A stretch of DNA of 64,000 nucleotides from Tautonia plasticadhaerens (GTDB lineage: Bacteria; Planctomycetota; Planctomycetia; Isosphaerales; Isosphaeraceae). Position numbers and translations under genes: made by a program. Shown here piece by piece: positions 1 to 64,000 of this stretch. The stretch spans positions 1,364,001-1,428,000 of the forward strand of contig NZ_CP036426.1 of the NCBI RefSeq assembly GCF_007752535.1, in the 5' to 3' direction. How positions within the stretch are numbered: position 1 is the first letter of the stretch; every line of letters begins with the position of its first letter. Under the pieces are notes generated by a model, which did no database searches, was not told the origin of the DNA, and saw only the letters and a program-made list of their open reading frames with translations.

Positions 1-1178
1 CTCCCCGCGATCACGGCATCGTCGGCAACGGTTGGCTGTTCCGGGACACGAGGGAGATCCGCTTCTGGCAGCAGTCGAACGCCCTGATCCAGTCCGAGCC
101 GCTGTACGAGACGGCCCGACGTCGGGCGGCCGATCGGGGCCGATCGCTCCGGGTGGCCAAGCTGTTCTGGTGGTACAACCAGGGGGCCGAGGTCGACCTG
201 AGCGTGACGCCGAAGCCCCTCTATGGCGCCGACGGCGGCAAGGTGTTCGGCATCTGGGGATCGCCCCCCGAGTTGCCCGCCCGGCTGGAGCGATTGATCG
301 GCCCGTTCCCCTTCCCCTCGTTCTGGGGCCCGATGGCGGGGCTGCCCGCGACCCGATGGATTGCCCGATGTGCCGCCGAGGTGCTCTCGGCCGATCGGCC
401 GGATCTGACGCTGGTCTACCTGCCCCACCTCGACTACGAGCCGCAGCGGCTCGGCCCCTCCGGCTGCGACATGGCCCGGCTCGTCGGCGAGCTGGACGAG
501 GCGGCGGCCCCGCTGCTCGACGCCGCGAAGGCCGTCGGCGCCCGGGTCTGGGTCTTCGGCGAGTACGGCCACAGTGACGTGGTTCGGCCGGTGCTGCCGA
601 ACCGGGCCCTCCGCGACGCCGGGATGCTGGCCGTCCGCCCCGGGCCGTACGGGGACCAACTGGAGACCTTCCAGGGCCGGGCGTTCGCCGTCTGCGACCA
701 CCAACATGCACACGTCTACGTCCAACGGGCCGAGGATCTCCGCGAGGTCCGGGACCTGCTCGTCGCGTTGCCCGGGGTCGATCGGGCGTTCATCGGCGAG
801 GAGCGGGCGGAGATCGGGCTCGACCACTCCCGTTCCGGGGAGATCGTCCTCCGGGCCGCTTCCGATGCCTGGTTCGCCTATCCGTTCTGGCTCGACGACG
901 CCCAGGCGCCCGACTACGCCCGGACCGTGGACATCCACCGCAAGCCCGGCTACGACCCCTGCGAGCTGTTCTTCGACCCCAGTCTCACCGCCCCCAAGAT
1001 CAGGGCCATGCGACGGCTCATCCAGAAGAAGCTCGGCTTCCGGACGTTGATGGATCTGATCCCGCTCGATCCGTCGATCGTGCGGGGAAGCCACGGGTGC
1101 CCGAGCGAGTCGGACGACGACCGTCCCGTCCTCATCGGCGACGGCCCCGCCCCCCCCCCGAACGGGCCGTGGCGATGA
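1..1178 (+). CDS. Alkaline phosphatase family / nucleotide pyrophosphatase-phosphodiesterase, 5' end outside window
   Basis: The reading frame is open from base 3 to the stop at 1176-1178, so the gene starts before the window; the in-frame ATG at 153 is internal. The first visible residues include DHGIVGNGW and a region around FWQQSNALI that fits the type I phosphodiesterase/nucleotide pyrophosphatase fold (PF01663-like). Further on, YLPHLDYEPQRLGP, FGEYGHSDV and a late DHQHAHVYV carry the Asp/His residues expected of the two-metal site of the alkaline phosphatase superfamily. Such enzymes cleave phosphodiester or phosphate ester bonds using two metal ions. A related phosphodiesterase occurs in ebo-type clusters, but the upstream neighbours are not visible, so that link is only a suggestion. 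The gene is convergent with the next one, 61 bases away. Confidence 0.75.
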   Translation, partial: PRDHGIVGNGWLFRDTREIRFWQQSNALIQSEPLYETARRRAADRGRSLRVAKLFWWYNQGAEVDLSVTPKPLYGADGGKVFGIWGSPPELPARLERLIGPFPFPSFWGPMAGLPATRWIARCAAEVLSADRPDLTLVYLPHLDYEPQRLGPSGCDMARLVGELDEAAAPLLDAAKAVGARVWVFGEYGHSDVVRPVLPNRALRDAGMLAVRPGPYGDQLETFQGRAFAVCDHQHAHVYVQRAEDLREVRDLLVALPGVDRAFIGEERAEIGLDHSRSGEIVLRAASDAWFAYPFWLDDAQAPDYARTVDIHRKPGYDPCELFFDPSLTAPKIRAMRRLIQKKLGFRTLMDLIPLDPSIVRGSHGCPSESDDDRPVLIGDGPAPPPNGPWR

Positions 1179-1239
1179 CCGGCATCCGTGACCTGATCCT
1201 CTCGGCGATCGGCCTGGATGATTGACCAATCCGGCAGGG

Positions 1240-2265
1240 TCAGCGTGCCGGGCGGACCCGAATGGAGAAAGCCTCGGCCGGATTGGAGACCGTCAGACGT
1301 GTTCGCTCGCCCTCCGAGAAGCCGGCGTCTTGCAAGGCGGGCAGGAACTGTTCGAAGAGGGTGTCGTAGGGCCGGAACGGTCCTCCTCCCGGCTCGCCGA
1401 CCTGATACCAGCCCGCGTCGTGGGACAGCAGGACTCGACCCAGTTGTCCGCGATCCTTCATCCGTCGGACGAACGAGACGTGTTCCTCGATGCTCGACGG
1501 CCCGATGGCGTCGAACTCGATCCAGGCACCGAGGCCGGCCGCCTCGGCGTGGAGGTCGGCGTCCTTTTCGTTCTGGGCGTGGACCCAGATGAACGCCGAG
1601 GGGTCGACCCCTTCGGCCCGAAGGATTTCGATGCCCTCCCTCGCGGCTCGACCGTCACCGCAGTGGCACGCGATCACCAGGCCGGTCCGGAGGTGCGTCC
1701 TCGCGGTGGCCCGCACGAGCTTCCGGCTGAGTCCCGGGAGGGGGCCGGCATCCACACCAATCTTGATGAATCCCGGCTTGATCCCCGATCCGGCGATCCC
1801 GCGTTCCCATTCCTCGGCCCATCGTTCGGCCAGTCGTTCGGCCGACTCGTCGCGGGCGTGGTCGGGAAGATGCTTGCCGCCTGCGGCGTTGTAATACCCG
1901 GTGTTCGTGAGGATGTGGAGGCCGGTCGCCTGGGACAGCCTGGCCAGCAGGGATGGGTCGCGGCCGAGGTATGCCGGCGTGCAGTCGCAGAGTGCGTCAC
2001 AGCCGAGCCCCCGGATGACCTCCAGGTGGGGGAGGACGACGTCGACCACCTCCTCTTCGTCGTATCGCTCAGGCGACACGATCGCCGGATTGGCGGTGTC
2101 GAGGATGATGTGCTCGTGGGGGAGCGTCGTGCCCAGGTCGGCCGGGTTGATCGGGCCGAGCACGGTCATGACCATCGGAGGGGCCTCGGCCTCGGCCGGC
2201 TCCCAAGTCAGGAGGGGCAGCGAGGCCGAGGCGGTGGTGGCCCGGAGCCATTCGCGACGGTTCAT
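1240..2265 (-). CDS. Phosphotriesterase-family metal-dependent hydrolase (Tat-type leader)
   Basis: This 341-residue protein has the amidohydrolase-type TIM barrel of the phosphotriesterase family. The metal ligands are all visible: HEH at residues 50-52, Lys168 in FIKIG (the carbamylated lysine position), His201 in CHCGDG, His229 in WVHA and Asp283 in SHDAGW. The N-terminus MNRREWLRA is a twin-arginine-like export signal, so the enzyme probably folds in the cytoplasm and acts in the periplasm. Family members act as lactonases, phosphotriesterases or related hydrolases; the substrate here cannot be told. It is the last gene of a leftward run, 31 bases behind an isomerase-like gene and downstream of gatB. 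GAGG lies just before the ATG. Confidence 0.85.
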   Translation of the reverse strand: MNRREWLRATTASASLPLLTWEPAEAEAPPMVMTVLGPINPADLGTTLPHEHIILDTANPAIVSPERYDEEEVVDVVLPHLEVIRGLGCDALCDCTPAYLGRDPSLLARLSQATGLHILTNTGYYNAAGGKHLPDHARDESAERLAERWAEEWERGIAGSGIKPGFIKIGVDAGPLPGLSRKLVRATARTHLRTGLVIACHCGDGRAAREGIEILRAEGVDPSAFIWVHAQNEKDADLHAEAAGLGAWIEFDAIGPSSIEEHVSFVRRMKDRGQLGRVLLSHDAGWYQVGEPGGGPFRPYDTLFEQFLPALQDAGFSEGERTRLTVSNPAEAFSIRVRPAR

Positions 2266-2296
2266 GGGGACCTCGGTGGGAGGCCGATTTCGGGGC

Positions 2297-3211
2297 TCAG
2301 CCCATGCCGAAGCAACGGTCCATCCGGGTGGCCACGTCCTCGAGGTAGTCGGCGTCGCCGCCTCGCAGTTCGGCCGTGGCCCAGCCCCGATAGCCGATCT
2401 CGTCGATCGCCTGGACGACGGCCGGCCAATCGACCGAGCCCTCGCCGAGCGGGACGTTGAAGCCCTTGGCCAGGCCCTCGTTCATCTGGATGTCCCGGCT
2501 GTACTCCTTGACGTCGAGCTTGACGATCCGGTCGCCGAGGATTCGGACCCATTGCTCGGGCCAGCCGAAGCGGACGACGTTGCCGATATCGAAGTAGGCG
2601 CCGACGCGATCACTCTCGAACTCGTCGATGTAACGGGCGAACTCCAGCGGGCTGAGCAGGAAATTATTCCAGACGTTCTCGAAGGCGACGGTGATGCCCA
2701 ATTCCTCGGCCTTCGGCAGCAGCGAGCGGACTTCGGCCTGGGAGCGGTCGTAGGCGTCGGCGTAGGAGATCGACTCGTTCACGACGGCCGGGACGAGCAG
2801 GACGGTCGTCCCGCCGTAGGCCTTGCAGTCTTCCAGAGCGGTCGTCATGCCGGAGACGGTCTTCGCGCGGACCTCGGGATCGGGGTGGGAGAGCGGGCTG
2901 GACCAGTGCGTCGAGCAGACGCAGCCGTGGATGATCAGTCCGGATTCGTCCCGGGCGCGGATCACCTCTTCACGCGGCAGGTCGTTCGGGCTGTCCATGT
3001 CGACGCCGTCGAAGCCGCACACCTTGATCAGCTTGAACCGCTCGACCAGCGGCAGGTCTCGGGGCGCCATGCCGATCTTGATCGCCTTGCGGATCGGGGG
3101 GCCGGCGGTGGTCTCCTGCGCGGCCAGGGAGGCCGAGGGCCGGATGCCGGAGGCCAGCGAGGCGGCCAGGCCGAGGCCGGACGAGCGGAGGAACGAGCGT
3201 CGGTTGGTCAT
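2297..3211 (-). CDS. Sugar phosphate isomerase/epimerase-like TIM-barrel protein (Tat-type leader)
   Basis: The product belongs to the xylose-isomerase-like TIM-barrel (AP endonuclease 2-like) family. The start at 3211 is preferred over the longer frame at 3256 because it begins MTNRRSFLRSSG, a typical twin-arginine leader with a hydrophobic stretch to about residue 30, whereas the extra 15 residues are not signal-like. Barrel features include VCGFDGVDMD, GCVCSTHWSSPL, VTVAFENVWNN, GAYFDIGNVV, IVKLDVKEYS and a C-terminal GYRGWATAELRGG, which carry the acidic and His residues that bind the metal in this family. The exact sugar substrate is unknown. It sits between gatB (50 bases) and the phosphotriesterase gene (31 bases) and is probably co-transcribed with both. 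Confidence 0.85.
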   Translation of the reverse strand: MTNRRSFLRSSGLGLAASLASGIRPSASLAAQETTAGPPIRKAIKIGMAPRDLPLVERFKLIKVCGFDGVDMDSPNDLPREEVIRARDESGLIIHGCVCSTHWSSPLSHPDPEVRAKTVSGMTTALEDCKAYGGTTVLLVPAVVNESISYADAYDRSQAEVRSLLPKAEELGITVAFENVWNNFLLSPLEFARYIDEFESDRVGAYFDIGNVVRFGWPEQWVRILGDRIVKLDVKEYSRDIQMNEGLAKGFNVPLGEGSVDWPAVVQAIDEIGYRGWATAELRGGDADYLEDVATRMDRCFGMG

Positions 3212-3261
3212 TGGCGGTGGGCTCCGGGTCCCGGTTCGGTCGGGGGATCTGTTCACCTGGA

Positions 3262-4761
3262 TCAGTGGCCCAGCTCGGCGAGCCGGGCCTCGAGCAGCTC
3301 GACGACGAGGGCGGGGTCGGCCTTGCCCTGGGTCTGCTTCATCACCTGGCCCCGGAGCCAGCCCTTCACGGCCTCGGGCTTCTTCTTCCCCCCGGCGAGG
3401 TCTTCGAGCGCCTTGGGATTGGCCTCGATCGTCGAGGCGACGACCGCGGCCAGTTCGTCCTTGTCGCCGATGAGCCCGTACCCGCCCTCGGCAATAATCG
3501 CATCGGCGGGCTTGCCGGTGTCGATCATCCGGGAGAGCACCTCTCGCCCTTGATTCGTGTTCAGCTCCTTGCGCTTGACCCGCTTGATGAGGTCGGAGAG
3601 CGCCTCGGGGCCCACGGGGAAGTCGGCCAGGGCGAGCTTCTTCTCCTTGATCTCGCGGAGGACGTCCTGCTGGATCCAGTTGCTCGCCAGTTTCGCCTCG
3701 CCGGCCTCCCGGGCGACGGCGTCGAAGTAGTCGGCCACGTCCTGGCCCTGCTCGACGAGGACGTTGGCGTCGTAGGCCGAGAGGCCGTACTCCGACTCGA
3801 ACCGCGATCGGCGGGCCATGGGAAGCTCGCCGATTTCCGCGCGGAGCCGGGCGATCCAGGCGTCGTCGACCTCGACGGGGACGAGGTCCGGCTCGGGGAA
3901 GTAGCGGTAGTCGGCGGCGGTCTCCTTCTCCCGCTGGACCTTCGTCTCGCCGGCGGCGTCGCTCCAGCCTCGCGTCTGCTTGGGGGCGTCCTCGATGGTG
4001 AGGCCTGTCTCCTCCCAGTCCTTGAACTGCCGCTCGACCTCGTAGTGCAGCGCCTTCTCGACGGCGCTGAAGCTGTTCATGTTCTTGATCTCGACGATCG
4101 GCGTGGCGACCGTCCTGCCGTCAGCGGTGCGGATGTGGAGATTCACGTTGGCGTCGCACCGGAGGCTCCCCTCCTGCATCTCGCAATCGGAGACGCCGAG
4201 GTAGCGGAGCGTCAGCCGCAGCTCCTCCAGGCAGCCCCTGGCGTCGGCCGGGTCGCGGAGGTCGGGCTCGGTGACGATCTCCAGGAGCGGGACTCCGGCG
4301 CGGTTGAGGTCCACCTCGGACATCCCGCCGGCGGCGTGGATCATCTTGCCGGTGTCCTCCTCCAGGTGGATGCGCGTCAGTCGGACGTCGCCGCCCCCGC
4401 CGCCGTCCTTGCGGGCCGGGATCGGCAGCCCGCCTCCGGTGCTGAAGGGGAGGTCATACTGGCTGATCTGGTAGTTCTTGGGCAGGTCGGGGTAGTAGTA
4501 GTTCTTGCGATCCCACTTCGTGAAGCGGGCGACCTCCGCGCCGAACGCCAGCGCCGTCTTCAGGGCCAGGTTGAACGCCTTGCCGTTCATGACCGGCAGC
4601 GTGCCCGGCAGGCCGAGCGAGACCGGGTCGGTCTGGGTGTTCGGAGGGAGGCCGAACTCGGTGCCGCAACCGGAGAACATCTTGCTCTCGGTCTGCAGCT
4701 GGACATGAATCTCGAGGCCGATGATGATGTCGTAGTCCATGGAAGTCGCGGTGGCGTCCAT
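3262..4761 (-). CDS. gatB: Asp-tRNA(Asn)/Glu-tRNA(Gln) amidotransferase subunit B
   Basis: GatB is the tRNA-binding kinase subunit of the GatCAB complex, which turns mischarged Glu-tRNA(Gln) or Asp-tRNA(Asn) into the correct amide form in the cytoplasm. The 499-residue protein opens with the family signature IIIGLEIHVQLQTESKMFSG and contains NYYYPDLPKNYQISQYDLP, HLEEDTGKMIH, DLNRAGVPLLEIVTEPD and RYFPEPDL. The C-terminal third carries the GatB/YqeY tail domain (WIQQDVLREIKE and following). The start at 4761 is supported by GAGG five bases upstream; an internal ATG at 4740 is an alternative. Only 11 bases separate it from gatA, so translation is probably coupled. Confidence 0.97.
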   Translation of the reverse strand: MDATATSMDYDIIIGLEIHVQLQTESKMFSGCGTEFGLPPNTQTDPVSLGLPGTLPVMNGKAFNLALKTALAFGAEVARFTKWDRKNYYYPDLPKNYQISQYDLPFSTGGGLPIPARKDGGGGGDVRLTRIHLEEDTGKMIHAAGGMSEVDLNRAGVPLLEIVTEPDLRDPADARGCLEELRLTLRYLGVSDCEMQEGSLRCDANVNLHIRTADGRTVATPIVEIKNMNSFSAVEKALHYEVERQFKDWEETGLTIEDAPKQTRGWSDAAGETKVQREKETAADYRYFPEPDLVPVEVDDAWIARLRAEIGELPMARRSRFESEYGLSAYDANVLVEQGQDVADYFDAVAREAGEAKLASNWIQQDVLREIKEKKLALADFPVGPEALSDLIKRVKRKELNTNQGREVLSRMIDTGKPADAIIAEGGYGLIGDKDELAAVVASTIEANPKALEDLAGGKKKPEAVKGWLRGQVMKQTQGKADPALVVELLEARLAELGH

Positions 4762-4772
4762 CGGTCCTCGGC

Positions 4773-6269
4773 TCAGTCCAGCGTCGGTCGCTTGGTGTTC
4801 CAGTCGGTGGCACGCTCGAAGGTCCGGGCGGCGCGGAGGAGGGTCTCCTCGGCGAAGGCGGGGGCCTGGAGCTGGATGCCGATCGGCAGGCCGGACTTGG
4901 TCAGGCCGCCCGGGAGGCTGATCCCGGGGATGCCGGCGAGGTTGGCCGGGCCGGTGTAGACGTCGAGCAGGTACATCGCCAGCGGGTCGCTGATCTTCTC
5001 CCCGACCTTGAAGGCGGGGACCGGGCTGGTCGGGCCGAGGATCACGTCGACGTCACGGAATGCACGGTCGTAGTCGTCACGGATCAGGCGGCGGACCTTC
5101 AACGCCCGGACATAATATTGATCGGCGTACCCGGCGGAGAGGACGAACGTGCCGAGCATGATCCGTCGGGTCACCTCGGGTCCGAACCCTTCGGCCCGGG
5201 AGGCCATCATCATGCGGATCAGGGCGGGGAGATCCTTCTCGACCTCGGACTTCGGTCCGAAGTCCTCGGCTCGGTGGCCGAAGATGGTCCCGTCATATCG
5301 GGCGAGGTTGCTGGAGGCCTCTGCCGGGGCAACGATGTAATAGGCGGGGATGGCCTGCGTGGTGTTGGGGAGGGAGATCTTGGAGACGGTCGCCCCTTCG
5401 GACTCGAAAATCCGGGAGGCCTCCCGGACGGCCGACTCGATCTCCGGGTCCAGGCCTTCGCCGAAGAATTCCCGGGCGATGCCGACCCGGAGCGGGCGTT
5501 CGCCCTTCGACTCGATGGCGGTGAGGTAATCGGGCACCGGGAGGTCGACGCTGGTCGCGTCCCTCGGATCCTGCCCGGCGATGACCGAGAGGACCCGGGC
5601 GACGTCGGCCACTTCGCGACCGAACGGGCCGATCTGGTCGAGCGAGCTGGCGAAGGCGACGAGGCCGTAGCGGCTGACCCGCCCATACGTGGGCTTCAGG
5701 CCAACAGTGCCCGTCAACGCCGCGGGCTGCCGGATCGAGCCGCCGGTGTCGCTCCCCAATGCCGTCGGGGCGAGCGAGGCGGCCACGGCCGAGGCGGCCC
5801 CGCCGGAGGAGCCGCCCGGCGACCGGTCGGTGTCCCAGGGGTTGCGGGCCGGGCCGTAGGCACTGGTCTCGTTGGACGAGCCCATCGCGAACTCGTCCAT
5901 GTTCAGGCGGCCGAGCAGGATGGCGTCGGCCTCCCGGAGCTTGCCGATCACGGCGGCGTCGAACGGCGGCCGGTAGTTCGAGAGCATCCGGCTGCAGCAG
6001 GTGGTCGGCTCCCCCCGGCGACAGATATTGTCTTTGATGGCGATCGGCACGCCGGCGAGTGGGCCGAGCGGCTCGCCGGACCTACGGCGGGCGTCGATCG
6101 CCCGGGCCTGCTCCAGGGCGGGCTCGGGGTCGAAGTCGAGCAAGGCATTGAGCCGGGCGTTGTAGGCGACGACGCGATCGACGAAGCCCCGAACGGCCTC
6201 CTCGCTCGAGAAGGAGCCCGAGGAATAGCCGTCCAGCAAGCCGGAAATCGTCGCGCCCAGCGGGTCCAT
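4773..6269 (-). CDS. gatA: Asp-tRNA(Asn)/Glu-tRNA(Gln) amidotransferase subunit A
   Basis: GatA is the glutaminase/amidase subunit of GatCAB and supplies ammonia to the tRNA-bound activated acid. The amidase-signature catalytic triad is intact: Lys79 in IAIKDN, Ser154 in the GGSSGG loop and Ser178 in DTGGSIR, at the same numbering as well-studied homologues. The start at 6269 (MDPLGATISG) gives 498 residues, the normal length. The same frame stays open upstream to 6617, but that stretch overlaps gatC and looks like its shadow. The gene lies 70 bases after gatC and 11 before gatB. Confidence 0.97.
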   Translation of the reverse strand: MDPLGATISGLLDGYSSGSFSSEEAVRGFVDRVVAYNARLNALLDFDPEPALEQARAIDARRRSGEPLGPLAGVPIAIKDNICRRGEPTTCCSRMLSNYRPPFDAAVIGKLREADAILLGRLNMDEFAMGSSNETSAYGPARNPWDTDRSPGGSSGGAASAVAASLAPTALGSDTGGSIRQPAALTGTVGLKPTYGRVSRYGLVAFASSLDQIGPFGREVADVARVLSVIAGQDPRDATSVDLPVPDYLTAIESKGERPLRVGIAREFFGEGLDPEIESAVREASRIFESEGATVSKISLPNTTQAIPAYYIVAPAEASSNLARYDGTIFGHRAEDFGPKSEVEKDLPALIRMMMASRAEGFGPEVTRRIMLGTFVLSAGYADQYYVRALKVRRLIRDDYDRAFRDVDVILGPTSPVPAFKVGEKISDPLAMYLLDVYTGPANLAGIPGISLPGGLTKSGLPIGIQLQAPAFAEETLLRAARTFERATDWNTKRPTLD

Positions 6270-6339
6270 GAAGGCGGTCGTCCTCTCAGGTGCGGTCTCG
6301 GGGGGATCGGGGAAGCCGTCGTGCGGACCTCCCGTCGGC

Positions 6340-6627
6340 TCACTGGAGCACGGCGGGCACGAGGAATGCCTCGTGGTTTCGCCTCGGGGCGTTGGACAGC
6401 GCCTCTTCCCGGGGGAGGGGGTCGGTCCGACGGTCCTCCCGGAAGACGTTCCGGACCTCGACCCCGTGGGCCAGCGGTTCCACACCGGAGACGTCGACCT
6501 GCTGGAGCTGCTCGACGTAATGGATGATTTCGTTGATCTGATCGGTGTAGGTTTCCAGCTCCTCCGGACCGATGCGGAGGCGGGCAAGCAGGGCGACCTT
6601 GGCGATCTCCTCGGCACTGAGGTTCAT
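6340..6627 (-). CDS. gatC: Asp-tRNA(Asn)/Glu-tRNA(Gln) amidotransferase subunit C
   Basis: This 95-residue protein is the small belt subunit that holds GatA and GatB together. It starts MNLSAEEIAKVALLARL, a GatC hallmark, and ends with the conserved PLPREEALSNAPRR region. The frame is open to 6741, but the start at 6627 is chosen because it gives the usual length and begins at the conserved first helix. It is the first gene of the leftward gatC-gatA-gatB run; the control region must lie between 6628 and the divergent glmU start at 6908. Confidence 0.95.
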   Translation of the reverse strand: MNLSAEEIAKVALLARLRIGPEELETYTDQINEIIHYVEQLQQVDVSGVEPLAHGVEVRNVFREDRRTDPLPREEALSNAPRRNHEAFLVPAVLQ

Positions 6628-6907
6628 CAGAAAGGGCTCCAGTCCGATCCGTTGCATGCCGTCGAACGCGGGCCTAGCGTCTGGGTCGTGATCGCTTCCC
6701 GAGTAGTCCGCCGGCCCGGACGCGGCCACTATACGGGACACGATCCTCCGGCTTCAAGGTTCACGGGCTCCCTCGCGCCGACCCGGGCCGATTTGACCGG
6801 TCGTTCGGCCGTCGCTAGCATCGGTCGGAGAGGCATCGGGGCCCCGGGAGCGGGCCGGGCTCGGGTCGGGGCCCCCGGGGCGATTTCCTTCGATGAGCGG
6901 AGCAATC

Positions 6908-8170
6908 ATGCAGGGTCCGGTGGCAATCATCCTGGCGGCCGGTCAGGGGAAGCGGATGCGGTCGGATCGGGCCAAGGTCCTGCACGAGGTCTGCGGCCAG
7001 CCGATGATCCGATACGTCGTCGACGCGGCCCGGGGAGCGGGGGCGAAGTCGATCATCGTCGTGGTCGGCTTCGGCGCCGATCAGGTCCGGACCGCCCTCG
7101 CCGACGAGCCCGACGTCCATTTCGTGACCCAGCATCGGCAACTCGGCACCGGAGACGCGGTGATCGCCTGCCGCCCGCTTCTGGACGGCTATCGGGGGCC
7201 GGCCCTCGTGCTCGTCGGGGACGAGCCACTGCTGAGGGCCGGTCCGCTCGGCGACCTGCTCCAGCGTCAGCAGTTCGAGCAGCTCGATTGCCTGATGGGC
7301 ACCGCCGTCGTGCCCGACCCCTCCGGATTCGGCCGCATCCTCCGGGACTCCGCCGGGCGGTTCCTGCGGATCGTCGAGCAGCGGGACTGCACCCCCGAAG
7401 AAGCCGCGATCCGGGAGATCAACCCGAGCTGCTACGTCTTCGAGCTGCCGATCCTCTGGGATGCGCTCGGCCGCCTCGACACGTCCAACGCCCAGGGCGA
7501 ATATTACTTGACCGACGCCCCCGAATTGCTCATCCAGATGGACCGGAGCGTCTCAGCCGTGCCGGTGCTCGACGCCGAGGACGTGCTCGGCGTGAACACC
7601 AGGGAGCACCTGGCCGAGGCCCACGTCGTGATGCAGCGACGGATCCAGTCCAGGCTGATGGACGATGGGGTCAGCATCGTCGACCCCAGGAACACCTCGA
7701 TCGACGGCCGCGCGGAAATCGGCCCCGAGACGACGATCTACCCCTTCACGGTCATCAGCGGCCGGGTGAGGATCGGCCGGGGATGCAGGGTCGGGCCGTT
7801 CTCGCATCTGAGGGACGGCACCGTGCTGGAGGACGGCGCGGAGGCGGGCGCGTTCGTCGAGGTGAGCCAATCGACCCTCGAGCCCGGCTCCCGGGCCAGA
7901 CACCTGGCCTACCTGGGGAACGCGCGGGTCGGCGAGGGTGCGAACATCGGCGCCGGCACGATCACGGCGAACTTCGACGGGCGGGTCAAGGCGCAGACCC
8001 TGATCGAGCCCGGTGCCTTCATCGGCTCCGGTGCGGTCCTGATCGCCCCGGTCACCATCGGCCGGGGGGCGACGGTCGGCGCCGGGGCGGTCGTACCCAA
8101 GGGGAAGGACGTGGCACCCGGCCAGACCGTGGTCGGCGTCCCGGCCCGGCCGATCGGGGAGTCGGAATAG
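6908..8170 (+). CDS. glmU: Bifunctional UDP-N-acetylglucosamine pyrophosphorylase / glucosamine-1-phosphate acetyltransferase
   Basis: GlmU makes UDP-GlcNAc, the precursor of peptidoglycan and lipid A sugars, in the cytoplasm. The N-terminal half has the nucleotidyltransferase loop LAAGQGKRMRS, GTGDA, VGDEPLL, the EINPS region and NAQGEYYLTD. The C-terminal half is a left-handed beta-helix of hexapeptide repeats with RHLAYLG (His332, expected acetyltransferase base) and NIGAGTITANFDG. The start at 6908 is preferred to 6893 because GGAG lies five bases upstream; this gives 420 residues, slightly short for the family. Compared from memory with the E. coli enzyme, the lysine that contacts GlcN-1-phosphate appears to be Ser320 and a conserved Tyr appears to be Phe356, so the acetyltransferase site may be altered. 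It stands alone on the plus strand, divergent from gatC. Confidence 0.88.
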   Translation: MQGPVAIILAAGQGKRMRSDRAKVLHEVCGQPMIRYVVDAARGAGAKSIIVVVGFGADQVRTALADEPDVHFVTQHRQLGTGDAVIACRPLLDGYRGPALVLVGDEPLLRAGPLGDLLQRQQFEQLDCLMGTAVVPDPSGFGRILRDSAGRFLRIVEQRDCTPEEAAIREINPSCYVFELPILWDALGRLDTSNAQGEYYLTDAPELLIQMDRSVSAVPVLDAEDVLGVNTREHLAEAHVVMQRRIQSRLMDDGVSIVDPRNTSIDGRAEIGPETTIYPFTVISGRVRIGRGCRVGPFSHLRDGTVLEDGAEAGAFVEVSQSTLEPGSRARHLAYLGNARVGEGANIGAGTITANFDGRVKAQTLIEPGAFIGSGAVLIAPVTIGRGATVGAGAVVPKGKDVAPGQTVVGVPARPIGESE

Positions 8171-8308
8171 CGCGTCCTGCCCGGTCGGCGATCCCGGGTG
8201 GTCCCGGGCCCGGCATCATCCCTCGCCCGGTTTCGCCGGCATGAGGACCGGCATGCCGCTTGCAATTCTCGATCGCGAATTCCCGTCCCGATGCGCGAGG
8301 AGAACGAC

Positions 8309-8812
8309 ATGGCCACGGAGCGAACCCGAAACGAGGACGTCCGGAGGCTCGGCGAGCTGATCGCCGACCTCGGCGTCGCGATGATGACGACGGTCGAGCC
8401 GGATGGCACTCTCCGGAGCCGACCGATGCAGACTCACGTGGACGGCGAGTTCGACGGGACCCTCTGGTTCTTCACCCGAGAGCACTCGACCAAGGTCTTC
8501 GACATCGGTCGGGATCGGCACGTGAACCTGGGCTTCGCCTGCCCGAAGTCCGAGAAGTACGTTTCCATCGCCGGCAAGGCCCGCCTCGTGCAGGATCGCC
8601 AGCGGGCCGAGCGGATGTGGACCCCGGCCTACGAGGCGTGGTTCCCGAAGGGGCTGGATGATCCCGAGTTGGCCCTGATCCGGGTCGAGGCCGACAAGGG
8701 GGAGTTCTGGGATACCGCCCCCGGCGCGGTCGTCCACGCCGTCGGCTATCTCAAGGCGAAGTTGACGGGCGAGTCGCACAAGCCGGCCGATCACGAGAAA
8801 GTCGACCTTTGA
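8309..8812 (+). CDS. Pyridoxamine 5'-phosphate oxidase-fold protein (general stress protein 26-like)
   Basis: This 167-residue protein has the split-barrel flavin-binding fold of the PPOX family. Recognisable parts are VAMMTTVEPDGTLRSRPM, LWFFTREHSTKV and KYVSIAGKARLVQD, followed by the WTPAYEAWFPKGLDDP segment and a late FWDTAPG, an arrangement seen in general stress protein 26-like members. The likely role is binding FMN or a related cofactor for redox or stress functions; substrate unknown. The start at 8309 is chosen because AGGAG lies just upstream (8298-8302) and the conserved domain begins here; the frame is open back to 8198 but that part does not look like protein. It converges on prmC. 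Confidence 0.85.
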   Translation: MATERTRNEDVRRLGELIADLGVAMMTTVEPDGTLRSRPMQTHVDGEFDGTLWFFTREHSTKVFDIGRDRHVNLGFACPKSEKYVSIAGKARLVQDRQRAERMWTPAYEAWFPKGLDDPELALIRVEADKGEFWDTAPGAVVHAVGYLKAKLTGESHKPADHEKVDL

Positions 8813-8839
8813 CCCGACAGGCCATGATCGTTGGCCGGA

Positions 8840-9718
8840 TCATCCGTCGCGACGACGGGCTCGGATGACCCTGGGGTGTCCGGCGCCGTCCCGGACGGTG
8901 GGTGCCGGTTCCAACTCGGGAAAGGACCCGAGCAGATCCCGGACGGGCTGCTCCTGATCCGATCCGATTTCCAGGATGAGGTGGCCCCCCGGCTTCAGCA
9001 GGGGTGCCGCCTGCTCGATCAGCCGGGAGACGACCCGGAGGCCGTCCTCGCCGCCATCGAGGGCGAGGTGCGGCTCGAACTCGCGGACACCGGCGTCGAG
9101 GGTCGGGATCACGCCCGTCGGGATATACGGCGGGTTCGAGATGATCACGTCGAACGGGCCTCGGTCGGCCACCGGGGCGAGGAGATCCCCCTCGACGAAC
9201 TCGACGCGATCGGAGAGGCGGTGTCGCTCGGCGTTGGACCGGGCGACGGCCAGGGCGTCCGGGCTGAGATCGATGGCCACCAGCCGGGCGTCGATCCGCT
9301 GGTGGGCGACCGCCAACGCGATCGCCCCGGAGCCGGTGCCGACGTCGACCACCAGGGGCTCGGCCCGGCCCTTGAGTACATCGAGGCACTCGACCACCGC
9401 GAACTCGGTGTCGGGACGGGGGATCAGGACGCCAGGGGAGACGGACAGGGGCAGGGAGAAGAACTCCTTGCGGCCGACGAGGTAGGCGACCGGCGACCCT
9501 TCGGCCCGCTTCCGGATCAGCTCACGGTAGGAGGCACGGTCGGTGGATCCCACTTCCTGGGCGTATTGCGTGTAGAGCTTAACGCGGTCGGTCTGCAGGA
9601 CGTGGGAGAGCAGCACCTCGGCATCGAGCCGGGGGCTCTCGGACCCCTTGTCACGGAGGTAGGACTGCGTCCAGTTCAGGAGCCTGAGGATCGTCCAGGG
9701 CTCGTCTCGGTCGGGCAC
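8840..9718 (-). CDS. prmC: Release factor N5-glutamine methyltransferase
   Basis: PrmC methylates the glutamine of the GGQ motif in class I release factors using S-adenosylmethionine. The 292-residue product has the N-terminal helical domain with RKEFFSLPLSV and IPRPDTE, the SAM-binding loop DVGTGSGAIALA and the catalytic NPPY motif at residues 195-198. It starts four bases after the end of prfA, its substrate gene, so the two are almost certainly translated from one mRNA. The gene converges with the PPOX-fold gene, 27 bases away. Confidence 0.95.
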   Translation of the reverse strand: MPDRDEPWTILRLLNWTQSYLRDKGSESPRLDAEVLLSHVLQTDRVKLYTQYAQEVGSTDRASYRELIRKRAEGSPVAYLVGRKEFFSLPLSVSPGVLIPRPDTEFAVVECLDVLKGRAEPLVVDVGTGSGAIALAVAHQRIDARLVAIDLSPDALAVARSNAERHRLSDRVEFVEGDLLAPVADRGPFDVIISNPPYIPTGVIPTLDAGVREFEPHLALDGGEDGLRVVSRLIEQAAPLLKPGGHLILEIGSDQEQPVRDLLGSFPELEPAPTVRDGAGHPRVIRARRRDG

Positions 9719-9722
9719 AGGT

Positions 9723-10790
9723 TCAGAGCTCCCCGAGTTGCTCTCGGCGGTCGTGGTGGATCATCGCGTCGGTGAGGGGGTCGAGGTCGCCGAGGATGAT
9801 CCGGTCGAGGCTGTAGAGCGTCAGGTTGATCCGGTGATCCGTCACCCGGTTCTGCGGGAAGTTGTAGGTCCGGATGCGCTGGGATCGGTCGCCGGAGCCG
9901 ATCAGGGTCCGACGCTGCTCGGCCCGCTCGGCGGCGGCGGCCTCCTGCATCCGGTCGAACAGCCGGGAGCGAAGCAACCGGAGGGCCTTGGCCCGATTCT
10001 TGTGCTGGCTTCGTTCGTCGCGGCAGACCACGACGATGCCGCTGGGCCGGTGGGTCAGCCGGACGGCACTCTCGGTCTTGTTCTGGTGCTGGCCACCCGG
10101 GCCCCCGGCACGCATCACGTCGGTTTCGATGTCCTCTGATCGGATGTCGACCTCGACCTCTTCCGGCTCCGGCAGGACGGCGACGGTGGCGGCCGAGGTA
10201 TGGATCCGCCCCTGGGCCTCGGTCTCCGGCACCCGCTGGACCCGGTGGCCGCCGCTCTCGAACTGGAGGTGGCGGAAGGCCCCGTCGCCGTTGATGGCGA
10301 AACTGACCTCTTTCGCACCGCCCAGCTCGGTCGGGGTCAGATCCAGGACCTCGAAGGACCAGCGCTTGGACTCGCAGTACCGGCGGTACATTTCGAGGAG
10401 ATCCCTGGCGAAGAGGGCCGCCTCGTCGCCGCCGGTGCCGGCCCGAATCTCCATGATGAGACCCGACCGGTCGGCCCCGGCCGCCCGGTCGTACAGCAGG
10501 TTCCGGAGGGTCTCGGCCAGCTCCTCGCGGCGAGCGCGGAGCGCTTCCAGCTCGGCCTCGGCGTAGGCCCTCATGTCGGGGTCGGACTCCTCGACCGCCA
10601 TCGCCTCGGCCTCGGCGATCTGCTGCCCGAGATCGAGGTAACGCCCGTAGGGGACGGCCGATTTCGCCAGGGTCCCTCGTTCCTTCGCCAAAGCCGAGAC
10701 CCGTACGGGGTCCGACGACACGTGCGGGTCGAGCAGGGCCGAGTCGACCTCGAGGAACCGGCGGTAGTCGGACTGGAGTTTCTCGAACAC
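9723..10790 (-). CDS. prfA: Peptide chain release factor 1
   Basis: RF1 reads UAA and UAG in the ribosomal A site and triggers peptide release. The 355-residue protein has the PxT-type codon-recognition tripeptide (PET, residues 188-190, in [10 protein letters not shown]), which separates it from the RF2 SPF motif, and the catalytic GGQ at 232-234. The N-terminal coiled domain ([16 protein letters not shown]) is typical. It lies between rpmE2 (249 bases upstream) and prmC (four bases downstream), a widespread bacterial order. Confidence 0.96.
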
Positions 10791-11039
10791 GCGGGAGAGT
10801 CGGCAGGAGGCCGTGGCCCGTAGGCAGGGGAGGAATCAGGGGACAATCCGAAATTCACCGGTCGATCGGTCCGGCGATCGGCAACCGTGGGGGGTCGAGG
10901 CCCGGTCGACCGCATCGGCCCGACCCGCGGCCCCCGGCGCGAAGCCGATGACCCCGGACGGCCGACGGCCCGCCCTCCGGGCCCCTGGACGCACGGGGGA
11001 GGGCCGGGCTCGACGGCCGCGGTGGTGGGCCGAGGGCGG

Positions 11040-11327
11040 TCAGGCCTCGGCGTCCTCGGGCTCTTCCTTCTTCTTGGCCTTGCCGTACTTGCCCTGGAAC
11101 TTGCGATTGAACTTGTCGACCCGGCCGGCGGCGTCCACGAATTTCGTCTTGCCGGTGTAGAACGGGTGAGAGGCGCTGGAGACGTCGACCGTGACCAGCG
11201 GGTACTCGACGCCGTCCTTGGTGACCTTCTGGTTGGTCTTGATGGTCGATCGAGTGATGATTTCGAACCCGCTCGAGGCGTCGTGGAAGACGACCGGGCG
11301 GTAGTTGGGGTGGATGCCTTCTTTCAT
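11040..11327 (-). CDS. rpmE2: 50S ribosomal protein L31, type B
   Basis: This 95-residue protein begins MKEGIHPNYRPVVFHD and has the HPFYTGKTKFVDAAGRV segment of bacterial L31. It contains no cysteines, so it is the zinc-independent type B form rather than the four-cysteine type A. The tail is lysine- and acid-rich (KAKKKEEPEDAEA). In many bacteria rpmE precedes prfA and prmC, as here, although a 249-base gap leaves open whether all three share one transcript. Confidence 0.95.
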   Translation of the reverse strand: MKEGIHPNYRPVVFHDASSGFEIITRSTIKTNQKVTKDGVEYPLVTVDVSSASHPFYTGKTKFVDAAGRVDKFNRKFQGKYGKAKKKEEPEDAEA

Positions 11328-11486
11328 CGTGCTCAGGTCCGGCCGGGTAGGGAACGATCGGCGGCCCCCGGCGCACCGGGCGCGAAGGGGCCGTCTCGGG
11401 GTTCAGATTCCGTCATCATATCGCCGCGAGGCCCTATTGGGGAGGGGGTTCGCCCGCCGGGTGGGCGGCGCCTCGGCGAGATCGGG

Positions 11487-12302
11487 TTACTCGGACGGCT
11501 CGACCACCCCCGCGGGCTCGACGCCGAGGAGCTCGGCGACCTTGGTCTCGACCATGTCGTAGGTGAACTGGTTCTCCGGATCGTCGTAGGTGAAGCGGGC
11601 GACTTCATTCCCTTCGGCATCGTAGAGGAAGACGGCGGGGATGGTGGTGATGTTGAACGCCTCGAACGATTCGCCGAGCAGTTGGCCGTGGCGGAGGTTC
11701 TCGACCCGGGAGACGTCCAGCCCGGCCAGGAACTTCTTGGCCTCGGCGATCTGGGCCTGGTCAATGTCCTCGACCTCGGTGCCGGAATCGAAGGACAGGG
11801 CGATGACCTTCAGCCCCCGATCGGCGTACGCGCCGGCCATGTCGATCACGTGGGGGAAGTTCTCCTTGCACGGGTCGCACCAGCTGGCCCAGCAGTCGAC
11901 GAGGGTCACCTTGGAGTCATTCTCCGCGATCCGAGCGAGGAGCTCATCGTGGGTCACGGCCGGCAGTTCGTCGTCTTCGGGCACGGCCCGTCCCGAGTCC
12001 TCGCCGGCCGACGCGGCGTCGCTCGCCCCCGGTTCGGTCGTCGGCACGGGGAGCGGATCGGGTTCGAGCCCAGGCTCCGCGGGCGGTTCGACGAAGGGCT
12101 CATCGTCCCCCTCGATCACGGTCGCCTCCGATTCGATCGGGGTATCACCCTGAGTGGCGTCAGGGAACTCGGGGCTGAGCACCTCTTCGGGTGTGCCCTC
12201 GATTTCTTCTCCGGCTTGGTCGGCGCAGCCGATCAGGCCCAGGCCGCCGGCCGCGAGGGCCGCGAGCAACCAGGAGGTCAAGGCGGGGGCGGGACGGATC
12301 AT
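11487..12302 (-). CDS. TlpA/thioredoxin-like lipoprotein
   Basis: The product is a 271-residue lipoprotein: a hydrophobic leader ends in the lipobox LIGC with Cys26, followed by an acidic, proline-rich linker to about residue 115, then a thioredoxin domain with the CxxC active site CDPC (142-145) in WASWCDPC. The cis-Pro loop is visible as TTIPAVFLYD. It probably acts at the outer face of a membrane as a disulfide reductase or oxidoreductase of the TlpA/ResA type. The start at 12302 is chosen because the frame before it is not signal-like. It follows another thioredoxin-fold gene (12524-13129) on the same strand, with a stem-loop between them, so the pair may share a task in envelope redox balance. 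Confidence 0.85.
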   Translation of the reverse strand: MIRPAPALTSWLLAALAAGGLGLIGCADQAGEEIEGTPEEVLSPEFPDATQGDTPIESEATVIEGDDEPFVEPPAEPGLEPDPLPVPTTEPGASDAASAGEDSGRAVPEDDELPAVTHDELLARIAENDSKVTLVDCWASWCDPCKENFPHVIDMAGAYADRGLKVIALSFDSGTEVEDIDQAQIAEAKKFLAGLDVSRVENLRHGQLLGESFEAFNITTIPAVFLYDAEGNEVARFTYDDPENQFTYDMVETKVAELLGVEPAGVVEPSE

Positions 12303-12475
12303 GGTCGGTCCTCCGGGGATGGACGGCGAGTGTCTCGGGGTGGGTCTTGGAGGGGGGCGTTCGGGGTCGTCGATCGGAGGGCCCACGCCCCACGGTCGAC
12401 CGGGAGGCGGAAACGAACGACGCCCGCCGCCGGGGATGGTCCGACGACGGGCGGCGGGTGATCAGTCGAATCGAT

Positions 12476-12516
12476 GAACGCCCGATCCGCGGGTTGGAAG
12501 CGGATCGGGAGCGTTC
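12476..12516 (-). terminator. Stem-loop downstream of the redoxin gene
   Basis: Bases 12476-12489 pair with 12500-12516 in two segments (nine and six base pairs) with a two-base bulge at 12509-12510 and a nine-base loop (12490/91-12499). It begins eight bases after the stop of the minus-strand redoxin gene. There is no clear U-tract, so it may be an intrinsic terminator of the GC-rich type or a 3' stabilising hairpin. A second nine-base-pair inverted repeat (12423-12431 with 12450-12458) follows it. Confidence 0.5.
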
Positions 12517-12523
12517 AACCGGC

Positions 12524-13129
12524 TCACTTGCGGCGGTACTGGACACCGCAGCCGATGGCCGGGGTCTCCTTGGTCTCGATCTCCTCGCCCGCCAGCAGGG
12601 CGTCGACGGCCTCGGCGACGTAGTTGGTGTCGCTGGGCTCGACCTTCAGCGGGTTCTTGTACATGGCACCCATGTAGCGGATGGTGCGGTCCTTGTCGAG
12701 GACGAAGAACTCGGGGGTCTTGGTCGAGCCGTACGCCCGGCCGATCTCCTGGGTCTCGTCGTAGCCGTAGACGTACTGCGAGTTCTTGTTCTTGACCCAC
12801 TCCTTGATCTGGGGCAGCTTGTCGGCCTCGTTCTCGTTGACGCTGACGCCGACGAGCTTGACGCTCTTGCCCTCGTAGTTGTCCACGAAATCGTTGAGGT
12901 GGTCCTCGATGGCGACGACGTACGGGCAGTGATTGCCGAGGAAGACCAGGACGACGACTTCCTCCTCGATGTCGCTCAGCGAGATCGAGGCGTCCTGGCC
13001 CTTGTCGGTGGCGGGGATGCCCGAGAAGTCGGGGGCCTTCTGCCCGATGTTGACCGTCTTATTGTACTCGCCGGCCACGGCCGGGACGGCCAGGGCCAGG
13101 GCGACGAGGCTGGAGACGAACGTTCGCAT
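12524..13129 (-). CDS. Secreted redoxin-domain protein (AhpC/TSA-like thioredoxin fold)
   Basis: This 201-residue protein has a cleavable signal (MRTFVSSLVALALAVPAVAG) and a peroxiredoxin/thioredoxin-like domain. The expected active-site region is FLGNHCPYV with a single Cys68 rather than CxxC, and the C-terminus carries a second conserved Cys in TPAIGCGVQYR, a tail known in this family of thioredoxin-like proteins. It may reduce peroxides or handle disulfides outside the cytoplasm. The start at 13129 is supported by AGAGGAG upstream and by the signal peptide. It is followed on the same strand by the TlpA-like lipoprotein. Confidence 0.83.
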   Translation of the reverse strand: MRTFVSSLVALALAVPAVAGEYNKTVNIGQKAPDFSGIPATDKGQDASISLSDIEEEVVVLVFLGNHCPYVVAIEDHLNDFVDNYEGKSVKLVGVSVNENEADKLPQIKEWVKNKNSQYVYGYDETQEIGRAYGSTKTPEFFVLDKDRTIRYMGAMYKNPLKVEPSDTNYVAEAVDALLAGEEIETKETPAIGCGVQYRRK

Positions 13130-13549
13130 CGGTGCAAGCTCCTCTGGGGGAAGTTCAGGGGATCGGGGCCGGTCCGGGTCGCGATCGCTGCAGCTGCGGT
13201 GGTTGGTGGGACGACCCGGGCCTGGAGGCGTGAGGCACGACACCTAATTCATCCATCGGGGCCGGCCCATCCCGCCGGCCCCGGTGGTTCCGCTCCGTCG
13301 GTCGCGACCCGTTATGGGCCGCCTGGAGGTTCGCTCGGTGATTTAGGAGCGACGACCCGGCTCGGGTCGGCCCGCGTTTCTTGAAAAGCCGGGGGCCGGG
13401 TCGTCCTCTCGGGTCGAGCGACAGACTAGCCGTCGCCCTTCGACCGAGTCAACCGCCTAGCGACGACCGATCGGCCTTGATCGAAGCTACGTCCAACGGC
13501 CCCGAGTTGTTCGACCGGGGAGGGATTTTTTGAATGTTCGAGCACGCAT
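13130..13549. other. Intergenic region between redoxin and kinase genes, with a stem-loop
   Basis: I see no gene in these 420 bases. A perfect 11-base-pair inverted repeat (13351-13361 with 13395-13405, 33-base loop) lies between the minus-strand kinase gene, which ends at 13550, and the redoxin start. It may end the kinase transcript, or belong to the redoxin leader; no U-tract supports either choice. Confidence 0.4.
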
Positions 13550-14860
13550 TCAAGCGGTCTCGCGGTGGCGGGGCAGCCGGATGGTGAAGGTGCTGCCGAC
13601 GCCGAGCTGACTCTCGACTCCCACCTCGCCGCCGAGCGACTGGGCCAGGTGCTTGACGATCGCGAGGCCCAGGCCGGTGCCGCCGAGCGATCGGCTGCGA
13701 GCCTTGTCGACCCGGTAGAACCGCTCGAAGATGCGCGGGATGTCGTCCCGGGGGATGCCGGGGCCGGAGTCGGCCACGTCCAGGCGGACTCGCTGGTCGT
13801 CGGTCCGGGCGGCGATCCGGATCGAGGCCCCCTCGGGGGAATATTTGATGGCATTGTCGATCAGGTTGTCGAGGATCTGCCGGATCGCCTCCTCGGCCGC
13901 CCGCACCCGGACGGAATCGTCCAGGGCGTCGCACTCGGCGATCAGCCGTTGCTCCCTGGCTCGGGCCCTGGGCTCGTGGTCCGAGACGCAGGCCCGGACG
14001 ATCGGTCCCAGCGCCATCGGTTCCAGCAGGAAGGGCGCGTCGCTCGACTCCAGCCGGGCGAGGCGGAGCATGTCCTGGACGAGGTTGTCCAGGCGATCCA
14101 CCTGCTCGTCGATCTGATTGAGCAGGATTACGTTGACCGAGTCGTCGTGCAGGCCCCAGTCCAGCAGGGTCTCGGTGTTGACCTTGATGCTCGCAAGCGG
14201 GGTCTTCAGCTCGTGGGAGGCGTTGGCGACGAAGTCCTGCCTCATCCGTTCCAGCCGACGCAGGTCCGTCACGTCGTGGAAGACGAGCACGGCCCCCGGG
14301 GGAGGAAAACCGGGAAGGGGGGTGCCGTGCACGGCGATGGTACGCTCCTGATCGGGGGCGAGCGGGTTTCGGCCGGGGAGCGACAGCTCGGCCCGATAGG
14401 CACCCCGTCCGGCGAGCGTGGCCTCGACGGCCATCTGGATCTGGGGGCTCCGGACCAGCTCGATGACCAGTCGCCCGTCGGCGCCGCCGGCGAGGCGGAA
14501 CATCCGCTGGGCGGCGGGATTGGCGAAGAGGATCCGCTGGCGGGCGTCGACGGCGAGCACACCTTCCGCCATGCCGCTGAGCACGGCGTCGAGCTTGCGG
14601 CGGTCGTCCTCCAGGCGGGCGATCCTCGACTCGATGTCGGGCACCGCCTCGTTGATCCGATCGGCCAGCCGGGAGGACGGCCCCCCGACCCTGCCCCTGA
14701 GCCGGCGGACGGGCCGCCCCCGGGCCAGCGCCTCGACCTCGCGGCCGAGTTCCTCGAGCGCCCTCTTACCCCGGAGCCAGAAGAAGGAGGCGATCGCCAT
14801 CGGGACGAGCACGAGGAACAGGACGCAGGCAAGTGTCAGCGGAGTCCATCCCTCGGCCAT
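13550..14860 (-). CDS. Membrane sensor histidine kinase with PAS domain (PhoR-like)
   Basis: The 436-residue protein has one N-terminal membrane segment (about residues 8-28), a short linker, a PAS domain (about 85-195, FANPAAQRMF), and a full histidine kinase core. The phospho-acceptor is His216 in ASHELKTPL; the N box is at 331-340 (DNLIDNAIKY), G1 is DSGPGIP (364-370) and G2 is GGTGLGLA (393-400). The arrangement is that of PhoR-type kinases, which sense envelope or phosphate signals. No response regulator gene is adjacent on either side, so it is an orphan within this window and its partner cannot be named. Confidence 0.9.
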   Translation of the reverse strand: MAEGWTPLTLACVLFLVLVPMAIASFFWLRGKRALEELGREVEALARGRPVRRLRGRVGGPSSRLADRINEAVPDIESRIARLEDDRRKLDAVLSGMAEGVLAVDARQRILFANPAAQRMFRLAGGADGRLVIELVRSPQIQMAVEATLAGRGAYRAELSLPGRNPLAPDQERTIAVHGTPLPGFPPPGAVLVFHDVTDLRRLERMRQDFVANASHELKTPLASIKVNTETLLDWGLHDDSVNVILLNQIDEQVDRLDNLVQDMLRLARLESSDAPFLLEPMALGPIVRACVSDHEPRARAREQRLIAECDALDDSVRVRAAEEAIRQILDNLIDNAIKYSPEGASIRIAARTDDQRVRLDVADSGPGIPRDDIPRIFERFYRVDKARSRSLGGTGLGLAIVKHLAQSLGGEVGVESQLGVGSTFTIRLPRHRETA

Positions 14861-15051
14861 CGCTCTCCTCGTCCCCCGGTCGGGCCGCGGCTCTCCGCCG
14901 CCCTATCGCGTGTTTGGCCTGGAGCTTGCACCTGATCCGATCATCGGGCAACCGCGACGACGATGCAACCGACTCGCATCCCGGGGCCGAACCGGCCGGA
15001 GGACTCATGCCCGATCGTTCGGCCCCGACGCACCGATCGAGGAACACCCGC

Positions 15052-15564
15052 ATGATTCTCCACCCGAATTGGCTCGGCGTCCTCGCCCCGAGCCTGCTCG
15101 CCCTGGCCCTGGCCGGCCCGGTTGCCGCCTCGCAGATCCGGGCCGCAGCCGTGGCCTCCTCGGCGACTGTGTTCGCCCGGGACGACGACCGCGGAGACGA
15201 TTTCGAGGACCTTGGCGACCGCCGAGAAGAGGCTCTCGAAGACCTCGCCGATCGCCGGGAACGCCACCTGGGGGACCGTCTTACTCATTCCCAGCACCGC
15301 TACCCGCGCCATCGGGCATTCCGCCCCCCCTTCGGCATGCCCCCGACCCATGTCGATCCCCTTCCGCCTCTCGGCTACGGGGCCTACGGGTACGGAGGAC
15401 CGGTTCCCCCCTATCCCATCCCCGCCCATCCTGGGCCCTGGGGTCCGATCGGCTACGGGCCTGTGTACGGCGGCGGTGTCCCATACGGGTACGGGTTCGG
15501 TCCGAGGGGGGGACTCGATATCCCCTTCGGATTCGGTCTCGGTGGGCTCTCCATCCGCTGGTGA
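15052..15564 (+). CDS. Secreted Gly/Tyr/Pro-rich protein of unknown function
   Basis: I do not recognise a family. The 170-residue product starts MILHPNWLGVLAPSLLALAL, a signal peptide that could be cleaved after a VAAS-like site. The middle (about residues 45-80) is highly charged, with RREEALEDLADRRERHLGD. The C-terminal half is rich in Gly, Tyr and Pro (GYGAYGYGG, YGPVYGGG), typical of unstructured surface or matrix proteins. The start at 15052 is chosen for the signal peptide and a GAGGAA upstream; the frame is open from 14833 but those residues are not protein-like. The gene is divergent from the PhoR-like kinase, so the two could share a control region. Confidence 0.6.
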   Translation: MILHPNWLGVLAPSLLALALAGPVAASQIRAAAVASSATVFARDDDRGDDFEDLGDRREEALEDLADRRERHLGDRLTHSQHRYPRHRAFRPPFGMPPTHVDPLPPLGYGAYGYGGPVPPYPIPAHPGPWGPIGYGPVYGGGVPYGYGFGPRGGLDIPFGFGLGGLSIRW

Positions 15565-15612
15565 TTCGCCTATAGTCGGGCCGGGATGTGACGCGGTCGG
15601 GCCGGGATGCGA

Positions 15613-16095
15613 TCAGGCGTCCCGGCCGACCGAGGGGACGATCCGGTCGCCAGGCGCGAGCCGTCGGGTCGCCTCGGGAAACCCATCTTTGAGGGGGGTG
15701 ACCCGTCGGATGGAGTCGACCCGGAAGTAGGCCGAATCGCCGTAGGCGAGGTCCTCGTCGAGCCGCTCGACCTCGCCGTCCTCGTACATCCAGAAGACCC
15801 CTTCGAGGCGGAAGTACCCGCCCAACCGGCCCTTGAGGAGCGTCTCGAGCGACGCCCGGTCGGTCCTCCCGAAGTATTCCGAGCTGCCGCCGGCCTCGAG
15901 GTCGACGAAGTCGATCGCGACCCAGACCGACTCTCCCGGGTCCTGGTGGGGCCGGGCGCCCGGCTCGGGGGGCTCCGCACCGCCGTCAAGTGGGGCGGTG
16001 ACCCGAATCGGCTCGTCCTCCCGGAGGAGCCCCAGGGCGAGGGCGATCACCGTCGGGATCACCAGGAAGACCGAGACCAATCCGATGCGACGCAT
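15613..16095 (-). CDS. Membrane-anchored hypothetical protein
   Basis: This 160-residue protein is not recognised. It has one N-terminal hydrophobic segment (residues 4-23, IGLVSVFLVIPTVIALALGL), an extracytoplasmic proline-rich linker, and a compact domain (about 55-155) with SVWVAIDFVDL, YFRLEGVFWMYEDGE and RVTPLKDGFPEAT. The frame remains open far upstream across the ribBA region, but the start at 16095 is preferred because it begins at the membrane segment and avoids overlap with ribBA. It is divergent from ribBA, 171 bases apart. Confidence 0.6.
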   Translation of the reverse strand: MRRIGLVSVFLVIPTVIALALGLLREDEPIRVTAPLDGGAEPPEPGARPHQDPGESVWVAIDFVDLEAGGSSEYFGRTDRASLETLLKGRLGGYFRLEGVFWMYEDGEVERLDEDLAYGDSAYFRVDSIRRVTPLKDGFPEATRRLAPGDRIVPSVGRDA

Positions 16096-16266
16096 GAGCC
16101 CTTGACCCCGACCTGGCCGAGCCGATCCCTCCCGCCCAACGGCACCGATCCTACCCTCGACCCTCCGGGACCTCAACGCCGGGTGGTTCGTCGGGGTGAG
16201 GACGCCTATGATGGATCGAGGGGCGACGCCGTCGCCCGGAGCGGGGACGCAGGAGCGAGCGGGTCC

Positions 16267-17514
16267 ATGGGGGATCATTTTTCCAAGGTCGAGGACGCGA
16301 TCAAGGCGATCGCCGAAGGCCGGGCCGTGATCGTGGTGGACGCCGAGGACCGCGAAAACGAGGGAGACTTCGTGGCCGCGGCCGAGACGATCACCCCCGA
16401 ACTCGTCGAATTCATGATCACCGAGGGCCGGGGACTGCTCTGCGTCCCCATCATGCCCGACCTGGCCGAGCGGCTGGGCCTGCATCCGGTCGTCGAGTTG
16501 AACACGGCCCCCCACAAGACCCCATTCCTCATCCAGGTCGACCACAAGAGCTGCCAGACCGGCATCACCGCCGCCGAGCGAGCCCTGACGATCCGGGCGA
16601 TGGTCGACCCGGACGCCAGGGCGTCGGACTTCGTCCGGCCCGGCCACGTCCCGCCGCTGCTCGCCCGGGTCGGCGGGGTGCTCCGCCGGGCCGGCCACAC
16701 CGAGGCGACCGTCGACCTCGCCCGGCTCGCCGGCCTCGCCCCGGCGGGCGTCCTGATCGAGATCCTCGACGGGACGGGTCGGGCCAGCCGGGAGAAGCTG
16801 CACGAGATCGCCCGGCGGTTCGACCTGCCGATCGTCTCGATCGAGGAATTGATCCGGTATCGCCGACGCCTGGAAAAGCTCGTCCACCGGGAGGCCGAGG
16901 CAAACCTCCCAACCAAGTACGGCGAGGCCCGGATCATCGGTTACGGCGTCGATCACGAGCCGGGGAACACCCCGGTGGTCATCGCCTTCGGCGACCTCAA
17001 GGGCGTCGAGGCGCCCCTCGTCCGGCTGCATTCGTCCTGCTTCACCGGCGACCTCCTCGCCTCGCTCCGTTGCGATTGCGGGGACCAACTCCACATGGCA
17101 TTGGAGCAGATCTCCGAAGAGGGGACCGGGGCGTTGATCTATCTGCCTCAGGAGGGCAGGGGGATCGGCCTGATCCACAAGCTCAAGGCGTACGCCTTGC
17201 AGGACCAGGGGATGGACACCGTCGATGCGAACATCGCCCTCGGCTTCCGGGCCGACATGAGGGATTACGGCATCGGGCTGCAAATCCTCCAGGATCTCGG
17301 CCTCTCGAAGGTCCGGCTGCTGACGAACAACCCGAAGAAGGTGGACGCGTTCGTCATCAGCGGCTATGGGCTCGAGGTCGTCGACCAGGTCCCGATCATC
17401 GCCCCGGACGAGACCGCCCGACGGCGTTACCTCGACGCCAAGCGGGACCGGATGGGGCATCTGCTGCCCCTGCACGCCGACTCGCCGGGCGGCCTCGGGC
17501 CCCGGCCGGACTGA
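16267..17514 (+). CDS. ribBA: Bifunctional 3,4-dihydroxy-2-butanone 4-phosphate synthase / GTP cyclohydrolase II
   Basis: RibBA catalyses the two entry reactions of riboflavin synthesis, from ribulose 5-phosphate and from GTP. The RibB half (about residues 1-205) has EDRENEGDF, TGITAAERA and GHTEATVDLARLAG. The RibA half (about 206-415) has the zinc-binding cysteines 258, 269 and 271 in CFTGDLLASLRCDC, PQEGRGIGLIHK and RLLTNNPKKVDA. The 415-residue length is normal for the fusion. The start at 16267 gives MGDHFSKVEDAI, the usual beginning. I looked for an FMN riboswitch in the 171-base leader and did not see one. No other rib genes are nearby. Confidence 0.96.
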   Translation: MGDHFSKVEDAIKAIAEGRAVIVVDAEDRENEGDFVAAAETITPELVEFMITEGRGLLCVPIMPDLAERLGLHPVVELNTAPHKTPFLIQVDHKSCQTGITAAERALTIRAMVDPDARASDFVRPGHVPPLLARVGGVLRRAGHTEATVDLARLAGLAPAGVLIEILDGTGRASREKLHEIARRFDLPIVSIEELIRYRRRLEKLVHREAEANLPTKYGEARIIGYGVDHEPGNTPVVIAFGDLKGVEAPLVRLHSSCFTGDLLASLRCDCGDQLHMALEQISEEGTGALIYLPQEGRGIGLIHKLKAYALQDQGMDTVDANIALGFRADMRDYGIGLQILQDLGLSKVRLLTNNPKKVDAFVISGYGLEVVDQVPIIAPDETARRRYLDAKRDRMGHLLPLHADSPGGLGPRPD

Positions 17515-17681
17515 CGTCCCCTTCCCGGTCGCGGGCCGATCGATCCGGCATCTCCCGACGGCGGGGTCGGATCGGCCTGGAACCCCCGGAAGTGGGGCGG
17601 GTACCATCTCGGGGCCGAATGAGGAGCCGGGACCCGGAGGATGGGCCCGGCTGATCGACCGCCCCGGAAGGGAGTCTCGCC

Positions 17682-19070
17682 GTGCGTAGATCATCCGCCT
17701 CCGTCTCGGCCCTGGTCGCGGCCCTCGCGATTGCGCCGGCCGCCGAGTCACGGCAGGGGCCGAATCTCGACCCTGGCCATACCCTGCTTGCCCGCGTCGC
17801 CGAGGCCTACAAGGCACTCCCGGGATACGTCGACGAGGGATCCGTCAGGCTCTCGTTCCTCGTCGCTGGCGACGACAAGACGCAGGTCGTCCCCCGGCCC
17901 TTCGCCTTCGCCCGGCCCGACCGCCTGGCGATCTCGTCGGAGCCGGCGTCGTTCCATCTCGATGGCGATCGTCAGGTCTCGGCGATCGCGGGCCGCTACC
18001 TCGTCTCCGACCCCCCCGAGTCGCTCTCCGATGAGACCCTCGCCCGGGATCCGGCAGCCTCCTACATCTTCGGCGGCCTCCCCGGCATCCCGTCGATGAC
18101 CCTCTTCCGGCTGCTCACCTCGGAGGACCCATACCAGGCCATCCTGCAGGGGGTGGAGCGCCTGGAGCGGGAGCCGGAGCGTGCCGTCGACGGCATCGAG
18201 TGCCGGTCCCTCCGGATCGTCCCCTTCTCCGGCCCGGTCGTCCGACTGCTGATCGACCCGCAAACCTTCCTGGTCCGACGCATCGAGATCGTCCCGGCCC
18301 CCGGAGAATTGCCCGACGACATCCAGATCAAGGAGATCTCCTGGTCGCCGGGGACCATCATCTCCGACGTGCCCCCGGACTCCCGCTTCACCTATGCGGC
18401 ACCGGAGGACGCCCGGGAGGTCGAGAGCCTCGCTGCGTTGATGGCCGGGCCCGACGGCGAGGAGCCCGGGGCCGGGCTCCTCGGCCGCCCGGCCCCACAA
18501 TTCTCGCTGGAACTGCTCGCCGAGGATGACCAGGTCGAGCGCATTTCCAACACGGATCTCGAGGGGAACGTCGTCCTGATCGACGTCTGGGCGACCTGGT
18601 GTGTACCTTGCCAGCCCGAGCTACGGGCCATCGACCAGTTGCTCGACCGCTATGCCTCCGGGTCCGGTCCGGCCGCCGATCGCCTCCGCGTGATCTCCCT
18701 GAACATCGACTCTCCCCCACGACCGGATGAGGAACCCCCGGCAGAAACCGAGGAGGATGGGGAGTCCCCCGGGGACGCGGCGGTCGATCCCGTCGCCGAG
18801 ATCCGGTCGAGGGTGGAGGAGCACCTCACCTCTGCCGGGCTGTCGCTCGACCGACCTCCTATCGGCCGGGTGGCGATCGACCCGGGCGGGGAGGCGACGG
18901 AAGCCCTCGACATCCAGGCCATCCCCATGCTCGTGCTGATCGACCCCGAGGGCATCGTCCGGGCCGTCCACGTCGGTGCCCCCGCCCGGGTTGTCCGGGA
19001 ATTGGCCTCGAAGATCGACGCCCTGCTCGCGACCCCGCAGGGGAATGGCCCCGGTCGCAGCGACGAGTGA
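17682..19070 (+). CDS. Secreted DUF2092-like / TlpA thioredoxin fusion protein (copy 1)
   Basis: The 462-residue protein has an N-terminal signal (to about residue 23), a domain of about 220 residues resembling DUF2092/LolA-like lipoprotein-carrier folds (YKALPGYVDEGSV, RPFAFARPDRLAI, LLIDPQTFLVRRIEI), and a C-terminal TlpA-type thioredoxin domain with the CVPC active site at 307-310 in WATWCVPC. An acidic insert of about 35 residues (near 345-380) lies inside the thioredoxin domain. The first domain may bind a hydrophobic ligand or lipoprotein and the second may reduce disulfides outside the cytoplasm. It is followed 223 bases later by a diverged paralogue in the same orientation. The start GTG/ATG choice at 17682 is supported by the signal and by GGAAGG-like bases upstream. 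Confidence 0.8.
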   Translation: MRRSSASVSALVAALAIAPAAESRQGPNLDPGHTLLARVAEAYKALPGYVDEGSVRLSFLVAGDDKTQVVPRPFAFARPDRLAISSEPASFHLDGDRQVSAIAGRYLVSDPPESLSDETLARDPAASYIFGGLPGIPSMTLFRLLTSEDPYQAILQGVERLEREPERAVDGIECRSLRIVPFSGPVVRLLIDPQTFLVRRIEIVPAPGELPDDIQIKEISWSPGTIISDVPPDSRFTYAAPEDAREVESLAALMAGPDGEEPGAGLLGRPAPQFSLELLAEDDQVERISNTDLEGNVVLIDVWATWCVPCQPELRAIDQLLDRYASGSGPAADRLRVISLNIDSPPRPDEEPPAETEEDGESPGDAAVDPVAEIRSRVEEHLTSAGLSLDRPPIGRVAIDPGGEATEALDIQAIPMLVLIDPEGIVRAVHVGAPARVVRELASKIDALLATPQGNGPGRSDE

Positions 19071-19293
19071 ACCAGGTCGGAGGGGACCGGGGCGGGGCGT
19101 CCTTGAGGGCGTTCGGCCCATGTCGGATGATCGAGATCGACGGGACATCGGCCTCGGGATGCCGAGCCCGAACCGCGATCGGCTCGATGCCCTCCGGATC
19201 ATCTCCCGGCATTGACCCCCCGTCGTCCGTCCCCGGGGATCGTCGAACGATCTCCGCCGACGGTCTCCCCCCATCCGCCCAGGAGGCCGCTCC

Positions 19294-20619
19294 GTGAGCC
19301 CGACGCTCCTCCTCGCCGCGAGCCTGGTCCTCGGACCGATCCCGACGACGATCGATGAGGCCGCCCGGGCCCTGCTCGATCGCGTCTCCGAGGCGTATCA
19401 GGCCCTCGATCATTATCACGACCAGGGCGGTCGCACCGTCGCCTTCGTGCTCGACGGGGAACGGATCGAACGGGCCGACCCGTTCCGACTGGATTATTCC
19501 CGGCCCGATCGGTTCGCCGTCCAGGCCCCGGGTTCTCGGGTCGCGAGCGACGGGGACACGATGCTCACGGTGGTCACGCCGGCCGGTCATTATGAGTCGA
19601 TCGTGGCGCCGGGCGAGGCGAGCGTCGACCTGTTGGCCTCATCCGCCGTCGGCTCCGAGATCCTGGGGGATCCGCTCGGGCCTCCGCTGACGTTGATCCT
19701 CGGCCTCCTGACCGGGGAGGAGCCCGGCCGATCGATCCCCGCGGATCCCGTGGGGATCGCCCTCGAAGGCGACCGGGACTGGCGGGGGGCTCCCGTCCGG
19801 GTGCTCAGGGTCCCCCTGATCGGCAAGCCCGATTGGCGCCTCTTCATCGATCCCGATTCGGAGCTGATCGTCGGCGCCGAGGCGGTCGTGTCCCCCGAGA
19901 CGCTGGGCGAATTCGCGCCCCCAGGGGTGTCGCTCGATGGCCTCGAGGTCACCTGGGACGCCGGCACGATCCGCCCCGAGGCCCCCGGAGAAGGGGACGA
20001 TCCGTTCTCGACCGAGCCCCCGCCGGGGATGGTGGCGCTCGGCCCGTTGCTCGACCCCGAGTCGAGGGCCCGCGAGGAGGGCGCCCGTCTCGCCGCCGAC
20101 CCCCGAGTCGGTCAGCCCGCCCCGCAGTTCACCGCGTCGCTGCTCGACGACGACGGGATCGGCGAGGTGATCCGGGCCGTCGACCTCGAGGGCAAGGTCG
20201 TCCTCATCGACTTCTGGGCGACGTGGTGCGGCCCGTGCCTGAAAGAACTCCCCGAGGTCGCCGCGCTGATCGACGCATACGCCGGCACCGCAGCGGCCGA
20301 GGAGCTCCGGGTCCTCTGCGTCAGCATCGACGAGGCGAGCGACGACGACCCGGAGCTCCTCGCAAAGGACCTCCTCACGTTCCTCGATCGGAACGAGTTG
20401 TCGCTCCGAACGTCCCCGATCGCTTCGGTCGCGATCGACCCCGACGGCTCGATGGCGAGGGCGTTCGGCGTTCGGTCGATTCCCACCGCCATGCTGATCG
20501 ACCGGGAGGGAGTCGTCCGGGCCGTGATCACCGGATATGATCCTCAGTTCCGTCGCAAGATGGGCGGGCAGATCGACCAACTCCTCAAGGGAGCTCCCGA
20601 CGAGGGCCCGCCTCGCTGA
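19294..20619 (+). CDS. Secreted DUF2092-like / TlpA thioredoxin fusion protein (copy 2)
   Basis: This 441-residue protein repeats the architecture of the preceding gene: short N-terminal hydrophobic segment, DUF2092-like domain (VSEAYQALDHYHDQGG, RPDRFAVQAPG, WRLFIDPDSELIVGAE) and TlpA-like thioredoxin domain with CGPC at 312-315 in WATWCGPC. It starts with GTG at 19294 behind an AGGAGG at 19281-19286. The active-site dipeptide differs between the copies (Gly-Pro here, Val-Pro in copy 1) and the acidic insert of copy 1 is shorter here. Together they look like an old tandem duplication. Confidence 0.8.
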   Translation: MSPTLLLAASLVLGPIPTTIDEAARALLDRVSEAYQALDHYHDQGGRTVAFVLDGERIERADPFRLDYSRPDRFAVQAPGSRVASDGDTMLTVVTPAGHYESIVAPGEASVDLLASSAVGSEILGDPLGPPLTLILGLLTGEEPGRSIPADPVGIALEGDRDWRGAPVRVLRVPLIGKPDWRLFIDPDSELIVGAEAVVSPETLGEFAPPGVSLDGLEVTWDAGTIRPEAPGEGDDPFSTEPPPGMVALGPLLDPESRAREEGARLAADPRVGQPAPQFTASLLDDDGIGEVIRAVDLEGKVVLIDFWATWCGPCLKELPEVAALIDAYAGTAAAEELRVLCVSIDEASDDDPELLAKDLLTFLDRNELSLRTSPIASVAIDPDGSMARAFGVRSIPTAMLIDREGVVRAVITGYDPQFRRKMGGQIDQLLKGAPDEGPPR

Positions 20620-20740
20620 CGGGTGATTTCCGGCCTGATCAAGCACATCCCTGGTGAACCCGATCGAACCCCGTGGTAGGCTCTGCCCGACTCCGACGAT
20701 CGTCCGGATTCACATCCAGTTTCATCCGACGAGGAGCGTG

Positions 20741-21097
20741 ATGCTCAGCCCGAAGGTCGAACTGCGCACCGAGCAAGGGATCCTGTACGCGGAATTCTGG
20801 GACTGCCTGCGGCTCGATCCCGCCCCGGTGAAGGATCTGCTCTCGAAATACAAGACCGCCGCGGCGGAGGGTTCGCGCCCGGACCTGATCATCGACTTCT
20901 CGGGGGTCACCTTCGCTGGTTCCGCGGCACTCAGCGGCTTCGTCAATCTCCAACGTACATGTCGCCAGAACGGAGGTCGGATCCTCCTCTGCAACCTGGA
21001 GCCGACCGTCTCGGAGGCCTTCCGCCTCAGCCGGCTCGACAGCATGTTCAGCTTCGTCGCGGACCCCCCGGCCGCCTTCCAGGCTCTCGATGCCTGA
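20741..21097 (+). CDS. STAS-domain protein (anti-anti-sigma factor-like)
   Basis: The 118-residue product is a single STAS domain. The region DLIIDFSGVTFAGSAALSG aligns with the phosphorylation loop of anti-anti-sigma factors; Ser61 is in the position normally phosphorylated by an anti-sigma kinase, although the residue just before it is Gly rather than the usual Asp. Such proteins free a sigma factor by binding its anti-sigma partner, or work in stressosome-like switches. No kinase or phosphatase gene is next to it. The start at 20741 is supported by GAGGAG eight bases upstream. Confidence 0.8.
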   Translation: MLSPKVELRTEQGILYAEFWDCLRLDPAPVKDLLSKYKTAAAEGSRPDLIIDFSGVTFAGSAALSGFVNLQRTCRQNGGRILLCNLEPTVSEAFRLSRLDSMFSFVADPPAAFQALDA

Positions 21098-21132
21098 GGG
21101 CCGGGAGGCGTGTCGGGATCGATCTGCCCCCA

Positions 21133-21495
21133 TCAAAACTCGACGTGCCCGAGGACGTAGAACAGCAGCCCCCCGGCGATGACCACGCCGATCGGCATGA
21201 GGACGACTGCCAGATCGGGCATCGCGGTCGCGACTCCCTGGTTGACCAGCAGCGTACCGAATGCGCCACTGAGCCACTCCTCATCCCGGCGGTTCCCGGA
21301 GCACCGCGCCAGGATGGCCCCGGAGATCATTCCCGACGCCAGGAGGGCATTGAAGAACAACGCAGCGGCCCGATTCCATTCGGGGCCGGACTCCGCCCGC
21401 TCCATCTCCCCCCAGGGCCCGAGCAGGAGTGCTGCGGCGAACGTCAGGAGCGTGATGTCGAGGATCTGGATCCGAAACGGACTGGCTTTGGGCAT
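21133..21495 (-). CDS. Small membrane protein of unknown function
   Basis: This 120-residue protein has three likely membrane segments (about residues 11-28, 44-64 and 95-116), with short polar links and a C-terminus ending in GHVEF. I do not recognise the family. It follows recQ on the same strand, 60 bases later, and converges with the STAS gene. No ribosome-binding site is evident before the ATG at 21495. Confidence 0.55.
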   Translation of the reverse strand: MPKASPFRIQILDITLLTFAAALLLGPWGEMERAESGPEWNRAAALFFNALLASGMISGAILARCSGNRRDEEWLSGAFGTLLVNQGVATAMPDLAVVLMPIGVVIAGGLLFYVLGHVEF

Positions 21496-21555
21496 GGTCG
21501 GGTCGAGCTCGATCGGCCGATCGGATCACACCGATGGGGCGTTCAATTCTCACGA

Positions 21556-24468
21556 TCAGGACGCGATTGGAGGGTCGGGTACGGCATCGGACGTTGATCG
21601 ACCGCGGAGGAAGAGCGTCCAGAGATCCGGAGTTCCGTCCACCTCGGGAGGTGGTTCGTCGGGGCCTCGATCGGAGAGCCAGCCTTCCCACCGATCGAGA
21701 TGCTCGCCCCCGAGGAACGCATCGATCGGGACGCTCCGACCCTGTCTCGCCTGCATCGCGGCGTGCCGGATGATCTCGTCGAGTTCCAGGCCACGGATCG
21801 CCGCCGCCTCGGCCGCGCTGAAGCCGCGGTCCAACAAACGGCAGGTCCATTCCTCATGGGGGATTGCGGAGATGTCCTCGGCCGAGCCTGCGAAGAGATC
21901 CGACGGCTCGACGGCAAATCCGACGGGGTTGGTCGAGGCCGATTGATCGGCCTGATAGGGCATGGGAGGCGTCGGATCCGGGTGAGCCGCCGAGGCGATG
22001 GCCTCCAGGAGCGCGGTACCGTAACGCTCGAGTTTCGCTTTGCCGAAACCCTTGATCGCCGCCAATTCCTGGGGCGTTCGAGGCCGTTCTTCTACGAGGG
22101 TCTTCAACATCGAATCGTGGAAGACGCAGTAAGCCGGGACGTTCGAAGCCTGCGCCCAGGTCCTCCTGAGCACCCGGAGTCGTTCCCAGAGCGGGTCGGT
22201 CTTCAAGCCCTCGTCTATTTCGACCCCAGGGGGATTCTCGGGTGAAGAAGGGGCAGGCAGGCGCGCCACCCCGCGACCCACCTGCTCAGGGCCGGGTGGA
22301 GGAACCGTCCCCGTCGACGGGGATTTCCGGGAGACCCGGGGGAGGCCGCCGTGACGGACCTTGAACGCGAGTTCCTGCGGGAGCCCCGGCAGGATGACGC
22401 CGTCTCCGGACTCACCTCGCGCCCGGAGGTAGGACCAACCCGAATCGCTCAGCGTGACAACAGGTTTGAACCGATCGACCTCGTCCACGCGAATCAGGCC
22501 GATTTCGGTCAGCGCGTCGATCAGCAGGGCAATCTCCTGCTGCTTGAACTCCGAGAGGACGCCGAAGGTGCTCAGGCGGTCCAACCTGAAGCGTCCCATC
22601 TTCTCGGACGCGGATCCGGTCAACATCTGGGCGACGACATTCTTCCCGAAGCGGCCCCTGGTCCGGGCGACTCCCGAGAGAATCTTGAGGACCACCTCGC
22701 GGCTCGCCGGCGTGTCGATCGGGCAACGCTCGGATTCGGCCTCCGCTTCTCCCCCCGTGCATCGGTCGCATCTCCCGCAATTGCCCGCGAGTGGGTCTCC
22801 GAAGTAGCCGAGGATCATGGCGCGTCGGCAGCGTCGGGCCTCGGCGTAGCGGATCATCCGATCGAGCTTCTCGTACTCCGCCTCCTTGCGAGCTTCCAGC
22901 GCGGAGAAGTCGACCTCCAGTTCGTTGGATCGGCGGTCGCGATCGAGAACCCGGAGTGCGTTGCCTCGGAAGGGGGGGACGTAGGTGATGGGCAATTCAG
23001 CAGAGAGGTGCTTGATCGCCCGGGTGAAGGCCATGCGATCGATGCCCATGCCCGAGGCGAACTCATCAGGATGGAAGTAGACCGGCTCGCCCAGTCGACG
23101 GTCGCAGAGGCTCTCCAACCCGAGAATCACCAGCCGTTGCACGTGGGCCTGAGACCCGACCCGATCGGCCAGTGGGGGCTCGTCGGGCTCCCGGTCGATC
23201 CGGATGATCGCCATATTCTCCCTGGGGCTGAACCGCTCAAGGGCCCCGGCCCCCTCGAGGATCTTCAAGGCGGAGCCGACGGCCGACTCGCTCAGATCGA
23301 GGCCGACCGCCTCCTTGATCTCCGATTGGGTGAGCTCGATCGGGTCGGCGTCGATCCTTCGCAAATGCTCGTAGACCTGGAAGACGACCTCACGGGGCGG
23401 ATACTCGCTTTCGATGAACAATTGCTGGAGCTTGCGGTCTCCCGGCGCGTAGAGCAGCAGGCAGTCGGCGGGCTGGCCGTCCCTGCCGGCTCGACCGGCC
23501 TCCTGGTAGTAGGCTTCCAACGTGCCCGGGATGTTGAAATGGACGACCGCTCGGATGTCCGGCTTGTCCACCCCCATCCCGAAGGCATTCGTGGCGACGA
23601 TCACGTCGACGTCTCCGCCCATGAACGCCTCTTGCGCGGAGTGCCGCTGCGCTCGTTCGAGGCCGGCGTGGTAGGAGACGACCGATCGCCGGACATCCTG
23701 ACGGATGAACTCGGCGATCGTCTCGCATCGCTTCCGGCTGGAGGTGTAAACCACGATCGAGCCGCTGGTCCTCCTCAGGAGCCGGGCGAGCTCCTCGCAC
23801 TTGTCGGCGTCCCGCCGGGTGTCGATGACGGCATAGGAGAGGTTTGGCCGGTCGAATCCGGTGATGAACTGGGCCGGCTCTCTCAGGTCGAGCTGCGCGG
23901 CGATGTCCCGGCGGACGAGGTCGGTCGCCGTGGCGGTCAGCGCGATGCAGGGGGGCATCCCCAGCTTGCGGCGGGCAAGGCCGAGGCGGGCATAATCGGG
24001 GCGGAAGTCGTGACCCCACTCGCTGATGCAGTGGGCTTCGTCGACCGCGAACAGGGCCGGTCGGAGCCGGGCCATCGTCTCGACGAATCGGTGGCTCCGG
24101 AATCGCTCAGGGGCGACGTAGAGGAGGTCGTAACGCCCGGCCTCGGCCTCCATCAGCCGGACACGCTGCTCGTCGGGGCCCAGGGTGCTATTAATCAGGG
24201 TCGCGCTGAGGCCCCGGGCCTGAAGGGAGTCGACCTGGTCCTTCATCAGCGCGATCAGCGGGCTGACGACCAGCGTCAGGCCCTCCATCAGCAACGCCGG
24301 GAGCTGATAGCAGAGGCTCTTGCCGCCGCCGGTGGGCATCACGCAGAGCACGTCCCGGCCGCCGAGGACCGCGTCGATCACCTCGCGCTGGCCGGGGCGG
24401 AACCGCTCCAGGCCGAATCGCTCGTGCAGAATTCGTTCCGGATCGGACGTGTGCTCCGACACGCTCAT
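21556..24468 (-). CDS. recQ: ATP-dependent DNA helicase RecQ
   Basis: RecQ is a 3'-5' helicase of recombination and replication-fork repair. The 970-residue protein has Walker A (PTGGGKS, Lys50), DEAH at 143-146, the helicase core to about residue 350, the RQC region with zinc cysteines (CRRAMILGYFGDPLAGNC then CGRCDRC, about 555-575), a long winged-helix segment, and an HRDC domain (about 755-830, ending GFGKAKLERYG). A C-terminal extension of about 130 residues includes LLDRGFSAAEAAAIRGLEL, which resembles the helix-turn-helix domain (HTH_40-like) found at the end of some RecQ proteins. It is longer than E. coli RecQ (about 610 residues). The start at 24468 begins MSVSEHTSDPERIL. Confidence 0.95.
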   Translation of the reverse strand: MSVSEHTSDPERILHERFGLERFRPGQREVIDAVLGGRDVLCVMPTGGGKSLCYQLPALLMEGLTLVVSPLIALMKDQVDSLQARGLSATLINSTLGPDEQRVRLMEAEAGRYDLLYVAPERFRSHRFVETMARLRPALFAVDEAHCISEWGHDFRPDYARLGLARRKLGMPPCIALTATATDLVRRDIAAQLDLREPAQFITGFDRPNLSYAVIDTRRDADKCEELARLLRRTSGSIVVYTSSRKRCETIAEFIRQDVRRSVVSYHAGLERAQRHSAQEAFMGGDVDVIVATNAFGMGVDKPDIRAVVHFNIPGTLEAYYQEAGRAGRDGQPADCLLLYAPGDRKLQQLFIESEYPPREVVFQVYEHLRRIDADPIELTQSEIKEAVGLDLSESAVGSALKILEGAGALERFSPRENMAIIRIDREPDEPPLADRVGSQAHVQRLVILGLESLCDRRLGEPVYFHPDEFASGMGIDRMAFTRAIKHLSAELPITYVPPFRGNALRVLDRDRRSNELEVDFSALEARKEAEYEKLDRMIRYAEARRCRRAMILGYFGDPLAGNCGRCDRCTGGEAEAESERCPIDTPASREVVLKILSGVARTRGRFGKNVVAQMLTGSASEKMGRFRLDRLSTFGVLSEFKQQEIALLIDALTEIGLIRVDEVDRFKPVVTLSDSGWSYLRARGESGDGVILPGLPQELAFKVRHGGLPRVSRKSPSTGTVPPPGPEQVGRGVARLPAPSSPENPPGVEIDEGLKTDPLWERLRVLRRTWAQASNVPAYCVFHDSMLKTLVEERPRTPQELAAIKGFGKAKLERYGTALLEAIASAAHPDPTPPMPYQADQSASTNPVGFAVEPSDLFAGSAEDISAIPHEEWTCRLLDRGFSAAEAAAIRGLELDEIIRHAAMQARQGRSVPIDAFLGGEHLDRWEGWLSDRGPDEPPPEVDGTPDLWTLFLRGRSTSDAVPDPPIAS

Positions 24469-24592
24469 CGCCGTCTCACCTTCGTCCGTGGATCGTCAAG
24501 GCTCCCATTATAGGGTGGAACGTCGGGCGTGTGCGACCTCGGGTGTCGGTGATTCGGGCGGGATCCGTCCGCCTGCCGCCGGTCGGGACGAA

Positions 24593-24648
24593 GAACGGCC
24601 GGGCCGGCGGCCGACGCGTGAGCGTCGACCACCAGGGCCCGGCCGTTC
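24593..24648 (-). terminator. Stem-loop terminator downstream of the large secreted-protein gene
   Basis: A perfect 13-base-pair inverted repeat pairs 24593-24605 with 24636-24648. Inside its loop a second small hairpin (24613-24617 with 24622-24626) closes on GTGA. The structure starts 30 bases after the stop of the minus-strand gene that ends at 24678. A weak T-rich stretch follows on the transcribed side, so a terminator is likely. Confidence 0.55.
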
Positions 24649-24677
24649 GGCCATTCGATCGTCCGGTCAATCGGAGA

Positions 24678-26594
24678 TCAGTTGTCCTGCTGCTGGTTGA
24701 GCTGCTGCTCGACCAGGGGGACGATGCCCTTCTCGATCACCGGGCCGACCTCGCTCGGCACGAAGCCGGTGAACCGGAGGCCGTCCGGCTCGGCGACTAC
24801 GGCTAGGCCGACCATCGCCGGCTGCTCGGGCATCTCCTGCCCGGCCCGGAGATCCTGGTCGCCGGTGGCCTGACGGGCCTCGGCCAGCACCTGGCGGGTG
24901 CCGGTCTGCATGTCGACCATGTAGAGGCTCCGGACCCGGTCCGGCAGCTGGGCGCGGACCTTCTTGAAGGACTCGGTCTGGCCGATGCCCTGGTCGTCGG
25001 CGAGGTAGGCGTCCAGCTGCTTCTGGGCGTCCTCCCAGTTGGCGGCCAGCAGGTTCACGACCTGCTCTCCGTTGGAGCCGACCCAGACGGTGGTGGACTC
25101 GCCGACGACCTTGCGGAGCACCTCGACGGCCTCCTCGCGGTCGATCGGCTTCTGCTGCTGCTCGCCCTGCTGGCCCTCGGCGGCCTCGGGCTGGAGCTTC
25201 TTGGCCTCGGCCTCGACCTCCTTGGTGAAGGCGTCGAAGTCGTAGGCGGCCGTGATCTTGTCGAACGAGTAGCCCTGGTAGTCCTGGGCGCCCTGCTCGA
25301 TGTTCAGCTCCTTGATGAGCGCGAAGTCCTTGCCCTTGACCGCGGCGACGGCCGACCGGACGGCCTCGACGACGGATTCGGAGTTCTCGGCCTTCATCAC
25401 GCTCAGGCCGGTGCGGGTCTCTCCCAGGCCGAGGGTGGCGATGTAGGTCGCCTTGCCGGCGGCCCGGAACTGCTCCTGGGCCTTCTGGAACTCGGGTGAC
25501 TCCATGACCTTGGCGATCTCGGGCAGGTACTCCCGGACCTCGTTCGCACCGGGGATCAACTCCCAGTTGATCGCCTCGGGGTCGAAGACGTCGAACGAGT
25601 AGTAGGCGTTGCCGCGAGGGAGCGTGGCCAGCTCCTCGGCCGGGGAGTCGCCGGCCTCGGCCATGCGGCGGATCGGCTCATAATCCTCGTTCATCGCCAG
25701 CTTGCCGGAGATGGTCAGGCCCTGCTCGGCGAAGGTGGCATGGGAGGCGACGGCCCGGGCGTTCTTGGCGGCCTTGAACAGCTGCTGGGTGGCGAACTGG
25801 GCCTGCTCGGTGAAGTCGGCGCCCTGCTCGGCGGCGCGGTCGGTCTGCGCCTTCAGGAAGTTCTGGGCCTGGTCGATCTCGTCGCCGTAGGTCTCTGTGA
25901 TCGCGGCCAGGTCGACATACATGCCGATGTCGCCGTCGAGGAAGTAGGAGCGCAGGCCCTCGTCGATGGTCTGGGCCAGCGTCTGCTGCGGCGCCGAGGA
26001 GACCTTGCGGATCAGGTCCTCGTGCTGGCTGATCGCAGCGAAGCCCTGCTTGTTGACGGCATAGACCGTCTCGCCGTTGGCGGCGGTGATGGAGTCGACG
26101 CCCTGATCGGTCTGCTTCTGGGCGTCCTCCTTGCCGGCGATCGCCGAGAGGGCCTGGTCGTAATCGCTCGTCGCGAAGACGGCGATGGCCCTCGGCTTGA
26201 CCTGCAACTGGCCGCCCTGGAGGCTGATCTGCTGGCCGAGCTGTCCCGGCGGGACCACGTCGATCAGCAGCAGCGCGGGCGCCTCGCCCTGGCCGGCGCC
26301 GAGGCTCCGTGTGAACTCGGAGACCGTCGCCTGGATCTGCGAGCCGACCTGTTCGGCCGCCTCCGGGCTCATGGCGCGGAGCATGGTGACGAAGTTGTCC
26401 GTCGCCTGCCCGATGCCGCCGATCCGGACGATGATCGGCAGGTCTCCCGGCAGCTGGTCGAGCCACTGGGCTTCGACCGCCTGGCTTCCACCTTGCGCGG
26501 CCCGCTGGGCCTGCTGGGCGGCCGCGTTCGAAGGCGCCAGGCCGACGGCCAGGGCCAGGGTCATCGTGATTGGTAGGAGCGCCGTTCGAATCAT
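24678..26594 (-). CDS. Large secreted protein of unknown function, Gln/Ala-rich
   Basis: The 638-residue product starts MIRTALLPITMTLALAVGL with a signal peptide cleavable near NAAAQQ. I do not recognise the family. The body is a regular alpha/beta-looking sequence: GDLPIIVRIGGIGQATDNF, VAVFATSDYDQAL, NGETVYAVNKQGF, YFLDGDIGMYVDLAAI, then GLTISGKLAMNED and several further repeats of this style. A charged Gln-rich linker (QPEAAEGQQGEQQQKP) divides it around residue 490. The end is again Gln-rich. A planctomycete secreted protein with beta-sheet repeats is a reasonable description. The start at 26594 is favoured over 26609 because a perfect AGGAGG at 26601-26606 lies between them with ideal spacing. 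Confidence 0.7.
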   Translation of the reverse strand: MIRTALLPITMTLALAVGLAPSNAAAQQAQRAAQGGSQAVEAQWLDQLPGDLPIIVRIGGIGQATDNFVTMLRAMSPEAAEQVGSQIQATVSEFTRSLGAGQGEAPALLLIDVVPPGQLGQQISLQGGQLQVKPRAIAVFATSDYDQALSAIAGKEDAQKQTDQGVDSITAANGETVYAVNKQGFAAISQHEDLIRKVSSAPQQTLAQTIDEGLRSYFLDGDIGMYVDLAAITETYGDEIDQAQNFLKAQTDRAAEQGADFTEQAQFATQQLFKAAKNARAVASHATFAEQGLTISGKLAMNEDYEPIRRMAEAGDSPAEELATLPRGNAYYSFDVFDPEAINWELIPGANEVREYLPEIAKVMESPEFQKAQEQFRAAGKATYIATLGLGETRTGLSVMKAENSESVVEAVRSAVAAVKGKDFALIKELNIEQGAQDYQGYSFDKITAAYDFDAFTKEVEAEAKKLQPEAAEGQQGEQQQKPIDREEAVEVLRKVVGESTTVWVGSNGEQVVNLLAANWEDAQKQLDAYLADDQGIGQTESFKKVRAQLPDRVRSLYMVDMQTGTRQVLAEARQATGDQDLRAGQEMPEQPAMVGLAVVAEPDGLRFTGFVPSEVGPVIEKGIVPLVEQQLNQQQDN

Positions 26595-27213
26595 GCGTTT
26601 CCTCCTCATAAATCAAGGATCCGGGCGGGCATACCGTCGACGGCTCGGCCTCCGTTGCCCTCGCCATCCCGGCGTTGGGACCACGGGACCAGCCCGCCCC
26701 TCGGATGAGAGACAACTGCATGTCCGGTGCCAGCCCCTGGGGGTTCCCGGAGATCGCCGGGCGGGATGAGCCACTCCTCGGCGATCGATCGACACAAATC
26801 CAGAAATGGACCAATGAAACGCGATCGGGCGTGAGGCCGGCATGTGGCCCTCGACTCGATCCGATCCCACGCCGATCCCCGAATGTCGGTCGGAATCGCC
26901 GGGGGTCTGGTTTGGGCTTGAGCGAACCGATCAAGCACGGCCCGCGTCGGCCGCCGGCTCACTGCCGCCCCGAATTCCTGGAGCTTGGTCCTCGCGGGTC
27001 GTCATCCCGGGAGATTCGGCTGTTGCTGATTTGCCAATAATCAACACCATGCAGTCGAGAAGTCCGCTCGATCGAGAGCGTCGAACTGATCGAGGCTCCC
27101 CTTCATCTCCTAGAGACGATCCCGAGGATCGAGCCCGTCGGGCGATCAGGCTCCCGACCCTTGGGACATGGGAATCCTGCGCGGAAGGATCGGCGATCCG
27201 GCTCCGATTGCCT
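26595..27213. other. Long intergenic region without a recognisable gene
   Basis: These 619 bases upstream of the secreted-protein gene hold no ORF that reads like a protein. The part around 27020-27050 is the least GC-rich (TTGCTGATTTGCCAATAATC). It separates the secreted-protein gene from the end of rtcB, both on the minus strand, and must contain the promoter of the former. Confidence 0.5.
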
Positions 27214-28677
27214 TCAGCCCTTGATGACGCCGACCGGCCGCAGGCGGGCGACCTTCTTGGAAATCCCGACCGAGTCAACGACCTCGACGACCTGATCGAC
27301 GTCCTTGTAGGCAGCCGGTTGCTCCTCCGCGAGCCCCTTGTGGCCCCGGGCCCGGGCGATGATGCCCATCGCGTCGAGTTCCTTGTCGATCCTCCGTCCA
27401 TCGGCGAGCTTGATGGCGGCCGTCCGACTCATCATCCTCCCGGCGCCGTGGCAACTCGAACCGAACGACTGGGCCATGCTCCCCGCCTGGCCTGCGAGGA
27501 CCCAACTCGCCGTACCCATGCTGCCGGGGATGATCACAGGCTGGCCGATCTCATGGTACTTCCGGGGGATCTCCGGGTGCCCCGGCGGGAAGGCACGGGT
27601 CGCCCCCTTTCGGTGGACACAGAGTGACTTGCGCAGGTCGTCCCCCACGTCGTGGTCCTCGAACTTGGCGATGTTGTGGGCCACATCGTAGACGAGATCC
27701 AGCCCCAGGGCCGCCCACGACTCTCCGAAGATCCGCTCGAAGACGAGGCGGGCTTGATGGGTGAGCAATTGCCGGTTGCACCACGCGTAATTCGCCGCCG
27801 CTCGCATCGCCCCGAGGTACGATTGCCCCTCGGGACTCAGGACCGGGGCGCAGGCGAGTTGCCGGTCGGGGAGGGTGAACCCGTACTTCTGAGGGGCGTC
27901 GCGGAACATCGCCAGGTGGTCGTCGCAGACCTGATAACCGAGGCCTCGGGATCCGGAGTGGATCAAGAGGGTGACCATCCCCTCACGCAGGCCCATGACT
28001 CCCGCCGCCTGATCGTCGATCACACGGTCGACGACCTGGACCTCTAGGAAGTGGTTCCCGGAGCCGAGCGTTCCGCACTGGTCGGCCCCCCGGGCGAAGG
28101 CTCGGGGACTCACGAGGTCGGGCCTGGCATCGTCGAGTCGGCCTCCGGCCTCGGTGAATTCGAGGTCCCGAGGAGCCCCCCACCCGCGATCGACGACGTA
28201 ACTCGACCCTTTCGACATCAGTTCGGACAGCTCGTCGGGCCGGAACGAGTAACGGCCGGACTGACCGACTCCGGTCGGGATGTCCCGGTACAGCTGGTCG
28301 ACCAGTCGCTTGATGTGCGGCCTCGCGTCGTCCCAGGAGAGATCCGAGCGGAGCAGGCGGACCCCACAGTTGATGTCGTAGCCGACCCCGCCCGGGGAGA
28401 TGACCCCCCCCTGCTCGGGGTCGGTCGCGGCCACGCCGCCGATGGCGAAGCCGTAACCCCAGTGGATGTCCGGCATCGCCAGGCTGGCGCGCTGGATCCC
28501 GGGAAGGGTCGCCACGTTGGCGACCTGCTCGGGCCCCTGGTCCCTGCGGATTTGCTCGATCAGCGTGTCGTCGGCGAAGATCAATCCGTCGACCCGCATG
28601 TCCTCCCGATAGCTCCTGGGGATCTTCCACTGGCAGGGCCCGACCTTCTCGAGCGGGCCGGTGTAGGCTCCGGGCAT
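27214..28677 (-). CDS. rtcB: RNA-splicing ligase RtcB
   Basis: RtcB joins RNA 2',3'-cyclic phosphate or 3'-phosphate ends to 5'-OH ends with GTP and Mn(II), for RNA repair or tRNA splicing. The 487-residue protein shows the full active-site set: DINCGVRLL with the metal Cys, GSGNHFLEV, HSGSRGLGYQV, VAHNIAK, HRKGATRAFPPG and the SSCHGAGRMMSR segment that includes the guanylated His. The start at 28677 (MPGAYTGPLEKVGP) is chosen because the upstream open frame is not protein-like. No rtcA or rtcR is adjacent, although those partners are common elsewhere. Confidence 0.95.
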   Translation of the reverse strand: MPGAYTGPLEKVGPCQWKIPRSYREDMRVDGLIFADDTLIEQIRRDQGPEQVANVATLPGIQRASLAMPDIHWGYGFAIGGVAATDPEQGGVISPGGVGYDINCGVRLLRSDLSWDDARPHIKRLVDQLYRDIPTGVGQSGRYSFRPDELSELMSKGSSYVVDRGWGAPRDLEFTEAGGRLDDARPDLVSPRAFARGADQCGTLGSGNHFLEVQVVDRVIDDQAAGVMGLREGMVTLLIHSGSRGLGYQVCDDHLAMFRDAPQKYGFTLPDRQLACAPVLSPEGQSYLGAMRAAANYAWCNRQLLTHQARLVFERIFGESWAALGLDLVYDVAHNIAKFEDHDVGDDLRKSLCVHRKGATRAFPPGHPEIPRKYHEIGQPVIIPGSMGTASWVLAGQAGSMAQSFGSSCHGAGRMMSRTAAIKLADGRRIDKELDAMGIIARARGHKGLAEEQPAAYKDVDQVVEVVDSVGISKKVARLRPVGVIKG

Positions 28678-28907
28678 CGGCCTGGTCCTCGCATGGTGTG
28701 TCGGATTTCGAGTGGTCCCCCGATCCCGGGTCGACGCGGATCGGTCGCTGCAATTCCCGATCCGCCTCCGCTGGACACCGCTCGTTCGGGTAGCGTTCGG
28801 GAGTCGTCGAGGGGATGGGGGCCAGCGACGATCAAGAGACATTGGTCGAGGCACCGAGCGCGTGGACGGGGCCCGGGCTTCCGGACATCAACGGACGACG
28901 TCCGTCC

Positions 28908-30761
28908 TCACTCCCGGTCGACCCGCTTCAGCTCATCGAGCGGCAGCCGGACGGCATGACCGGGAGACTCGGCCGTCTCCTCGTTGACCCAGAACATTGC
29001 CCCGTCTTTCGTGAAGAACCCGTTGTCCTGGCCGAACCCGAGGACGATGGGCAGGATCGCGTCCGGGTCCCCGGCCTTGCCGGAACGGAGGACATTCGAC
29101 CAGCCTCGTTCCAGGTCGGCAAACGCATAGGCGCCGTAGGATTCCTCGTCCGAGAAGACGAGGTCGTTGGCGATGCCGTCGCCGTCGAGGTCGAGGAAAC
29201 GGAGGCCGGAGTCGAGTCGCTGGAGGCCGATCGTCCAGGCGCCTGGAGGGAGGCCGAAGGGGAGCTTCTCCCAGGACGATCCCCCCTCGCTCCAGCGGTA
29301 GACGCCATTGACCTCGCTCAGTCCCCGGTCCCGATTGGCGAGGATCGCCTCGCATCGGCCGTCGCCGTCGAGGTCCCGGAATCGGACGCCGCCGATGTCC
29401 ACCGGCAAACCCCTGATCCGATCGTCGGCCAGGGCCCAACGGTCGCGGTCGAAGACCCAGCAGTGCTTCACCGGGCCTTCACCGCCGATCATCGCCGGTG
29501 GGCCCCCCGGATCGAGTACGGCGAACCGGACGGATGTCGGCCGCTCGGCGCCTTCGTGCATGATCAGGCTTGTCGGCAGGGGCCTTAGTTCCCATCGACG
29601 CCCGGCCGGCCTCCAGAGCTTCGTCAGCCTCGGGCCGCCGTCGCCGAGCAGGACGTCCAGGAACCCGTCTCCGTCCAGGTCGATGAGCCTCACGCCATTG
29701 TCCCGGCCGAATCGGTCCCGCACCGACTGGCCGCCGAGCAGATTCGCGTCGATCCGGGCCTGGGCCTCGCCGAAGTTCAGGAATCGGACGCGATTCCCAT
29801 AGGTCCTCGAGGCGTATTGGATGAACTCCACCACCTGTTCGGGAGCGATCCACCCGTGCGGATGGAACACCATCGTGAAGACCCCCTGCTTGATCACGGC
29901 GGCGTCGAGGGCCCTGGTCCAGTCCTCGATCGTCTTGGCGTTGTTCTCGCCGAGGAGGTTCTGCGCCTCCCAGTCGCTCGGCACCATGCACGGGAATTCC
30001 CAGCAGAGACGGTTGATCAGGTACGGGTACGGGTAGTCCTCGACCCAGTTGATGAACGTGTCGTCCGGCAGGTATTTCCGGAACCTCGGCGTGCCGTCCG
30101 GGTCGACGACCAGCCCCCGGGGCAGGTCGGGGTCGTCGGGCGTCAGCACGACGCAGACGGACGAATCGATGGTCAAGAAGTGCTGCGCCTCGCTCCGCCC
30201 CTCGAAGAGTTCGCGGTAGAACCGGGGGCTTGGCGAATTGATCGAGTCGCAGCAGGGCATCCGGAAGGCGACCGGCAGGTTGCCCGGGATGCGGTGCATG
30301 AGGTCGACGCAGCCGTGGTAGGTCTTCGAGGCCGGCCCGATGTCCCCTCCGTCGAGCAACGGGCAGGGATGGTCGAGGGTATGGACCTCCATCGACACCC
30401 CCTCGGCAAGCCACTCGGCCACCTGGGGACTCTCCGGGTCGACCCGGTTGGTCATGATGCTCACCGGCGCCCGACCGTCCTCGATCTGCTTGAGCGAGTC
30501 GAGGATGGGCCGGAGGTAGCCCTCGTACTTCGGGATGTTGTCGCTGAGGTCGTCGATCGCCAGGATCACGACCGCGTCGACCCCATCCTCGCCGACCCAC
30601 TGGGGCGTCGTCAGCTTCGGGAAGTGCCGGCCGACCGAATAGGGCCCGGACTGGTCGAGGTAGGTGAGGCGGTTCGCCGTCGCCGCCCGATCGGCCGTCG
30701 CGTCGGGTTCCCCTTGCGGCAGGGACAGGATCAGGGTGGGTAGGATCGCAGCGGTCCACAT
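28908..30761 (-). CDS. Secreted polysaccharide-deacetylase-like protein with VCBS/FG-GAP repeats
   Basis: The 617-residue protein starts with a signal (MWTAAILPTLILSLPQG). The first half resembles a NodB/CE4 deacetylase: DD at residues 70-71 (AIDDLSDN), HTLDH at 127-131 (metal-binding H-x3-H) and RMPC at 167-170 in the place of the usual RxP-aromatic motif. The second half has three calcium-binding FG-GAP/VCBS-type repeats with DLDGDG at about residues 360, 465 and 525. It is probably exported and acts on, or binds, extracellular polysaccharide; the replacement of an aromatic residue by Cys means activity is uncertain. It lies alone, 230 bases upstream of rtcB on the same strand. Confidence 0.8.
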   Translation of the reverse strand: MWTAAILPTLILSLPQGEPDATADRAATANRLTYLDQSGPYSVGRHFPKLTTPQWVGEDGVDAVVILAIDDLSDNIPKYEGYLRPILDSLKQIEDGRAPVSIMTNRVDPESPQVAEWLAEGVSMEVHTLDHPCPLLDGGDIGPASKTYHGCVDLMHRIPGNLPVAFRMPCCDSINSPSPRFYRELFEGRSEAQHFLTIDSSVCVVLTPDDPDLPRGLVVDPDGTPRFRKYLPDDTFINWVEDYPYPYLINRLCWEFPCMVPSDWEAQNLLGENNAKTIEDWTRALDAAVIKQGVFTMVFHPHGWIAPEQVVEFIQYASRTYGNRVRFLNFGEAQARIDANLLGGQSVRDRFGRDNGVRLIDLDGDGFLDVLLGDGGPRLTKLWRPAGRRWELRPLPTSLIMHEGAERPTSVRFAVLDPGGPPAMIGGEGPVKHCWVFDRDRWALADDRIRGLPVDIGGVRFRDLDGDGRCEAILANRDRGLSEVNGVYRWSEGGSSWEKLPFGLPPGAWTIGLQRLDSGLRFLDLDGDGIANDLVFSDEESYGAYAFADLERGWSNVLRSGKAGDPDAILPIVLGFGQDNGFFTKDGAMFWVNEETAESPGHAVRLPLDELKRVDRE

Positions 30762-31339
30762 CGGCGGGTCCTCGGCGGGTGGGATGGTCGGGGCCGGAGC
30801 GAGGGTCGGGCTGGCAAGGGTGCCGGATCGCACCATCCTAACCCACTTGCACCGATCGCCCTAGCGATCGGACCGTCTCCCCCGTCGACCGATCCTGGAC
30901 CCGGACCGGAGCCTCGGCGACAATGGTCTTGCCGTGCGGAGCCTGGCCGGGGATGAGGCCGGTACTCGTGACCCCGAGTCCTCGAGCCTCCCCATTACGG
31001 AGCGAGCGTCATCGGGCCGTCATGTCCCGGCTGGACGCGGCTCCCCTCCGAAGGGGTCGATCCTCCTGAGGGTCCCGCGACTCGGCCGGAGGGAAGCCAG
31101 CAGGCCGATGACCGAGTCGCCCTCTCGATCCCCGCTGGGGTCTTCTCTCGGCGATCGGAATTCCGACGAGTGGGAGAGGCCGTCCTAGCGGCGATCGGAC
31201 CACGGTGTCGGGTCGTCCGATCTCGTGAACCCTCGCTGGACGACGGGCCTACGTCGGGGGCACGCCGACCATCGATCGACCGACGTCAACCTCCGACACC
31301 TTGCAGGACGCCCCCTTGCTCGATTCGACGGTGGATCAC
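30762..31339. other. Divergent intergenic region with a small palindrome
   Basis: This 578-base stretch separates the deacetylase-like gene (minus) and the ABC ATPase gene (plus). No gene is convincing in it. An eight-base-pair palindrome (30852-30859 with 30864-30871, four-base loop) lies about 95 bases upstream of the deacetylase start and could be an operator; no regulator gene is near. Confidence 0.4.
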
Positions 31340-32494
31340 ATGCGACCTCCGGTGCTGGAGGCCCGGGCCCTGACCCTCCAGTATTCGGGAGGGGGAGGGG
31401 TGCAGGCGATCGACCTCATGGTCGCGGAGGGGGAGCGGGTGTCCGTCCTCGGGCCTTCGGGGTCGGGGAAGACGACGTTACTTAGACTCATTGCCGGATT
31501 GGAACGGCCAGAGTCGGGAGAGATCTGGCTCGACGGTCGATCGGCGATCGACTTGGCCCCACGACATCGGGGGCTGGCGATGGTCTTCCAGGAACAACCG
31601 CCATATCCGCATCTCGATGTGGAGCGGAACCTCGGATTCGGCCTCCGGGCGCGGGGCCGAGCCGGATCGGAGTCGAGGGATCGGATCCGTCGAGTTGCCG
31701 CCAGCCTCGGGATCGAGTCGATGCTCCCTCGGAGACCGGCCGAGCTCTCGGGAGGGGAACGCCGCAGGGTGGTCCTCGGCCGTGCGATGGCGACCAGTCG
31801 GCGGCTGGTGTTACTGGACGAGCCATTTTCGGCGCTCGATCCGCCCCTCCGAGCCTCGATCCGGAGTGACCTGATCGCGTTGCACGACCGCCAGGGGGGG
31901 GCGATCGTCCTCGTCACCCACGACCAGGCCGAGGCGATGGCGTTCGGCCACCGGCTCGCGATCATCCGGGACGGGTCGCTCATCCAGGTCGGGGCGCCGG
32001 CGGAGGTCTATCGCCGACCGGCCCACCGGTTCGTGGCCGAGTTCCTCGGCGATCCGGGGGCGAGCGTGTTGCGTTGCGGAATCCGGGTCGGACCGGAATC
32101 GGCCCGGATCGATGGCCTGGTTCCGGGTGCCTCCTGGGCGGTGCCCCGGGGCGTGGGCTGGGTCGAGGCGATGGCCGGACGGAACCTGGGAGAGGTGGAC
32201 CTCGCCCTGCGTCCCGAGCAGGTCGTTCGGCTCGTCCCCGACCGGTCGAGCCGCCTGACCGAGGCCCCGACGGTCGTCGCCCGGGTCGATCGTGTCGAGT
32301 CGAGAGGGCCGACCAGGCTGGTCATTGCCCGGTTCGGCCAGCATCGGGTCCGATTTTGGACTGAGGAGGTATCAGGACCCGATCCGGGTGATCGCGTCCC
32401 GATCCGGTTGGATCTTCAAACGGCCTGCTGGTTCGATCCGGTGACCGGGGAGGCGATCAATCCTTCGCGAGATGGAGCGACCGATCAGGGTTGA
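31340..32494 (+). CDS. ABC transporter ATP-binding protein, sugar/phosphate-import type (UgpC/MsmK-like)
   Basis: The 384-residue ATPase has all hydrolysis motifs: Walker A GPSGSGKT (38-45), Q-loop Gln84, signature LSGGE (136-140), Walker B with Asp160-Glu161 and the switch His194 (VTHDQAEAM). A C-terminal TOBE-like regulatory region (about 240-370) is typical of the CUT1 sugar or polyamine-type importers. No permease or binding-protein gene adjoins it, so it may energise a permease encoded elsewhere. The start at 31340 (MRPPVLEARAL) is chosen over 31301 because conserved residues begin here. The stop overlaps the end of the convergent lipoprotein gene by ten bases. Confidence 0.88.
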   Translation: MRPPVLEARALTLQYSGGGGVQAIDLMVAEGERVSVLGPSGSGKTTLLRLIAGLERPESGEIWLDGRSAIDLAPRHRGLAMVFQEQPPYPHLDVERNLGFGLRARGRAGSESRDRIRRVAASLGIESMLPRRPAELSGGERRRVVLGRAMATSRRLVLLDEPFSALDPPLRASIRSDLIALHDRQGGAIVLVTHDQAEAMAFGHRLAIIRDGSLIQVGAPAEVYRRPAHRFVAEFLGDPGASVLRCGIRVGPESARIDGLVPGASWAVPRGVGWVEAMAGRNLGEVDLALRPEQVVRLVPDRSSRLTEAPTVVARVDRVESRGPTRLVIARFGQHRVRFWTEEVSGPDPGDRVPIRLDLQTACWFDPVTGEAINPSRDGATDQG

Positions 32495-33036
32495 GAGGTG
32501 CCCCCAGGCGCGATGCCCTCGGAGAAGCCGCGGAGCATCACCGAGTCCGGGACCGCCTGCTTCGAGAAGTAGGGGTTCTCGATGGTTTCTCCGGAGGCGG
32601 GGACCTCTGCAGGTGTGGCCTCGGGGGGGAGGGTGCCGAGGCGGACTCCGACTCGGTCGAGGACGGCCTTGGCCAGCCGCTCGTCGCCGAAGAGCCCGAC
32701 TCGGACTCGGGCCTCCGTCGCGGCCCCCCGGTCGACGAGACTCAGGTCGACGCGTCGGCCGTCCGAGGCCCGGCCCCGGACCAGGGTCTGTTCCGAATCG
32801 GCCTCGATCAGGCCGACCCGGATGATGTCCAGGTCGGTCATCGCCTCGCTCAGCGCACCCTCGACCTCCGGCCGGGGACTGGCGAAGCCTTGAGAAGCGG
32901 TCCCCGAGGCGTAGGCATACGTGGGCACGACCAACGACGGACCCCCGCTGCCGATCGGCCCCAGGGACCGGCAGCCGATCAGCCCGAGCGGGGCGATCGC
33001 CACTACGACGATCCGCATGATTCGCCTCGCCGTCAT
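32485..33036 (-). CDS. Lipoprotein with DUF3568-like domain
   Basis: The 183-residue product has a lipobox LIGC with Cys22 after a basic, hydrophobic leader. The domain from about residue 40 to 135 (PTYAYASGTAS, VEGALSEAMTDLDI, LSLVDRGAATEARVRVG) resembles the DUF3568 family of small planctomycete and proteobacterial lipoproteins. Function unknown. The start at 33036 has a GGGGGAG a few bases upstream; a second in-frame ATG at 33018 is weaker. It converges with the ABC ATPase gene and their 3' ends overlap. Confidence 0.75.
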   Translation of the reverse strand: MTARRIMRIVVVAIAPLGLIGCRSLGPIGSGGPSLVVPTYAYASGTASQGFASPRPEVEGALSEAMTDLDIIRVGLIEADSEQTLVRGRASDGRRVDLSLVDRGAATEARVRVGLFGDERLAKAVLDRVGVRLGTLPPEATPAEVPASGETIENPYFSKQAVPDSVMLRGFSEGIAPGGTSQP

Positions 33037-33344
33037 GGTACTCCCCCATGGCCCTTGGTCCGATCCGGCAACCTCCGCTCCCGGGTCTCGGCGGCAGGCT
33101 AGCCGACTCGCCCTCGGCGGTCAATGCGGGTCGGCATGAACCATCACCCGGGGTAGACTGCCCGCCCGCGCCGGATTCGAAGAGGTTCCCGGCCCAGCGG
33201 ACGCCTCGCCGTGGGTGGCGGTGGAATCCATTTGGGGGCGAGCATCGAGCATGCTCCACCCGATCGTGAGGACATCGACTGGCGCGGAATTCCTTCGGGC
33301 TCGTATGCCCCCCTTGGACCCTGGGGATGAAGAATGGATTGCCG
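33037..33344. other. Intergenic region upstream of lipoprotein and ahcY loci
   Basis: These 308 bases lie between the start of the minus-strand lipoprotein gene and the promoter-like site at 33345. They hold no ORF that I can support; an 80-codon minus frame ending near 33121 is not protein-like. The region must contain the promoter of the lipoprotein gene. Confidence 0.4.
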
Positions 33345-33373
33345 TTGACACACGCGTACGCACGTTCTATCTT
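33345..33373 (+). promoter_or_regulatory. Sigma-70-like promoter
   Basis: TTGACA at 33345-33350 and TATCTT at 33368-33373 are separated by 17 bases, a near-consensus housekeeping promoter that is rare in such GC-rich DNA. Transcription would begin near 33380 and read into the small ORF at 33489 and then ahcY at 33891. Confidence 0.65.
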
Positions 33374-33488
33374 CAGTGACCGTTTGCCAGGGGTTTGGCT
33401 CGGCCGAGGAAGACGAGGGGTTTGCTCGATGCGTCGCGATCGCCGGGGCCGTCTCCGCCGACCCGATCAGGACCGGGGGCTTCGATCG

Positions 33489-33749
33489 ATGCACCCGACC
33501 TTGCCCGACTGCTGGGAGAGCCGGGCGCTTCGCGTGGCGATGTCGGAGGAGGACTGGACTCGCCTGGAATCCCTGATCCTCCGAGTCGCGGCCGATCAGC
33601 CGACCCGAGCCCGAGCCCTCGGGGCCGCCCTGTCGTACCTGATGCGGGAGGAGTCCGCCGCCCCACCCGAGTCGGGCCCCCTGGACTGGCTCGACTGGGA
33701 ACTTCGCAAGACACTGCATGCCTTGCGATCCCTCCGCCCTGGTGCCTGA
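33489..33749 (+). CDS. Small hypothetical protein
   Basis: This 86-residue ORF begins MHPTLPDCWESRALR and looks protein-like in its second part (LESLILRVAADQPTRARAL, SYLMREESAAPP, LDWLDWELRKTLHALR), with mostly G or C in third codon positions. I do not recognise it. It lies behind a strong promoter-like site and ahead of ahcY. It could also be a non-coding part of the ahcY leader. Confidence 0.4.
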   Translation: MHPTLPDCWESRALRVAMSEEDWTRLESLILRVAADQPTRARALGAALSYLMREESAAPPESGPLDWLDWELRKTLHALRSLRPGA

Positions 33750-35234
<1,485 letters not shown>

Positions 35235-35256
35235 TCCCGATCCGCGCCGCTCGCCG

Positions 35257-35285
35257 CCTCCCTCGCCCGGACATGGGCAGGGAGG
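35257..35285 (+). terminator. Stem-loop downstream of ahcY
   Basis: Bases 35257-35263 pair with 35279-35285 and, after a one-base bulge, 35265-35268 pair with 35275-35278, closing a six-base loop. It begins 22 bases after the ahcY stop. No U-tract follows, so termination strength is uncertain. Confidence 0.45.
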
Positions 35286-35509
35286 TGGGGACGCCGGGAA
35301 GGGAGTCGTGCTGGGCACCGTTGAATCGCCTGGCATGCTCTTGCGACCTCGCCCCTTCGAGCTGTCCCTATCCCTTCGGAAGCTGATTTTCGATCCCCTT
35401 CCCACTCGTCCGCCGGCGATTCCCTGAGGGCCGGGGGCTCGCTCCCGAACCGTCGAGGTCCGATCGCGCCCATTTCCCCCTCCCCTCGACCTCCAACCGC
35501 CCAGGCACC

Positions 35510-36808
35510 ATGCCCGAGATCCGCCCCTTTCGCGGCGTCCGCTACGACCTCGCCCGGGTCGGCGACCTCTCCGAAGTCGTCGCCCCGCCCTACGACGTCG
35601 TCGGCCCCGACCTCCAGGCCGGGCTCCTCGATCGCAGCCCGCACAATGTCATCCGACTGGAGCTCGGCCTTGATGAGCCGGGCGATGACGAGGCGAGCAA
35701 CCGATACACCCGGGCCGCCAGGCTCCTGAAGGACTGGCGCCGGGAGGGGGTGCTCGCGGACGAATCGAACCCGGCGCTCTATGTCTATCACCAGTCCTTC
35801 CGTGTCGAGGGGAAGGAATACACCCGGAAGGGCTTCCTCGCGCGGGTCCGGCTCGAGCCGTTCGGCCGGGGCAAGATTTACCCACATGAGGAGACGATGT
35901 CCGGCCCGAAGGCCGACCGCCTGAAGCTCTACGAGGCGACCGGCTTCAACCTCAGCCCCGTCTTCGGGCTGTACCCCGACCCGACCAACCACGCGCTCGG
36001 GGCCGTCGAGGCCGGCATCCGGGACCGTACTCCCCTGACGGTCACCGACCACCTGGGGGTCGAGAATCGGCTCTGGCCCGTCACCGAAGTCGAGGCGCTC
36101 GCCGCGGTCCAGGGACTGATGGCCGACAAGCCGGTCTTCATCGCCGACGGACACCATCGCTACGAGACGGCCGTCCGGTACCGGGACGATCGCGCGGCCT
36201 CGGGTCAGTTGTCCGGCCCCGACGACCCCGCAAATTTCTGCCTGATGATGCTCGTCTCCATGGGCGACCCCGGCCTCCAGATCCTCCCCACTCACCGACT
36301 CGCCTCCGGCTACCCGGGACTCTCCACGGCGACCCTGGCCGAGCGGCTCGCCCCCGAGTTCGACCTGGAGGACTTCGGCGAGGGCCCCTCAGGATGCCTC
36401 GCCTGCTGGCAGGAGATGGAACTCGACGGCGCCCAGAATGTCCTCGGCTTCGGCACCGTCGACGACGGCCGATGGACGCTCGCCCGGCTCCGATCCGACG
36501 CCACGATGGGCACCTTGGTCCCGGAGCACTCGGACGACTGGCGGAGCCTCGGGGTCAGCATCCTCCAGGAACTCGTCTACAAGAAGCTCCTCGCCGATCT
36601 CGGGACGCCGGAGCGAATTTACGTCCACCTCCTCGACGAGGTGACGGAAGCCGTCGCGTCCCGATCATGCGACCTCGCATGCCTCGTCCCCCCGGCCGGC
36701 ATGGAGCACGTGGAGGTGATCGCCTCGAATCTCGAAAAGATGCCCCCCAAGAGCACCTACTTCTATCCGAAGCTGCTCACCGGGCTCGTCCTCAACCCGA
36801 TCCGCTGA
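35510..36808 (+). CDS. DUF1015 family protein
   Basis: The 432-residue protein matches the widespread DUF1015 family: EIRPFRGVRYD at the start, VVAPPYDVV, KIYPHEETMSGPKADRL, FIADGHHRYETA and a late PKLLTGLVLNP. The conserved His/Asp residues suggest an enzyme, but no reaction is established for this family as far as I know. It is in the cytoplasm by sequence (no signal). It lies 275 bases after ahcY and 117 bases before the sulfatase pair, on the same strand. Confidence 0.88.
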   Translation: MPEIRPFRGVRYDLARVGDLSEVVAPPYDVVGPDLQAGLLDRSPHNVIRLELGLDEPGDDEASNRYTRAARLLKDWRREGVLADESNPALYVYHQSFRVEGKEYTRKGFLARVRLEPFGRGKIYPHEETMSGPKADRLKLYEATGFNLSPVFGLYPDPTNHALGAVEAGIRDRTPLTVTDHLGVENRLWPVTEVEALAAVQGLMADKPVFIADGHHRYETAVRYRDDRAASGQLSGPDDPANFCLMMLVSMGDPGLQILPTHRLASGYPGLSTATLAERLAPEFDLEDFGEGPSGCLACWQEMELDGAQNVLGFGTVDDGRWTLARLRSDATMGTLVPEHSDDWRSLGVSILQELVYKKLLADLGTPERIYVHLLDEVTEAVASRSCDLACLVPPAGMEHVEVIASNLEKMPPKSTYFYPKLLTGLVLNPIR

Positions 36809-36925
36809 TCAACCCTCCCCGCTCGTTCCGTGCGTCCGGCCGGACCGGAGGGTAGACTCGTGCTCCCCGAGCCTCCCGGGCCCTGACCATTCGTAGGCCC
36901 GGTCGGGCCCGACCCGGAGGACGAG

Positions 36926-38320
36926 ATGCGAATGATTTGCCGCCTGATCATCGTGGCGCTGCCCCTCATCCTGCAGCCCTCCGCGTCTCTGGGAGCGGAG
37001 GGGCGACTCGACATCGTCGTCTTCCTCGCCGACGACCTCAGCCTGGTCGACTGCTCTCCCTTCGGCGGCGAGGACATCCGCACGCCGAACATGGAGCGGC
37101 TCGCCGCCGAAGGGATCACGTTCACTCGGGCGTTCGTCAGCTCCCCGAGCTGCGCCCCGAGCCGGGCCTCGTTGCTGACCGGGCTCGACCCGATGCGAAA
37201 CGGGGCCATGCTCAATCACAGCCGACCACGGCCCGAGCTGCAGACCTGGCCGGACTTTTTCCGCGCCCTCGGATACGAGACCGTCGCCATCGGCAAGACG
37301 GCCCACTACGCCCAGGTCACCGACTACGGCTTCGACTACACCAGCCACTATCGATACCACGAGGACGACTGCGTCGCCGCGGCCCTCTCCTGGCTCGAGG
37401 ATCGCAATACCGAACCGGGGCGTCGTCCTCTCTGCCTGATCGTCGGCACCAACTGGCCCCACGTCCCCTGGCCGGTCGAGACGCCCTATTCCCTGGGCGA
37501 AATGACGATCCCCCCCGTCCACCTCGACCTCCCCGCCACCCGACAGGCTCGGGCCCGGTACGCGGCGGCCGTCTCCCGGGCGGATCGAGATCTCGGGCTC
37601 ATCTACGATTCGGCGAGTCGTCACCTCGGCCCCGAGACCCTTTTCCTGTTCACCAGCGACCACGGCGCCCAATTCCCCTTCGGCAAGTGGAATCTCTATG
37701 ACTACGGCGTCCGGACCCCCCTCATCGTCGCCTGGCCCGGTCGGGTCGAGCCGGGCTCGAGGACCGAGGCGATGGTCGGCTGGATCGACCTCCTCCCCAC
37801 TCTGCTCGACGCCGCCGGTGGCTCTCCCCCCGCCGACCTGAGCGGCCGGTCATTCCTCGAGGTTCTCCTCGGCACTCGAGACGAACACCGGGACCACATC
37901 TTCCTCACCCACAGCGGTGACGGGACGATGAATCGGTACCCGATGCGGTCCGTCCGGACGGGGAGATGGAAATACATCCGAAATCTCGACCCCGATTCCG
38001 AGCATCACACCCACATCGACCAGGGCGGCGGTGATCGGATTGGCAACCTGGACTGGGAGGCATGGGAGCAGGCCGCGAAGGTCGACCCCGCCGCCGAGGC
38101 GATCGTCGGCCGCTACCACCGCCGGCCCCCCGAGGAGTTGTACGACCTGGAGGCCGACCCCTGGGAGCAGCGGAATCTCGCCGAGGAGACCGCCCTCGCC
38201 GGGATCCTGGATTCGCTCCGGGCCGATCTCGATGCCTGGATGGCCGACCAGGGAGATGAAGGACTCGCCACCGAGCGTTCGATCCAGAGTGTCGGCGCAC
38301 GGGGGAGGGCCGCTCGATGA
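36926..38320 (+). CDS. Sulfatase (N-sulfoglucosamine sulfohydrolase-like)
   Basis: The 464-residue protein has a signal peptide (MRMICRLIIVALPLILQPSA) and the sulfatase signature with Cys76 in SCAPSR, the residue matured to formylglycine. Calcium ligands are in FLADDLS and TSDHG; other family parts are GKTAHY, VGTNWPH, TPLIVAWPG and RTGRWKYI. Its overall plan is close to heparan N-sulfatase-like (SGSH-type) enzymes of planctomycetes, which desulfate polysaccharides outside the cell. The start is preceded by GGAGG. The stop overlaps the next sulfatase start (ATGA at 38317-38320), so the two are translated together. Confidence 0.92.
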   Translation: MRMICRLIIVALPLILQPSASLGAEGRLDIVVFLADDLSLVDCSPFGGEDIRTPNMERLAAEGITFTRAFVSSPSCAPSRASLLTGLDPMRNGAMLNHSRPRPELQTWPDFFRALGYETVAIGKTAHYAQVTDYGFDYTSHYRYHEDDCVAAALSWLEDRNTEPGRRPLCLIVGTNWPHVPWPVETPYSLGEMTIPPVHLDLPATRQARARYAAAVSRADRDLGLIYDSASRHLGPETLFLFTSDHGAQFPFGKWNLYDYGVRTPLIVAWPGRVEPGSRTEAMVGWIDLLPTLLDAAGGSPPADLSGRSFLEVLLGTRDEHRDHIFLTHSGDGTMNRYPMRSVRTGRWKYIRNLDPDSEHHTHIDQGGGDRIGNLDWEAWEQAAKVDPAAEAIVGRYHRRPPEELYDLEADPWEQRNLAEETALAGILDSLRADLDAWMADQGDEGLATERSIQSVGARGRAAR

Positions 38321-39657
38321 TCGTCCCCATCTTGGCCTGTTGGACCCTGGCCTGGCTCCCCCCGACGGATCAGCCCGACGTGATCGTCGTCCTCGCCGAT
38401 GACCTCGGCCCGGGGGACCTCTCCGGGTTCGGCGGCACGGGGTTCAACACCCCGAACCTCGACCGGATGGCGGAGGAGGGGATCCGGTTCCGCCGCTATT
38501 ACGCGGCCTCGCCGATCTGCTCCCCGTCGCGTTGCGGGATCCTCACCGGCCAGTACCCCGGGCGCTGGCGGATCACGAGCTTCCTCCAGACCCGGGCCGG
38601 GAACCGGGCCTGCGAGCAGGCGGATTACCTCGACCCCGAGGCCCCCTCGCTCCCCCGAATCCTCCGAGCTGCCGGGTACGCGACCGCCCATGTCGGCAAG
38701 TGGCACCTGGGAGGCGGCAGGGACGTGGACGACCCCCCGCCCTTCTCGAGCTACGGCTACGATCTCGGCCTGGGCACGTGGGAGAGCCCCTCGCCGCACC
38801 CGGACCTCACGGCAAGGGACTGGATCTGGTCGGCCATCGACCCGGTGAAGCGATGGGACCGGACCTCGTGGATGGTCGACCAGACCCTCCAGTTCCTGGG
38901 GGACCACCCCGACCGCCCTTGCTTCGTCAACCTCTGGCTCGATGACCCCCACACCCCCTGGGTCCCCTCCGTCGATGACCAGCGAATTCGGCCCGGAGGC
39001 CGGGCCTCCGGAAAGGGAGACACGCCCGAACGGCTCCGGGGCGTGATGGCCGAGTTGGACCGTCAGGTCGGTCGACTGCTCGACGCCCTCCGCGCTCGGG
39101 AGTCGTCGCGGCCCGTGCTTGTCCTGTTCCTGTCCGACAACGGCCCCCTGCCGACGTTCGAGCGCAGCAGGACCGTCGGGCTCCTGGGCAGCAAGCTCAG
39201 CCTCTTCGAGGGGGGAATCCGCGTCCCGATGATCGCCTGGGGGCCGGGCTTCATCCCGGCCGGCCGGACCAATGAGGACACCGTCCTGTCCGCGATCGAC
39301 CTCCTCCCGACCTTGTGCCGGCTTTGCGGTGCCGAACTCCCGCCGGGATTCGAACCCGACGGCGAGGACCTCAGTCCCGCACTCCGGGGAGAACTCCCCC
39401 ATCGGTCCCTCCCGATCTTCTGGGAGTATGGCCGGAACGACGAATCTTTCGCCTATCCGAGGGGAGAACACCGCTCCCCCGACCTCGCCGTGCTCGACGG
39501 AGGATGGAAGCTGCTGATCGACGACGACGGCAGCCGGCCACTCCTGTACGACCTCCTGCTGGACCCGACCGAGTCGAGGGACCTCGGCCCCGCCGAACCG
39601 GAGATCCGGGACCGACTCTCCGAGATGGTCCTGGACTGGAGGAGGTCGCTCCCCTGA
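38317..39657 (+). CDS. Sulfatase (arylsulfatase-like)
   Basis: The 446-residue protein is a second, different formylglycine sulfatase with Cys68 in CSPSRCG and calcium ligands in VLADDLGPG and FLSDNGP. GKWHLGG, DDPHTPW and VPMIAWGPG are further conserved parts. A short N-terminal hydrophobic stretch (VPILACWTLAWL) is the likely signal. It shares an ATGA overlap with the preceding sulfatase. The different specificity loops suggest that the two enzymes act on different sulfate esters of one polysaccharide. No sulfatase-maturing enzyme is in the window. Confidence 0.92.
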   Translation: MIVPILACWTLAWLPPTDQPDVIVVLADDLGPGDLSGFGGTGFNTPNLDRMAEEGIRFRRYYAASPICSPSRCGILTGQYPGRWRITSFLQTRAGNRACEQADYLDPEAPSLPRILRAAGYATAHVGKWHLGGGRDVDDPPPFSSYGYDLGLGTWESPSPHPDLTARDWIWSAIDPVKRWDRTSWMVDQTLQFLGDHPDRPCFVNLWLDDPHTPWVPSVDDQRIRPGGRASGKGDTPERLRGVMAELDRQVGRLLDALRARESSRPVLVLFLSDNGPLPTFERSRTVGLLGSKLSLFEGGIRVPMIAWGPGFIPAGRTNEDTVLSAIDLLPTLCRLCGAELPPGFEPDGEDLSPALRGELPHRSLPIFWEYGRNDESFAYPRGEHRSPDLAVLDGGWKLLIDDDGSRPLLYDLLLDPTESRDLGPAEPEIRDRLSEMVLDWRRSLP

Positions 39658-39681
39658 TCCGCCCTCCGGGCGGATCAGGGG
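39651..39681. terminator. Strong stem-loop between sulfatase and peroxidase genes
   Basis: A perfect 14-base-pair stem pairs 39651-39664 with 39668-39681 around a three-base loop. The sulfatase stop codon (39655-39657) lies inside the left arm. It sits between convergent genes and may work in both directions, though no U-tract is present. Confidence 0.6.
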
Positions 39682-39721
39682 AACAACAACACCGGCGCGA
39701 TCGGAGGTCGGATCGACCCGG

Positions 39722-41449
39722 TCAGAAGCCCGGTTCCCCGATTAGACGGAGGACGTGTTCCATCCTCGCTCCCCGAAACAGGTCGATCTCGGCCGGCTGG
39801 TAATGGTCCCGGCTGGAATACCGATACGGGTCCCCCGCGAGGATGCCCCCGAGTGATCGCTGCACGACGTATGAGCCGACACGGCCCAGGTGGCCGAGGG
39901 GCTCGGCCTCGTGGAGGATGTATTCGAACAAGTCCGTGTCGCCGTCCGCCTCGGGGTCGTAGGGCCGACCCTCGATCAGGGCCAGGACTTCCTCGCCCGA
40001 GGGGAGCCGCTGTTCCCTCCCCCTCATGAGATTCGTCTCGATCAGGTCGAGCCTCAGGACGCCGTCGACCACGGTCCCCGATCCGATGTTCGGCGAGTCC
40101 CCGCCGATCAGGTGGCCGGCCTCGGGATCGGTCGGCGAGAGCGGGATGAACAGGGTCCGCATGGTCTCGGAGACCTTCGCGTCGAAGGCCGCCGCCGGCT
40201 GGGCGTCCGGGCCGAAGAGCAATCGCAACGGCACCCCTTCGGTCGACCTCAGGCGGTCGTCGACCGGGGCCATGGTCGTGCCCGAGTCGTCCACGACGAT
40301 CTGGTTCGGCACCAGCGTGTGCCCGAGACGCCAGACCGCCCCCGAGAACTCGACCGGCATGTTCGCGATCGGCGGGCCGGAGTCGTCCAGCGGGGCACCC
40401 ACGATCAGCGGGGCCAACTGATTGGAGACGATCCCCTGGTAGACGCCGATCACCAGGTCACGCACGCGTCCGAACAGAATTTCCTTCTGCCAATCGGTCA
40501 GGTCTCCCGGGTCGGCATCCCCCAGGTGGGCCGTCATCAGGGTGTTGTGGAATTTCTGGAAGGCCAGGTGGATCCGGGCGATCTGCCCGTTGTCGTCGTT
40601 GCGCTCGTCGCCGATCACCGCGACGCCCCGGCCGTCCCGGAGAACGTCCTCCCCGCCCTCTCCCAGCAGGAAGGACAACCCGTCAGGCGAATAGAACCGA
40701 GGATCGCGCGCCGGGCCGCCCCCATAGACCGAATCCAGGTCGAGCGCCGGGGTCCTCCTGTTCACCGGCGAGTCCGGCTCGCCCGGCCCCTGGCCGACGA
40801 CATCGAGCAGGGTCACATCGTGATCGACGAACTGGCCGAGGAAGACGATCCCCAGCGGGATGGAAGGGGACATCGCCGGGTCGGCCGGATCCTCGGCCAT
40901 GATCTCGGAGAGTTGCCGGGGATCCGTCCTGGAGCCGGGGTCGGCCATCGAGGGCGAGACGAGGCGCTCGAAGGGTTGGTTCCCGGGGGTCGGGCTGCCG
41001 AGGAACGGGCGGTGTTCGGGGCCTCCGGGCATGCCGACGATCGTCATCGGCCTCATGCCAAAAGGCCGGCGGAGGACCAGATTGAAGTCCATCCGGTCGG
41101 CGCCCATCCCCGACTCGACTTGCATGGTGAATTGCCCATCGCGGCCCGACCTGGCGTATTGGTCATATCGGCCGTCCAGGTCCGAATCCATCCCGACCAC
41201 CATGTGCGGGATTGTCCGACCGACGACGACGACGCCCTCCATGGGGGCGATCCCGTCCCGGGGGTCGCCCAGGCTCGTCCTCGGCGACAGCGAGACGTCG
41301 ATCGGCGCCAGGCGGCCTCGGGTCTGGACCATGGGTACGTCGATCCCGGGCATGGGCGCGAGCAGCTCGCGCGGCTCGAACGCCTCCAGGGTCGGCCGCC
41401 TCCGTGATCGACGACGCGGTTCCCTGCCGGAGTGATGATGTTCATTCAC
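39722..41449 (-). CDS. Secreted animal-type haem peroxidase with LEPR-XLL-like N-terminus
   Basis: The protein (about 575 residues from the GTG at 41449) has the planctomycete export-type region LEAFEPRELL at residues 21-30, after a basic stretch RRRSRRR. The peroxidase domain follows: GQFVDHD with the distal His210, a calcium/haem region DERNDDNGQIARIHLAFQKFHN, and the proximal His377 in WRLGHTLVPN. Animal-type peroxidases oxidise substrates with hydrogen peroxide through haem; the extracellular substrate here is unknown. The open frame runs to an ATG at 41515, but GTG at 41449 has AAGGA upstream and starts at the basic region. It converges on the sulfatases. Confidence 0.85.
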   Translation of the reverse strand: MNEHHHSGREPRRRSRRRPTLEAFEPRELLAPMPGIDVPMVQTRGRLAPIDVSLSPRTSLGDPRDGIAPMEGVVVVGRTIPHMVVGMDSDLDGRYDQYARSGRDGQFTMQVESGMGADRMDFNLVLRRPFGMRPMTIVGMPGGPEHRPFLGSPTPGNQPFERLVSPSMADPGSRTDPRQLSEIMAEDPADPAMSPSIPLGIVFLGQFVDHDVTLLDVVGQGPGEPDSPVNRRTPALDLDSVYGGGPARDPRFYSPDGLSFLLGEGGEDVLRDGRGVAVIGDERNDDNGQIARIHLAFQKFHNTLMTAHLGDADPGDLTDWQKEILFGRVRDLVIGVYQGIVSNQLAPLIVGAPLDDSGPPIANMPVEFSGAVWRLGHTLVPNQIVVDDSGTTMAPVDDRLRSTEGVPLRLLFGPDAQPAAAFDAKVSETMRTLFIPLSPTDPEAGHLIGGDSPNIGSGTVVDGVLRLDLIETNLMRGREQRLPSGEEVLALIEGRPYDPEADGDTDLFEYILHEAEPLGHLGRVGSYVVQRSLGGILAGDPYRYSSRDHYQPAEIDLFRGARMEHVLRLIGEPGF

Positions 41450-41712
41450 GTGGAGATTCCTTGTCCCGGTCTCGGGACCGGGGGCATGTCGACCGATCAT
41501 TGCGGTCGATTTCAACGAGGTCTGGAGGGTGGCGCGGTGCGAATCTGGGGGGGAGCGGCTTGGGGAATTCTCCGCTCAAGTGGCCGCAGGGGACCTCGTC
41601 CGGCCACATTTCGATAGAGTTTACACGATGACATCTGGCCACGGTGGCAGATGCAAGGTTTTCCCCGGGGTGTTGCCGGAAGTCGACATCACGATCGGTG
41701 AAGATGGCATTG

Positions 41713-42537
41713 TTATTTTGGGGTGCTCGTCCGTGCGCGGTCCATTTCTCGCTTGAAATGGCCGGGGGACCATCGACCCATGAACCAATCGAACGGCCTG
41801 GGGAGCAGCCGATGAGCCTCGACGACCCAGCGAGCCGACCTCCCGGGGAAATGGAACGTCGACCGCCGATCGAGCCCTCGGACGATCGACTTCGCGACCC
41901 GGGCGGTCGGCTCGGCGAGGGGAGCCCGGCGGGGAGCATCCCCGGGCCGTTCCCCCAGGGCGACGGCGTGGAACTCGCTCTCCGTCCGATTCGGGCAACT
42001 CGCCCAGACTCGCACACCCGAGCCCCGGAGCTCGTAGCTGAGGCTCTGGACCAGACCATTGACCGCATGCTTGCTCGACGCATATGCAGCCGAGTAGGGC
42101 AGACCGACGAACCCGAGGACCGAGGACACGAACAGTACCTGGCCGCTTCCCCTTGCCCTCATCGGCCCGATCGCCCGCCGGGCCAGGTCCATCGGGGCGA
42201 TGAGGTTGACCTCGACGATCGCCCTGAGGGTCTCGGCGGTCTCCTCCTCGAAGGCTCCGTAATGGCCGATTCCGGCATTATTCACCAGAAGGTCCGGCCC
42301 GCCCTGGAAGGCGACCATCGATCGGCCCCAGAGGTGTGCGCGGAACCCTTCGTCCGCCAGGTCCCCCGGCTCGATGAGGACCATCCCCGGTGGGAGTTCG
42401 GCCCGGAGCGATTCCAGGCGATCCTCTCGCCTCGCCGTCGCCAGGACGGTCAGGCTCCGGTCCAGGACCAGTCGCCGGACCAATTCCCGGCCGATGCCGG
42501 CCGATGCCCCCGTGACGAGGGCCGTCTTGAGTGTCAT
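41713..42537 (-). CDS. Short-chain dehydrogenase/reductase
   Basis: The 274-residue SDR enzyme has the dinucleotide-binding TGASAGIG at residues 9-16, NNAG at 86-89, the catalytic Ser near 138-139 (VSSVLGF), and YASSK with Tyr152 and Lys156. Such enzymes reduce carbonyls or oxidise alcohols with NAD(P). Its C-terminal tail ([14 protein letters not shown]) is longer than usual and may reach a membrane or a substrate. The start at 42537 is chosen because the upstream frame is not protein-like. It is divergent from ilvB. Confidence 0.88.
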
Positions 42538-42830
42538 CTTCGCCGTCCTCGATGCTCGGCCGGTGGGGGCGGGGCCTCGTGACACCTCGCGGCATGCTAC
42601 CAGGACGGGGGGCTCACCCCCCGGCGAATCCACCGAACCAAGGGACGACGGGGCGTGTCCGGCTCGCCGGGCCGGGGCCCGTCGCGAAGCCGGATCGCCA
42701 CCTCGATGGTTGTGCTCCGGGCGCTCGATTTCGTAGGATGATGCGTTCACCATACGCCGTCGAAGACCGGCCCTCGCCCCCGGGCCGATCCGGATCATCG
42801 ACCTTGACTTGTGACCAGACGAGGCACGCC

Positions 42831-44599
42831 GTGGCCACGATCACCGAGACCGAGCCGCAGACCCGACAGAATCCGATGACCGGGGCCGAGGCCCTGGTCG
42901 AGTCGCTCTCCCGGCACGGCGTCAAGGTCGTCTTCGCCTACCCCGGCGGCGCCAGCATGCCGATGCACCAGGCGTTGACGCGCTACCGGGACACCATCCG
43001 CACGATCCTCCCCCGCCACGAGCAGGGCGGGATTTTTGCGGCCGAAGGATACGCCCGGGTCACCGGCGAGCCAGGCGTGGTCATGGCCACCTCAGGCCCC
43101 GGCGCGCTGAACCTGGTCACCGGCCTGGCCGACGCCAAGATGGACAGCCTCCCCCTGGTCGCCATCACCGGCCAGGTCCCCTCCGGCGTGATCGGGACCG
43201 ACGCGTTCCAGGAGACGCCGATGGTCGAGGTCAGCCGGGCGATCACCAAGCATCACTACCTCGTCCAGTCGGCCCGTGACATCCCCCGGATCGTCAAGGA
43301 GGCCTTCCATATCGCGAAGACCGGCCGGCCCGGTCCGGTGCTCATCGACGTGCCGAAGGACATCCAGAACACCGTCATCCGCGACCCCGACTTCGACCCT
43401 CCGATGAATCTGCCCGGTTACCACCTCCCCCCCCCCCCGATGCGGGGCGGCTCCGGGAGGTCGTCCAGGCGATCCGGGCCAGTCGCAAGCCGATCATCTA
43501 CTGCGGCGGGGGCGTCATCGCCTCCGGGGCCGCGGAGGAGCTCCGCGAGTTCGCCGCCAAGGCCGGCATCCCGGTGGCGATGACCCTGCAAGGGCTTGGG
43601 TCGGTCCCCAGTGACCATTACCTGTCGCTCGGCATGCTCGGCATGCACGGCACCGTCTACTCCAACTACGCGATCAACGAGGCCGACCTCCTGCTGGCGT
43701 TCGGCGTCCGGTTCGACGATCGGGTCACCGGGAAGCTCTCCGAATTCGCCAAGCATGGCCAGATCGTCCATATCGACATCGACGCGTCGGAAATCAATAA
43801 GAACAAGTTCGCCCACATCCCCGTCCACGCCAACGTCAAGGAGGCCTTGGCCGCCCTGACGCCGATCGTCGAGCCCGGCGATTGGAGGGACTGGCACCGT
43901 CAGGTCGACGCATGGCGTGCCGCCGACCCGATGACCTACCCCGACCGCGATGATGCGATCCTCCCCCAACATGTCATCGACGAGTTCTCCAAGCTCACCG
44001 ACGGCGAATTCCTCATGTCCACCGGCGTCGGCCAGCACCAGATGTGGGCCGCCCAGTGGACTCGGTTCAAGCACCCGAGGAGTTGGGTCACGTCCGGCGG
44101 CCTGGGCTCGATGGGATTCGGGCTGCCCGCCGCGATGGGCATGCAAGCCGCTTTCCCCGACAAGCTGGTGGTCGACATTGACGGCGACGGCTCCTTCGTC
44201 ATGAACATCCAGGAATTGGCCACCGTCCATTGCGAGAAGCTGCCGGTGAAGGTGATCGTGCTGAACAACCAGCACTTGGGGATGGTGGTCCAGTGGGAGG
44301 ACCGCTTCTTCGCCGGCAATCGAGCCCACACCTACCTCGGTCCCATCGACCACCCCGAGGCCGTCGGCAAGGGGGCGGGCGAGCTCCCCGAGATCACCTA
44401 CCCCGACCTCGTCACGGTGGCTCGGGGATTCGGCGTCGCCGCCCGTCAGGTCCGCCGCAAGGCGGAACTGGTCGATGCCCTCAAGGAGATGATCGCCCAA
44501 CCCGGCCCCTTCGTCCTCGACGTGCTCGTGCCCTACCAGGAGCACGTCCTGCCGATGATCCCGGCGGGCGCGACGGTCAAGGAAATCATCAAGAATTGA
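42831..44599 (+). CDS. ilvB: Acetolactate synthase large subunit, reading frame broken at a 12-C tract
   Basis: IlvB joins two pyruvates (or pyruvate and 2-oxobutyrate) with thiamine diphosphate in branched-chain amino acid synthesis. The first part (GTG 42831 onward) has the TPP-activating Glu64 in [23 protein letters not shown] and [14 protein letters not shown]. The second part, in another frame, has [14 protein letters not shown], then [23 protein letters not shown] and [12 protein letters not shown]. The two frames are joined at 12 consecutive C bases (43427-43438). Restoring one extra C, or removing two, gives one protein of about 589 residues with the conserved order. This may be a sequencing error, a true mutation, or slippage. 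An ilvN regulatory subunit is not next to it. Confidence 0.9.
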
Positions 44600-45246
44600 A
44601 GCATCGCCGGCCCGGTCGATGACCACCAGCAGCGGCCCGCCCGACGGTCGGTGCTGGTGGGCCTTGATCGGGCCTACGCGACGGCCATCCGCCTCGTCGC
44701 GGATCAGCCCGAGGCGTGCACGTCGGCCGTCGAGGTCGTGCCGGACGCAAGGCCTCGTGAGCAGGCCTGCGAGGTCCGGGGAGCGGGATCGGTACGGTCC
44801 CCATCCGAGGGCCGACGCCCCGGGACCGGGAGTCCAGCCGGAGAGAGCCCGTCGGGCCTTCCGGGCGGCGGCCCCGCGTCGCTCGGAGGGCGATTGAGAT
44901 CCGGCCGAATACCCGACGAAGTCGGTTCGAATTCGCCGGCTCTTCCGCATGTTAGGGTTAAGTGACCGGTGCGTGCCGCCCGGGCCGGTCGGGACGAGAG
45001 GGGTCGAATCCTCGCGGCCCCGACATTGGGGCGGCTTACGCCGGTGAGGCCTGCTTGTCTGAACCGGCCCATCCGGGCGACGCCCGGGCCCCCCTCCAGA
45101 GGTGTCCGTGTCTCGGGACGGACCCAAACCGAGGGATGCTCCGCACTCGCTCGACCTCCGTCTGCGCGCGACGACGGCCGGCGTCGGAGGTGATCCCCCG
45201 GCGACGGCCGTCGCCAGCCCTGGGCCAACCGATGGGGACCCGCCCC
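44600..45246. other. Convergent intergenic region without a supported gene
   Basis: These 647 bases lie between the ends of ilvB (plus) and the NtrC-like gene (minus). ORFs here are not protein-like. A small hairpin pairs 45104-45109 with 45118-45123. The least GC-rich part is near 44945-44965. An ilvN gene, sometimes found here, is absent. Confidence 0.5.
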
Positions 45247-46785
45247 TCAGTTGGCCCAGGCGGGCTCCTCGAGCAGTAATCCGTACTTCTTCATTTTCTT
45301 GTAGAGCGTCGTCCGGTTGATGTCGAGCACCCGGGCAGTCTCCTGGCGATTCCAGCCGAGGGCCTCGAGTGCCTCGAGGATGATCCGCTTCTCCGGCTCC
45401 TCGAGCGCCTCCTTCAGCGGGCGGATCTGCCCGGCCGCCCGGCTGCGGTCGACGGCAGGGCGGGGGCTCATCGCCCCGGGGCCGGTGGCGGCGAGCCCGA
45501 GATCGGCCGGCTCGACCTGCCTACCGCGGCAGACCAGCACCGCCCGCTCGACCGCGGCTTCCAGTTCCTGGACGTTGCCTGGCCAGTGGTAGCGACGAAG
45601 CAGCAGGAGGGCCTCCGGGCTGAAGCCGCTGACCGGCCGGTCGAACCGCTGGGCGGCCCGGAAACGGAAGTGCTCGGCCAGTCGGTCGATGTCGGCACCC
45701 CGATGTCGGAGCGGGGGGATTTTGAGCGTGACGACGCTGATCCGGAAGTAGAGGTCCTGGCGAAAGCCGCCCCGGTCGACCAGCTCCAGCAGCTCTTCCC
45801 GGGTCCCCAGGACGAGCCGGACGTCGGCCCGCTCCGGGCGGACCGATCCGATCGGCTCATACTCGCCGTCCCGGAGCAGTCGGAGCAGCTTGGACTGGAG
45901 CTCCGGGGCCAGGGCCGCCACATCATCGATGTAGATCGTGCCGCCCCGCGCCCGCTCGACCTCACCGGGGACGGCCGGGCCGACCATCAAACGTTCCCCG
46001 AAGATGGTCCGCTCGATCTCGGCGGCGGATTCCCCCAGGCATCGGACCTCGACGAAGGGCCCGAGTCCCCGGGGGCTCTGCCGATGGAGGGTTCGCGCCA
46101 CCAGGCTCTTGCCCGTCCCAGGCTCGCCCTGGATCAGCACCGGGGCCCGGGTCTGGGCGATCGACTCGGCCAGCTCGATCGCCTGGCGGAGGCTCTCGTC
46201 CTCCCCGATCAGGACCGCCCCCTCGCCGCTTCGCTGCGGGACGGGCCATCCCGACCGGGCCGGCGGCCCTCCGCCGTCGACCACAGTCCAACCGTGACCG
46301 ACGGAGGGATCCTCGGCCCTCGATCTCGGGTACGATTGCGAGGGGCCCGATCCGTTGACCGACCCGTGACCGAGGGGGACGGCCGTCGATGACGCGGGGG
46401 AGGGCCGAGGGGCCAGGTCGCTCCTCCCCAGCACCTGGGCGACCGCTGCCCGGAGTTGCGTGGCGGGCAGCGGGAACCGCAACACGGCGTCGGCGCCCCG
46501 CTGGCGGGCCTCCCGGGTCCGCTCGGCGTCTCCGACCGAGAAGAGCAGGACCACGGGCAATGCGGGGAACTTCCGCTTGACGTAGTGCAACAGCTCGAGG
46601 GCGTCGGGGTCGTCCGGATCGACCCCGGCGATGATCAAGTCGACCTCGCCCCGCTCGAGGCGGCGGACGGCCGCCCGGTCGTTGTTGGCCTCCTCCAGCT
46701 GCACGCAGAGCGTCTGGAGCATCGAGGTCATCAGCATGCAGGCCGACGAGTCGGGGTGCACGATCAGGATGCGTGTTTCTTTCAT
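45247..46785 (-). CDS. NtrC-like Fis-family regulator with degenerate receiver and AAA+ domains
   Basis: The 512-residue protein has the order of a bacterial enhancer-binding protein: receiver domain (1-120), linker, AAA+ domain (about 190-420) and a Fis-type DNA-binding helix-turn-helix at the end (NRQETARVLDINRTTLYKKM). Yet the key residues are changed. In the receiver, the phospho-accepting Asp is Gly54 and an acidic-pocket Asp is Pro11. In the AAA+ domain Walker A is kept (GEPGTGKS, 220-227), but the sigma-54 contact GAFTGA is missing between 262 and 280, Walker B is IDD rather than DE (287-288), and the sensor II Arg is Gln in WPGNVQELE. The DNA-binding part is intact. It is therefore probably not a normal phosphorylation-switched sigma-54 activator. 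The start at 46785 begins MKETRILIV. Confidence 0.85.
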   Translation of the reverse strand: MKETRILIVHPDSSACMLMTSMLQTLCVQLEEANNDRAAVRRLERGEVDLIIAGVDPDDPDALELLHYVKRKFPALPVVLLFSVGDAERTREARQRGADAVLRFPLPATQLRAAVAQVLGRSDLAPRPSPASSTAVPLGHGSVNGSGPSQSYPRSRAEDPSVGHGWTVVDGGGPPARSGWPVPQRSGEGAVLIGEDESLRQAIELAESIAQTRAPVLIQGEPGTGKSLVARTLHRQSPRGLGPFVEVRCLGESAAEIERTIFGERLMVGPAVPGEVERARGGTIYIDDVAALAPELQSKLLRLLRDGEYEPIGSVRPERADVRLVLGTREELLELVDRGGFRQDLYFRISVVTLKIPPLRHRGADIDRLAEHFRFRAAQRFDRPVSGFSPEALLLLRRYHWPGNVQELEAAVERAVLVCRGRQVEPADLGLAATGPGAMSPRPAVDRSRAAGQIRPLKEALEEPEKRIILEALEALGWNRQETARVLDINRTTLYKKMKKYGLLLEEPAWAN

Positions 46786-47122
46786 GGAAGCGTCTCGATG
46801 CAAGGCCACCGCCAGCTCCGGCGGGGCTCCAGCGTCCTCCGCAATGGCCGAAGCCCTTCGGCCGGCTCGAACCGGGCACGACGCGTCAGTCAGCGAGGCA
46901 ATCGATCCGGGCCGCGACGGCGCGGCGGGGGAGGCCCGGGGGCACGATGACCCCGTCGGCGGGGTTGACAGGGGCCGGCCCCGAACTGGGGCGGCGACAA
47001 CGGGGACCGCGATTCATCCGTACCAGGCGGTCCAAGGCCGGGGGACAGGGTAAGGGAGGGAGAAAGGGGATCCGACGCGGTCCCGGGCGTCAAGGGGGGC
47101 CGGCGAGGGGGATGGGGGGAAC
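46786..47122. other. G-rich intergenic region
   Basis: These 337 bases separate the start of the NtrC-like gene from the end of xerC, both on the minus strand. I see no gene. The plus strand is markedly purine- and G-rich from about 47030 to 47125. The promoter of the NtrC-like gene must lie here. Confidence 0.4.
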
Positions 47123-48016
47123 CTAGGCACGAGGGTGGCTTCGACGATACGCCTCGATCAGCCGTTCCCGGGAGACGTGCGTGTAGACCTGTGTCGTGGT
47201 GAGGCGACGATGGCCCAGCAGTTCCTGAACGCTCCTGAGGTCCGCCCCGCGATCGAGCAGGTGCGTCGCGAAGCTGTGACGAAGGGCGTGCGGGCTGGCC
47301 CTGGGGTCCAGCCCCATCGCCAACAACCTGATTCGGAACAATCGGTCGACGCTCCGGGTCGAGAGCCTCCGCCCGTACCGATTGAGAAAGATCGCCGGCT
47401 CGTCGGCACGGGCCGGTCGCCGGGCGCCCAGCCATCGGGCGAGCCAGCCGACCGCCTCCGGCCCGATCGGCGCCAGCCGCTCGCGGCGTCCCTTGCCCCG
47501 GACCCGGACGGCTCCGCGTTCGGCGTCGAGGTCGTCGAGATCCAGGCCGACCAACTCGGCGACCCGGAGTCCACCCCCGTAGAGCGTCTCGAACATCGCC
47601 CGGTCTCGAATTTCGAGCGGCGAACCGGCCGGGATCGAGTCCAGTAGCGTAATCACGTCCTCGACCCGGAGCGCCCTCGGCAGCCTCCTGGGTTGCTTGG
47701 GATTGCGGAGTCCGGTTGTCGGGTCGACCGGGACCGAGCCCTGCCGGCGGTGATACTTGAAGAACGACCGAAGGCTCGCCAGCCGCCGGGAGATCGTCCC
47801 CGACGCGTAACCTCGACCCGCCAGCCAGACCGAGAAGGCTCGGAGCCGCTTCGGGTCGACCGCCATCGGATCCGGATCGGGCTTCCCCCCGGAGGACTCG
47901 CGCAAGAACTCCAGGAAAACCGAGAGATCCCCCTGGTAACCCCGGAGCGTGTGCTCCGATGCCCCTCGCTCTCGCTTCAGGTGCTCCAGGAACGCGGCAA
48001 CGGCCGGGTGCCTCAT
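47123..48016 (-). CDS. xerC: Tyrosine recombinase XerC/XerD
   Basis: Xer recombinases resolve chromosome dimers at dif sites and are also used by integrative elements. The 297-residue protein has the N-terminal SAM-like core-binding domain and the full catalytic set: Arg151 (GGGLRVAEL), Lys175 (RGKGRRE), His243 and Arg246 (HALRHSFATHLL), His269 (LGHRR) and the nucleophile Tyr278 (QVYTHV). Length fits XerC/XerD and not a phage integrase. No other mobile-element gene is near, so it is taken as the housekeeping enzyme. The exact XerC or XerD identity is not decided by what I can see. Confidence 0.9.
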   Translation of the reverse strand: MRHPAVAAFLEHLKRERGASEHTLRGYQGDLSVFLEFLRESSGGKPDPDPMAVDPKRLRAFSVWLAGRGYASGTISRRLASLRSFFKYHRRQGSVPVDPTTGLRNPKQPRRLPRALRVEDVITLLDSIPAGSPLEIRDRAMFETLYGGGLRVAELVGLDLDDLDAERGAVRVRGKGRRERLAPIGPEAVGWLARWLGARRPARADEPAIFLNRYGRRLSTRSVDRLFRIRLLAMGLDPRASPHALRHSFATHLLDRGADLRSVQELLGHRRLTTTQVYTHVSRERLIEAYRRSHPRA

Positions 48017-48645
48017 CGCTGCTGACTCCTCGGGCGAGGGCCGACCACCCCGGGCGTCGGCCGCCCGATTCCTCGAGCATACCGCCCACCGATTCTGATC
48101 GGCTTCTCGTCGGCCTCGACGACAGTCCGCACCCCCCGGCCGCTCCCCTCCCGGGATCCGATGCCGGGCTCATGTGCCCGAATGCCACCGTTCGACTCAC
48201 AGGGGGGGGCGTCATTGCGTAATTAAGCTCATAAAGGGTCGGCGAAGCGTATCTAGCGTACGAGACATCATGACCCGACTCACGATACCCATTCTACTAG
48301 GCACACGACCTTACGAGGGGGTCACCGGGTTGTGACCGAGGAGTGGTTTACCTCGACCGAGCCATCAGGACCCGACCGTCCGAGAGGATGGTCGGGTCCT
48401 GATGACTCGGGGAACTCTCCAGTAGAATTCGAATCTCCCCGCCGACCGAAGTCGATGGACGATCGGTGAATCCTAAGTCACGGTTCGGAATCGACGATGG
48501 ATGAGCGAGTGCGAAACCCGGAGGAGAGTCGCTCGGGCAGGGGCGGGTCCGGACCGGGGCCATTGTCGAGGTGGTCGAGTTGCCGGTCGCGACCGGGCGT
48601 GTTACCCTCGGGCGATCCGAGTCGAGATCCGGGGAGGAGATCGCG
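48017..48645. other. Divergent intergenic region, AT-richer core and tandem stem-loops
   Basis: The 629 bases between xerC and the thioesterase gene hold no supported ORF. From about 48215 to 48310 the DNA is among the least GC-rich in the window. Downstream of that come consecutive inverted repeats: 48320-48325 with 48332-48337, 48338-48341 with 48351-48354, and a long stem of 21 pairs with one mismatch, 48357-48377 with 48390-48410, with a 12-base loop. A non-coding RNA or a structured leader is possible. Confidence 0.5.
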
Positions 48646-49125
48646 ATGGCACCCGAGGGCGAGGGAGAGACCCTGACCCATCGCTTGATCCTCCCGAGAG
48701 ACGCGAACCACCACGGCACCCTCTATGCCGGGGTGCTGCTCTCGCTGGCGTTGGAGGCGGCGTATGCGACCGGTTACCGGGTGCTGGGAGACTCGGCGAA
48801 TCTCGTGCTGAAGCGGGTACTGGACCTGCGATGCTACGAGCCCGTCCCGGTCGGCCGGGTCGTCGAGCTCAGGGGCCGGGAAGTGAATCGGACCCGGGCC
48901 CAGGTCGTCATCGCGCTGCGGGGCGTCCCGCTCTCGGGGCGGTCGGCCGACTGGATGGACGGCCTGATGCAGTTCGTCCAGGTCGACCTTCGGGGACGCC
49001 CCTTGCCGATCGCCGAAGACGCGTCGCCGAGCATCGGACCCTTCCCCCCCGGCTGGCTGGAGATCCGAAGGCGGGCCGAGCGACTGCTCACCGTCCGGGT
49101 CCGCAGGGATGCGGCGGACGGTTGA
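48646..49125 (+). CDS. Acyl-CoA thioesterase, hotdog fold (YciA-like)
   Basis: The 159-residue protein is a single hotdog domain. The segment LTHRLILPRDANHHGTLYAG resembles the active-site region of YciA-type acyl-CoA hydrolases, in which an Asp-Asn pair near a Gly-rich helix helps hydrolyse acyl-CoA esters. The rest (GLMQFVQVDLRGRPLPI) fits the hotdog sheet. The start at 48646 has GAGGAG upstream. It lies just before, and converges with, the FHA-GAF kinase gene. Confidence 0.78.
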   Translation: MAPEGEGETLTHRLILPRDANHHGTLYAGVLLSLALEAAYATGYRVLGDSANLVLKRVLDLRCYEPVPVGRVVELRGREVNRTRAQVVIALRGVPLSGRSADWMDGLMQFVQVDLRGRPLPIAEDASPSIGPFPPGWLEIRRRAERLLTVRVRRDAADG

Positions 49126-49147
49126 ATCGACCGCGGGCAGGACCGGC

Positions 49148-50857
49148 CTATTCGGCGGCGGTGGCGAACGGGTCGTCGTCGCCCGACTCCTCGGCACCCT
49201 TCATCGGCAACTCGACGGTGAACCTCGACCCCACCCCCGGCGTTGAGTCCACCACGATCCGGCCGCCGTGCTCACGGACGATCTTGTCCGAGACTGGCAA
49301 TCCGAGGCCGGTGCCCCGGGAGCCCTTGGTCGAGGCGAAGACCTCGAAGATCGTCGCCTGCTCGGGCTCGGGGATGCCGATCCCATTATCCTCGACGACG
49401 ACCAAGGCGGTCTGTGCATCGGCGTCGAATCGGTTCGAGATGATGACCCTGGGATCAGGCCTCCCCTCGGCGGCGTCGAGGGCGTTGGTCACGATGTTCA
49501 GGATCGCCCGGTGGATGCCGTCCGGGTCGAAGTGGAGCGTCGTCGCGTCGGCCGCCGGCCGCCATTCCAGGGACACCGACAACTCGGCGGCCCTCGCCTG
49601 CATCAGCTCGACCACGTCGCCGACCACTTCGTTCAGGTCGCTCGGCTCCAGGGCAGGCTCACGGTCCTTGGAGAAGGAAAGCATGTCCATCACGAGGTTA
49701 TAGATCTTCGCCTGATTCTTCTCGACGATCCCCCAGCCCCGGCGGGTGATCGTCTCGTCTTTCTGATCGAGCCCCATCTCGACAAGGTAACTCCCGCCCT
49801 TGATCCCCTGCATGATGTTCTTGATGTGGTGGCTCAGCGTGGCGATCGTCTGGCCCACGGCGGCGAGCCGTTCGGCCTCCACCTTGTCCCGGTAGAAGTT
49901 GGTGCTCTCGATCGCCAGGCCGGCCTGGTGACCGATGGCGACCATCAGCATCAGGTGCTCCTGCGTGAATTTCCCCTTGGGTCGTCCCCGATCGGGGCCC
50001 TCGACCTCGACCTCTCGGGAGCCTCGGACGTCGGCATAGAGCACGCCGAGGGTGGTATGCCTCCCCTGGACCGGCACGCAGATCGCCTCGCGGATCCCAT
50101 AGTCGACGATCGACTGCGAGGGCCCGAACCGGCGGTCGACGGGAGCATCGAGGGTGATCACCCCCTGGCCCTCGGTCAGGACGTGGTCGACGATCGACCG
50201 GGAGATTCGCATGCGTTCCTCCGGGTCATCGGCCGGCCCTCGCCACCGGACGGCCTTCGGCTCGAGCGCCCCCCCCGGGTCGAGGAGCAGGATCGCGCCC
50301 CGGTCGGCCCCGATCGATTCGAAGACGAGCTGGAGGATCTGGGGCAGCAGGGCATCGGGATCGAGCACGTGGCTGATCGCCCGCGTCGCCTGATACATCA
50401 CCGAGAGGTTGGCCAGCCGGACCTTCAGCCACTCCCCGGCCGACTCCGGTGCGCCGAGCATCGGTTGGCCATGCCCGACCGGCAGGCTCCGGACGATCTC
50501 CGATCGATCCTCGGCGCGGGCGAGGGCGAGGAGGTCGACCCGGTCGGTCAGGTCGTCCTTGGCGGCCGGGCTGGAGTCGAAGAGGAGCACGGTCGAGCCA
50601 ATCTGGACCCGATCGCCGGGCCTGAGCGTGGCCTGATCGACGAGCAGGCCATTCACGAAAGTCCCGTTGGCCGAGCCGAGGTCGACGAGCCGGAAAACCG
50701 CATCCCCCTCGGGCCGGACCTCGGCATGGCGGCGAGAGACCTCGCTGTCATGCAGGCGGATCGGACTTGAGCGTTCCCTGCCCAGGGCGGTCGGTCGGTC
50801 TGAGAGCGAGAACCGCCTGCCCCGATCGGCCCCCTGGACGACGAGCAACGAGGCCAC
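49148..50857 (-). CDS. FHA-GAF sensor histidine kinase
   Basis: The 569-residue kinase has an N-terminal FHA domain (residues 1-95) with the phosphothreonine-binding residues Arg27, Ser41, His44 and Asn64 (SEVSRRH, GSANGTFVNG), a GAF domain (about 150-325) and a histidine kinase core with His343/344 in LSHHIKNIMQG, N box NIVTNALDA, G1 DNGIGIP and G2 GTGLGLPV. There is no membrane segment, so it senses a cytoplasmic signal. FHA domains bind phosphorylated Ser/Thr proteins, so the kinase could link Ser/Thr kinase signalling to a His-Asp pathway. No response regulator is beside it. Confidence 0.92.
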   Translation of the reverse strand: MASLLVVQGADRGRRFSLSDRPTALGRERSSPIRLHDSEVSRRHAEVRPEGDAVFRLVDLGSANGTFVNGLLVDQATLRPGDRVQIGSTVLLFDSSPAAKDDLTDRVDLLALARAEDRSEIVRSLPVGHGQPMLGAPESAGEWLKVRLANLSVMYQATRAISHVLDPDALLPQILQLVFESIGADRGAILLLDPGGALEPKAVRWRGPADDPEERMRISRSIVDHVLTEGQGVITLDAPVDRRFGPSQSIVDYGIREAICVPVQGRHTTLGVLYADVRGSREVEVEGPDRGRPKGKFTQEHLMLMVAIGHQAGLAIESTNFYRDKVEAERLAAVGQTIATLSHHIKNIMQGIKGGSYLVEMGLDQKDETITRRGWGIVEKNQAKIYNLVMDMLSFSKDREPALEPSDLNEVVGDVVELMQARAAELSVSLEWRPAADATTLHFDPDGIHRAILNIVTNALDAAEGRPDPRVIISNRFDADAQTALVVVEDNGIGIPEPEQATIFEVFASTKGSRGTGLGLPVSDKIVREHGGRIVVDSTPGVGSRFTVELPMKGAEESGDDDPFATAAE

Positions 50858-51108
50858 GGTGATCCTCTCCCAGGGCTCGGGCGGGACCGACCGGGCCTCC
50901 CGGCCACCTGCCCAGGGGTCAGGCTATCCCGCCGTCCTCATGGCCGTCAACCCGGCCGGAGGGCGTCGGAGTCCCGTCGGCGTCGATCGACTTGTCGCGG
51001 ACAGGTCCCCGGATTCTAATTGGGGAGGCCGCCGGAACGTTCCCGGCTGATCGGGCTGCCGATCCCGTTGCGTTGCCCCCGACCGATCCCCCACGAGGTC
51101 TCTCCCCG

Positions 51109-52416
51109 ATGGAGTGCCCCCCGATCGCCCGAGTCCGTCAGTCGATTCCGCAATCCCGCGTCGAGGACGTCCCCGGCACGGTCCGCCGCCGGATCCGGGA
51201 GAGCCGGATCGCCGATCGGGTCCTGGTGGGGGGGAGGGTGGCCGTCGGGGTCGGCAGCCGGGGGATCGCCGCGATCCCGGCCATCGCCCGGGCCGCTGTC
51301 GACGAGCTGAGGGCGATGGGCTTCCGCCCGTTCATCGTCTCGGCGATGGGGAGCCACGGCGGCGCGACCGCGGAGGGTCAGCGCGAACTGCTCGCCGGCT
51401 ACGGCATCACCCCGGAACGCATGGGGGTCGAGGTCCGTACCGAGATGGATGCCGTCGTGCTCGGCACCAGCCCCGTCGGGCTGCCCATCTACTTCGACCG
51501 GAATGCCTACGAAGCCGACGGGATCGTCCTGCTCAACCGGGTGAAGCCGCACACCGACTTCACCTCCGAGTACGAGTCCGGCATCCTGAAGATGATGGTC
51601 ATCGGCCTGGGCAAGCGCGAGGGGGCCTCCCAGATCCACACGCTCGGCCTCGTCGGGATGCGGGAGGTCCTGCCCGCCGTCGGCAAATTCCTGGTCGAGC
51701 ACACGAAGTTCGCCCTCGGCCTGGCGATCCTGGAGAACGCCGAGGAGCAGCCCGCGGAGATCATCGCCGTCGAGCCCGACACCATCCTGGATGTCGAGCC
51801 CGTCCTGCTCCGGCGCGCCAGGGAGATCATGGGCAGACTGCCGTTCGACCAGATCGACGTCCTCGTCGTCGGCGAGATCGGCAAGAACTACTCCGGAGCG
51901 GGCATGGATCCTAACGTCATCGGCCGCCTGATGGTCGAGACCATGCCCGACTTCGAGCGCCCGAAGGTCACCCGGCTCGCCGTCCTGGACGTCTCCGAGG
52001 AGAGCCACGGCAACATCGTCGGCATCGGCTTCGCCGACCTGGCGACGGAGCGGATCGTCGAGAAAATGGATCCCGAACCGTTCCGGATCAACGTCTTGAC
52101 CTCGTGCTTCCTGGAGCGTGCCCGGATCCCGATCACCCTGCCCACCGACCGGGACGTCCTCCGAGTCAGCCTCGAGACTTGCTGGCGCATCCGCCCCGAA
52201 GAGGCGCGGCTCGTCCTGATCCCGAACACCCTGGAGGTGGACACTCTCTGGGTCTCCCCGGCGATGAAGGCCGACGTCGAGTCCCACCCCCATCTCGAAT
52301 TCGAGACCGAATTCCTGGAGGTCCCCTTCGACCCCTCCGGCTCGATTGATCAGGAGCAGCTCTTCCCGAGATCCGTCCGAGGCCGACGTGCCTCCGGCGC
52401 CTACGGTGGCCACTGA
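51109..52416 (+). CDS. LarA-like protein (DUF2088, nickel-dependent lactate racemase family)
   Basis: The 435-residue protein matches the N-terminal domain family of LarA. GVGSRGIAAIPAI, SAMGSHGGATAEGQ, HTDFTSEYESGILKMM and GLGKREGASQIHTLGL are typical conserved segments, with His residues in positions used for cofactor binding in LarA. LarA needs a nickel-pincer cofactor made by LarB, LarC and LarE; none of those genes is in the window, so the racemase reaction is not assured. The start at 51109 (MECPPIARVRQSI) is chosen over the longer frame from 50992. Confidence 0.82.
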   Translation: MECPPIARVRQSIPQSRVEDVPGTVRRRIRESRIADRVLVGGRVAVGVGSRGIAAIPAIARAAVDELRAMGFRPFIVSAMGSHGGATAEGQRELLAGYGITPERMGVEVRTEMDAVVLGTSPVGLPIYFDRNAYEADGIVLLNRVKPHTDFTSEYESGILKMMVIGLGKREGASQIHTLGLVGMREVLPAVGKFLVEHTKFALGLAILENAEEQPAEIIAVEPDTILDVEPVLLRRAREIMGRLPFDQIDVLVVGEIGKNYSGAGMDPNVIGRLMVETMPDFERPKVTRLAVLDVSEESHGNIVGIGFADLATERIVEKMDPEPFRINVLTSCFLERARIPITLPTDRDVLRVSLETCWRIRPEEARLVLIPNTLEVDTLWVSPAMKADVESHPHLEFETEFLEVPFDPSGSIDQEQLFPRSVRGRRASGAYGGH

Positions 52417-52457
52417 TCCTGGCCGAGCGATCGAAGGGTGGGGGAGGGAGCCCCGGG

Positions 52458-53414
52458 CTATTCGATCGTCTTGATGAATTCGATCAACGCCCGCCGTTCC
52501 TCTCCCAGAAAGTCTCGGTACGCTCCGTCCTGCCCGGTGGTTTGCGTGAACCGGGGGCCGGAGTGGCCTAGGTTCGAGTTGCCAGCCAGGTGTGACCCGT
52601 CGGACTGCTCGGATCGGAATTCGAAGCGTCTCTGCCCTGGCCCGGTCTCGAACCCGACCCGGACCGGGTCGAAGCGACGGCTGCCGAGGTAGAACGAATC
52701 GACCCGGTCCTCCTCCGGGAGGAGCATCTGCTCCAGGTTCGGGACCGAGCCGTTGTGGAGGTAGGGGGCGGTGGCCCAGGCCCCATCCAGCGGGCGAGAT
52801 TTATAGCCCCGACCGCCGAGCGGGGGCGCGCCGGCCGCGCGCCGGAATCCCCCGAGCTGCGCCAGCCTCCTCTGGAATTCTTCGGAGCCTGGCGTGAGCC
52901 CCTGTTCCGCCAGCGTCCGACCGATGACCTGCCGGACGACCGCCTGCAGGAGTGCGGGGCGTGGAACCTGGTCGTCCCGACCGGCACTGACCAGGTCCGC
53001 CAGCGAGTCGGCGGACGATTTCGCCCCGAAGTTCATCAGAAACTTCGGGTCGGTTCTCAATACCTCGAGCGGGGTGGCGACGACCCGGATGACGTTCGGG
53101 TCCAGCTCGCTAGCGACGTCCAGGTTCTGGGGGAACCGCCCGTCCGGGTCCCTCAAGGCGTGACACGCCACGCAATTCGACCGATACAGCTTCTCCCCCC
53201 TGGCGGCGAGCCCTGGATCGATGGTGTAGGGTCCTCCCAGGTGCTCCGGCCACCTCGGTGATCGCAACCCCTTGACCCACTCCTCCAGCTCATGGAGCTG
53301 GTCGAGCCGGACCGAGGAGGTGAACCGATCCGGTCCGGGGGCGAACCGGGCCTGCGCGAAGACGCCGAGCACCTCGCCGACGTTCCTCCCGAGCGGGTTG
53401 CCCGCCGAGGCGGC
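52458..53414 (-). pseudogene. C-terminal fragment of a di-haem-type cytochrome c (peroxidase-like)
   Basis: This frame carries the C-terminal part of a cytochrome c peroxidase-like protein: NPLGRNVGEVLGVF at the beginning, one haem site CVACH (SNCVACHAL), WATAPYLHNGSVPN and a C-terminal RALIEFIKTIE. The recognisable sequence starts only three bases after the stop of the preceding sugar-binding gene, after TGATGA. There is no start codon before the GTG at 53372 and no signal peptide, so a periplasmic cytochrome could not be exported. The upstream half, including a second haem site, is missing. The frame is the same as that of the preceding gene (see finding). Confidence 0.75.
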
Positions 53415-53417
53415 TCA

Positions 53418-54509
53418 TCAACCCGGAGGGCGGGGCTTCACCGCTCCGCCGCGCAGGCCCGGGGGGAGTTCGACTTCGGGGTCGAGCAGCGAAGGGATCG
53501 GGGCCGGGGGACCGGTTGCCCGGAGGACTGGGAGGGGGGTCACGATCCGATCGGGCACCTCCTCCCCGGCGTCGAGGTCGAGGACGGTCCGGACGGCATA
53601 AATGCCCAGCACCTGCTCGTCGGCGAAGGCGACGGCCGACACGAAATCGGACTTCACGAATTCGAGCTGGTTCGAGTTGATCACGAATCCGGCGATGACG
53701 AACCGGTCCGCATCGGTCCCCTCGTTCCTGACGGAGAGCGCGGAGATCAGGCTCGCGTCGTCGCCGGCCAGCACCATCGACAGCCCCGGATGGGAGGCCC
53801 GAAGCCCCCGGATCGCTTCGGTCCTGGCCGGCTCGTCGGTCGGCGCCGCGAACGGTTCATCCCCGATCAGCTCGATCCCCGCCTCTCTCGCCGCTTCGAA
53901 CAGGACGCCAGCCCGCTGATTCGCCTCGGGGAAGTCCGGGATGAACGCGACCAGTGCCGGCCCCGAGGCCGGCTTGCCGAGCTTCGACGCGTCCTCGACC
54001 GCCGCCGCCACCAGCTCCCCCGCCGCCGTCCCCAGTTCCCCCCGGACGACCGCCGGCACCGGATCCCCCTCGATCGTCGAGGGCTCCAGCAGGGTGACGA
54101 CGGCCACGCCCCTGACTCTTGCCTCGGCCGATGCCGAGCCGAGCCCTCCGCCCTCGTCAGAAACGACGATCAATGCGGAACCCCCTTCCCGGATCGACCT
54201 CAGCAGGAGGTCCGCAACCCGTTCACCTTCGGCCGGGATCCGAGACGAGAAGACGACGCCCAATCGGGCCGACTCCCGTCGGGCGGCCTCCTCCCAGATC
54301 TCGTGCCGGGGATCCGACTCCGATGGCAGGATCATCGTGATTCGTCTCGCCCCGACCGACGCCGCCGGGGGGCCCACCAGGTCGGCCAGCGACGCGACCT
54401 CCTGATCTCCGCCGGGGGCCTTCTCTGCCGGACCCGACTCGCCACAACCGACGAGCAACATCAGCGAAATCGCCAGCCCGGCGGGGATCGTCACGACGGA
54501 TCGGGTCAT
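53418..54509 (-). CDS. Sugar ABC transporter substrate-binding lipoprotein
   Basis: The 363-residue protein is a periplasmic binding protein of the LacI-like/peripla_BP_4 type. A lipobox LVGC gives lipidated Cys22. Two alpha/beta lobes are visible: RRITMILPSESDPRHEIWEE and ALVAFIPDFPEANQRAGV, with a hinge region and VLAGDDASLISAL, FVIAGFVINSNQLEF and AVAFADEQVLGIYA. It would bind a sugar or related ligand for an importer. No permease or ATPase is adjacent. The stop TGA is immediately followed by another TGA and then by the cytochrome fragment in the same frame. Confidence 0.85.
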   Translation of the reverse strand: MTRSVVTIPAGLAISLMLLVGCGESGPAEKAPGGDQEVASLADLVGPPAASVGARRITMILPSESDPRHEIWEEAARRESARLGVVFSSRIPAEGERVADLLLRSIREGGSALIVVSDEGGGLGSASAEARVRGVAVVTLLEPSTIEGDPVPAVVRGELGTAAGELVAAAVEDASKLGKPASGPALVAFIPDFPEANQRAGVLFEAAREAGIELIGDEPFAAPTDEPARTEAIRGLRASHPGLSMVLAGDDASLISALSVRNEGTDADRFVIAGFVINSNQLEFVKSDFVSAVAFADEQVLGIYAVRTVLDLDAGEEVPDRIVTPLPVLRATGPPAPIPSLLDPEVELPPGLRGGAVKPRPPG

Positions 54510-54655
54510 CGGTGTCCGCGCCTCCGACAGGCTGGGTTCGGGCGACCCACCGGTGACTGCCGGTCGGGGGCACCTTCGTCCCGGACCCGGTGGCGGGCCG
54601 CCTGGGTGGGCCGATTATACGGCGAATCCCCGGACCCCGTCGCGGTCGTCATGGG

Positions 54656-55594
54656 TCAACCGCGGGTCGCCACGATCAGGATGAGGAGCCCGGCCAGCCA
54701 GAGGATCAGGCTCAGGCCGACCGTCGCCAACAGCCGCATCAGGCCCCGTCGGCCGATCCTCGGGTTGGAGCGGGTGAGGATCGACCGGGGGATCGGGTCG
54801 AGGACCCGGTCGACGACGACGAAGGCCGGGACGAGCATCATCACGAACAGCAAGAAGAAGGCACCGATCGAGGCCGTCGTCACGATCGATCGCAGGACCC
54901 CCAGGATCACCCCGACCGCGGCCACCGCCGCCATGATCGATCCGATCCGGAACTGCCTCGAACCGGGCCGGAAGACTTCGGGACGCTCGAACGGGGTGTC
55001 CGGCAGCTCGGAGACGAGCCACCAGAGCAACCCCTGCACGGCCAGCGCGTGTCCGATCCTCCCTCCCCGGATCAGCCGGGGGATTTCCCGGACCGGGACG
55101 AGCTCCACGCGCAACTCCTCTCCCGCGTCGCATTCGGGCTCGGCCACCCGACGGACGTCGGTGATCATGATGGTCGTGATCCGGGAGGTCAGGAGCGAGG
55201 GGCAGGACCAGACGGTCCCGATCAGGACCGGCTCATTCCCCGCGTAACCGGTTTCTTCCAGCAATTCGCGGGCGCCGGCCTCCATCGGGTCCTCGCCGGG
55301 GTCGAGCAGGCCCCCGGGTGTCTCCAGGCTGTCCTGCGCCGAACCGGCCCGGAACTGCTCGACCAGGAGGATTCGGCGGTCGGGAGTCAGGGCGATCACG
55401 TTGACCGCGTCGGCCAGGTGGATGACGTAATAGTCGTGAGATTCGCCCGACGACCGTGACCGATAACGCTCCCGCCTCAGGCGAAACAGCCAGTTCTCCT
55501 CGATCGAGGTGTCTCCCTCCGGCTCCCGGGCCCAGGACGCGGGCCGCTGGGATCGTGCCGAGGGGGGCGGGGAAGGGTCTGGCAAAGGAGGCAT
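54656..55594 (-). CDS. NUDIX hydrolase with C-terminal membrane segments
   Basis: The 312-residue protein has a NUDIX domain (about residues 40-190) with the box GGLLDPGEDPMEAGARELLEE ending in TGY, preceded by VIALTPDRRILLVEQFR, the arrangement of ADP-ribose pyrophosphatase-like enzymes. After it come three likely membrane segments (about 217-236, 241-262 and 286-309), an unusual addition for this family. The enzyme would cleave nucleoside diphosphate derivatives, here at the membrane surface. The start at 55594 gives MPPLPDPSPPPSARS; AAAGGAGG lies upstream. Confidence 0.85.
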   Translation of the reverse strand: MPPLPDPSPPPSARSQRPASWAREPEGDTSIEENWLFRLRRERYRSRSSGESHDYYVIHLADAVNVIALTPDRRILLVEQFRAGSAQDSLETPGGLLDPGEDPMEAGARELLEETGYAGNEPVLIGTVWSCPSLLTSRITTIMITDVRRVAEPECDAGEELRVELVPVREIPRLIRGGRIGHALAVQGLLWWLVSELPDTPFERPEVFRPGSRQFRIGSIMAAVAAVGVILGVLRSIVTTASIGAFFLLFVMMLVPAFVVVDRVLDPIPRSILTRSNPRIGRRGLMRLLATVGLSLILWLAGLLILIVATRG

Positions 55595-55659
55595 GGTCGG
55601 GTCCCATCGGGTGAGAGGGACACGATCGCCCATCCGAGGCGGACTGGCAAGGGAGCGGC

Positions 55660-56502
55660 TCAGGCCAGCAGCACCCCGTCGATGAGCGCGGCGACCCCGT
55701 CGTCCTCGAAACCGGGGGCGACCAGGTCGGCCGCCTCGCGGACGACCTCCGGGGCTTGCCCCATCGCCACGCCGAGCCCGGCCCCCCGGATCATGGGCAG
55801 GTCGTTCACGTCGTCCCCGACGGCGACGATCTGATCCGGCCCGATCCCCCAACGCTCCGCCAGGTGTAACACGGCCGACCACTTGCTCGCCTCGGTATCG
55901 AGCACCTCGCACATCACCCCCCGATAGGCCGAGGTGTGCAGGACGAAGGTCCGCAGGCGCCCGGGGGCAGCGAGCAGCAGCAACGCCTCGATTTCCAGCA
56001 TCGCGTCCCGTTCCCCGACGGCGAACAGGTGGAAGTGCGAGCCCCGTTCCGGCCGGTCCATCCAGTCCGGATCGACCAGGGCGTATTGCCCGTTCCGCTC
56101 CACGTAGTCGTCGAACAGGTGCCGGCCGGTGGGACGAGCGGGGATGAGGAAGTCGGGGGGCGTTTCCTCGTGGTCGACGATCGAGACGGCCGGCTCGCCC
56201 CGTGAGCGGAGCACGTCGAGCACGGCGACCATCAGCTCACCCCCGAGGTCGGCCCGCCACAGCGTCCGGTGGGTGCCCGGGTCCTTGACCAGCGCCCCCG
56301 AGTTGCACACCAACGGCGCGTCCAGGCCGAGTTGACGGGCCACCGGTCGAGCCCTCCGGTAGCGTCTCCCCGTGCAGAGGACCGGCCGGATTCCCGCCGC
56401 CGACGCCCGGGCGACCGCCGCCGCGGTGGCCGGACGCACCAGGCCGTCCCGGCCGATCAGCGTCCCATCCACGTCGAGCGCGAGCAGCTTATACGAGGGC
56501 AT
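55660..56502 (-). CDS. HAD-superfamily (Cof-type) phosphatase
   Basis: The 280-residue protein is a class IIB HAD phosphatase. Motif I is DVDGT with nucleophile Asp10 and Asp12; motif II lies in CTGRRY; motif III/IV in ASKWSAVLHL and GDDVNDLPM. A cap domain is inserted between motifs I/II and III/IV. It removes phosphate from a small sugar phosphate or nucleotide; the substrate is unknown. The start at 56502 is chosen because the frame upstream is not protein-like. It is divergent from the isomerase-like gene and is followed by the NUDIX gene, 65 bases later. Confidence 0.9.
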   Translation of the reverse strand: MPSYKLLALDVDGTLIGRDGLVRPATAAAVARASAAGIRPVLCTGRRYRRARPVARQLGLDAPLVCNSGALVKDPGTHRTLWRADLGGELMVAVLDVLRSRGEPAVSIVDHEETPPDFLIPARPTGRHLFDDYVERNGQYALVDPDWMDRPERGSHFHLFAVGERDAMLEIEALLLLAAPGRLRTFVLHTSAYRGVMCEVLDTEASKWSAVLHLAERWGIGPDQIVAVGDDVNDLPMIRGAGLGVAMGQAPEVVREAADLVAPGFEDDGVAALIDGVLLA

Positions 56503-56671
56503 TCCTGACTCTACTCTCGGATCGTTCGTCGAGCGTCCGGGGACCCACATGGTAGGCGGACCGCCCCCGCTCGGCAATCAAGCCCGGCGCCCCGTCTCCC
56601 CCGGTCTCCCGATGCGATAGAATGGGCCCGACGCGATCGAGACCCGTCGGCCGAACCGCCGGAGCCCCGCC

Positions 56672-57523
56672 ATGACCCCCGCGATCCTTCTGCTGGCGAC
56701 CCTGCCCAGCGCGTCCATACCCGTGCAGGATCCCGGCCTCTTCGACCGGGAGAACCTCGTCGCCTGGTGCATCGTCCCGTTCGACGCCTCCCATCGAGGC
56801 CCCCGGGAGCGGGCCGAGATGCTGCAACGGCTCGGGATTCGGCGACTCGCCTACGACTGGAGGGCGGAACACCTGCCAAGCTTCGACGAGGAGCTGGATG
56901 CCCTGCAGCGGCACGGGATCGAGCTGACGGCACTCTGGTTCCCGACCTCCCTCGACGAGGACGCGCGATTCCTGCTCGACCGGCTCTCCGCCCGTGGCCT
57001 GACGCCCCAGCTCTGGGTCACCGGTGGTGGCGCCCCGACCCCCTCACCGGAGGAGCGGTCGGCCCGGGTCGCCGAGGAGGCGGCCCGCATCCGTCCGATC
57101 GCCGAGGCCGCCGCGAAGATCGGCAGCGAGGTCGCGCTTTACAACCACGGCGGCTGGTTCGGCGAGCCCGAGAACCAGGTCGCCGTCATCGAGGCCCTCG
57201 GGATGCCCAACGTCGGCCTCGTCTACAACCTCCACCACGGCCACTCCCACCTCGACCGGTTCCCCGAGTTGCTCGAATTCATGAAGCCCCGCCTGCTCGC
57301 CCTGAACCTCAATGGCATGGATCCGGGCGGCGAGGCCGAGGGACGTAAGATCCTGGTCATCGGCCAGGGCGAGGAGGACGCCCGGCTCCTCCGGGTAATC
57401 CGGGAGAGCGGCTGGCACGGCCCCGTCGGCATCCTCGACCACGTCCCCGAGGCCGACGCCGAGACCCAGCTCAGGGCGAACCTCGACGGCCTTCGGCGGA
57501 CGCTCGGTCCTCCGTCCCCTTGA
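56672..57523 (+). CDS. Secreted sugar-phosphate isomerase/epimerase-like TIM-barrel protein
   Basis: The 283-residue protein has a short signal (MTPAILLLATLPSASIP) and a xylose-isomerase-like TIM barrel. Conserved-looking parts are RLAYDWRAEHLPSF, VALYNHGGWFGEP, VGLVYNLHHGHSH and LLALNLNGM, with His and acidic residues for metal binding. Unlike the gene at 2297-3211, it lacks a twin-arginine motif. The substrate is unknown. It precedes rimO on the same strand. GGAG lies before the ATG. Confidence 0.82.
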   Translation: MTPAILLLATLPSASIPVQDPGLFDRENLVAWCIVPFDASHRGPRERAEMLQRLGIRRLAYDWRAEHLPSFDEELDALQRHGIELTALWFPTSLDEDARFLLDRLSARGLTPQLWVTGGGAPTPSPEERSARVAEEAARIRPIAEAAAKIGSEVALYNHGGWFGEPENQVAVIEALGMPNVGLVYNLHHGHSHLDRFPELLEFMKPRLLALNLNGMDPGGEAEGRKILVIGQGEEDARLLRVIRESGWHGPVGILDHVPEADAETQLRANLDGLRRTLGPPSP

Positions 57524-57633
57524 CGAAATCCCTCACCAATCCTTACGTTGGATCGATCCGCCGAGGAGCCGTTCCCACCCCCTCGCCCGGCCCTGTCCCT
57601 CCCGAACCGACCCTCTCCAAGACGCGATCGCCG

Positions 57634-59079
57634 ATGAGTTCCACCCCGCCGATCAAAGGCACGTTCAATTTCGTCAGCCTCGGCTGCCCGAAGAACACCG
57701 TCGATTCCGAGCGGATGCTCGGCCTGCTGGCCCAGGATGGCTATGTGCCGGTCCAGAACCCCGACGGGGCGGATCTGGTCATCGTCAACACCTGCGGCTT
57801 CATCGACGCCGCCCGCGACGAGAGCCTCTCCGTCATCCGGGAGATGATCGACCGCAAGCGGGCCGGGCAGATCCGGGGCGTGGTCGTCGCCGGATGCCTG
57901 GCCGAGCGGCAAAAGGATCTGCTGCTCGAGGAGGTCCCCGAGGTCGACCAGGTCATCGGCGTGTTCGGCAGGGAGGAAGTCGTCAGGGCGGCCGACCGCA
58001 TCCTCGGCGGTTTGGACGAGCAGCGCACCATCTTCAACCCCGCACCGATCCGGGCCCTTGAGGACACGGCCCGCCTCCGAATCACCCCCCGGCACCTCGC
58101 CTACCTGAAGGTCTCCGAGGGGTGCAGCCGCTTCTGCACCTTCTGCGCGATCCCCTACATGAGGGGGAAGCACGTCACCAAGTCGATCGAGTCGGTCGTC
58201 GCCGAGGCCCGGGAGCTGGCCGCCGACGGCGTCGTCGAGCTGAATCTCGTCGCCCAGGACATGACCTATTACGGCGTCGACCTCTACGGCCGCCCCCGGC
58301 TGGCCGAGCTGCTCCGGGAGCTGGATCGCGTCGACGGGATCCGCTGGATTCGCATCCTCTACAACTACCCGAACTACTTCACCGACGAGCTGTACGAGGC
58401 GCTCTCCGGCTGCGAGAAGGTCATCCCGTATCTCGACATGCCGCTCCAGCATATCAACGATCGCCTCCTCAAGATGATGAACCGGCGCCACACCCGGGCC
58501 GAGACGGAGGAGATCATCCGACGGCTCCGCCGGGCGATGCCGGGGCTCGTGCTCCGCACGACGTTCATCGTCGGCTTCCCCGGCGAGACGGAAGCGGAAT
58601 TCGAGGAACTCCTCGATTACGTCAAGGAGACGAGGTTCGAGCGGCTCGGCGTCTTCCCCTACTCGTTCGAGCCCGACACCCCCGCCGCCAAGCTCCCGGG
58701 CCACATCGACGAGGACGTCCGAACGGAGCGTCGGGACCGCGTGATGGAGGCGCAACAACCGATCGCCTTCGGGTTCAACGCCTCGCTCGTCGGCCGAACG
58801 GTCGAGGTCCTGATCGACGCCCCGGCGCCGGCGGAGCTGGGGCCGGGGGTCTGGGCCGGTCGATCCCACGCGGACGCCCCGGACGTCGACGGGCTCGTCT
58901 TCGTCCGGGACCGCGACCTCAGGCCGGGGGATCTCGTGCCGTGCGAGATCCTCTCCTCCGAGGGGTATGACTTGACGGCCCGGCCGGTGAAGGGGGTTTC
59001 CCCGAGGCGGAGGATCCGCGCTAGGCCGAAGCCCAGGAAGGCCCCGCCTGCCTCCCCGTTCACGATCTTGCCTGGCTGA
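57634..59079 (+). CDS. rimO: Ribosomal protein S12 methylthiotransferase
   Basis: RimO adds a methylthio group to Asp88/89 of ribosomal protein S12 using SAM and two iron-sulfur clusters. The 481-residue protein has the UPF0004 domain with VSLGCPKNTVDSE (Cys18, Cys54 and Cys88 as ligands of the second cluster), the radical-SAM CSRFCTFC (Cys164, 168, 171) and a C-terminal TRAM domain (about 415-480). The VSLGCPKN motif fits RimO rather than MiaB. It starts at 57634 and heads a rightward run with pgsA and uppP. Confidence 0.95.
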   Translation: MSSTPPIKGTFNFVSLGCPKNTVDSERMLGLLAQDGYVPVQNPDGADLVIVNTCGFIDAARDESLSVIREMIDRKRAGQIRGVVVAGCLAERQKDLLLEEVPEVDQVIGVFGREEVVRAADRILGGLDEQRTIFNPAPIRALEDTARLRITPRHLAYLKVSEGCSRFCTFCAIPYMRGKHVTKSIESVVAEARELAADGVVELNLVAQDMTYYGVDLYGRPRLAELLRELDRVDGIRWIRILYNYPNYFTDELYEALSGCEKVIPYLDMPLQHINDRLLKMMNRRHTRAETEEIIRRLRRAMPGLVLRTTFIVGFPGETEAEFEELLDYVKETRFERLGVFPYSFEPDTPAAKLPGHIDEDVRTERRDRVMEAQQPIAFGFNASLVGRTVEVLIDAPAPAELGPGVWAGRSHADAPDVDGLVFVRDRDLRPGDLVPCEILSSEGYDLTARPVKGVSPRRRIRARPKPRKAPPASPFTILPG

Positions 59080-59186
59080 TCGGTCATCTCGAGGCCCGGG
59101 GTTTGCTTCTCCCGGTTCCCGATCGACCGAGGGCGTCGGCCTGCGGGCCGGGCCGACCGTTCCGCGACACCGAGGAGGGGCTCGTC

Positions 59187-59792
59187 ATGAGCGTCGAGGC
59201 CGGTCCGAGCACGGCGAAGAAGACGGTGGGGATCGTCAACATCCCGAACGCCCTGAGCGTGGCCCGGCTGTTCCTCGGGGCGGCGGCCCTCTGGCTGATC
59301 GAGGCCGATCGGTACGGATGGGCGCTCGTCGTCTTCCTGATCGCCGCGATCACCGACACGCTCGACGGCTACGTCGCCCGACTGCTCGACCAGGCGACCG
59401 CCTTCGGCCGGCAGCTCGACCCGATGATCGACAAGCTGCTGATCGCCTCCGTCCTAATCTTCCTGGTCGCCGAGCCGGAGTCCGGGGTCTCGGCCTGGAT
59501 GGCCTCGGTGATCGTGATCCGAGAGCTGGTGATCCAGTGGCTCCGGAGCATGATGGAGGGCAGGGGGGTGGCCTTCGGTTCGAAATGGGCAGGCAAGATG
59601 AAGACCGTGCTCCAATGCGCCGCGATCGTCGCCTCACTGCTCGCCCTGTCGCTGGGGACCGGGGCGCCGGGTTGGGTGTCGATCGCCCGGGATGGACTGC
59701 TCTGGGCGGCCGTGCTGCTGACGATCTATAGTGGGATCGAGTACTTCGTGGCGGCGGCTCCCCGGCTCCGAGAGGGCCGTCCTGCGTCCTGA
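59187..59792 (+). CDS. pgsA: CDP-diacylglycerol--glycerol-3-phosphate 3-phosphatidyltransferase
   Basis: PgsA makes phosphatidylglycerol phosphate in the inner membrane. The 201-residue protein has the CDP-alcohol phosphotransferase motif with Asp57, Asp60, Gly61, Ala64, Arg65, Gly74, Asp78 and Asp82. Several membrane segments follow. The start at 59187 (MSVEAGPSTAKKT) has GAGGAGGGG upstream. It lies 107 bases after rimO and 47 before uppP. Confidence 0.93.
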   Translation: MSVEAGPSTAKKTVGIVNIPNALSVARLFLGAAALWLIEADRYGWALVVFLIAAITDTLDGYVARLLDQATAFGRQLDPMIDKLLIASVLIFLVAEPESGVSAWMASVIVIRELVIQWLRSMMEGRGVAFGSKWAGKMKTVLQCAAIVASLLALSLGTGAPGWVSIARDGLLWAAVLLTIYSGIEYFVAAAPRLREGRPAS

Positions 59793-59839
59793 TCGGCCGC
59801 CGGAGCGAACCGGCCACCCCCCCCGAGTCGACCCGCCCC

Positions 59840-60871
59840 ATGAGCCCGACCGAAGCCCTGACCCTGGCCGTCCTCCAGGGGCTGACGGAATTCCTGCCGG
59901 TCTCCAGCAGTGGCCACCTCGCCATCGCCTCCGCGCTCTTCCGATCGATCGGCGCCGTGGAGTCCGGGCCCGACGGCCTGTTCTTCGCCGTGATGCTCCA
60001 TGTCGGGACGCTCGCGGCCATCCTGGTCTACTACCGACGCGACGCCCGGGCGGATGCCCGGCAGCTGATCTCGGGGGGCCCCGGCCGGTCGAAGGTCGTC
60101 CGTAACGGGTTCCTCGCGGTCGTGGCGACCCTCCCGGCGGTCGTCGTGGGGCTCACGCTGAAGGACTCGGTCGACGAGGCATTCCAGAGCGTCCTCGTCC
60201 CGGGCTACTCCTTCCTCATCACCGCGGCCCTCCTCTTGGCGACCTCCCGGATCGGGGAGGGGACCAAGGGCCCCTCGCAGACGACCTGGAGGGACGCCCT
60301 GCTGGTCGGCCTGGCACAAGCCGTCGCGATCACGCCCGGGATCAGCCGGAGCGGCTCGACGATCGCCGCGGGCCTCGCCCTCGGCTTCTCCCGGTCCTGG
60401 GCCGTCGGCTTCAGCCTGCTGATGGCCGTCCCGGCGATCCTCGGCGCGGCCGTCCTGGAGGTCAGGGATCTCGACGGACGATCCCTCACCCCGGTGGCCA
60501 TCGCCCTGACCGCCGCCTCGACGGCCCTCTCGGGCCTGGTCGGGTACGGGGCGATCGTCTGGCTGGTGCGGATTGTCCGATCGGGTCGCCTCTGGTATTT
60601 TTCTGTATACCTGGTGTTGCTCTCGGCCGCGGTGCTCGGCACCTCGAGCCTGGGCGTTTGGTCAGGATCGGGGACGGAATCGGGGGGGACGACCGTTGGG
60701 CAAGGCCGCCGATCGGAGACTCTGGACGGGCCCCCCGGGGTCGAGCTGGATCGATCGGGCGAGATCGGACCGGGGCGGGGCGACCTGGATCACGGCGACG
60801 CCGCTGGCCCGCGATCGACTGGCCCGCCGCCTGGCACTCTCGGGGGCTCGCCCCGCCCGATCGTCCGGTGA
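59840..60871 (+). CDS. uppP: Undecaprenyl-diphosphatase
   Basis: UppP (BacA) turns undecaprenyl diphosphate into the monophosphate lipid carrier of cell-wall synthesis, at the membrane. The 343-residue frame contains TEFLPVSSSGHL with Glu17 and the Ser/His region, PGISRSGST with Arg170, and eight or so membrane segments that end near residue 268. A normal UppP is about 270 residues. The last 70 residues here are low-complexity and overlap the next gene by about 176 bases, so the true end may be earlier or the frame may be shifted. Confidence 0.92.
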   Translation: MSPTEALTLAVLQGLTEFLPVSSSGHLAIASALFRSIGAVESGPDGLFFAVMLHVGTLAAILVYYRRDARADARQLISGGPGRSKVVRNGFLAVVATLPAVVVGLTLKDSVDEAFQSVLVPGYSFLITAALLLATSRIGEGTKGPSQTTWRDALLVGLAQAVAITPGISRSGSTIAAGLALGFSRSWAVGFSLLMAVPAILGAAVLEVRDLDGRSLTPVAIALTAASTALSGLVGYGAIVWLVRIVRSGRLWYFSVYLVLLSAAVLGTSSLGVWSGSGTESGGTTVGQGRRSETLDGPPGVELDRSGEIGPGRGDLDHGDAAGPRSTGPPPGTLGGSPRPIVR

Positions 60872-63800
60872 TCGCGTCGTCTGCTGGGACGATTTCTGGG
60901 GGGATCTCGGCGCGGGCCTGGCCGATCCCTTCCGGTGCCTGTCCCCGGCCGGGGCGAGGGCCGCGCTCCGGGAGGCGATCAACCGGGCCCGTTCGGCCGG
61001 CGAATTGACCGTCTCCGCCTCGGTCGCCGACTCCTCGGGCTTTCGCCGTCGTGTCGCCCGCCGCATCTCGCCCTGGATGGCCGCCGGCCGTGCCCCCGAC
61101 GACCTGCCGTCGCCGAGCGGGGCCGTCGAGGCCGAGCTTCGGCGCATCTATCGGCGCTATCAGGAGGTGCTCGCCGCCCTCCGGGCCGTCGATGACGCAG
61201 GCCTCCGGGCGTACGGCTCGGCCGTCTTCAGCCTCATGAAGGAACTCCCGCCGGCCTGGGGCCGGGCCGACCGCCTCATCCTGGTCGAGCCCCCGACCGA
61301 GGATCGCCCGGTCCGCCTGGCGATCGACGCGATGAACCGCTCGGTCCCGCAGGTCGGCGTCGTCCTCACCTTCGACGGCGACCCGAGCCGCGCCGAGGCG
61401 GACGCCCCGGCCGCCCGGTTCCGCGAGCGTCTCCTTTCCTGGGGCTTTTTGGAAGAACGTATCGAGCCCCCCGACGACCGACCCGCCGGTCTAGTCTCCC
61501 TGGGCCGCGCGCTGTTCCGCGACGACGCCTCGGGCGACGGTCGGGTCGACCGGGTCGACCGTCCCGAGGGGATTGCCCTCCGGGGGGCGTCGACCGGGGA
61601 CGGCCTGGCCCGGGTGGCGGCGAACTGGGCCCGGGGCCTCCTGGACGACGGGGAGCCGCCCGAGGAGCTGCTGATCCTCGTCCGGACCTGGGACGACCAG
61701 TCGGACGCCATGCTCGAGACGCTCCGGGCCTGGGGGATGCCCGTCTCCTCGGGGAAGGGGAGGCCCGTGTCCTCCGACGCCGCGTCGCAGGCCCTCCGCC
61801 TCGCGATGCGGGTGCCGGTCGAGGACTGGGACGCCGACCTGCTCGGCCGGCTCCTCCGCAATGGCCGGCTCCGGCCCGACTGGGACGAGGCGAGGGCCCA
61901 TCCCCTGGCGCTGCCCGCCACCGCCGCCGCGATCCGGGAGTCCCGCGTCTTCCGGGGACGCGAGGCGATCGCCGAGGCACTCGGCCGCATGGCCGCCACC
62001 GAGCGTCAGGAGCCCGACTCCGAGGGCAAGCCGGACTACCTCCGACGCCACCGCCAGCGGCGGTCCTGGCTCGCCGGCCTGGCCGAGCCGGTCTACCGCC
62101 GCCTCTCCGCGCTGATCGAGTCGGTCGCACGGCCCGGCCCCTGGTCGACCCAGGTCGACCGGCTCGGCCGATTGGCGACGGGCCTCGGCCTCGACCCCGA
62201 CGCCGAGGACGCCCTCGGCCACCTCTTCGCCGCGCTCGACGATCACGCGTTGGTGGTCGGAGGGGTCGGCCTCGGCAAGGAACCCTGGACCTGGGCCCGA
62301 TTCGTCGACGAGGTCGAGTCGATCCTCCGGGAACTCCCCCCGCCCGACTCCCGGATCGTCGGCGCGATCCGGATGGCCACCGTCGATGAGGCCTCCGGCG
62401 CGATCGCCCGGCACGTCCTCCTCGCCAACCTCGCCGAGGGCAGCTTCCCCGCCAGGTCCTTCGTCGGCCCCACCGCCGACCCGGATGACCAGGCCCTCGA
62501 CGAGTCGGAGTCCGACGAGGAGGATGTCGAGCCGGGGGACGAGGAGGGCCCGGGGGCCTTCCCCGAACGGCCGACGATCACGTCCCGCCCTCCCGGTCAG
62601 CTCCGCCTTCCCTTCGACGGCTCCCCGATCGCCTCGTCGACCACCACCCCCTTCGGACGGGAGATGGCCCGATTCCTCCGGGTCGTCGGCTCCGCGGAAC
62701 GGAGCCTGACCCTCTCCTACCCGACGGCGAACGAGAAGGGGGTCGAGCAGCTCGCCGCCGGTTTCCTCGTCGAGGTGGAGGCCCTGCTCGATCCCGACGT
62801 CGCCGGCCAGGTCGTGCACGTCGACCGCTCGCTCGACCCCGCCCTCCGCCGGACGAAGCCCCTTTCCCCCCTCGAACATCGGGTCCGGGCGATGTCCCGG
62901 GCGGCGATCGAGGACTTCAGCGACCTCGCCTCCCTGGCCGGGGCCGCCGGGCATCGAGCCGCCCTGCGTGATTCGGCCGAGGCCTTGCTGGTCAACGAGA
63001 GGCGGTCCCGCCAGCCATCCTGGAGGCGAATCCGCCGGCCGATCTCCCGCTTCGAAGGCATGCTCCGGGACCCCCGGATCGCCGCCCGCCTGGCGACCGA
63101 TTTCGGACCCTCGTACGCCTTCAGCGCCAGTCAGCTCGAATCGCTCGCCTTCTGCCCGTTCCAGTTCTTCGCCCGGTACGTGCTGAGGCTCGATCCGATC
63201 GAGGAGCGGGACGAGCTGGAGGAAGACCGGACCGCGGGCGGCAGCCGGATGCACGCCGCGCTCGAGGCGTTGCACCTCACCCTCCGGGACGACCCTCCCC
63301 CCCCGGAGGTCTCGCTGGACGAGGCGGTCGCCGACGCCATCGAACGGGCCGTCCGGGACCAGATCGACCGCGAGGCGACGCCATCCTCGGACGTCGGCCG
63401 GGCCCTCAGGGCGATCGAAGCCGAGCGGATGGTCCGGGTCGGGAAGACCTATGCGGATCAGTTCCGACGCTATGCCGAGGCCCACGGCTCGGGCCTCGTC
63501 CCCTTCGGCTTCGAGTATCGGTTCGGGGGCGAGGGCGAGGACGCCAGCCCGGCCTTGATCCTCGGCGAGGGAGAGCGACTGGTCCGGCTCCAGGGGATGA
63601 TCGACCGGATCGACGTCGCCGAGCATCCGTCCGGGACGCTCTTCCGGGTCATCGACTACAAGACCGGATCGGTCCCCTCTCGGGGCAAGCTGTTCAAGGG
63701 ACTCGCCCTGCAGCTCCCCCTCTACGCGATGGCGGTCGAACGCTCGCTCCCGGCCGAGCGGAACCCCCGGGCGATCGACGCCGGCTATTGGGCCCTGCGC

Positions 63801-64000
63801 GGTAAGGGCTACTCACCCTTGGTCACGATGGCCGAGTACCGGGACGGCGACCTCTACCCGAAGGACGGCTGGAAGCCCGGCCCCGATCGGATCGTCGCCT
63901 TCGTGCTCGAACTGGTCGACAGCCTCCGGGGCGGGATGCTGCCCGTCCATCCCGCCGAGACGGACTGCGACCGCACCTGCGACTACCGCACCGTCTGTCG
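60696..64000 (+). CDS. AddB-like PD-(D/E)XK nuclease / helicase-like protein, 3' end outside window
   Basis: The plus frame that starts about 60696 is open to the end of the window. Early parts match AddB: LWTGPPGSS is a degenerate ATP-binding loop (a normal one would be GxAGSGKT), followed by WITATPLARDRLARRL and RVVCWDDFW. Near the right edge is the nuclease domain: FSASQLESLAFCPFQFFARY, GGSRMHAALEALH, GMIDRID, VIDYKTG and LQLPLYA, then CDRTCDYRTVC, which with the earlier Cys would hold a 4Fe-4S cluster. AddB works with the AddA helicase-nuclease in double-strand-break end resection; addA would be expected downstream. The start is uncertain; TTG at 60696 is the best candidate in frame. Confidence 0.8.
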   Translation, partial: MGKAADRRLWTGPPGSSWIDRARSDRGGATWITATPLARDRLARRLALSGARPARSSGDRVVCWDDFWGDLGAGLADPFRCLSPAGARAALREAINRARSAGELTVSASVADSSGFRRRVARRISPWMAAGRAPDDLPSPSGAVEAELRRIYRRYQEVLAALRAVDDAGLRAYGSAVFSLMKELPPAWGRADRLILVEPPTEDRPVRLAIDAMNRSVPQVGVVLTFDGDPSRAEADAPAARFRERLLSWGFLEERIEPPDDRPAGLVSLGRALFRDDASGDGRVDRVDRPEGIALRGASTGDGLARVAANWARGLLDDGEPPEELLILVRTWDDQSDAMLETLRAWGMPVSSGKGRPVSSDAASQALRLAMRVPVEDWDADLLGRLLRNGRLRPDWDEARAHPLALPATAAAIRESRVFRGREAIAEALGRMAATERQEPDSEGKPDYLRRHRQRRSWLAGLAEPVYRRLSALIESVARPGPWSTQVDRLGRLATGLGLDPDAEDALGHLFAALDDHALVVGGVGLGKEPWTWARFVDEVESILRELPPPDSRIVGAIRMATVDEASGAIARHVLLANLAEGSFPARSFVGPTADPDDQALDESESDEEDVEPGDEEGPGAFPERPTITSRPPGQLRLPFDGSPIASSTTTPFGREMARFLRVVGSAERSLTLSYPTANEKGVEQLAAGFLVEVEALLDPDVAGQVVHVDRSLDPALRRTKPLSPLEHRVRAMSRAAIEDFSDLASLAGAAGHRAALRDSAEALLVNERRSRQPSWRRIRRPISRFEGMLRDPRIAARLATDFGPSYAFSASQLESLAFCPFQFFARYVLRLDPIEERDELEEDRTAGGSRMHAALEALHLTLRDDPPPPEVSLDEAVADAIERAVRDQIDREATPSSDVGRALRAIEAERMVRVGKTYADQFRRYAEAHGSGLVPFGFEYRFGGEGEDASPALILGEGERLVRLQGMIDRIDVAEHPSGTLFRVIDYKTGSVPSRGKLFKGLALQLPLYAMAVERSLPAERNPRAIDAGYWALRGKGYSPLVTMAEYRDGDLYPKDGWKPGPDRIVAFVLELVDSLRGGMLPVHPAETDCDRTCDYRTVC

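Follow-up and report, generated by a model that had tools for sequence, protein, structure and literature searches.

A sigma-54 activator was probably converted, in an ancestor of the Isosphaeraceae, into a DNA-binding regulator that needs neither sigma-54 nor phosphorylation. The evidence comes from a degenerate NtrC-type regulator of 512 amino acids encoded by Tautonia plasticadhaerens in the 64,000-nucleotide stretch analyzed here (the window), and from its relatives. The gene lies on the minus strand at 45247 to 46785, with its ATG at 46785 and a stop codon that ends at 45247; the plus-strand translation of the same interval has stops. As judged by alignment, the receiver and sigma-54 hallmarks have been lost throughout the family, the protein is under purifying selection, and the helix-turn-helix (HTH) is conserved. 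Labeling the gene a "sigma-54-dependent response regulator" would be misleading throughout the Isosphaeraceae.

Pseudo-receiver and AAA+ motor

An earlier note on this DNA had described an NtrC-like regulator that lacks receiver, sigma-54 and ATPase hallmarks and keeps its DNA-binding domain, and both Pfam and our alignments bear this out. Pfam finds a Response_reg domain in the query (34.6 bits, cut-off 30.2), a Sigma54_activat domain (PF00158, 138.2 bits) that identifies the AAA+ sigma-54 interaction domain by homology, an AAA+ lid, and a Fis-type DNA-binding domain (HTH_8, 57.7 bits, cut-off 22). The best named neighbor, with 72% identity, is from Tautonia sociabilis (Isosphaeraceae). The AlphaFold model of the query (mean pLDDT 81.4, pTM 0.53, with low-confidence linkers at about residues 124-188 and 432-457) matches the AAA+ domains of NtrC1 (1ny6; Z 28.9, 2.2 Å over 243 residues) and PspF (2c9c; Z 28.3, 2.4 Å over 239) and the receiver of ArcA (1xhe; Z 20.4, 1.8 Å over 120). 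The multi-domain matches, to Brucella NtrX (5m7n; Z 27.6, 18.5 Å over 366) and VpsR (7v2b; Z 26.2, 12.4 Å over 368), have a large rmsd, which we take to reflect domain arrangement.

Residues 1-120 (46426 to 46785, minus strand) adopt a receiver fold in the model, and in the alignment H10, P11, G54, F82 and F104 replace the D, D, D, T and K of a receiver. The earlier note had correctly placed Gly54 in the phospho-Asp column and Pro11 in the acidic pocket, where His10/Pro11 occupy the positions of the acidic pair. Its reading of Arg103 as the switch Lys must be corrected, as alignment on the following Pro puts Phe104 in the switch-Lys column and Arg103 in the preceding Thr column. It had also missed the Thr82 column, which is Phe in the query.

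The phospho-Asp is present in 0 of 40 family proteins versus 34 of the 35 canonical-type proteins that reach that column, and the switch Lys in 0 of 40 versus 35 of 36. Thr or Ser occupies its receiver column in 0 of 40 family proteins, and residues 10 and 11 are acidic in 0 of 39. The family has a pocket signature of its own: Pro11 (35/40), Phe82 (35/40) and Tyr or Phe104 (37/40). Canonical proteins mostly carry Thr in column 103, but of the 40 family proteins 19 have Lys there and 17 have Arg; a basic residue has thus arisen beside the switch column. The acidic pair, phospho-Asp, Thr/Ser and Lys of a phosphorylatable response regulator are all missing, and a receiver fold that lacks at least one of these five residues falls within the definition of a pseudo-receiver, or atypical response regulator.

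The AAA+ alpha/beta domain (residues 191-360; 45706 to 46215, minus strand), delimited by Pfam, alignment and model, keeps R342 and R348, which we take to be the arginine fingers from PspF; the sensor, Arg-finger and glutamate-switch names for family columns are likewise assumed from PspF and NtrC. Walker A (GEPGTGKS, residues 220-227; 46105 to 46128, minus strand) and, by alignment, the Fis-type HTH are intact, as had been claimed. Of the 40 family proteins, 39 have Lys226, and 38 and 36 have the respective arginine fingers, a pattern that fits nucleotide-dependent oligomerization.

The L1 loop region (residues 262-280; 45946 to 46002, minus strand) has no GAFTGA in the alignments. The earlier note had reported the motif missing between 262 and 280; the motif is indeed absent, but the loop is not simply deleted, since one of variable length remains. 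Measured over residues 263-281, it spans 19 residues in the query and 23 in every one of the 41 canonical-type proteins, and its length ranges from 9 to 51 among the 40 family proteins, indicating that the motif was lost and loop length became free. GAFTGA occurs in 0 of 40 family proteins, whereas all 41 canonical-type proteins, which come from other genomes, have a GAFTGA-like motif (40 match the regular expression and the 41st has GAFTSA).

This variation in loop sequence and length, together with the lack of even a GAFTGA-like motif in any of the 40 proteins, makes it improbable that a substitute L1 loop lets the family go on activating sigma-54 promoters. Sigma-54 is still encoded, as rpoN is present in 42 of the 45 family genomes searched; the window's genome, for which the earlier note had raised the question, is among them. 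Twenty-two of the 40 loops are 22-24 residues long, near the canonical length, and may hold an unrecognized contact surface, and the other ATPase residues that we scored (Lys226, DE, both Arg fingers and sensor II Arg) are all kept in 8 of 40 proteins.

The remainder of the ATPase site has drifted. Walker B is reduced to I-D-D in the query (residues 286-288; 45922 to 45930, minus strand), and the AAA+ lid (residues 361-431; 45493 to 45705, minus strand, from Pfam and alignment) has Q406 in place of the sensor II Arg, both as originally noted; the replacement of the sensor I Asn by Arg329 had escaped notice. The sensor I Asn is found in 0 of 40 family and 40 of 41 canonical-type proteins. Walker B is DE in 16 family proteins, DD in 8, EE in 7 and something else in 9, and DE in 41 of 41 canonical-type proteins, while sensor II is Arg in 26 family proteins and Gln406 in 7. 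The tree places one of the 41 canonical-type proteins, L065, apart from the canonical clade; leaving it out gives 33 of 34 for the phospho-Asp and 40 of 40 for DE. All but 2 of the 41 canonical-type proteins already lack the glutamate-switch Asn in its PspF-based column, which makes the absence of this Asn uninformative about loss of activity.

A sigma-54-dependent bacterial enhancer-binding protein (bEBP) carries GAFTGA in loop L1 and a complete ATPase site made up of Walker A, a Walker B DE, the sensors and the Arg fingers; the former is absent from all 40 family proteins, and the latter is broken in the query by the Walker B DD, R329 and Q406. Because Walker B and sensor II are variable, ATP hydrolysis has probably been lost in the family or become dispensable, and we infer that ATP is bound with little or no hydrolysis. 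Some members, such as those that keep the full scored set, might hydrolyze ATP. The window's own genome encodes another activator-like protein without GAFTGA (L127; G000:C1:7068356-7068817, minus strand), with an altered Walker B (GE) and a different HTH.

Conservation across the Isosphaeraceae

Clear orthologues (above 240 bits, with no internal stop) occur in 43 of 45 Isosphaeraceae genomes. Of the two exceptions, G025 has a fragment where a contig ends, and G037, which is 77% complete, gave ordinary paralogue-level matches alone. The most conserved part is the PLKEALEEPEKR helix with the Fis-type HTH (residues 454-504; 45274 to 45426, minus strand), with a mean pairwise identity of 0.90 over 39 family proteins, compared with 0.57 for the receiver, 0.44 for the AAA+ domain and 0.56 for the lid. 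The corresponding means for 35 canonical-type proteins are 0.71 for the HTH block, 0.61 for the receiver, 0.76 for AAA+ and 0.60 for the lid. Relative to canonical proteins the family AAA+ domain is relaxed and the HTH tightened, in a comparison of two sets sampled to unequal depth. The identity means leave out six of the 41 canonical-type rows, which have no receiver column, and L173, a truncated member of the 40 that is kept in the residue and loop counts and also left out of one alignment.

Full-length dN/dS lies between 0.08 and 0.32 across 13 close pairs picked by hand; several of the dS values are above 1 and rough. By domain it is 0.01-0.14 for the receiver and 0.04-0.29 for AAA+, and dN is 0 for the HTH in 8 of the 13 pairs. 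The tested domains are under purifying selection.

These results make a decaying gene or an assembly error hardly credible. Many hallmark residues have been lost, and the neighboring ilvB has a frame break in the assembly, but none of the 43 best family matches contains an internal stop, the losses are shared, dN/dS is low, and the HTH is nearly invariant. Family-wide conservation rules out assembly error as the source of the changes. The earlier proposal of a new subfamily in place of simple decay stands, with the receiver and GAFTGA losses common to 40 of 40 proteins. Whether all five changes then listed would be conserved in homologues has a divided answer: the losses of the phospho-Asp, acidic pair, switch Lys and GAFTGA are conserved, while Walker B and sensor II vary (16 proteins still have DE and 26 still have the Arg), so these last two changes mark part of the family only.

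The break in ilvB (acetolactate synthase large subunit, plus strand) splits it into two frames between about 43440 and 43448 of the window. Its homologue in L138, of the same genus, is a single intact frame, and the break is either a sequencing error or a real frameshift. One genome, G005, has a second copy of the regulator (L211:5650-7086, plus strand) that is still more altered, with no GAFTGA-like motif, CLRN at Walker B and the HTH LDRTTLHKKMKKYG; it groups with the first G005 copy in the tree, on a long branch.

The distribution of conservation also bears on two further explanations. In one, which we consider unlikely, the protein co-oligomerizes through the AAA+ ring interface with a canonical activator of the same genome and poisons or tunes that activator. 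The window's genome does contain 13 strong sigma-54 activator matches, at 218-252 bits versus 141.5 for the query protein, and the Arg fingers of the ring interface persist in 36-38 of 40 family proteins, but an HTH that is the most conserved part and an AAA+ domain that is the least conserved folded domain are the reverse of what a purely AAA+-mediated role would leave. In the other, a somewhat less likely one, the protein is an architectural, Fis-like DNA-binding protein with many sites, and the receiver and AAA+ domains serve only as an oligomerization scaffold. A near-invariant Fis-type HTH beside degenerate effector parts agrees with this picture; the conserved pseudo-receiver, with its low dN/dS and a specific new pocket, goes beyond the needs of a passive scaffold.

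Origin, neighboring genes and upstream element

In a tree of the AAA+ and HTH regions, with loop columns removed, one clade with SH-aLRT 100 contains 21 family rows (the window protein plus 20 of the other 39 family proteins) together with the second copy from G005. This clade joins 27 canonical planctomycete rows with SH-aLRT 98. Outside the combined clade fall 13 paralogues from the window's genome, a set that leaves out the weaker L125, L127 and below. The tree was made with a quick method and has some long branches. Homologues with all motifs intact, which the earlier note had named as evidence against its reading, do exist, but were found only outside the Isosphaeraceae, as the sister clade. 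Judged by their motifs, the sister group elsewhere in the phylum is one of ordinary sigma-54 activators with a similar HTH. Three NtrC-like proteins from Gammaproteobacteria and Eisenbacteria MAGs (L073, L074 and L076) also have no GAFTGA and partly altered receivers. L073 and L074 retain Asp at the phospho column, and L073 and L076 lie outside the family in the tree and look like separate losses.

When genomes were searched with a profile of the linker helix and HTH, strong matches (E 4.1e-22 or better) came from 36 of 38 family genomes, from all 71 genomes of families f2, f5-f7 and f9-f16, and from none of the 39 genomes of families f3, f4 and f8, where the best match is 2.3e-15 (all hand counts). 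The orthologue therefore seems to be missing from these three families of the class.

The next conserved gene upstream of the regulator, on the same strand, encodes an XerC/D-type tyrosine recombinase (47123 to 48016, minus strand; Pfam Phage_integrase). It is found there in 38 of 40 family loci, the two exceptions being at contig ends; the synteny loci leave out G006, G017 and G019, in which the orthologue is present. The gap from the xerC stop to the regulator ATG is roughly 170-550 bp, and in a few loci it contains a short ORF that is unconserved and perhaps spurious. Of 19 canonical loci, whose proteins all carry a GAFTGA-like motif, 4 also have a recombinase of this family upstream: it is the adjacent gene in L224 and L230, and a single gene on the opposite strand intervenes in L222 and L226. 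Such a recombinase was found at none of 45 other loci (41 canonical-type and 4 more distant, with flanks of up to about 5 kb). The neighbor shared by the family and some canonical loci indicates that the regulator gene was probably altered in place, with four canonical loci as the basis for this step.

Further upstream in the window, at 49148-50857 (minus strand), is a gene for an FHA-GAF histidine-kinase-like protein, whose family is represented at 14 of the 40 regulator loci. Several canonical orthologues, mostly those of Phycisphaerae-type loci, are immediately preceded by weak kinase-like matches.

The element TTGAC-N13/14-YGAY-N-TA separates xerC from the regulator in 25 of 38 family loci (shuffled mean 0.07, maximum 1). 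A profile search also found it in 25 of 38, starting 178-274 bp before the ATG in 24 loci and 429 bp before it in one. The element (TTGACG-N17-TA) has the spacing of a -35/-10 promoter, and conserved bases also lie within the spacer and downstream (L146 and L160, for example). A stricter pattern occurs in 20 of 45 family genomes, once in each and always at the regulator locus, with 0 matches for the reversed-pattern control. A related element precedes the canonical-type gene in 11 of 79 loci (shuffled mean 0.01), two of which, L218 and L219, are near-identical relatives; start codons for these 79 upstream regions were guessed by script. Upstream regions were also compared with a stringent sigma-54 promoter pattern, which gave 0 matches in the 38 from the family, and 2 in the 79 canonical ones against a shuffled mean of 0.74.

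The regulator possibly autoregulates through this element in part of the family, which is a lead for those members and not a finding about the window's gene. The element is not recognizable in the window's genus (L136-L139) or in L140, L154-L156, L161, L162 and L164. Since the window's genus has no element even though its HTH is unchanged, the case for autoregulation is weak for the window's genome. No further regulon targets were found, as each element pattern matched at most once per genome. Another element pattern matched 6 of 148 genomes, five times upstream of the regulator and once on a contig without a placeable gene. Two of these six have 3 mismatches, and the reversed control matched in three genomes, so those two are unreliable.

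The element was also considered as a Xer dif site. This was rejected as unlikely, since 7 of the 8 genomes compared have the regulator closer to dnaA than to the terminus; in these seven the distance between the gene and a DnaA-like hit is about 9-20% of the main contig, and in G001 about 42%. Nine genomes were searched for dnaA, and G039, where the gene and dnaA are on different contigs, was left out; several contigs are not closed, and two DnaA-like hits occur in 7 of the 9.

Proposed mechanism and known systems

We propose that a phosphorylation-controlled sigma-54 activator in the Isosphaeraceae ancestor lost both phospho-control and its contact with sigma-54. Bound ATP would hold the oligomer together and hydrolysis would not be required. 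The HTH would bind the same DNA sites as the canonical relatives, or similar ones; with just 59-69% identity between canonical HTH blocks and that of the query (54-residue block, 10 rows), identical operators are not assured. The regulator would repress or activate sigma-70-type promoters, as R. capsulatus NtrC and VpsR are reported to do, and in place of a histidine kinase its activity would be set by protein level, or by a ligand or partner at the pseudo-receiver. Many family members may also regulate their own promoter through the conserved TTGACG-N17-TA element. ATP binding, shared operators, action with sigma-70 and autoregulation are the parts of this model that we infer. A bolder version, which we offer tentatively and with some doubt, is a family-wide, doubly dead NtrC on ancestral operators that works as a nucleotide-loaded, kinase-free sigma-70 switch for promoters including its own, with the Pro-Phe-Tyr/Phe pocket as a new site for a ligand or partner.

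The conversion appears to have happened in a single lineage, and elsewhere in the phylum other families have the unconverted orthologue, which has a similar DNA-binding domain and sometimes shares the neighboring gene. The pair is well suited to studying how a regulator can switch polymerase class without giving up its sites, what is sensed by a pseudo-receiver, and whether regulation can be driven by ATP binding alone.

The closest comparison is the canonical orthologue of other Planctomycetota (Schlesneria, Phycisphaerae and others). It is like the family in its linker helix and HTH and forms one supported clade with it, but differs in having the phospho-Asp, the switch Lys, a GAFTGA-like motif and the Walker B DE. 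Brucella NtrX (5m7n) also has no GAFTGA in the aligned L1 region and has a three-domain fold similar to that predicted for the query, but it keeps the Walker B DE, and NtrX retains a phosphorylatable receiver. TyrR of E. coli is a GAFTGA-less sigma-70 regulator of the same superfamily, with an ACT/PAS input and no receiver. XibR was considered as a comparable case and set aside, as its motifs are kept.

Several NtrC relatives are already known to work with sigma-70. According to the sections of PMC10274813 that deal with them, the NtrC proteins of R. capsulatus and Caulobacter lack GAFTGA and act at sigma-70 promoters. They share with the query an NtrC architecture without GAFTGA and differ from it in that, per the same sections, the phospho-Asp is kept and phosphorylation is needed; Caulobacter NtrC is described there as needing both Walker A and Walker B. 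VpsR, as cited in those sections of PMC10274813, likewise has no GAFTGA, acts at sigma-70 promoters and keeps its phospho-Asp. FleQ, in the relevant part of PMC10723142, has a non-canonical receiver and acts at both sigma-70 and sigma-54 promoters. These two c-di-GMP-responsive NtrC relatives are structural matches to the predicted model of the query, and no c-di-GMP site was recognized by eye in the query linker.

No title among the top-ranked literature matches describes this subfamily, and among those matches we found no description of a pseudo-receiver, missing GAFTGA and drifting ATPase site combined and fixed across one family while other families have the canonical orthologue. A paper that deals with both GAFTGA and planctomycetes kept only proteins bearing GAFTGA. 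Pseudo-receivers are common and poorly understood, and are defined, in the pertinent text of PMC12632262, by the lack of at least one of five conserved receiver residues, including the Asp. The query differs from pseudo-receivers generally in that it couples the loss of the receiver to the loss of the sigma-54 contact.
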